From IMG/VR virus record IMGVR_UViG_3300027771_000117, positions 1 to 22,245 of that record: a stretch of 22,245 nucleotides of DNA; one strand, written 5' to 3'. The DNA is from a virus. Shown one piece after another: positions 1-22,245 of the stretch (positions within the stretch are counted from its first letter, which is position 1; every line of letters starts with the position of its first letter). A program made the translations under genes and the position numbers. Under the pieces are notes generated by a model, which was given only the letters and a program-made list of their open reading frames with translations, did not search any database and was not told the origin of the DNA.

Positions 1-8
1 TCGATTAG

Positions 9-23
9 TAATCATATTGATTA
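9..23. repeat. Short perfect palindrome
   Basis: TAATCA at 9-14 and TGATTA at 18-23 are perfect inverted arms around a 3-base spacer. It could be a small protein-binding site near the genome end. Palindromes this short and AT-rich also arise by chance, so no function is assigned. Confidence 0.3.
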
Positions 24-181
24 CCTCGGACATAAGGCTATTAGATTGTCGATTGGCAGCTTAAGAAAGAAAAAAAAGCACCCTACGTACAGACACAATG
101 GCTAATGATGATGAGTGAGATGTTCTAGGACATGGCACTTATCAATGGCATTGGTTGTAACTTGTAGGATGCTTAGGGTCT

Positions 182-280
182 TACTTACTTAGTTATCTAT
201 GATGGATATGACGTAGAGAGATACTATAGATAACCTATAGATATACTTACTTAGTTATCTATGATGGTAATAACGTAGAG
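182..280. repeat. Two 37-bp imperfect direct repeats, 62-bp period
   Basis: Copy 1 is 182-218 and copy 2 is 244-280. The first 24 bases are identical, then 5 mostly different bases, then the shared ACGTAGAG, so 34 of 37 positions match. Each copy also carries an inverted pair: GTTATCTAT (192-200) with ATAGATAAC (226-234), and GTTATCT (254-260) with AGATAAC (280-286). Repeats next to the terminal repeat are known in T7 (SRL and SRR), and the position after the terminase gene fits that comparison. The motif itself is not the T7 one. A role in packaging or terminus formation is an inference. Confidence 0.75.
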
Positions 281-363
281 ATAACTTTGAGGCATACTAA
301 AGATACCCTAGGGTTGTTCTTATACCTATCAACCCTATAGGGCAACTTAATTAATTGTGCCAT
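259..363 (-). CDS. Possible 34-residue peptide after terminase (weak)
   Basis: An ATG at 363 opens a 34-codon frame ending in TAG at 259-261. A GGAAA motif lies about 9 bases upstream of the ATG. It occupies the place of T7 gene 19.5, a small protein between the large terminase and the right terminal repeat. The residues (MAQLIKLPYRVDRYKNNPR at the start) show no resemblance to gp19.5 that I can see. The frame runs straight through the phage promoter and one direct repeat. It may well be fortuitous, because a 34-codon frame is unremarkable in AT-rich DNA. Confidence 0.15.
   Translation of the reverse strand: MAQLIKLPYRVDRYKNNPRVSLVCLKVISTLLPS
306..342 (-). other. Hairpin overlapping the right-end promoter start site
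   Basis: CCCTAGGGTTG (306-316) and CAACCCTATAGGG (330-342) are inverted arms with a 2-base bulge and a 13-base loop. Read on the minus strand, the arms are followed by a weak pyrimidine tract only (TATCTTTAG), so it is a poor intrinsic terminator for the terminase transcript. A transcript starting at the predicted +1 (335) would begin GGGUUG and could fold at once with CAACCC. That would give a 5' stem-loop. Confidence 0.5.
336..352 (-). promoter_or_regulatory. Phage RNA polymerase promoter, phi-OR-like
   Basis: On the minus strand positions 352-336 read AATTAAGTTGCCCTATA, followed by GGG at 335-333 as the likely start. Fifteen bases (336-350) are identical to the site at 19631-19645. By my own alignment it matches the SP6 promoter at 12 of 17 positions and the T7 promoter at 10 of 17, including the CTATA block before the start. 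It sits about 45 bp after the large terminase stop, facing away from the gene, as T7 phi-OR does. In T7 phi-OR lies at the right genome end and is linked to replication and concatemer processing. The cognate polymerase gene is not in this window. Confidence 0.7.
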
Positions 364-397
364 ATATGGGCGTTTCCAGCGTGGCTTCAGAGCAACG

Positions 398-2062
398 TCA
401 GAACCACTTATCGCCTACAGATTTCTTACCACCAACAGCTTGGTCCATGAACCTCTGTATCTCCCCATTGAAAGCATCGAGCTTCTGTTGGGCAGCTATA
501 GTCTCTGAGTCCGCATCCATCTGTTCAGTCCAGTAGTTCACTGCCATCGCTAGAGCTTCTAATCTATCGTCATGGATGATTGCACCACGGTCTTTAGTCA
601 GCCTAGTCATCTGGTAGAACAAACTGTACGAAGGTTCTGGAGCACTCTCGTAGTCTTCCTTAATCAGCTTCTCGTCAATGATAAGACGGTGCTGCATCAT
701 CACAGGTTCAAGCGTATCGATGATACGGACTTCCTTCTGTGTGTTATGTCTGACTTCTTCTATGGATACAGGGTAGGCCTTGTTCACGAATGGAGATAAT
801 AGTTTGGAGAACATACCGTCACCAAAGTTACTCTCTACCACTATCATGCTGACCTTCTCTATCTTCGCTAGGTTCGCTAGTTTGGTTAGAGTCTTGTCAT
901 CATAGCCACCTTTGAAACCACCACACTGGGTAGCGTAGAGATAACCATTCAACATCTTAACGACTGCATAGGCTGTCTCGTCCTTACCACGACCAGAAGG
1001 GTCAATAGCAAGTACAGCACCTGTGTACTCGTACATCTCATCAGAGAACCACATGGGTCTATAGAACTTGTCACCAGTGAAGCCCACAACAGGGACATCT
1101 TGGACAATCTGTGCAGGTCCAGAGGCCCACGCTAGGTCAGCCCAACCCTTCCTAGGGTTAAGTGCAGCTACGCATAGGTCAGATAGTTTCAATGGATACT
1201 TATCAGCATCAGATAGTGTTGTGTCCAGCATGAATTGCAGTGCAAAACCTGCCTTACCATAGGAAGCTTCACGCTCCATTAGGTCTATCTTAGTGAATCT
1301 ATCAGGTTCTGTAGGCATACCCTGCTGGTCGGCTCTACGATGCTCTATGAAGGGCGCTAATCTTCCTTGATACATTGCCGCTTGCTTGTCTGTAGGATAG
1401 CGAGAGGGCCATATACGTATCTCATAGCCACGTTCTGGGAGCAGGTTATAGATGGACATCTCAGTCTGTGGAGTACCTAGGTAAATCACACGTCCATTGG
1501 GCTTAAGAACAGCGTCAAACTCCTTGATTGCCTCGGATAACTTGTCACGCATAGTCTGGGTAGCAGAGTTGTTACTAACCTCCACGTCATCAGCGATTAT
1601 TGTGTTAGCACGAGAACCTGTGAGCTGGCCGTTGATACCCACTGACTTAACGCTTGGGGAATGGTCGGGTAATGAAGGCCCAACATCAAAAGCAATGACA
1701 GAATCACGCTGACCATTTTTAGTTCTAAGGTGTGAGAGTATTTCGATTTCATTAATAAGGCGCTTAGTAAAGGTAGAGAAGGCATCAGCACGTTCTTTAG
1801 AAGCTGATACTACGAGAATCTTGTGTTGAGGGTCACAGTAAAGAAGCCACACCACGTATGCTGAAGTAATCCAAGACTTTCCTATACCACGGAAGGCTTC
1901 TACCACGCAGCGCCTAGGGCCTGTCTGTAGATAACTACCCATGTCGTACTGGATTGGTGTGGGGTCTGGTAGATTTAGAGTGGACCATACTATCCATAGG
2001 AACTTACGGAAGTCTTTCTTGATTGGGTCGTTGTCTACCAGAGTAGTATTAGGTGTAGCCAT
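398..2062 (-). CDS. Large terminase subunit (DNA packaging ATPase/nuclease), T7 gp19-like
   Basis: This 554-residue protein is the packaging motor. Its ATPase drives DNA through the portal and its nuclease cuts the concatemer. It closely resembles T7 gp19 across its length. Visible landmarks are Walker A AFRGIGKS (56-63), the coupling segment SASKERADA (87-95), Walker B IIADDVE (155-161), and the nuclease acidic residues in AIDPSGRGKDE (352-362, Asp354), Glu410 in VVESNFGDG, and HDDR (497-500). The stretch RDSVIAFDVGPSLPDHSPSV (119-138) is nearly the T7 one. The start is preceded by AGGT five bases upstream and lies 7 bases after the small terminase stop, so the two are probably cotranslated. 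It is the last confident gene of the late block. Confidence 0.98.
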   Translation of the reverse strand: MATPNTTLVDNDPIKKDFRKFLWIVWSTLNLPDPTPIQYDMGSYLQTGPRRCVVEAFRGIGKSWITSAYVVWLLYCDPQHKILVVSASKERADAFSTFTKRLINEIEILSHLRTKNGQRDSVIAFDVGPSLPDHSPSVKSVGINGQLTGSRANTIIADDVEVSNNSATQTMRDKLSEAIKEFDAVLKPNGRVIYLGTPQTEMSIYNLLPERGYEIRIWPSRYPTDKQAAMYQGRLAPFIEHRRADQQGMPTEPDRFTKIDLMEREASYGKAGFALQFMLDTTLSDADKYPLKLSDLCVAALNPRKGWADLAWASGPAQIVQDVPVVGFTGDKFYRPMWFSDEMYEYTGAVLAIDPSGRGKDETAYAVVKMLNGYLYATQCGGFKGGYDDKTLTKLANLAKIEKVSMIVVESNFGDGMFSKLLSPFVNKAYPVSIEEVRHNTQKEVRIIDTLEPVMMQHRLIIDEKLIKEDYESAPEPSYSLFYQMTRLTKDRGAIIHDDRLEALAMAVNYWTEQMDADSETIAAQQKLDAFNGEIQRFMDQAVGGKKSVGDKWF

Positions 2063-2069
2063 AGGTTAC

Positions 2070-2300
2070 CTAGTGATTAAGTGGAAGTTCGTCTTCATCA
2101 AAGTCAGGAAGAGCGTGTATAAGGTTATCTAGTGGATTCCCTTGGGTAGGGACACCATCTATACCGTTGTCTTTAAGAAACTGACGGGCTACGTTAAGAA
2201 TACTTGCGGTAGTGTCGCCAGCCATGACCTGCCCTAGCAATTGGTTAGCTAACTCCTCGTGGAGTTCGGACATTATTTGGTCCAATCTTTTGTTACTCAT
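2070..2300 (-). CDS. Small terminase subunit, T7 gp18-like
   Basis: The 76-residue acidic protein would recognise concatemeric DNA and work with the large subunit. It has an alpha-helical N-terminus, a segment TASILNVARQFLKDNGID (residues 31-48) typical of the short small terminases of T7-like marine podoviruses, and an acidic end (DFDEDELP). T7 gp18 is 89 residues. The start codon overlaps the stop of the upstream holin gene as ATGA, and AAAGGA lies 8 bases before the ATG. Its position directly before the large subunit supports the call more than any single motif. Confidence 0.85.
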   Translation of the reverse strand: MSNKRLDQIMSELHEELANQLLGQVMAGDTTASILNVARQFLKDNGIDGVPTQGNPLDNLIHALPDFDEDELPLNH

Positions 2301-2692
2301 TTCGTGAGTCCTTTTGCTTTCTCATACGAGCGTAGTCCACCTAAACCTAGGAGTGCCATAACGAGTGATGAGAGTTCTGCTGCTTGAATAGCTGGTAGTT
2401 CTGCTGGAAGTGCATAGTAAGCGTTGATAAGTCCAGCAAAGGGTAGGATAAGGAACTGGTAACCTAAACCAATTGCACATACCCAGCCTATTGCAGGTCT
2501 CCAGCCAGCCACGAACACGGAGCTATGTTTAGCACCTTCGATGTTTGCCATCGCTTGTAAGTTGTGGGGTTTCTGGAGAAGTTCAGTCATCTTCAGAGTA
2601 GCATTTGCCTTCTCTTCATCAGATGTGAACAGGTCATCAAGACCTTCCATGACACTCCCTGCAATCCCAGCGAAGGGATTGAGAGAGTTCAT
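2297..2692 (-). CDS. Holin, three-transmembrane type
   Basis: This 131-residue membrane protein probably forms the lesions in the inner membrane that start lysis. After a charged N-terminus (about 1-58) come hydrophobic segments around 59-77 (VFVAGWRPAIGWVCAIGLG), 78-92 (YQFLILPFAGLINAY) and 104-121 (AAELSSLVMALLGLGGLR), ending in the basic SYEKAKGLTK. The pattern FVAGWRPAIGW with a late LLGLGGLRSYEK resembles the family named Holin of 3TMs, for gene-transfer release. AAGGT lies 6 bases before the start. In T7 the holin (gp17.5) also sits between the fiber gene and the small terminase. Confidence 0.85.
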   Translation of the reverse strand: MNSLNPFAGIAGSVMEGLDDLFTSDEEKANATLKMTELLQKPHNLQAMANIEGAKHSSVFVAGWRPAIGWVCAIGLGYQFLILPFAGLINAYYALPAELPAIQAAELSSLVMALLGLGGLRSYEKAKGLTK

Positions 2693-2706
2693 AGTTTTAC
2701 CTTATG

Positions 2707-2928
2707 TTATAGAGCGGCTAGCTTAAGAATACCCATAAGACCTATCTGGTCTGCGAATACAACACCACCAGCGCCTACGGCAATCCATTTGATTTGCCTT
2801 AGTAGTTCGATGATGGAGTCTAGGGTTAGTTTAAGTTCGCCAGAAGTTTGTTTGAGGATGGTGATTTCACTATCGTGACTATCAACGCGCCACGTGAGCT
2901 TAGTCACCTCTTCTTTAAGCTGTTCCAT
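2707..2928 (-). CDS. Small coiled-coil/membrane protein, XhlA-like holin partner
   Basis: The 73-residue protein has a charged heptad-like N-terminal half (residues 2-46, LKEEVTKLTWRVDSHDSEI and onward) and a hydrophobic C-terminal tail from about 47 (IKWIAVGAGGVVFADQIG, then LMGILKLAAL). A cytoplasmic coiled coil followed by a C-terminal membrane anchor is the plan of XhlA-type proteins, which work with holins. It lies 14 bases before the holin gene and has GAAGG upstream of its ATG. Alternatives are an antiholin or a second holin. An inner-membrane spanin is unlikely, because that has the membrane segment at the N-terminus. Confidence 0.6.
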   Translation of the reverse strand: MEQLKEEVTKLTWRVDSHDSEITILKQTSGELKLTLDSIIELLRQIKWIAVGAGGVVFADQIGLMGILKLAAL

Positions 2929-2965
2929 TGTTTAAGCCTTCGTTGAACCTGATAATGTGTGTACA

Positions 2966-3313
2966 TCACGCCTGCAAAACCCAAGATTTTGTAGGCTCAT
3001 CCCATGTGTACTCCAAGCTATCTGTTGGATAAGGCGTAGGGGGTTCCCATTGGCAGGAGTCCTCTACAAGTACCCAAGAAGGGAATGGCTTCGGGGCCAT
3101 AAATGCGTCCCTATCGTGGTCATAGGTATCGCCAATAGACGCATAATTCTTCCTAAGCGGAACGCCTTCTAGTAGATGAATACCGCCTTGCGTATTGTAT
3201 GAGGTTTGTAGCCACATGCCTGCCGAATCATCGATGAAGGTGTCAAAGAACTCTTGCTCTGCGACAATGACGTGCGTGACAGTGCCACATAGAACTTTAG
3301 CAAAGTGAGACAT
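2966..3313 (-). CDS. Conserved hypothetical protein of marine phages (MSHFAKV family)
   Basis: This 115-residue protein belongs to a family I recall as common in marine and cyanobacterial phages, usually annotated hypothetical. Its landmarks are MSHFAKV at the N-terminus, THVIVAEQEFFD (13-24), WLQTSYNTQGG (34-44), LRKNYASIGDTYD (53-65), DAFMAPKPFPSWVL (69-82) and a Trp-rich end with YTWDEPTKSW. It has no signal peptide or membrane segment. AAAGGAA six bases before the ATG supports the start. It follows the two fiber genes closely, so a role on or near the fiber is possible, but no function is established from the sequence. Confidence 0.8.
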   Translation of the reverse strand: MSHFAKVLCGTVTHVIVAEQEFFDTFIDDSAGMWLQTSYNTQGGIHLLEGVPLRKNYASIGDTYDHDRDAFMAPKPFPSWVLVEDSCQWEPPTPYPTDSLEYTWDEPTKSWVLQA

Positions 3314-3328
3314 TGTTGTTTCCTTTAA

Positions 3329-4960
3329 TTATAATGTGTAAGAGCCTGAGCCAGTGAATTTAACTATCGTGTCTGACCCTGATGTACTCACGGAGACACT
3401 GCCAGAGGAAGTGCCTGAGTAACTGGCTGTTGGCATTCTTAAAATCACTACACCAGAACCACCGCTTCTTTTAGCGCCACCACCTTGTCCACTATTAGCT
3501 GCTCCTGTTCCACTTCCCGGGGAACCTCCTTGGCTATAGACTACACTTGAACCTGTGATACTGTTGGAGACACCTGCGCCAGCAGAGTTAAGTGAACCAG
3601 AGCCTCCTGCTCCACCTCCACCACCACCATTATAAGGAGAGCCAGCTTTTCCGTATCCTCCACTGTTACCTTGCCCAAAGACTCCTGAGTTGTTGTTGGT
3701 TTCAGCCGCTGTATAACCAGCGTTACCCCCACCTGACCCTCCTGAGAGACCCCAGCGCCAGGTATAAGGTATACCACCACCACCACCGCCACCCATGGAG
3801 CTCTTATTCAGCTCACCGCTTGTGACAGAGCTGCCACCACCACTGTTACCATTGTTTCCGGTTGTGGAAGAACCACCTGCACCCACAACTATGCTTAGAA
3901 CAATGCCTACTGTAACAGTCTGAGTACCTGCTAAATAACCACCAGCACCGCCTCCGCCCATTCTAGAACGTGACTGGTTCGCGTTGGGACTACCACCACC
4001 ACCACCACCGCCTGCGGCAACTAAATAGGTCAGGTCAAACGTATCAGGTCCTACAGTTTTCCATGTGAAACTACCGTCACCGTCAGACCGTAGAAACTCA
4101 TCATTAGCACCATTACCTGATACATTTAGATGGGCTGCATCAATGCTGTTGTCAACGTAGTGCTGAGAGTTAATAAGATTGTTGGAAATGCTAGAGCTGC
4201 TCACAACAGCAGAAGGCCCCGTAGCTCCTGTATTGCCTTGAGGGCCTGTATTACCTGTGGGTCCTGTGTTGCCTTGAGGGCCTTGAGCGCCCGTGGAACC
4301 TGTATTACCAGTGTTGCCTGTGGGACCTACACCACCAGAAGGACCTGTAGAACCTGTAGGACCTGTGCCACCTTGAGGACCAACAGTACCTTGAGAACCT
4401 GTAGCACCTTGAGAACCTGTTAAGCCTGTAGCACCTTGAGGCCCTGTAGAACCTGTAGGTCCTTGTTCGCCATCATCTCCATCTGCACCAGCGTTACCTT
4501 GAGGGCCAGTAGTACCAGTGTTTCCTTGAGAACCAGTAGGACCCGTAGAACCAGTAGGACCCGTTGGGCCATCATCACCGATAGGACCTTGAGCACCTGT
4601 GGAGCCTGTGTTTCCTGTAGGACCTGTGCCTCCAGTTGAACCAGTGGGGCCTGTGTTACCTGTTGGTCCTTGAGAACCTACATCACCTTCAATTCCTTGA
4701 GAGCCTGTAGCTCCAGTAGAACCTGTATTACCTTGTGGGCCTTGTGAGCCTGTAGCTCCTGTAGAACCTGAGTTACCCTTTGCTGCCATTAGCTGCCACA
4801 CGGCTGCTTGAGCCGAAGGGACAGTGCCAGCAGCAGAGTCTTGTAGTGCTGCGTATGAAGCGCCATTGTATTCAACAGCATCAAAGGTTTCGTAAGCTGT
4901 CGCAGAGGACCACTGGCCTTTCCATGCGATACGTACCTTACCTATATTTAAAGTTGGCAT
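3329..4960 (-). CDS. Collagen-like tail fiber with glycine-rich adhesin end
   Basis: The 543-residue protein has four parts. Residues 1-60 hold W-x(7)-Y-x(4)[13 protein letters not shown], a pattern like the small carbohydrate-binding-type modules seen in phage fibers. Residues 62-248 are 63 uninterrupted Gly-X-Y triplets, often GPT, GNT, GST or GPQ, which should form a collagen triple helix. Residues 252-310 are a linker with [14 protein letters not shown]. Residues 311-508 are a glycine-rich domain, [12 protein letters not shown] to GSGVVILRM. Domains like this form stacked polyglycine II helices and expose receptor-binding loops in phage adhesins. A short beta-like tail follows. The ATG overlaps the upstream fiber stop as TAATG, so the two are translationally coupled. 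It is probably the distal receptor-binding part. Confidence 0.85.
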
Positions 4961-6249
4961 TAGATTGTCACCTCTAGTTCACCGTTAGAATTTATTGAGA
5001 AGTCTTGGTCTGCTGCGCTACCGTAATATTCGATAGTGAGCATTCCTGTTGTTGGGTCCATGTGGAACTTACCGAAGGCGAGGCCTAATGCAGTAGGTCC
5101 CATAGAACCTGTTGGTCCTAGTGAACCTGTAGGGCCTAGTGGACCTTGGTCACCATCTGGGCCTTTGTTACCTAAGTCTCCTTGAATACCTTGAGGACCG
5201 TCTGGGCCTAGTGGTCCTGTAGAACCTGTTGGTCCTTGTGAGCCTGTAGCTCCTAATGGACCGTCACCACCAACAGGGCCTTGAGAACCTGTCAGACCAG
5301 TTGGGCCTTGTTGACCTGCCTCGCCTGTTGGACCCATAGGGCCATCCCCACCTTCGGGGCCTTGTGAACCTGTGCCACCTGTAGCACCTAAAGGACCTTC
5401 GTCACCAACAACACCTTGAAGACCTGTTGGTCCTACTGGGCCTGTTGTTCCACGAGGACCTTGGTCTCCTGTGACACCTTGGTCTCCTACAGCACCTGTG
5501 TTACCAAGTTCACCTTGAATACCACGAGGGCCTTCAGGACCTATAACACCTTGAGGACCGTTTGGACCTTGAGGACCTGTAACACCTGTTGGGCCTGTAG
5601 CTCCTACGGGGCCTTGGGGACCTTCAGATAGAGAGAAGGTAAGCTCACCAGTGTTTGCATCGTATGCCACAGAACCTGTAGCTCCGTATGGAAGTGATGT
5701 TAAATGAGTGGTTAAGCCATAAAGCTCATCACGTATCTGAGTAACGTCACTAGCTTTGATGATTACATCAGTGTGCTTAGTTACTATGTCTGAATGTCGT
5801 GTGATTACATCTGTACTCACGCCATCAGCGTAAGCTTTAGTTACTGCATCATTGTCCTCAGTAGGTGTAGGTAGGTTAGTTAAGCGCCTACCTTCAGCAT
5901 CGAAGATACCTTCGGGGGTTAACTTAATTGCTTCATCAGCAGCATCAAAAGCTTCTTGAGCTAGATGAAATAGCTGACTACTATCTGCGTCTAGTGTTGA
6001 TTCGTTAAGTACCGAGCCGTCTTGGAAATCCACATTACGTGAGGTGCGGTTGGTTACTCGTCTTATGTCTACCACAGAGCTTGTTGAAGGCGCTGTAGTA
6101 ATGGATATTCGGCTTGAATCAAGCCATGTGAATGGACTAGCTGTTCCATCAACTGTAACTACTACATCATCTTGAGATAGATATAGGAAGGACACATTGA
6201 AGGTCGAAGTAGTTCCGTCACCTGTGTAGTGCACAAAGGATAAGGCCAT
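4960..6249 (-). CDS. Tail fiber, T7 gp17-like N-terminus with collagen-like shaft
   Basis: This 429-residue protein carries the T7 gp17-type tail-attachment domain at residues 1-110. Its landmarks are the [17 protein letters not shown] start, [20 protein letters not shown] (62-81) and [18 protein letters not shown] helical linker (about 130-190) follows. Residues 210-384 are 59 uninterrupted Gly-X-Y triplets, and about 45 residues close the chain. It lacks the pyramid and tip domains of T7 gp17 (553 residues), so it probably serves as the proximal anchor and shaft. It starts just after a terminator and has only a weak GAGA ribosome site. It is coupled by TAATG to the second fiber gene. Confidence 0.92.
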
Positions 6250-6280
6250 AGCGTTTCTCTATGTTTTAAATATTGGGGAT

Positions 6281-6305
6281 AAAAGAAACCCCTCGATTGA
6301 GGGGC
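6281..6305 (-). terminator. Intrinsic terminator between internal virion protein and fiber genes
   Basis: On the minus strand a perfect 6-bp stem, CCCCTC-AATC-GAGGGG (6304-6289), is followed by TTTCTTTT (6288-6281). There is no U-tract on the plus-strand side, so it acts on the late transcript only. It lies 11 bases after the stop of the large internal virion gene and 32 bases before the fiber start. T7 has no terminator at this place. Confidence 0.85.
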
Positions 6306-6315
6306 TTAAGGTTGG

Positions 6316-9300
6316 TTACTGGAAGATTGCGTCTATACGCGATTCACGTTCACGAAGGTCTCTCCTGTATGCTGGAGATTCATCATGTAGCTTGTCTCTC
6401 GCTTCTGTGCGGTAGCCGTTTACTATTGATTGAATCATCTTAACCCGTGGAGGAGAAATGTCTCCTTCAAACGAGTTAGGTGCTCTACGGAATTCTTCAG
6501 AAGCAACTAACAGTGCCAGCTCTTCATGCATCGTATTGCCTGAATATGGGTCTTTAAGTTCACCAACTATGCGGTTGTATTTAGCATAGACTGATTCCTT
6601 TTCCCCAATATCATAAACATCTCGGAAGTCCACGTTTGAACTTCCTAAAGCATAAGAAACCTTTGTTAGAATTGCTCTGTCTAAACCTTCTGATAAACGG
6701 TAGACAGCGGAAGCTACTGAGTCTTCTACTTTCGTGCGGTTCTTAAAGACATGCGCGAATACATAAGCATCCTTACTTGGCTTCATTATCGGACGACCGT
6801 AGAGGTCATATTGCTTACCTAGCTTTTCAGACATACCAGGCAGACGTCTTTGGAACTTCTCTGCCCAGGAACTAGCTTCTCTGACATTCTCATCTGAGTT
6901 CATCTGAGCAAGCACGTTAGGGGTGAACGCCACGAACCAATTCTGTATGATTACACCCATCTTATCTGGGTCTTGCAAACCTTCCATGATTTGCTGTACA
7001 GATTGAAAGTAACTCTTATTTAGAATGTTAACAGTTACTGTAGCCAAGGCATGTCCAAGAACTTCGGTCATCTGGTCAGCTAGATTTGTTCCGTGTGTGT
7101 CATGGTTCATGTACCACATTGAGTCAGCCACTATGCCCATCATGATTGAGATAGGTCCAAGTTTAGCGTAACTGTAGTATTCCCCGTTTATTAGAATAGA
7201 GTTAGGCTCATACCCAGACTCTCTCCAAAGCTGGTTCTGTTTATAATCGAAAGGGCCTGACCCTGTGATTATCTCATCTTCAGCTGCATACATTAGACCC
7301 GCTATAAGACCTAGACCTATTTGCTTTCTTGCCTTCAGCTTTGCCTTTGCAACAGGAGAACCTTTATCCATGATGTTCTTCTGCTTACGGGATATAAAGC
7401 CAGTACCAGGAAAATACATCATGCTTTCAGATACAATGTTCAAAGGCGCTCTAACAAATGGCAATACAAATAAGCGACCAGCTCCTCCACCAGCATTAGC
7501 CAGTTTGTTTATTATCTCGCCTAACTCTCCTTCGAGGTCAGATGTGTAAGTAGCTTCACGTATTTCACGTAAGATTTCAGGGTCTTTAACCCTTCCATTC
7601 TTATCGATTTTAGCGCGTAGGTTTCTTTCAAGAAGAGCTTCAAAGGCGTCACCTTCAGGAGTTATGTTAGGTATCCCATCACTAACTACGAGGTCAGTCT
7701 TTACTTTAGCAGTGGCTGCCTTCATTTCCATTTCCATAAACTCAGAAACAGTATCAGCATATATAAGAGAACGTGCACGGTTGGCTTTGATACCTTCATC
7801 TAAGAATAGAAGTGCAAGGTGAGCCTGGTGAACACCTCGTTCCCATAGATTACGCCTAGCCCAGCTCATGTTATCTAAGCTAGAGTCCTTAACATCTTCC
7901 ATTTTAGTAACGAAGGGGTCAGTAACGTGTTGACCATTCTTCCAGGCTTTAGCTGCTTGTTTCCACGAGGAAGCAAAGTAACGCCTATTACCTGCATACT
8001 GCGCCCAAGCTCTGCGCCTTGCTACTTTCTTTGCGTCCCCTCTACCGAGATGTCCCCACCATTCTACAAATGGCTCTGTCCACATCTTAGAGAAGTTCGA
8101 GATAGCAGCAGCTTCTAAAGTTGAAGGACCTGATAGCATCATTGCTGAACGGAACCTTATCAATTCAGTCATGAACGTAGGGTCACTCAACTTATCAGTA
8201 GCCTTCTTAAGAGAGCGTAGGTTAATACCACCTTTCTTAGTCTTAGAAGCATTAGTCATTGATATAACAGTCTTTGCAAGAAGGTTAATATCCATGTTGG
8301 TTTTACCGCTTCCTAGACCAGATAATAGTTCAGGGTCACCTTTCATTATCATCCTGAAATTTCCCAAACCTCTGGAAAACTCACGTGAAGTTAATTTAGT
8401 AAGTTCCATAGTATTAGCAAACAATGAAGACTTTTCAACCAACTCTACTTGCTCATCTTTTAATAAACCTACACCATTCACTTGCTTGTCAGCTAATTCC
8501 CATACACGCTCGCCAAGAGTAAGGTTTATCTTTCTTAGCGTCTGAGCACGGTAACGTATCTGTCTTAGTTCGTTAGCATCATCCTTGAACTTATCCATTA
8601 ATTTAGATACATCAGCACCTGTTTCTTCTAACAGTCTAGCTGCCTCTTCTTCTGCCCTTTGACGAGATACCTCAAGAGTCTCATGGCCGTTAGGACCATT
8701 CTTGTCAGCCTCTCTCATCCGGACTTCTTCCCAATGAGCTGAACTAGCCTCTAATAGGTCCTTGACATCATCACTGGTTTCTAACTTATCAACATTGAAA
8801 GTCAGCTTACCTTCATACAGGTGTGTCCAAGGGTCCTGGTGGTCGCCTATATTTTCACCATTGTTCATGGATTCAAAGTCGCCATCTCTCGCTGTAGGTT
8901 CAGCAGGGATTCCCTTACCTTCTATAGCTGGTTCTTCAGGTATAGTGAAGTTAGGAGCATCGTCTGGAATCACATCTTCAATTTCAGAGTCTACAGTTTT
9001 TCCAAAGGTCATCTCAGGGAAGTCATCGACTATCTCATCGATTTCGACAAAGCCATAACTGGCCTTCTCTTTATCTGTAGGAAACTCACGCTTGCCTGTT
9101 GCCCTATCCTCTAGGTCTGCTTCAAAGGCTCTTTCAATTGCATCAACGTCTATATCTTTAGGCACTTCTGCATCTGGTTTTGGAGGACCAAATATATCGA
9201 ATTCAGGCTCATCAACCCCATTGATTTCAAAGTCTTCAGCCACACCTGTTATGACATCATCTTCTGCATTAACTTCAGCAGTGGGCGTGTCATTACCTTT

Positions 9301-10149
9301 AGGTTTAGGAGTAAGAATTTTAGTCACTCCCCAACCTAAAGTGAGTGCTGCACCAAAACCTATAGCTGATTGCTTTGCGGTTCTAACATTGTCTTGCTTA
9401 GAGATGTCGGCTTTATTCTCTATGTACTGTCTGGAAACATCATCGGCAGCTGAATATATAGCGCCTTCAGTTCCTGCAACAACACCAGCGCCAAGAGCAC
9501 TCTTACTCATTAGGCCCTTTAGAAGCTTTGAAGCACCGCTCTTAAGAACGAGACCTTTAGCAGCTTGAGCAAATATACCTAGGCCTACATAAGTTGATGG
9601 GTCAGAGGCGATTGCTTTCAATGCTCTTCCGTAATGCTGAGCTTCGTTATCCATGCCTTCATAACGTTCCATAGAACGTATAAGAGCCATCTGCTCTTCA
9701 TCCGACCATTCATCAAAGCCATAGGCCTTGAGACCCAGGTCAGTAGTGTTCCAATTTAGGTTACCTAGAGCTTCCATAGCTCCTTGAGTATACTCCTCAT
9801 CAGACACTTCACGAGGAACAAAGCGTTCATCAGCTTCAGCCATCCCTGCCTGAAGCTCTTCTATACTCAGCTGAGGCTGGAACATGTGATTAGTGCCTTG
9901 AGTACTTTCCATAAACTCTTTACTTCCTGAGCCTACATCGACTGTATTCAAACGCCCTGATAACAACTTAGCATCAGATATAAAGGAAGTCTCACTCTTC
10001 CAATAAGCTTCATTTTTCTTAACCGGTGTTAACTCTTCTAGAGTAAAACCACCGCTAGTATTTTCTGGTTCTGTATAAGGCCTTCCTTGGACACGCAGGT
10101 CTTCTGAAGTGAAGCCCTCTTTGGCTTCTTCGATTAATTCTTCAGCCAT
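6316..10149 (-). CDS. Large internal virion (DNA ejection) protein, T7 gp16-like by position
   Basis: At 1277 residues this is close to T7 gp16 (1318), and its place after the gp15-like gene fits. The acidic N-terminus is followed by hydrophobic stretches around 180-285 (DPSTYVGLGIFAQAAKGLVL; later FGAALTLGWGV), an acidic low-complexity region about 290-430, helical charged regions, and hydrophobic parts around 895-1030. The latter contain LPFVRAPLNI, then KQIGLGLIAGLMYAAEDEI, then SYAKLGPISIMMGIVADS. Similar segments occur in podoviral ejection proteins and large polyvalent proteins. It probably leaves the head with the DNA and helps form the channel across the envelope. I see no lytic transglycosylase signature such as the one at the N-terminus of T7 gp16. 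The start overlaps the upstream stop as TAATG. Confidence 0.8.
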   Translation of the reverse strand: MAEELIEEAKEGFTSEDLRVQGRPYTEPENTSGGFTLEELTPVKKNEAYWKSETSFISDAKLLSGRLNTVDVGSGSKEFMESTQGTNHMFQPQLSIEELQAGMAEADERFVPREVSDEEYTQGAMEALGNLNWNTTDLGLKAYGFDEWSDEEQMALIRSMERYEGMDNEAQHYGRALKAIASDPSTYVGLGIFAQAAKGLVLKSGASKLLKGLMSKSALGAGVVAGTEGAIYSAADDVSRQYIENKADISKQDNVRTAKQSAIGFGAALTLGWGVTKILTPKPKGNDTPTAEVNAEDDVITGVAEDFEINGVDEPEFDIFGPPKPDAEVPKDIDVDAIERAFEADLEDRATGKREFPTDKEKASYGFVEIDEIVDDFPEMTFGKTVDSEIEDVIPDDAPNFTIPEEPAIEGKGIPAEPTARDGDFESMNNGENIGDHQDPWTHLYEGKLTFNVDKLETSDDVKDLLEASSAHWEEVRMREADKNGPNGHETLEVSRQRAEEEAARLLEETGADVSKLMDKFKDDANELRQIRYRAQTLRKINLTLGERVWELADKQVNGVGLLKDEQVELVEKSSLFANTMELTKLTSREFSRGLGNFRMIMKGDPELLSGLGSGKTNMDINLLAKTVISMTNASKTKKGGINLRSLKKATDKLSDPTFMTELIRFRSAMMLSGPSTLEAAAISNFSKMWTEPFVEWWGHLGRGDAKKVARRRAWAQYAGNRRYFASSWKQAAKAWKNGQHVTDPFVTKMEDVKDSSLDNMSWARRNLWERGVHQAHLALLFLDEGIKANRARSLIYADTVSEFMEMEMKAATAKVKTDLVVSDGIPNITPEGDAFEALLERNLRAKIDKNGRVKDPEILREIREATYTSDLEGELGEIINKLANAGGGAGRLFVLPFVRAPLNIVSESMMYFPGTGFISRKQKNIMDKGSPVAKAKLKARKQIGLGLIAGLMYAAEDEIITGSGPFDYKQNQLWRESGYEPNSILINGEYYSYAKLGPISIMMGIVADSMWYMNHDTHGTNLADQMTEVLGHALATVTVNILNKSYFQSVQQIMEGLQDPDKMGVIIQNWFVAFTPNVLAQMNSDENVREASSWAEKFQRRLPGMSEKLGKQYDLYGRPIMKPSKDAYVFAHVFKNRTKVEDSVASAVYRLSEGLDRAILTKVSYALGSSNVDFRDVYDIGEKESVYAKYNRIVGELKDPYSGNTMHEELALLVASEEFRRAPNSFEGDISPPRVKMIQSIVNGYRTEARDKLHDESPAYRRDLRERESRIDAIFQ

Positions 10150-11963
10150 TATTCATCCGTCCATATTGATTTATTATCTTCATACCAGGAGTGAAAAGCT
10201 CCAGCGCCATACCCGGAAGCTATCATCGACTTTTCTAGTACTTGCCACACGGGTAATTCTTCACCGTTAAGGGGATACATTTGCAGGGGGTCTTCCTTTA
10301 TCAATGCTTCTAATTCACTTCCACGAGGAGTTGTAGCAAAGAACTCTTCCACATCTTCTGTGTCTGACCCTGTAAACGGTACCCTTGAGTCCGTGAAGAA
10401 GAAGAGTTTCTTCTCCTTTTCCTTTGAGGACAAGGCAGCATCAGATAGTTGGTCCATGTACTCCTGGTCTGTAGCTACTTTGTTAGCGATAACCGTTCTC
10501 TCTTCTTTGGTAGCTGCGAGTGCGTCCCTGGTGTAAGACATCATTTCGTTACTGGTAGGCGTCTCTGCTCCTTTTATACTGTAGTGGTTATTAAGTAGTA
10601 CATTCATTTCCTGTTCAAGAACGTTATGTAGCCTTGTAGCTTCGGCTGCGGTAGCTCTACTCTTATAACTGGATTTGTTTAGAATTTGATTAACCTGCTG
10701 TTCTTGAAACTGTCTAAAAATAGCGGAGTCAATAAGTGGTTTATTCTTAGAAGCCGAGGTAAGTCTTGTCATAAGACCTTGAGCCTGGCTGGGGTGCAGC
10801 CTTCCTTTTATTACTTCCTTATTTATGAATGCGATAGATATTGGACTACCTGCGGGGTTGAACCCGTTAGCATCAATCTGCTCAAAAATGCTGTTGGCGT
10901 TATTAAGTTGTTGAGGAGTTAACCTTTGAGGAACTTCAAATTCTTTCTGATATGCTCCACGTACTAGATTTATATCACTCTGTTTAAAACCATTAGCTAT
11001 TAATGAAGCTTGTATTTCAGGGTCTACAGACTTATAGGGATGCTGCTGGAAGAAGTTATTTAAAGACAGCAAGTCCTTACTTATTGCAGCATCAATAGAA
11101 GCTTTGGCTTGGTAAGCTATATCCTTTTCTTTTTGGGCCTGTTCTTGTGCTACGTAGTCAGTCGCTTGCTTAAGCACAGCCATTGCCTTGGAATTGACAA
11201 CCTCGCCTCCTCCCGTAGCCCACCTTAGATTACGAGCTAGCAATCTATAGTTAGGATTACCTGTTGTTTTAAACATCTGAATGGCGTGGTTAAACATCAT
11301 CTCATTACCGACAGCTTTATCAACTGCTCCTGTGGCATTAGAGGTCATGACCATTTCTTCAACCTGTGCCGCTGCATCTAATACACTTAAACCATTGCCA
11401 ATGTTTGAAGCAAACACATCCATAGCATTTGTCATGTTGGTTTTAGTATCTTCACGCATACGTGTGTCTAGGAATGCTCTGTGTTGGGCATTTAATGCGT
11501 ATTCAGTTTCCTTTATGATACCTAAAGCACCAGCAGTCATGAAGCGGTCACCCCCTAACTTTTCAGCTAGGGCAGCCTTACGTTCAGCCATGAAGCTTGG
11601 GAAGTCCTCTCCTGTTTCTGAGGAGTTAACACGCCACTCATTCACAGCTTGCTCAGTCTCAGTCCTCCAGGCGTGGCCTAGTGTTACTCCTCGAAGCTCT
11701 TTTAAATGAGCTACAACACCCGCAGACTGGTGTGCATAAGCACTGAAGTCATGTATGTCTTTAGCATTGTTAAGTGAGTCACTAATGTGGAGATTCTCAG
11801 CCGTAGCTTTATCTTCAATCTTCTGCTTCTTATTCATATTACCTGATAGTCTCGCAAGACCATTCGCTACACTCGGGTCGTATGCTTCAGGTCGGACGTA
11901 GAAGTCCCCTGCCGAAGCCGCAGGGCGTAGTGCTGTCACCTCGATGCCAGTATTAGTCGCCAT
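10149..11963 (-). CDS. Internal virion protein, T7 gp15-like by position
   Basis: The 604-residue protein is predicted mostly alpha-helical and rich in Ala, Gln, Glu and Lys. It has no membrane segment or recognisable enzyme motif. It starts MATNTGIEVTALRPAASAGDFY and ends GAFHSWYEDNKSIW. T7 gp15 is 747 residues and forms part of the inner core that is ejected into the periplasm. The gene lies between the gp14-like and gp16-like genes, the T7 order, and that is the main support. AAGGAA five bases before the ATG confirms the start. Its stop overlaps the next ATG as TAATG, consistent with matched production of two partner core proteins. Confidence 0.8.
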   Translation of the reverse strand: MATNTGIEVTALRPAASAGDFYVRPEAYDPSVANGLARLSGNMNKKQKIEDKATAENLHISDSLNNAKDIHDFSAYAHQSAGVVAHLKELRGVTLGHAWRTETEQAVNEWRVNSSETGEDFPSFMAERKAALAEKLGGDRFMTAGALGIIKETEYALNAQHRAFLDTRMREDTKTNMTNAMDVFASNIGNGLSVLDAAAQVEEMVMTSNATGAVDKAVGNEMMFNHAIQMFKTTGNPNYRLLARNLRWATGGGEVVNSKAMAVLKQATDYVAQEQAQKEKDIAYQAKASIDAAISKDLLSLNNFFQQHPYKSVDPEIQASLIANGFKQSDINLVRGAYQKEFEVPQRLTPQQLNNANSIFEQIDANGFNPAGSPISIAFINKEVIKGRLHPSQAQGLMTRLTSASKNKPLIDSAIFRQFQEQQVNQILNKSSYKSRATAAEATRLHNVLEQEMNVLLNNHYSIKGAETPTSNEMMSYTRDALAATKEERTVIANKVATDQEYMDQLSDAALSSKEKEKKLFFFTDSRVPFTGSDTEDVEEFFATTPRGSELEALIKEDPLQMYPLNGEELPVWQVLEKSMIASGYGAGAFHSWYEDNKSIWTDE

Positions 11964-11982
11964 TTTAATTCCTTAAATATTG

Positions 11983-12441
11983 TTATTCATGTTGACCATC
12001 GCCTACTTCATAGTAAGCATTACCAATTTCTAAACCTGTCGCTAGTAAACTAGGACCAGACTTGCTACGACCATCAGCTTGGACTCGCAAGCCCTCAAGC
12101 TCATATTGAGTTTGCTGAAGTTTGTATTCAAAGTTGGTATCGATGTTGTTCTTGTTACGTGCTTCCACTGCTTTCTTGTCGCGTATAAGGCGACCAACAA
12201 TAGAACCACCCATTCCTTCTACTGAAGCCTCGTAGCCAGCTTGCGCCTCACGTGCTTTGATAGTGTCTTGGAATAGTTTGTCGGAAGATGCAGTATGTTC
12301 TTGCATAGTTGCTAAGGACTTCTGCGTGATTTGCTGCATGTAGTTATCACGTGCTGCTTTGTTTTGTGCATTTGCTGCATCTTGCTGCCCAGCAAACTTT
12401 GCCATTGAGGACATTGCTGAAAGCGCCATCGGGTCACACAT
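11983..12441 (-). CDS. Internal virion protein, T7 gp14-like
   Basis: This 152-residue helical protein begins MCDPM, like T7 gp14, which also starts Met-Cys. It then has an Ala/Gln-rich helix (AGQQDAANAQNKAARDNYMQ), a central EASVEGMGGSIVGRLIRDKK segment that recalls the GESMLEGSSMDRI stretch of gp14, and a short hydrophobic C-terminus. T7 gp14 is 196 residues and enters the outer membrane during DNA ejection. The gene sits between the gp13-like and gp15-like genes with 1 base and 19 bases of spacing, and AAGGTG is 7 bases before the ATG. It is shorter than the T7 protein, mostly at the C-terminal end. Confidence 0.82.
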   Translation of the reverse strand: MCDPMALSAMSSMAKFAGQQDAANAQNKAARDNYMQQITQKSLATMQEHTASSDKLFQDTIKAREAQAGYEASVEGMGGSIVGRLIRDKKAVEARNKNNIDTNFEYKLQQTQYELEGLRVQADGRSKSGPSLLATGLEIGNAYYEVGDGQHE

Positions 12442-12442
12442 G

Positions 12443-12904
12443 TTATTTCACCTTTACGAATTCATAGAATGGTTGTTTACCCACTCCAAATTCAGGAATG
12501 AGTTGAACAATTGTGAAGCCCATCCATTGAAGCCAGCGGATAGCTTTAGGATTCTCTGCATGGACATAGTTATATAGCAGTGAGTAATCTTCATGGATTA
12601 CATCTAACCACTGACGGCACTGGGATTGGAGTTGCCTAGTGTGTTGATAGATACCATCGCTACCTAACATCCAAGGCACTCCTACAAACTCCTGGCCTGC
12701 GTTTACTACACCGAACATTAGGATAGCAACACCCTCTTCATCAACGGCTACCCATGCCTCATCTGAAGCATGGATTGATAAGGTCAAGGCCGTTATAGGC
12801 CCATAACCACACGAAGCTTTAAGCTCAAGCTTATCAGCGGCCCTCAAGCGAGGACCTAGATTATTGCAATCATCAATGGTTGCTAAACGTACTGTCGCTA
12901 CCAT
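12443..12904 (-). CDS. gp13-like protein with acetyltransferase (GNAT)-type fold
   Basis: The 153-residue protein resembles T7 gp13 in length, position and C-terminal pattern: YSLLYNYVHAENPKAIRWLQ (108-127), then MGFTIVQL and a final aromatic strand, parallel to YDTLWNYVWVGNTSHIRFLK in T7. The arrangement of a helix, NxxAxRxLxxxGF and a last strand is that of GNAT folds. I do not see the Q/RxxGxG/A acetyl-CoA loop, so catalysis is doubtful. T7 gp13 is needed for making infectious particles. The start overlaps the gp12-like stop as TAATG, with a strong AGGAG six bases upstream. Confidence 0.85.
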   Translation of the reverse strand: MVATVRLATIDDCNNLGPRLRAADKLELKASCGYGPITALTLSIHASDEAWVAVDEEGVAILMFGVVNAGQEFVGVPWMLGSDGIYQHTRQLQSQCRQWLDVIHEDYSLLYNYVHAENPKAIRWLQWMGFTIVQLIPEFGVGKQPFYEFVKVK

Positions 12905-15114
12905 TAAATTCTCCTAGATTTGGAAGTGTAGTAACCTGTCCATTCTGCTGATTGAAAGGTACACGGGTAGTGGGAAGTGTTATTGACAACGATAGAGACG
13001 CGGTCATTCTTAGATAACAATGGGAACTCAAACTCACCAGAGGCTTCTTCAACCTGACCTAGTGTTAACAAACCAAGAGGCTTGCCTAAGAAGTCATAAG
13101 TGTTAATCATGCCCTGCGTATCAGTGGTTACAGTGAACTTACCTGTGTCTTGATACAGAAGCTTGAACTGACGAAGCTGTAAGCGTCCAGAAGTATCTGT
13201 CACTTGGCTACCGCCTGCACCTTGGCTTCTCTTGTACTGCGTAGAGAAGGTATAGGACATGTCGTATGGATACCCTACGAAGTTCTCACCATCTACAGTC
13301 ACTGCTATCTGGTCAGTTGCAGGTACAGTCCCAGCTTCAATAGCATCTAGGTAGACCATCTTTCCAGTTGCCGTAAGCTTAGGGGCTTCTTGCAGCTGCA
13401 TCTTCTCAAGAGAAATCACAGTGCCACGCTGGATAATCCAGTAGGCTATGGACTCAATTACTGAAAGGTTTAGGATACGGTCAGCGTGTGGGAACTCCCA
13501 CTTGGACCAAGACATCTGTAAAGCTTGACCATCGCGTCTAAGGTACTTATAGACGTAGCAAGTAGGCAGTGTGTGAACACCGTCAGTCAGCACGAATATA
13601 ATGTCTTCGTTAGTGTTAGACACTAAAGCTGTGGCATTACCTTTTATATAACGAGGTACATTGAGGGTCGCATCAATAGCGATATTGCTTGAAGTATCTG
13701 CCTGAACGAAGAATTCACGCACACCTGTGTAGCCTTCTCTGTTAGTGGCGAAGTAAACATACTCACCAGCACCAATTGGCTCTGCTCGTAGACTAGATTC
13801 ATATTCAGTTGTTTGGTTAATGGACACCGTTTCTGGAGTCAATGAGTCACCTGCGCTCAACATGAACTGGGTTTGGTCAGAGAATAGAAGAAGTGTTTCG
13901 TTAAATGGAATTGCGTGGCGAAGTATAGACACCTTAGTGTGGCTTACTGCTACATCAATTGGGTCTGTTGCTAGTACAGTGGTCACAGTCTCAGGATAAA
14001 ATGAGAAGTAAGTACCTGTTCGACTAAAGATAACATTCTCATCTGCAATTACGCCTAGGCGATTACGATGAAAGAAGACATCATTAAGTTTCTTACCTAC
14101 AAAGGAAGGGTCAGAAGATGATATGTCATCACCTACAGTTCTGTTTCCCCAATCGTTAGGTTCAAAAGTGAATGTATCGTCTGCATTACGGGTTAACTTC
14201 CAAGGCATGTTGGCATTATCTAAAGTAGAATCAGCCATATCTGCAAGGGTTTCTTTCCAGATACCTTGAGTAGTATCACCTGTTTCATATTCCACATAAT
14301 AGTTATCAGCTTCAGAAGTCTCTTCGCCCACTATCTTCATCTTCATGCCATCAAAGCCACGTCTTGGCAAATCAGAGAAGCGTTGGATAGAACCTTTAGC
14401 GCCTATTAAGGCTGCGTTACCATAGGAATCTTCAGTTCTTAAAGTGAAGTCTTGACCATCTGTACGTTCAATACGGATAGCAGAGCCATCCCAAGTAACC
14501 GTGTATACAGAACCTAGTCCTGCCACTAATTGAGTAGCCAGTTGGTTAGCAATATTATTGGTCTTTAAGTCAGCCTTAACATCGTCACTGGTCGTATAAC
14601 TAGCTCTTTCAACATCATCCAAGTAAATCTTGTAGTCAGTAGAGTAGTTACCTTGCTTACAATGGACTATGGCTTCAGGCCAATCTGGAGTAGATGTGCT
14701 TGGAGTAACTGTAGTTACTACTGCTTTGTTAAGGATGAAGGTGTAGTCAGCAATGGTTACAGCTTTGAAGTCTGTTAGAGGATTTCCGCTAGACAAGTAA
14801 GAGTAACCTGAAGGAGTAGTGACTGTGTATTCAAGGCCATCAAAACCGAACACTCGTAAAGAGGCATTGTCAGCAACAACGATGTATCGTTCTGTGACAT
14901 CTCGGTTAATGGTGTGAATAAAGTAGTTACCTGTGGATAATGCATCGGTCACCAAAGTAGCTAAATGCTGGGTTGGTGGTCTTTTACGTAAACCACTAAT
15001 AACTGAACTAAATGCATTCACCTGTTCTTCTGCTTGTGAGTTCAAGCGAACGCTAGGGGACTGCTGTGATACCCCGTTAGCGAGGTTAGGTATTGAGCTA
15101 CTTACAAGTGACAT
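12904..15114 (-). CDS. Tail tubular protein B (nozzle), T7 gp12-like
   Basis: This 736-residue beta-rich protein would form the nozzle of the short tail (T7 gp12, 794 residues). The N-terminus SIPNLANGVSQQSPSVRLNSQ with EEQVNAFSSVISGLRKRPPT (residues 29-48) is characteristic of the family. GKKLNDVFFHRNRLGVIADENVIFSRTGTY occurs near residues 344-373. The C-terminus, with YKRSQGAGGSQVTDTSGRLQLRQFKL and a final EWTGYYTSKSRRI, is also typical. GAGGT five bases before the ATG supports the start. It begins 3 bases after the stop of tail tube A and is coupled to the gp13-like gene by TAATG. Confidence 0.96.
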   Translation of the reverse strand: MSLVSSSIPNLANGVSQQSPSVRLNSQAEEQVNAFSSVISGLRKRPPTQHLATLVTDALSTGNYFIHTINRDVTERYIVVADNASLRVFGFDGLEYTVTTPSGYSYLSSGNPLTDFKAVTIADYTFILNKAVVTTVTPSTSTPDWPEAIVHCKQGNYSTDYKIYLDDVERASYTTSDDVKADLKTNNIANQLATQLVAGLGSVYTVTWDGSAIRIERTDGQDFTLRTEDSYGNAALIGAKGSIQRFSDLPRRGFDGMKMKIVGEETSEADNYYVEYETGDTTQGIWKETLADMADSTLDNANMPWKLTRNADDTFTFEPNDWGNRTVGDDISSSDPSFVGKKLNDVFFHRNRLGVIADENVIFSRTGTYFSFYPETVTTVLATDPIDVAVSHTKVSILRHAIPFNETLLLFSDQTQFMLSAGDSLTPETVSINQTTEYESSLRAEPIGAGEYVYFATNREGYTGVREFFVQADTSSNIAIDATLNVPRYIKGNATALVSNTNEDIIFVLTDGVHTLPTCYVYKYLRRDGQALQMSWSKWEFPHADRILNLSVIESIAYWIIQRGTVISLEKMQLQEAPKLTATGKMVYLDAIEAGTVPATDQIAVTVDGENFVGYPYDMSYTFSTQYKRSQGAGGSQVTDTSGRLQLRQFKLLYQDTGKFTVTTDTQGMINTYDFLGKPLGLLTLGQVEEASGEFEFPLLSKNDRVSIVVNNTSHYPCTFQSAEWTGYYTSKSRRI

Positions 15115-15117
15115 GTC

Positions 15118-15696
15118 TTACCTCGATAGGATTCGGTAAACGTCTGCGTTACCTGTTAGGATGTTGTAATCAGCATTCTCAGATTCCATAAGACGTAGGG
15201 TCGTTAGAGCTTGATACTCATCTTCACGGTTCATACCATGTAGAGAGTCAGAGCCTAGTAAGCGGTCTTGTAAGATTCGAGCTGCTCGAAGAGCGATGTA
15301 GTTACGTGCTGCCTCTGGAATTTCTTCAAAGGACAGTAGGAGAATTAGGTCACATTTCACAGTTTGAGTGAAAGTGTATGTATGGTTTTTACGGTCATAG
15401 GCCCGTGAGCCACGTTGTACTATTTGATAATCATGAGATTCGCTTGTTGAATCAACAGACATGATATTGGTAGGTAGTGGTAGATTGCTATTCTGGTCAG
15501 GTACTAATGGATACCCGTATTCAGAATTGAAGAACCAGCCTTCCGCTTGGACGCTTCGGTTCACATTAGCTAATATAGACTGCGCAGTAATCGCATCTAC
15601 TGAGGTCATGTTTACCAAGGTGTTCACTGGAGCTTCACCAATGGTATTGAGCATTGTATTAACTGCTTCAAGCTCAGTTGTAGGTGTTAGAGACAT
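15118..15696 (-). CDS. Tail tubular protein A (head-tail adaptor), T7 gp11-like
   Basis: The 192-residue protein would form the ring between portal and nozzle, like T7 gp11 (196 residues). Matching features are TELEAVNTMLNTIGEAPVNTL (7-27, compare [21 protein letters not shown] in T7), NVNRSVQAEGWFFN (residues 44-57), and a C-terminal helix-rich part with FEEIPEAARNYIALRAARI and the acidic GMNREDEYQAL. AAGGA nine bases upstream supports the start. It is the first gene after the capsid terminator, so it is read by incomplete termination or from a promoter I could not recognise. Confidence 0.95.
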   Translation of the reverse strand: MSLTPTTELEAVNTMLNTIGEAPVNTLVNMTSVDAITAQSILANVNRSVQAEGWFFNSEYGYPLVPDQNSNLPLPTNIMSVDSTSESHDYQIVQRGSRAYDRKNHTYTFTQTVKCDLILLLSFEEIPEAARNYIALRAARILQDRLLGSDSLHGMNREDEYQALTTLRLMESENADYNILTGNADVYRILSR

Positions 15697-15717
15697 GGTA
15701 GTGAATCCTTAAAAATG

Positions 15718-15742
15718 AAAAAAAGGGGAACCGAAGTTCCCC
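15718..15742 (-). terminator. Strong intrinsic terminator after the capsid gene (T-phi position)
   Basis: On the minus strand GGGGAAC-TTCG-GTTCCCC (15742-15725) is a perfect 7-bp stem with a UUCG tetraloop. It is followed by seven T (15724-15718), then C, A and five more T. It lies directly after the major capsid gene, exactly where T7 has T-phi. T-phi stops most but not all late transcription, so that capsid protein exceeds tail protein. The plus-strand side has no U-tract. Confidence 0.95.
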
Positions 15743-15748
15743 AATTGT

Positions 15749-15767
15749 GTTTCTATAAGTTAGAAAC
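15749..15767 (-). other. Second hairpin just before the capsid terminator
   Basis: GTTTCTA (15749-15755) and TAGAAAC (15761-15767) form a perfect 7-bp AT-rich stem with a 5-base loop. It lies between the capsid stop codon and the strong terminator. It has no U-tract. It might protect the 3' end of the capsid message or be a processing site. It is weaker than the terminator stem beside it. Confidence 0.45.
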
Positions 15768-15778
15768 TTACTTACTGA

Positions 15779-16714
15779 CTAGGCAAGTGCTAATTCAATA
15801 GCAGCTTCTGGACGTAATACGCCGTGACCCATTGCATACTTAGCAACGAATAGAGTTCCTTGACGACGGATGTCGTACTCAGACTCAAGACCTAGGTCCA
15901 TCAACTTAACTGTAGCTACAGCAGACTTGTGGAATACCACAGCCTTAGTCTTAGAGAAGTCAGCGTGGTAAGTGTTGCTCTCACCAGCATCAGCAGTCTG
16001 CACACCAGTTGGGATGTGGTTAGACTTAACGATAGTGATACCAGCAATACGTAATACCTTGCCTTCAGCGTATGCACCTTCACCACCCCAATCTTTGTTC
16101 AAGACAGTAGTGTCTTGTGCAAGCTTGTAGTAGATAGCTGGTGATACAACAGCACAACGGTCATCTTCTGGGATGTCCTTGCCGTCCATTTCTTCAGCAG
16201 CAGCAAACAATGCAGCTACGATGTTGGCAGAAGTGGTGAAGTTAGCTTTAGTGATTACAGTGCCAGACTTGCCAGAACCAGTGATGGTCTCAGCGCCACG
16301 TGCAGCTTGTACAACAGTACGCAAGATGTTCTTGTCGTATGTGTTAGCTAGTACGTTGCCTAACTCTTTAGTGTAAGTAGAACGAACATCATAGTGATTT
16401 TTGGCTTCATCGATATTCGCAATGAAAGCTGGTGCTACTAGCAATGAATCGACAGAGATAACTTTCTCAGCTGCCTTGATAGAGCCACCTAAGATTTCTT
16501 CACCAACATTGTGGTAAGAAGCAGTTGCAGTACCCATAACTGGGAATGAAGCAGACTTGCCGTTAGAGATAGTACGTACAGAATGCAATGGAGCCATTAC
16601 GTTCTTTTCTTCAAATTGTGTGATTACTTCGCCAGCGAATAGCTTTAGAAATAGCGCATCAGTTGCGCCAGCGCCATTTACTTGACCAAGATTTGATACA
16701 GTTGCATTACTCAT
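15779..16714 (-). CDS. Major capsid protein, T7 gp10A-like
   Basis: The 311-residue protein is the shell subunit with the HK97-type fold expected for this family (T7 gp10A is 345). Clear family segments are ALFLKLFAGEVITQFEEKNV (20-39), VRTISNGKSASFPVMGTATA (46-65), the NHYDVRSTYTKELG stretch, and the end VAKYAMGHGVLRPEAAIELA. AAGGA nine bases before the ATG supports the start. The gene has its own strong downstream terminator and a 175-base leader region upstream. I saw no clear slippery site giving a second, longer capsid form as in T7 gp10B. Confidence 0.97.
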   Translation of the reverse strand: MSNATVSNLGQVNGAGATDALFLKLFAGEVITQFEEKNVMAPLHSVRTISNGKSASFPVMGTATASYHNVGEEILGGSIKAAEKVISVDSLLVAPAFIANIDEAKNHYDVRSTYTKELGNVLANTYDKNILRTVVQAARGAETITGSGKSGTVITKANFTTSANIVAALFAAAEEMDGKDIPEDDRCAVVSPAIYYKLAQDTTVLNKDWGGEGAYAEGKVLRIAGITIVKSNHIPTGVQTADAGESNTYHADFSKTKAVVFHKSAVATVKLMDLGLESEYDIRRQGTLFVAKYAMGHGVLRPEAAIELALA

Positions 16715-16889
16715 TTTAAATAGTCCTTAGAGAGGTATTGAAGTTTCAAGTTATTGTTCTCTTGAGGCTTCGGCCTTTCCGTGACTTCCACAGTGTTGTC
16801 CCCCGCAAGGGCATTGTATTTGTCAGTGGTTTAGCTTTGAGCTTGTAGAGGAGATTTGGATAGACCTTTAGATAGGCCTACCCGATTTG
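16715..16889 (-). other. Untranslated gap between scaffold and capsid genes
   Basis: At 175 bases this is the longest gap inside the late block. In T7 the strong phi-10 promoter lies just before gene 10, so a promoter is expected here. I find no copy of the CCCTATA core. The nearest match, at 16802-16819, lacks the TATA block. Two small hairpins are possible (around 16766-16778 with AGGC-TTCG-GCCT, and 16802-16811). A 22-codon frame (16746-16814) has no ribosome site. Confidence 0.5.
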
Positions 16890-17681
16890 TTAGATAACGC
16901 TAGAACGCGCTAACTTAGCTTCGACTTGCTTGCGGAACGCAGGGTCAGTCTTGTATTTAGGATTACGCATTGCTTCGGTAACCTGTGCCACGCTTTCAAA
17001 CTTTGTCCCTGCATTTGCAGTAGTTTCACCAGAGATTAGAGAAGGGTTACTTCCATTTTCTGCTTGGTATTTAGCGTGAAGGCCGCGAACGGCTAATTGA
17101 ATTTGTGCTGGGTCAGAGGTTCCCATGACATTGTTGTATGCATCGACTTCTGTCTTATCAAGACTAGAGGAAGCCCATTGCATCATGTTGCCATAAGTCT
17201 CTTCACCGCCTACGGTACTGAACATGTCAGTGCGTACACGGGTGGCTAGTGCTTCTTGACCAGCGATGTATGAATCAACTACATCACGTGGGATGCCAGA
17301 CTTATTGATGGCCTCGTAGGTTTCATCAGATAGTCCTCCATTCGTACCGTACTCTGTCTGTAGAGCATCGAAGTCTAAACCTGCGTTAGTGGCAGCTTCT
17401 TTAGCATCATCGTTGGTTGGAATTTCGGCAGGTGTTTCATCAGCAGTAACTGCTTCTGGTTCTTTACCGCCTGACATCTTCTTTTCAAGTGCAGCATAAG
17501 ACTTAGCCATATCTTCTGGAGTCTTAAACTTCTCTGGTAACCACTCAGGCCTTTCATCCGAATTGGACTCTGGGTTCTCTGGGGTCTGGGGGGAATCACC
17601 GTCAGCTTTAGCGACCATCGCATCAATGTGAGCTTGGTCATCTTTTTCTTCGCCTTGGGCAATTGTTACAGAATCTACCAT
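16890..17681 (-). CDS. Capsid assembly scaffold, T7 gp9-like
   Basis: The 263-residue acidic protein lies between portal and capsid, the place of T7 gp9 (307 residues), and has the composition of podoviral scaffolds. It has a long disordered acidic N-terminus (Asp, Glu, Pro, Ser; residues 1-100) with PEWLPEKFKTPEDMAKSYAA (44-63), a phrase common in scaffolds of T7-like phages. A helical middle follows, and then a basic C-terminus ending NPKYKTDPAFRKQVEAKLARS. It would direct procapsid assembly and leave before or during packaging. AGGA lies 14 bases before the ATG, inside the end of the portal gene. Confidence 0.92.
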   Translation of the reverse strand: MVDSVTIAQGEEKDDQAHIDAMVAKADGDSPQTPENPESNSDERPEWLPEKFKTPEDMAKSYAALEKKMSGGKEPEAVTADETPAEIPTNDDAKEAATNAGLDFDALQTEYGTNGGLSDETYEAINKSGIPRDVVDSYIAGQEALATRVRTDMFSTVGGEETYGNMMQWASSSLDKTEVDAYNNVMGTSDPAQIQLAVRGLHAKYQAENGSNPSLISGETTANAGTKFESVAQVTEAMRNPKYKTDPAFRKQVEAKLARSSVI

Positions 17682-17686
17682 GTTGT

Positions 17687-19216
17687 TTATTCATTTCCTT
17701 GTGGTTGTTGTTGCTGCTGTTGCATAGCTGCGTCCATCATTTGTGGAGCTAGCTGTTGTCCAGTTTGCATCATCATTGCTTGCTGCTCTTCTTGTTGCAT
17801 CTCTTCTTGAGATTTAATCAAGCCACCCATGTCCATACCTAGGGAAGTACCAACACGAGTGATGTAATCACCAATGTTCATATACTTCTGAATCGCTTCA
17901 GGTCCTAGTGGAGCTAGATGGTCAAGCATTGCAGCTAATTTATTTAAGTCATGGCCTCGGCCTAAAGCCTCAAGTCCAGTAACGATAGTTGGAGACACCA
18001 AACCCTTTGGCAATTGCGGAACTTTCTTCTGCTTTTGCATCTGGAGTAATAGGCGGTTTACTAATGGGAGTTGGAATTCCTGACTCAAGATTGAATAGAT
18101 ACCACCAAGGGCATCTTCCAATTCGGAAGCCATGTAGCGAATCTCTTCAGCTGTCACTCGTTCAGCTTTACGCTGGACTGAGGAATTCATAAGGAAGGCA
18201 AAGGACAAACGCTCTTTGATTTCCTGTGAGGATTGGAAAGCTATCTGCATATCGCCAGACTTCTGGACTTGCAGGGTGCTTACATCGTTAGCGTCACCTT
18301 CGCGGATAGCACCATTAGGGGCTTCAGCTAGGACTCGTGCCCGTGTCGTACCATTAGGACGTACTAAGAATAGTACCTTGGCACTAGCGGCAGCGGCTTC
18401 AACGATAGCTTGTGTAAGAGTCTCAAGTGAATTTAAGTCACCTTGATATTCTTCTACATAGCCACGACCATATGACTCACCGTCAATGCGGCTTAGTCGT
18501 AATGGAATCCAAGGGGATTTGTCTAAAGGAAAAGTACCTGTTGCTTCAGGAACTGGGATTCCAGCCACTTCTTGTGACACATTCCACTTACCATCCATAC
18601 GGACGATATGTGTGAACAGAGCTACAGGTTCATCTTGGCTAGTGTCTTCATCAGACGTTTCTAACAAGTCACGTATTTCTTCAGGCAAGGCACTAGGTGA
18701 CACATCTTCTTTAGTGATGATTTCTAGTGGATTACCCATAGGGTCACGCTTCATAACGTAGCGGTCTAAGTGGAATACTCTCATGCCACCTTTATCAGGT
18801 TGGTATAACAGTACGTTGCCTGCAACTAACAGGTGTTTAATAGCTTCAAATGCAGCAATACGAGTTGAAGAGGCTTCAATCTCTGACATCACGGCACGTT
18901 CAATTGAGGATAACGCTTCTTCAACTTCTGCCCTTGCACCTTCTTCTTGGGCTAATTCCTGTAACTTAAAGTCATCCACAGTTAAGCGGAAGAACGGTGA
19001 GTTAGGTGGAAGTAGAGCCAGCAACATCTTTGAAGATAAGTTGTTTACACCACGTGCGCCAATACCTTGGAACGGCGTGTATAACTTTGAATGTGCTGAA
19101 TGCCCATCAGGAGGTAGAAGAGAAGGAATGGTCAGCTTGGCTGCATCCCTAGCTCTATCAAGGAAAGGTTGACGAGCCGCTTCCAAACGCTCATAGCGTT
19201 GGCGTATAGCTGTCAT
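17687..19216 (-). CDS. Portal (head-tail connector) protein, T7 gp8-like
   Basis: The 509-residue protein would form the dodecameric portal through which DNA enters and leaves the head (T7 gp8 is 536). Characteristic parts are YERLEAARQPFLDRARDAAK (8-27), the T7-like TIPSLLPPDG, and TPFQGIGARGVNNLSSKMLL (47-66). Later come the helical IVEAAAASAKVLFLVRPNGT segment and RVTAEEIRYMASELEDALGGIYS. The C-terminal 40 residues are Gln- and Met-rich low complexity ending in PQGNE. The start codon lies 6 bases after the stop of the gp7.3-like gene. The ribosome site (AAGAAG) is weak, suggesting translational coupling. Confidence 0.97.
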   Translation of the reverse strand: MTAIRQRYERLEAARQPFLDRARDAAKLTIPSLLPPDGHSAHSKLYTPFQGIGARGVNNLSSKMLLALLPPNSPFFRLTVDDFKLQELAQEEGARAEVEEALSSIERAVMSEIEASSTRIAAFEAIKHLLVAGNVLLYQPDKGGMRVFHLDRYVMKRDPMGNPLEIITKEDVSPSALPEEIRDLLETSDEDTSQDEPVALFTHIVRMDGKWNVSQEVAGIPVPEATGTFPLDKSPWIPLRLSRIDGESYGRGYVEEYQGDLNSLETLTQAIVEAAAASAKVLFLVRPNGTTRARVLAEAPNGAIREGDANDVSTLQVQKSGDMQIAFQSSQEIKERLSFAFLMNSSVQRKAERVTAEEIRYMASELEDALGGIYSILSQEFQLPLVNRLLLQMQKQKKVPQLPKGLVSPTIVTGLEALGRGHDLNKLAAMLDHLAPLGPEAIQKYMNIGDYITRVGTSLGMDMGGLIKSQEEMQQEEQQAMMMQTGQQLAPQMMDAAMQQQQQQPQGNE

Positions 19217-19222
19217 ATAGAT

Positions 19223-19429
19223 TTACTTCTTTGGAATGTTAATACCAGTAGCAGAAGTGCCACCTACTTGGGAATCAATCCGCAAGCTAGATGTGCCTTT
19301 CTTCTTCTTGTTGTTCTGAGCACGTTTGTTATCAACGTCACCATTAGCTCCAATACGTGGGGCAGCAGGTGCTAGGTCAGCTGGTGGTGGTGCAGGTGGA
19401 TTAGGTTTGGGTGTTGAACCAAAACACAT
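19223..19429 (-). CDS. Small virion/tail assembly protein, T7 gp7.3-like
   Basis: This 68-residue protein begins MCFGSTPKPNPPAPPPADLA. It then has a basic Asn/Lys segment (KRAQNNKKKKG) and ends SSLRIDSQVGGTSATGINIPKK. Small proteins with an MCFG start, a Pro-rich N-terminus and a Lys-rich then SLRI/GINI-type end occur just before the portal gene in many T7-like phages. The end recalls KKSLSVARSSGGGINI of T7 gp7.3, a tail-associated virion protein needed for adsorption. GGAG eight bases before the ATG supports the start. The length is about two thirds of gp7.3, so the match is to family and position rather than full sequence. Confidence 0.8.
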   Translation of the reverse strand: MCFGSTPKPNPPAPPPADLAPAAPRIGANGDVDNKRAQNNKKKKGTSSLRIDSQVGGTSATGINIPKK

Positions 19430-19434
19430 AATTA

Positions 19435-19620
19435 TTACTCCGAGTCGGGGTTAGTTTGTACGTCATTGACGTGAGTGAGAAAATTAATTAAGTCGTACAT
19501 ACCTCTAGTCTTCTGAATGTCATCATGAGATGCAGCCAGAGTTCTATCAGTGATGGGAAAGAATTCCTTAAGAGCTTTTATTAACTCAGTTGAGACAACG
19601 GGGAATTTGTCAATAGTCAT
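19435..19620 (-). CDS. Small protein of unknown function, first gene of the head operon
   Basis: The 61-residue protein (MTIDKFPVVSTELIKALKEF at the start) is soluble and mildly acidic, with two predicted helices around 10-20 and 33-50 (DDIQKTRGMYDLINFLTHV). I do not recognise a named family. Small proteins of similar length with a FPxVxxELIxxLxExFP-type start are common before the portal region of marine T7-like phages. The reading frame is real: it has AAGGAAG four bases before the ATG, sits 10 bases after the predicted promoter start, and is packed against the next gene with a 5-base gap. Confidence 0.8.
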   Translation of the reverse strand: MTIDKFPVVSTELIKALKEFFPITDRTLAASHDDIQKTRGMYDLINFLTHVNDVQTNPDSE

Positions 19621-19630
19621 AAGACTTCCT

Positions 19631-19647
19631 TATAGGGCAACTTAAAA
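19631..19647 (-). promoter_or_regulatory. Phage RNA polymerase promoter for the head operon
   Basis: On the minus strand positions 19647-19631 read TTTTAAGTTGCCCTATA, followed by AGGAAG. Fifteen bases are identical to the site at 336-350. It fills the gap between the phoH stop (19648-19650) and the first head gene. By T7 spacing the start would be A at 19630, as in T7 phi-2.5, which also starts with A followed by GG. The leader would then be only about 10 bases, with the ribosome site at its very 5' end. Two matching copies at functionally sensible places are the main evidence. Confidence 0.75.
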
Positions 19648-20349
19648 TCATTCGCCAGCTTTATCGAAGGCCTCAATCCACATTTTACATTCTGAACTAC
19701 GTACAACATCATCAATGGTGAACTCAATCACGGGCACTGGTAGGTTGTAGCGTTGGGCAAGGTCAATGATTGTGGATAAGCCGCTGGCTGTCTTAATATC
19801 AGACTGCTTAATGTCACCGTTGATTACGATGCGACAGTTCTCACCAATACGGGTGGTGAACATCTTCATCTCTTCTGGTGTGGTGTTCTGTGCTTCATCC
19901 ATGATAACAAATGCATCACTGAATGATGAACCACGCATGGTTTCAAACGGAGCGACAATGATTGCACCACGTCTGATAGCATTCTCATACGCCCCACCCA
20001 TGCAGTTCCTAAGCACTTCAACCACAGGGGTAGTCCACGGAGCCATCTTTTCTTCTAAGGTCCCAGGAAATGAACCTAGTGACCTAGATGAAGGCACGTT
20101 AGGACGTGTCAGGATTATCTTGTCGATAGTTCCTTTCATATATAAGTGTGCTGCCATTGTACTAGCGATGTATGTCTTACCCGTACCAGCGCAGCCTAAG
20201 CTGATGGTCTGGGTGAAGTTGTTAATCGCCTCAATGTAACGAGCTTGAGTCTGCGTCTTAGGGTGAAGCGCCCTTCGTGGTGTGCGCTCCTCTTCAAACT
20301 TCTCTTTAATCTCTCGCTTAGGTTTTTGCTTACGCACTTGTCGAGACAT
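19648..20349 (-). CDS. phoH: PhoH-like P-loop ATPase
   Basis: The chosen start gives 233 residues (MSRQVRKQ). ATGs further upstream at 20364 and 20358 overlap the end of nrdB, while the ATG at 20349 lies 2 bases after the nrdB stop with GGGGA upstream. PhoH proteins are cytoplasmic NTPases linked to phosphate starvation, and possibly to RNA handling. They are common in marine phages and their precise role there is unsettled. Visible are Walker A GCAGTGKT (52-59), Walker B VIMDEAQN (148-155) with TTPEEMKMFTTRIG, and the sensor segment INGDIKQSD (177-185). The basic N-terminal 20 residues are outside the ATPase core. Confidence 0.93.
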   Translation of the reverse strand: MSRQVRKQKPKREIKEKFEEERTPRRALHPKTQTQARYIEAINNFTQTISLGCAGTGKTYIASTMAAHLYMKGTIDKIILTRPNVPSSRSLGSFPGTLEEKMAPWTTPVVEVLRNCMGGAYENAIRRGAIIVAPFETMRGSSFSDAFVIMDEAQNTTPEEMKMFTTRIGENCRIVINGDIKQSDIKTASGLSTIIDLAQRYNLPVPVIEFTIDDVVRSSECKMWIEAFDKAGE

Positions 20350-20351
20350 GT

Positions 20352-21305
20352 TTACCATCCCCATGAGTCACCAGACATACCGTCTGCTGAGTAGTCAGTT
20401 ACGCGACCTTCAAAGAAGTTCTTGAAGCTGTCGCCATTTAATACCCAATCTAGCCAAGGCAGTGGGTTCTCTTCAATATCCCAATTGGGCTTTAGCCCTA
20501 GGTTTACTAATCGTCTGTCTGCGATGTAGCGGATGTAAGTTTTGACTTCACTTGCTGTGAGACCTTCCACACCGCCAAGTTCAAACGCCAAATCAATAAC
20601 TTTATCTTCAAGCTGTACAGCAGTGCGGTACATTTCGTAGATACCCAACTTAAATTCATCTGTGACTACCTCTGGATTTTCTTTAATAAATGTTCTGAAT
20701 ATCTCAGTCATACCCGCAACGTGAATAGTCTCATCACGGATACTCCATTCAACTATCTCGCACATACCTTTTAACTTCCCAAAGCGTTGGAAGTTAAGCA
20801 ACATGACGAATGCAGAGAACAGTGACATACCTTCATTACATACCGTCTGGGCAAGAGATTTCGCTAAGCCAGATTTAGTGTCTGGGTCAAACTTCTGCAT
20901 GAACTCAATCTTCTCAGCCATAGCATCGTATTCAAGGAAGGCTGTGTACTCAGCTTCAGGGAATCCTAGGGTGTCATTGAGTAATGCATACGAGCGCATG
21001 TGGATAGTCTCGCGGTGGGCGAATGACAACATCATCATCCTAGCTTCGTTGTTCTTAATACGTGGAAGGAACACGTCAACATAGCTACCCCCAACTATCA
21101 CATCAGATTGAGTAAATAGTCGGAGGATTTGGGTAATGAAGTTCTTCTCAGGTGCGGAAATCTTCCCAGACTTCCATTGAGTAACATCTTCATTGAGGTC
21201 ACATTCCCACTCGCCCCAGTGGAGCTTGTCATGTTCAATTGCTTGGTTGACTAGGCTCGCATAGGAGAAGGGTTTAAAAGCAGGTGATTGTGTTAGTAAG
21301 CTCAT
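20352..21305 (-). CDS. nrdB: Class I ribonucleotide reductase, beta subunit (radical carrier)
   Basis: The start at 21305 gives 317 residues. AAGGA lies five bases upstream, and the ATG follows the nrdA stop by 2 bases. An in-frame ATG at 21329 is inside nrdA and lacks a ribosome site. The protein holds the metal-radical cofactor that starts reduction of ribonucleotides by NrdA. Expected metal ligands are present: Asp68, Glu99 and His102 in RETIHMRSY, Glu158 in CNEGMS, and Glu192 and His195 in RDETIHV. The radical tyrosine is Tyr106, so a tyrosyl-radical type is likely. The C-terminus (SADGMSGDSWGW) should dock to NrdA. It would supply dNTPs for phage replication. Confidence 0.96.
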   Translation of the reverse strand: MSLLTQSPAFKPFSYASLVNQAIEHDKLHWGEWECDLNEDVTQWKSGKISAPEKNFITQILRLFTQSDVIVGGSYVDVFLPRIKNNEARMMMLSFAHRETIHMRSYALLNDTLGFPEAEYTAFLEYDAMAEKIEFMQKFDPDTKSGLAKSLAQTVCNEGMSLFSAFVMLLNFQRFGKLKGMCEIVEWSIRDETIHVAGMTEIFRTFIKENPEVVTDEFKLGIYEMYRTAVQLEDKVIDLAFELGGVEGLTASEVKTYIRYIADRRLVNLGLKPNWDIEENPLPWLDWVLNGDSFKNFFEGRVTDYSADGMSGDSWGW

Positions 21306-21307
21306 GT

Positions 21308-22245
21308 CTATCCTTGGCAGGAAAGGCACTCATCTTCATCCGAATAGTCCTTGAGAGCTACACGAGTTGGCTTAAAGCTGACGGTATCAGCCTTAGCACC
21401 TGCGGAAGTCCGCAAGTAATAGAGTCCTTTAAGTTTCTTGTTGAAGGCACGAAGGTGTACCTCATTGACGTAAGCCTTATCTGTCCCAGCTGGGAAGAAT
21501 AGGTTCACGGATTGACCTTGGCAGATGTATGGTTGACGTTCTGCTGCATGGTCTACTACCCATCTTTGGTCTAGCTCGAAAGCTGTCTTGTATATTTCTT
21601 TATCCCAATCATCCATCCACTCTAAGTGCTGTACACTGCCTTCATTTAAGATGACTGATGTCCACTGTTCTTCCACCCATACATTAGAACTAAGATGCCA
21701 TAACTCAGCATGTTTCTTAATGACCTTATCAAGGTATGGGTTACGGACAAGGTGGGCACCTACACGGGTACGGTGAGTAAACGCGTTGGACTTCAAAGGT
21801 TCTATGGACGCTGAACATCCCGCAATGATTGAGGAGTTAGCATTAGGCGCTATAGCCATCAGGTGAGAGTTACGTACACCTTCAACATCAGGACATGCAC
21901 CACGCTCTTCAGCAAGGTGGACTGTGGCAGCCTTAGCCTGTGCTTTGATATGAGTGAACATGTCAGTGTTATATGAAGTAGCCATTGGAGATTCCCAAGG
22001 AATACCTGCACGTTGTAACGCACTGTGGAAACCCATAGCACCTAGGCCTAAGCTACGTTCTTGAGTAGCACTGAAGACTGCCTTGCGGAGTTCTTTAGGT
22101 GCGTGAAAGCAGAAGAAACTAATCACGTTATCAAGCATCTCAATCAGGTCAGCTACCATAGTGGTATCTTTCCAATGTTCGTAATGCTCTAGGTTTACAC
22201 TGGACAAACAACACACTGCTGTACGGTCCTCAGACGTTGGCAGGT
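21308..22245 (-). CDS. nrdA: Class I ribonucleotide reductase, alpha subunit (C-terminal part)
   Basis: Only the last roughly 312 residues lie in the window. The open frame continues past 22245 and the start is outside, so a GTG at 22216 within the frame should not be taken as the start. The catalytic subunit reduces ribonucleoside diphosphates. Visible are DRTAVCCLSSVNLE, with the Cys that corresponds to the active-site disulfide partner near the window edge, and RSLGLGAMGFHSALQRAGI. Also present are APNANSSIIAGCSASIEP, the adjacent tyrosines of the radical path in KGLYYLRTSAG, and the C-terminal redox pair in DECLSCQG. The active-site thiyl Cys and any regulatory ATP cone would be upstream, outside the window. 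Confidence 0.96.
   Translation of the reverse strand, partial: LPTSEDRTAVCCLSSVNLEHYEHWKDTTMVADLIEMLDNVISFFCFHAPKELRKAVFSATQERSLGLGAMGFHSALQRAGIPWESPMATSYNTDMFTHIKAQAKAATVHLAEERGACPDVEGVRNSHLMAIAPNANSSIIAGCSASIEPLKSNAFTHRTRVGAHLVRNPYLDKVIKKHAELWHLSSNVWVEEQWTSVILNEGSVQHLEWMDDWDKEIYKTAFELDQRWVVDHAAERQPYICQGQSVNLFFPAGTDKAYVNEVHLRAFNKKLKGLYYLRTSAGAKADTVSFKPTRVALKDYSDEDECLSCQG

Follow-up and report, generated by a model that had tools for sequence, protein, structure and literature searches.

A tandem duplication in the AT-rich leader of a putative right-end promoter in an uncultivated T7-like phage lineage

In a stretch of DNA of 22,245 bases (the window) from a marine virus, the leader of a T7-type right-end promoter, beyond the terminase large subunit gene, has undergone a tandem duplication, which is real and limited to one lineage. 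The anatomy of this region, namely a promoter, two repeat units, a terminator and a layout towards the genome end, was very probably recognised correctly. Judged from its sequence, the duplication may belong to an AT-rich leader of a phiOR-type promoter that serves replication priming or end maturation, a tentative reading that is given somewhat less than an even chance.

Late gene context and right-end promoter

The genes of the window lie on the minus strand and code for ribonucleotide reductase subunits, PhoH, head and tail proteins, two collagen-like proteins, a holin, the terminase small subunit (TerS; 2070-2300, minus strand; 76 residues; phrog_891, 3e-13) and the terminase large subunit (TerL; 398-2062, minus strand; translation and profile match). 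The nearest named relatives of the TerL gene at the DNA level were T7-like phages, including Roseobacter phages of the CRP group (about 64-68% identity). Neither a phage RNA polymerase gene nor a tRNA was found in the window. Because the late genes are on the minus strand and the units lie beyond TerL, the units are read on the minus strand. Among the other late genes, an adjoining pair (3329-4960 and 4960-6249, minus strand) encodes proteins with long collagen-like G-X-Y repeats, and a 73-residue protein (2707-2928, minus strand) matching phrog_1193 (3.1e-05), which carries the label hemolysin, is probably a lysis helper and not a toxin, given the adjoining holin.

A phiOR-type phage promoter (TTAAGTTGCCCTATAGGG; 333-350, minus strand) was recognised by its motif and its recurrence; it directly follows TerL and points to the right end, as phiOR does in T7. 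Its putative transcription start at 335 was placed by analogy with the T7 promoter layout, and a possible hairpin (GGGTTG/CAACCC; 311-335, minus strand; z -1.89) would form the 5' end of the transcript. A motif scan retrieved a second copy with AGG instead of GGG (19628-19645, minus strand), located between PhoH and the late gene that comes next; it is likely a late phage promoter. The pattern TTAAGTTGCCCTATARGG, written after both sites were known, occurred exactly twice in the window, in both cases intergenic and on the minus strand (shuffle mean 0.04). The promoter core differed between relatives (denoted by L numbers) but agreed within a genome: the two copies of the window read CCCTATA, the three of L096 AATTAATTAAATTGCATTATAG, the two each of L114 and L115 GCAAGTGTAGCACTATAG, and the two in the L006 record TTGCATTATA. 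The remainder of the 18 sequences scanned, the window included, had one matching copy each in the available DNA, and there were two off-motif matches (L107 at 8245 and L113 at 9472). In a subgroup of relatives (L114, L115, L116, L117, L118 and L005), the core TAGCACTATA replaces TTGC...ATA, which suggests that polymerase specificity has shifted.

Terminator hairpin past the units

Both the promoter and a terminator downstream of the units are well supported. The latter is a terminator-like hairpin (70-174, minus strand) with a base stem of 11 bp (174-164 paired with 86-76), a long apical part (77 bases) that is itself paired, and a run of eight T residues (77-70). Its minimum energy was -28.4 kcal/mol (z -4.8), and none of 200 shuffles folded as well. 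Ten genomes with this hairpin contained four distinct arm pairs, in which pairs 5, 7 and 8 of the 11 change on both sides, and non-pairing combinations also occur at pairs 10 and 11; since MAFFT left the terminator arms of five sequences out of register, a script that kept the arms aligned was used to tally the pairs. Class I (hairpin) terminators of phage RNA polymerases have a stable stem with a U run behind it, and the hairpin conforms to this description. A T-run terminator was not seen in L006, L007, L009 and L011, nor in the more distant L018-L035 rows. A simple terminator scan of positions 1-3000 gave no matches, since it allowed only loops of 3-8 bases; the hairpin was revealed by folding. 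The earlier note had proposed that the repeats could act as pausing signals for packaging: a pausing or termination signal is indeed nearby, but it is this hairpin with its T run (174-70) and not the units themselves. Elsewhere in the window, compact hairpins followed by T runs occur on the minus strand after the major capsid gene (15697-15778), which is the place of the capsid terminator in T7-like phages, and before the fibre gene (6250-6315).

Direct repeat units

Self-comparison and a core scan delineated unit 1, the first past the promoter (244-305, core 244-280, minus strand), and unit 2 (182-243, core 182-218, minus strand). As had been noticed before, the cores match at 34 of 37 positions with a period of 62 bases; they have the same orientation, and the ungapped repeat score of positions 1-400 (30.5) exceeded that of all 100 dinucleotide shuffles (maximum 13.0). 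Across the full 62 bases, the units are 77% identical, the 37-base core being strongly kept and the adjoining 25-base spacer diverged.

The 124-base unit stretch has the lowest GC content of any segment of that size in the record (29.0% vs 45.1% GC). An AT-rich leader after the promoter is also a property of a T7-type phiOR. Positions +25 to +145 of the leader were in the lowest 10% GC of the available DNA in 15 of 22 family rows, which are mutually related, and not in the other seven. Non-coding DNA is often AT-rich. A T7 primase-type site, GGGTC, lies flush with unit 2 (176-180, plus strand); it is not conserved, as only 7 of the 21 family regions had GGGTC on the strand opposite the transcript.

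The inverted arms ascribed to each unit were present, namely GTTATCT/AGATAAC of 7 bp in unit 1 (254-260/279-285, minus strand) and GTTATCTAT/ATAGATAAC of 9 bp in unit 2 (192-200/226-234, minus strand), so that the span reported for the whole element, 182-286, runs one base too far (the last arm base being 285). That the arms are more than chance was not borne out. Indeed, among 500 shuffles of positions 182-290, 199 contained perfect inverted repeats of 7 bp or longer and 19 contained such repeats of 9 bp or longer; with such frequencies, the arms are no clear evidence of anything.

These arms bear on the quite unlikely view that, in the phiOR transcript and at the 3' ends of late mRNAs, the units form stem-loops with a role in pausing, stability or regulation. 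The units are probably transcribed, as they lie between promoter and terminator, and a small hairpin is possible in each (z -2.69 and -1.67). In addition, elements at the corresponding place fold well in some distant relatives (L018, L024, L029, L031, L033 and L035; z -2.1 to -3.8), and L003 retains the 9-bp arms despite a changed sequence between them. Yet the leader RNA did not fold better than shuffles in the window (+25 to +160; z 0.06 sense, -1.27 antisense), in L096 (same stretch; z -0.49) or in L005, L006, L007, L009 and L020. Moreover, L005 has lost the right arm without compensation, and no Rfam family was recognised; two snoRNA matches (E 1.7 and 3.3) fell below the threshold and were ascribed to chance. 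Since the segment folded at shuffle level, RNA structure was dropped as the main reading for the units.

Spread among relatives

That the units would be absent from related phages was not observed: a 27-base unit pattern occurred in three IMG/VR records besides the window, all close relatives, with two units in L096, two units 73 bases apart in L101 (L003) and one unit in L107 (L002). With a 16-mer, 26 stretches of IMG/VR matched, and with the longer pattern three; the remainder were treated as chance. The units were not found in most family members in this pattern scan. Indeed, TerL of at least 84% identity was present at 39 loci (L002-L038, L047 and L080), some of whose contigs end early, and only the three other IMG/VR records contained units; hence, the units are not kept across relatives with a similar terminase, as a pac site would be. 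A scan for the 37-base core that allowed up to 14 mismatches covered 11 sequences, among them the DNA past the junction in L096 and L101, and gave two matches beyond the units, each with the maximum of 14 mismatches. The one in L113 (at 5653) was taken as chance, and the other is a half unit in L005, of which only the upstream half is present.

The scope of the right-end comparisons was as follows. L004 was left out for want of a homologous right end after TerL; L017, L036-L038 and L039-L081 except L080 were outside the comparison, and near copies or too short sequences were left out of most counts (L008, L010, L014, L016, L019, L022, L025-L028, L030, L032 and L080), with L026 kept for the direct-repeat regions, L027 and L030 for the leader GC content, and L010 for the repeat-pair comparison. 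HTVC019P and CRP-804 were omitted from the right-end region comparison because other genes closely follow TerL, and the regions of CRP-125 and CRP-227 were cut at approximate places and not at a mapped end.

Repeats at the right end were not confined to the carriers of the units. L009 and L010 have a pair of their own (73% over 48 bases, 62 apart; an upstream part is 73 apart), and L033 has a direct-repeat pair 57 apart at the same spot. The two cores of the window are closer to each other than to those of L009. The right ends of L009 and L010 are near-identical and diverge about 280 bases in, after the repeat pair, which suggests gene insertions between leader and end.

Such variation makes a neutral, recent slippage duplication in a low-complexity AT-rich intergenic stretch, without a function of its own, a serious rival, albeit an unlikely one. 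Copy number varies, with two units in the window, L003 and L096 and one in L002; the units recur at 62 bases in the window and in L096, against 73 in L003, where the difference may reflect a further slippage of 11 bases; and a direct repeat scored above all 60 shuffles in 15 of 28 right-end regions, at various places of which only some are by the promoter. Neutrality accounts less well for a core that is kept while the rest of the unit diverged much further, and for the pair of L009 and L010, with the same 62-base period at the same place.

The same spacings could point to two DNA sites on one helix face for a packaging or end-maturation protein (TerS, as the earlier note had suggested, an accessory protein or a host protein such as IHF), a possibility that is improbable to a similar degree. 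The shared orientation, the kept core beside a diverged spacer and the location between TerL and the terminal repeat would fit such sites, as would a spacing difference of 11 bases, or about one helical turn, which recurs in L009 and L010 (62, and 73 for the upstream part). Against this, the spacing of 57 in L033 is out of phase, the 11 bases of L003 could be plain slippage of GGTTATCTATA according to the alignment, and the units were not found in most of the family by the pattern scan. Furthermore, a search of the left genome end for the same units, as the earlier note had advised, was negative: no further copy was found there or elsewhere in L096, L101 and L107 (up to 14 mismatches in 37).

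Putative genome end and terminal repeat

The IMG/VR record is classed as linear, its 22,245 bases are those of the window, and base 1 is a contig break. Hence, a location of the units near the genome terminus holds only approximately, as the putative end in L096 lies about 360 bases further. Their placement past TerL, towards the right terminal repeat, was correct, and this stretch is the place of phiOR in T7. In L096, the units (924-1047) are followed by a T run at about 1150 and by a terminal-repeat-like element (AAAAATCTGTGG ... CCCCCATGGGGGG) at 1410, which would put the units about 360-490 bases before the start of the terminal repeat. L096 and L003 contain an element of AAAAATCTG ... CCCCC..GGGGG like that of T7; the window stops before such a point.

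The T7 short repeats flanking the terminal repeat are named SRL and SRR. The units had been likened to them, but this comparison did not hold: repeats of the relatives in that region lie between the terminator and the terminal-repeat-like element, further out than the window reaches, and the units do not occur on both sides of the terminal repeat, none being present beyond the junction in L096 and L101 or elsewhere in L107. As a separate observation, window positions 8-24 (GTAATCATATTGATTAC) form an inverted repeat with arms of 7 bp and a loop of 3 bases. L096 and L003 share it, and both have a degenerate second version 79 bases further.

Possible role of the duplicated leader

The layout, as read from the letters of the DNA, comprises the promoter after TerL, the units about 30-150 bases past the inferred start, the covarying terminator and, in the relatives, the terminal-repeat-like element. 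A single-subunit phage RNA polymerase would start at about 335, transcribe the units and mostly stop at about 70, which would give a short non-coding transcript of some 265 bases. The doubled AT-rich leader would melt easily, so that the new RNA could stay paired or pass to DNA polymerase as a primer, as at an OR-type origin; T7 phiOR is taken here to be a secondary replication origin. Polymerase traffic would be halted before the concatemer junction, where terminase works. Doubling of the leader may lengthen the easily melted stretch or may double a protein site. An origin or end-maturation role of the units is therewith conceivable, with chances below even; L002, which manages with a single unit copy, speaks against it, as do the restriction of the units to the window and three other IMG/VR records, the seven family rows that lack a low-GC leader and the scarcity of GGGTC in the family.

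It would be a long shot that the terminated RNA of about 265 bases, or two helically phased protein sites, replace the junction pausing of T7, the right end being marked for terminase and the terminator keeping the polymerase off the junction. The start of replication at the right end and the hand-over of concatemers to terminase are poorly known in T7-like phages other than coliphages. If true, a repeatedly doubled leader and a covarying terminator before the junction would offer a natural comparison for the T7 pausing model. The present value lies mainly in annotation of the promoter, leader, terminator and putative end of an uncultivated lineage. The titles and abstracts retrieved contained no description of such units or of a terminated phiOR RNA in such phages, and a search on the T3 pac site gave nothing relevant.

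Comparison with known systems

In both T7 (NC_001604) and T3 (NC_003298), a phage promoter directly follows the TerL gene, as in the window. T7 also shares the AT-rich phiOR leader (+25 to +145, 31.7% GC) and has a AAAAATCTG element followed by a CCCCC..GGGGG stretch at the terminal repeat; AAAAATCTGAG immediately precedes this repeat, and CCCCCATAGGGGG lies right inside it. Unlike the window, with its units and hairpin terminator, T7 and T3 have a small gene at this place (19.5 in T7) and no strong direct repeat near phiOR.

The Pseudomonas phage LUZ100 (OP329100) has an annotated promoter (phi8) directly after TerL, and terminators (T20-T22). Its terminal repeat measures 244 bases and has CCCCC..GGGG close to where it begins; between this repeat and the promoter, 18 bases recur as a direct repeat at a distance of 84. 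However, the repeat sequence is unrelated, small genes are annotated, and the terminators are at other places.

Packaging of T7 starts when the polymerase, together with gp3.5, pauses at the concatemer junction and contacts gp18 and gp19 (PMC3276506); a terminator ahead of the junction, as in the layout proposed here, departs from that description. A class II pause word, ATCTGTT, is named for the concatemer junction (PMC11617373); it did not occur on the late strand of L096, L101, L107, L115 and L006, of which L107 stops short of the junction. Given the pausing of the T7 polymerase at the junction and this lack of the pause word in the relatives, the terminator ahead of the junction is the most distinctive feature.

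The primary origin of T7 contains an A/T-rich cluster (3761-3821) with GGGTC inside (PMC12839067), to which the GGGTC flush with the AT-rich units is comparable; the T7 origin differs in its genome position. The AT-richness of the unit stretch, of the T7 phiOR leader and of this origin cluster together favour an element of the phiOR kind. As a whole, the region is a modest variation on the known T7-like right-end layout.

Follow-up and report, generated by a model that had tools for sequence, protein, structure and literature searches.

In the promoters of phage T7 the stretch from -12 to -6 reads CGACTCA. The promoters of the Pseudomonas phage LUZ100 were mapped by ONT-cappable-seq, an RNA sequencing approach (PMC10134795), and a model of autoregulation has been published for the same phage. 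For the Vibrio phages phiA318 and AS51 a 2014 paper gives the promoter consensus AATAAAGTTGCCCTATA, with the specificity located at -12 to -8 (PMC4099482). The GTTGCC block of the two sites described here, which the original prediction held to be undescribed, had already been published with this consensus. We propose that both sites are, very probably, promoters read by a T7-type single-subunit RNA polymerase (RNAP) that the phage itself encodes; one would drive the head and structural operon, and the other is a phi-OR-like site near the genome end.

Gene content of the window

The window, i.e. the whole 22,245-base stretch of DNA analysed, is an IMG/VR virus fragment of a T7-like phage that carries neither an RNAP gene nor tRNA genes. 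On the minus strand, nrdA, nrdB and phoH are followed by the first site, two small ORFs, the portal, scaffold, capsid and tail genes, the genes of internal virion proteins and collagen-like fibres, a holin-like gene, terS, terL and the second site. Pfam backs nrdB, phoH, portal, capsid, holin and terL, while the remaining names are putative, assigned by gene order and resemblance. The first gene of the head operon is a 61-amino-acid ORF (19435-19620, minus strand) without a Pfam family; the portal (head-tail connector) protein (17687-19216, minus strand; PF12236) is predicted to be driven from the head promoter, and the large terminase subunit TerL is encoded at 398-2062 (minus strand; PF22530, tblastn). 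Two adjoining long ORFs at 3329-6249, the first of them after the internal virion genes, are rich in collagen-like G-x-x repeats, have many tandem repeats at the DNA level, and are probable tail fibre genes. The isolates nearest to the window by terL are Rhizobium phages, LUZ100, a Limnohabitans phage and Roseobacter phages; by the capsid, the nearest is LUZ100 (61%).

The repeated promoter-like core

The core TTAAGTTGCCCTATA occurs exactly twice in the window, at 336-350 and 19631-19645, both times on the minus strand and, as predicted, as exact copies in gaps, which belong to the mere 3.9% of the window that is non-coding. Both conform to the layout of T7-type promoters, i.e. about 17 bases with a TATA-like block at -4 to -1 and a class-specific block at -12 to -5. 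With the core taken as -15 to -1, transcription is predicted to start at 335 (G) and 19630 (A), the same +1 positions as in the original prediction. The copy upstream of the head operon takes up most of the 27-base gap 19621-19647 and is followed by a short leader, AGGAAGTCTT (19621-19630, minus strand), in which a Shine-Dalgarno-like AGGAAG, read from the sequence, lies directly 5' of the first head-operon ATG; AAGGA is kept in relatives. The end site lies 47 bases past the terL stop, after terL and near the genome end, as phi-OR does; the same place is occupied in relatives and in LUZ100, whose mapped phi8 follows terL. Two features of the sites speak against the promoter reading: the start base changes from G to A at the head site, and there is no copy upstream of the capsid gene of the window, a place at which LUZ100 and phiA318 do have a promoter.

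Two further features were seen near the end site. Downstream of it, near the genome end, a 62-base unit is present twice at 182-305 (80% matches), and the start of the predicted end transcript (335-311, minus strand) could form a GGGTTG/CAACCC hairpin, which L096 and L293 share. A conserved hairpin at this place was dropped as a candidate, as it is clear in the window, L096 and L098 but not in the majority of relatives.

The 15-base repeat by itself is weak evidence, because similar repeats and matches are common in shuffled and simulated sequences: a same-strand repeat of at least 15 bases appeared in 24% of 400 Markov simulations, and a search with up to three mismatches returned at least two matches in 20 of 100 shuffles as well. 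A chance repeat without function, for which the first figure speaks, is nevertheless extremely improbable; it is contradicted by the position of the copies, by the conservation of the two places in relatives and by the CTATA ending, as a repeat of at least 15 bases ending in CTATA was found in none of the 400 simulations. In the search proposed with the original prediction, a third copy, with up to three mismatches allowed, is absent from the 22,245-base record; further copies are present elsewhere in the relatives.

Homologous sites and promoter classes in relatives

The relatives are metagenome fragments, and records very near the window may be missing from the searches that yielded them. 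In the gap that corresponds to the head site, IMG/VR relatives carry promoter-like cores of other classes, namely ATAATTGCATTATA (class B), TTAAAGTTGTACCATA, CAACTGTCGCACTATA and CAAGTGTAGCCCTATA, and in most of the relatives inspected a class-specific core, followed by a G-rich start, is found after terL. It is the retention of a promoter-like site at both places, even with an altered sequence, that by this comparison lifts the pair above chance, and the predicted phage-specific promoters before the head operon and after the terminase gene, the latter phi-OR-like, are supported by these conserved sites.

The differences between close relatives are confined to few bases. The post-terL site of L096 has the flanks of the window's site around a core that differs at -11, -6 and -5, and the head site of L050 shows the same three changes. 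L047 encodes a portal protein 100% identical to that of the window, yet it has a class B promoter; a coordinated change of promoter class among phages that share the same portal protein is new.

The sites of a genome change class as a set. G003 (IMGVR_UViG_3300030059_002474), a close relative of the window, has class B at five places: downstream of terL, on both sides of RNAP, past an amidase gene and upstream of the head operon. The copy that follows RNAP and the one that follows the amidase gene have one mismatch each; E-class and G-class genomes likewise carry one class across these places. G021 and G022 carry the window's promoter (class A) as exact copies at three RNAP-side places, next to a T7-type RNAP gene. 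All these copies (two in the window, three in G021 and five in G003) lie in gaps and have the same direction as the genes. Among 31 sites compared, those of one class agree fully (100%) from -12 to -6 at whichever place they lie, a count for which classes were assigned by core beforehand and whose strength lies in the comparison of unlike places in one genome with like places across genomes. Between homologous sites of unlike classes in this set, identity falls to 0.21 at -12, 0.30 at -11, 0.66 at -9, 0.61 at -6 and 0.36 at -5.

The polymerase and its specificity loop

The RNAPs of the promoter-carrying relatives are of the T7 type by both sequence and fold. The single-subunit RNAP gene sought by the original prediction is absent from the window fragment itself and present in G021 and G022, together with the same promoter. 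G021 spans much of the early half that the window lacks, is syntenic with G003 and has a similar G+C content (44.8% vs 45.1% in the window). The window phage likely carries a G021-like RNAP, an inference in which the tie between the window and G021/G022 consists of promoter, synteny and G+C content, with no contig joining them.

In the RNAP model the specificity loop corresponds to a beta-hairpin (731-758) with a tip of low confidence, and in G021 its sequence is KTSINGTLVYLRDK. The RNAPs of G021 and G003 are 76% identical overall but only 55% identical in the loop, which includes six residues, RDKTST/NSNSPL (750-755 in G021), that distinguish the class A from the class B enzymes. Within classes, by contrast, the loop is 86-100% identical (86-95% in G, 95-100% in B and E) as against 73-96% for the whole RNAP, and two class B enzymes with 84% overall identity have the entire loop core in common. 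Loop class and promoter class correspond one to one in five groups; as the promoter classes are lineages, this match amounts to about five independent cases. From lineage to lineage, variation at the homologous sites falls at -12, -11, -9, -6 and -5 and accompanies that of the loop.

The same result bears on the possibility that the gaps hold host sigma-70 promoters or binding sites of a regulator. An AT-rich block with TATA and the location of both sites upstream of or between operons would suit such elements; however, neither place has a sigma-70-like site on the minus strand, and the class-variable bases are those that track the specificity loop of the RNAP, hence we consider this explanation very unlikely.

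Under the promoter reading, the site at 19631-19645 would start transcription of the head and structural operon, while the end promoter, by analogy with the phi-OR position, probably serves replication or packaging. The full genome would have about five sites, two flanking the RNAP gene, one past the amidase gene, one upstream of the head operon and one downstream of terL. The stretch from -12 to -6 would be the same at all of them because a single RNAP specificity loop reads them all, and closely related phages would have different classes because all sites switch along with the loop. Such phages provide a natural series of polymerase-promoter pairs among close relatives, with a three-base switch (-11, -6, -5) at every site plus a few loop residues; the joint change of a promoter set and its polymerase thereby becomes directly testable, and the pairs are candidate orthogonal polymerase-promoter pairs for expression tools.

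Attachment site and foreign promoters

G021 contains an integrase gene (Pfam) adjoined by a tRNA-Arg 3' end (attP core), and a gene which, by its position, we take to be MarR-like. Class A, B, E and G contigs all have this tRNA-Arg 3' end. The class G contig L301 (IMGVR_UViG_3300027771_000307) begins, within positions 1-60, with tRNA-Arg(ACG) sequence joined to the left end of the phage, whereas its sisters L302 and L313 have attP at this place; the start of L301 resembles a junction between prophage and host, an artefact of assembly at the edge of the contig being the alternative. A host call by a scan for the tRNA attB was abandoned, as this tRNA end is too common, and the longer L301 junction sequence has matches at two MAG loci only. 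None of the seven genomes searched for a relative of the RNAP, which include L363 and L351, yielded one, in a search that had no positive control and proves little.

In the interval that separates attP from its own RNAP gene, the class B phage G003 carries exact E-class and G-class cores (L309:9415-9460), 34 bases apart and in the direction of RNAP, with 18 and 19 bases identical to the sites of those lineages. No second IMG/VR contig has this pair, which may be left over from past promoter changes or serve as an answer to rival phages. One could go further and suppose that in this group of integrase-encoding T7-like phages the class switches fast and as a set, because lineages sharing the tRNA-Arg attachment site gain by ignoring each other's RNAP, while some carry the promoters of others ahead of their own RNAP gene to answer anyway; we regard this as a rather unlikely scenario. 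If true, the RNAP of an incoming rival could activate a prophage already in the cell by way of foreign promoters of the G003 type. Literature searches of open-licence papers returned no direct precedent for promoter switching or for a prophage answering a foreign T7-type RNAP.

Comparison with known phage transcription systems

The Vibrio phages phiA318 and AS51 (Kaohsiungvirus, Colwellvirinae) have the core TTAAGTTGCCCTATA as well, in many copies that are read by a T7-type RNAP (PMC4099482). Promoters are annotated at most of these places in the GenBank records of phiA318 and AS51, and in IMG/VR many copies turned up in records that are identical to the Vibrio phages Vp670 and phiA318. A private polymerase-promoter pair, as originally predicted, thus stands only among close relatives, where each class has its own loop, and not with respect to phiA318/AS51. 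In other respects phiA318 differs: it has many more copies than the window, including one before the capsid gene, and identity is 28% between its RNAP and that of G021, 37% with the window's TerL and 34% with its portal. The window phage shares the promoter consensus of Kaohsiungvirus, but its virion genes, like the RNAP of G021, are not closely related to those of that genus, which on these comparisons places it outside the genus of phiA318.

The identity of the 15-mer, together with AATTAA upstream of many phiA318/Vp670 sites as well, could suggest that the promoter was imported with the RNAP from a Kaohsiungvirus-like Vibrio phage and that the system is that of phiA318. We find such an import hard to credit: the RNAP of G021, found with this promoter in the window's clade, is 76% identical to that of G003 as opposed to 28% to that of phiA318, and only three core bases (-11, -6 and -5), set in matching flanks, separate the window from class B relatives, which looks like a local change. 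Because the promoter is identical while the RNAPs are only 28% identical, it probably arose convergently in the window's clade and in phiA318. A third phage group is represented by G032 (IMGVR_UViG_3300021197_001204), whose RNAP is 29% identical to that of G021 and which has the exact promoter TTAAGTTGCCCTATAG at L451 and L464 (6166-6181 and 16792-16807), one copy being just past the RNAP gene. That three phage groups have the one 15-mer next to RNAPs of just 28-29% identity has the appearance of convergence between promoters. G021, G032 and phiA318 have an arginine at a nearly equal place in the loop, where the alignment is uncertain.

With T7, the window has in common the CTATA block, the size of the promoter and one copy past the terminase gene (phi-OR); it differs in AGTTGCC at -12 to -6 and in having no copy before the capsid gene. 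LUZ100 uses another promoter, AATTACCACACAG, its RNAP is 34% identical, it has a promoter before the capsid gene, and its starts are measured while those proposed here are predicted. Five of its mapped promoters are nevertheless at the places seen in the relatives (on either side of RNAP, past the amidase gene, upstream of the head block and downstream of terL), and it shares the MarR and integrase genes before RNAP.
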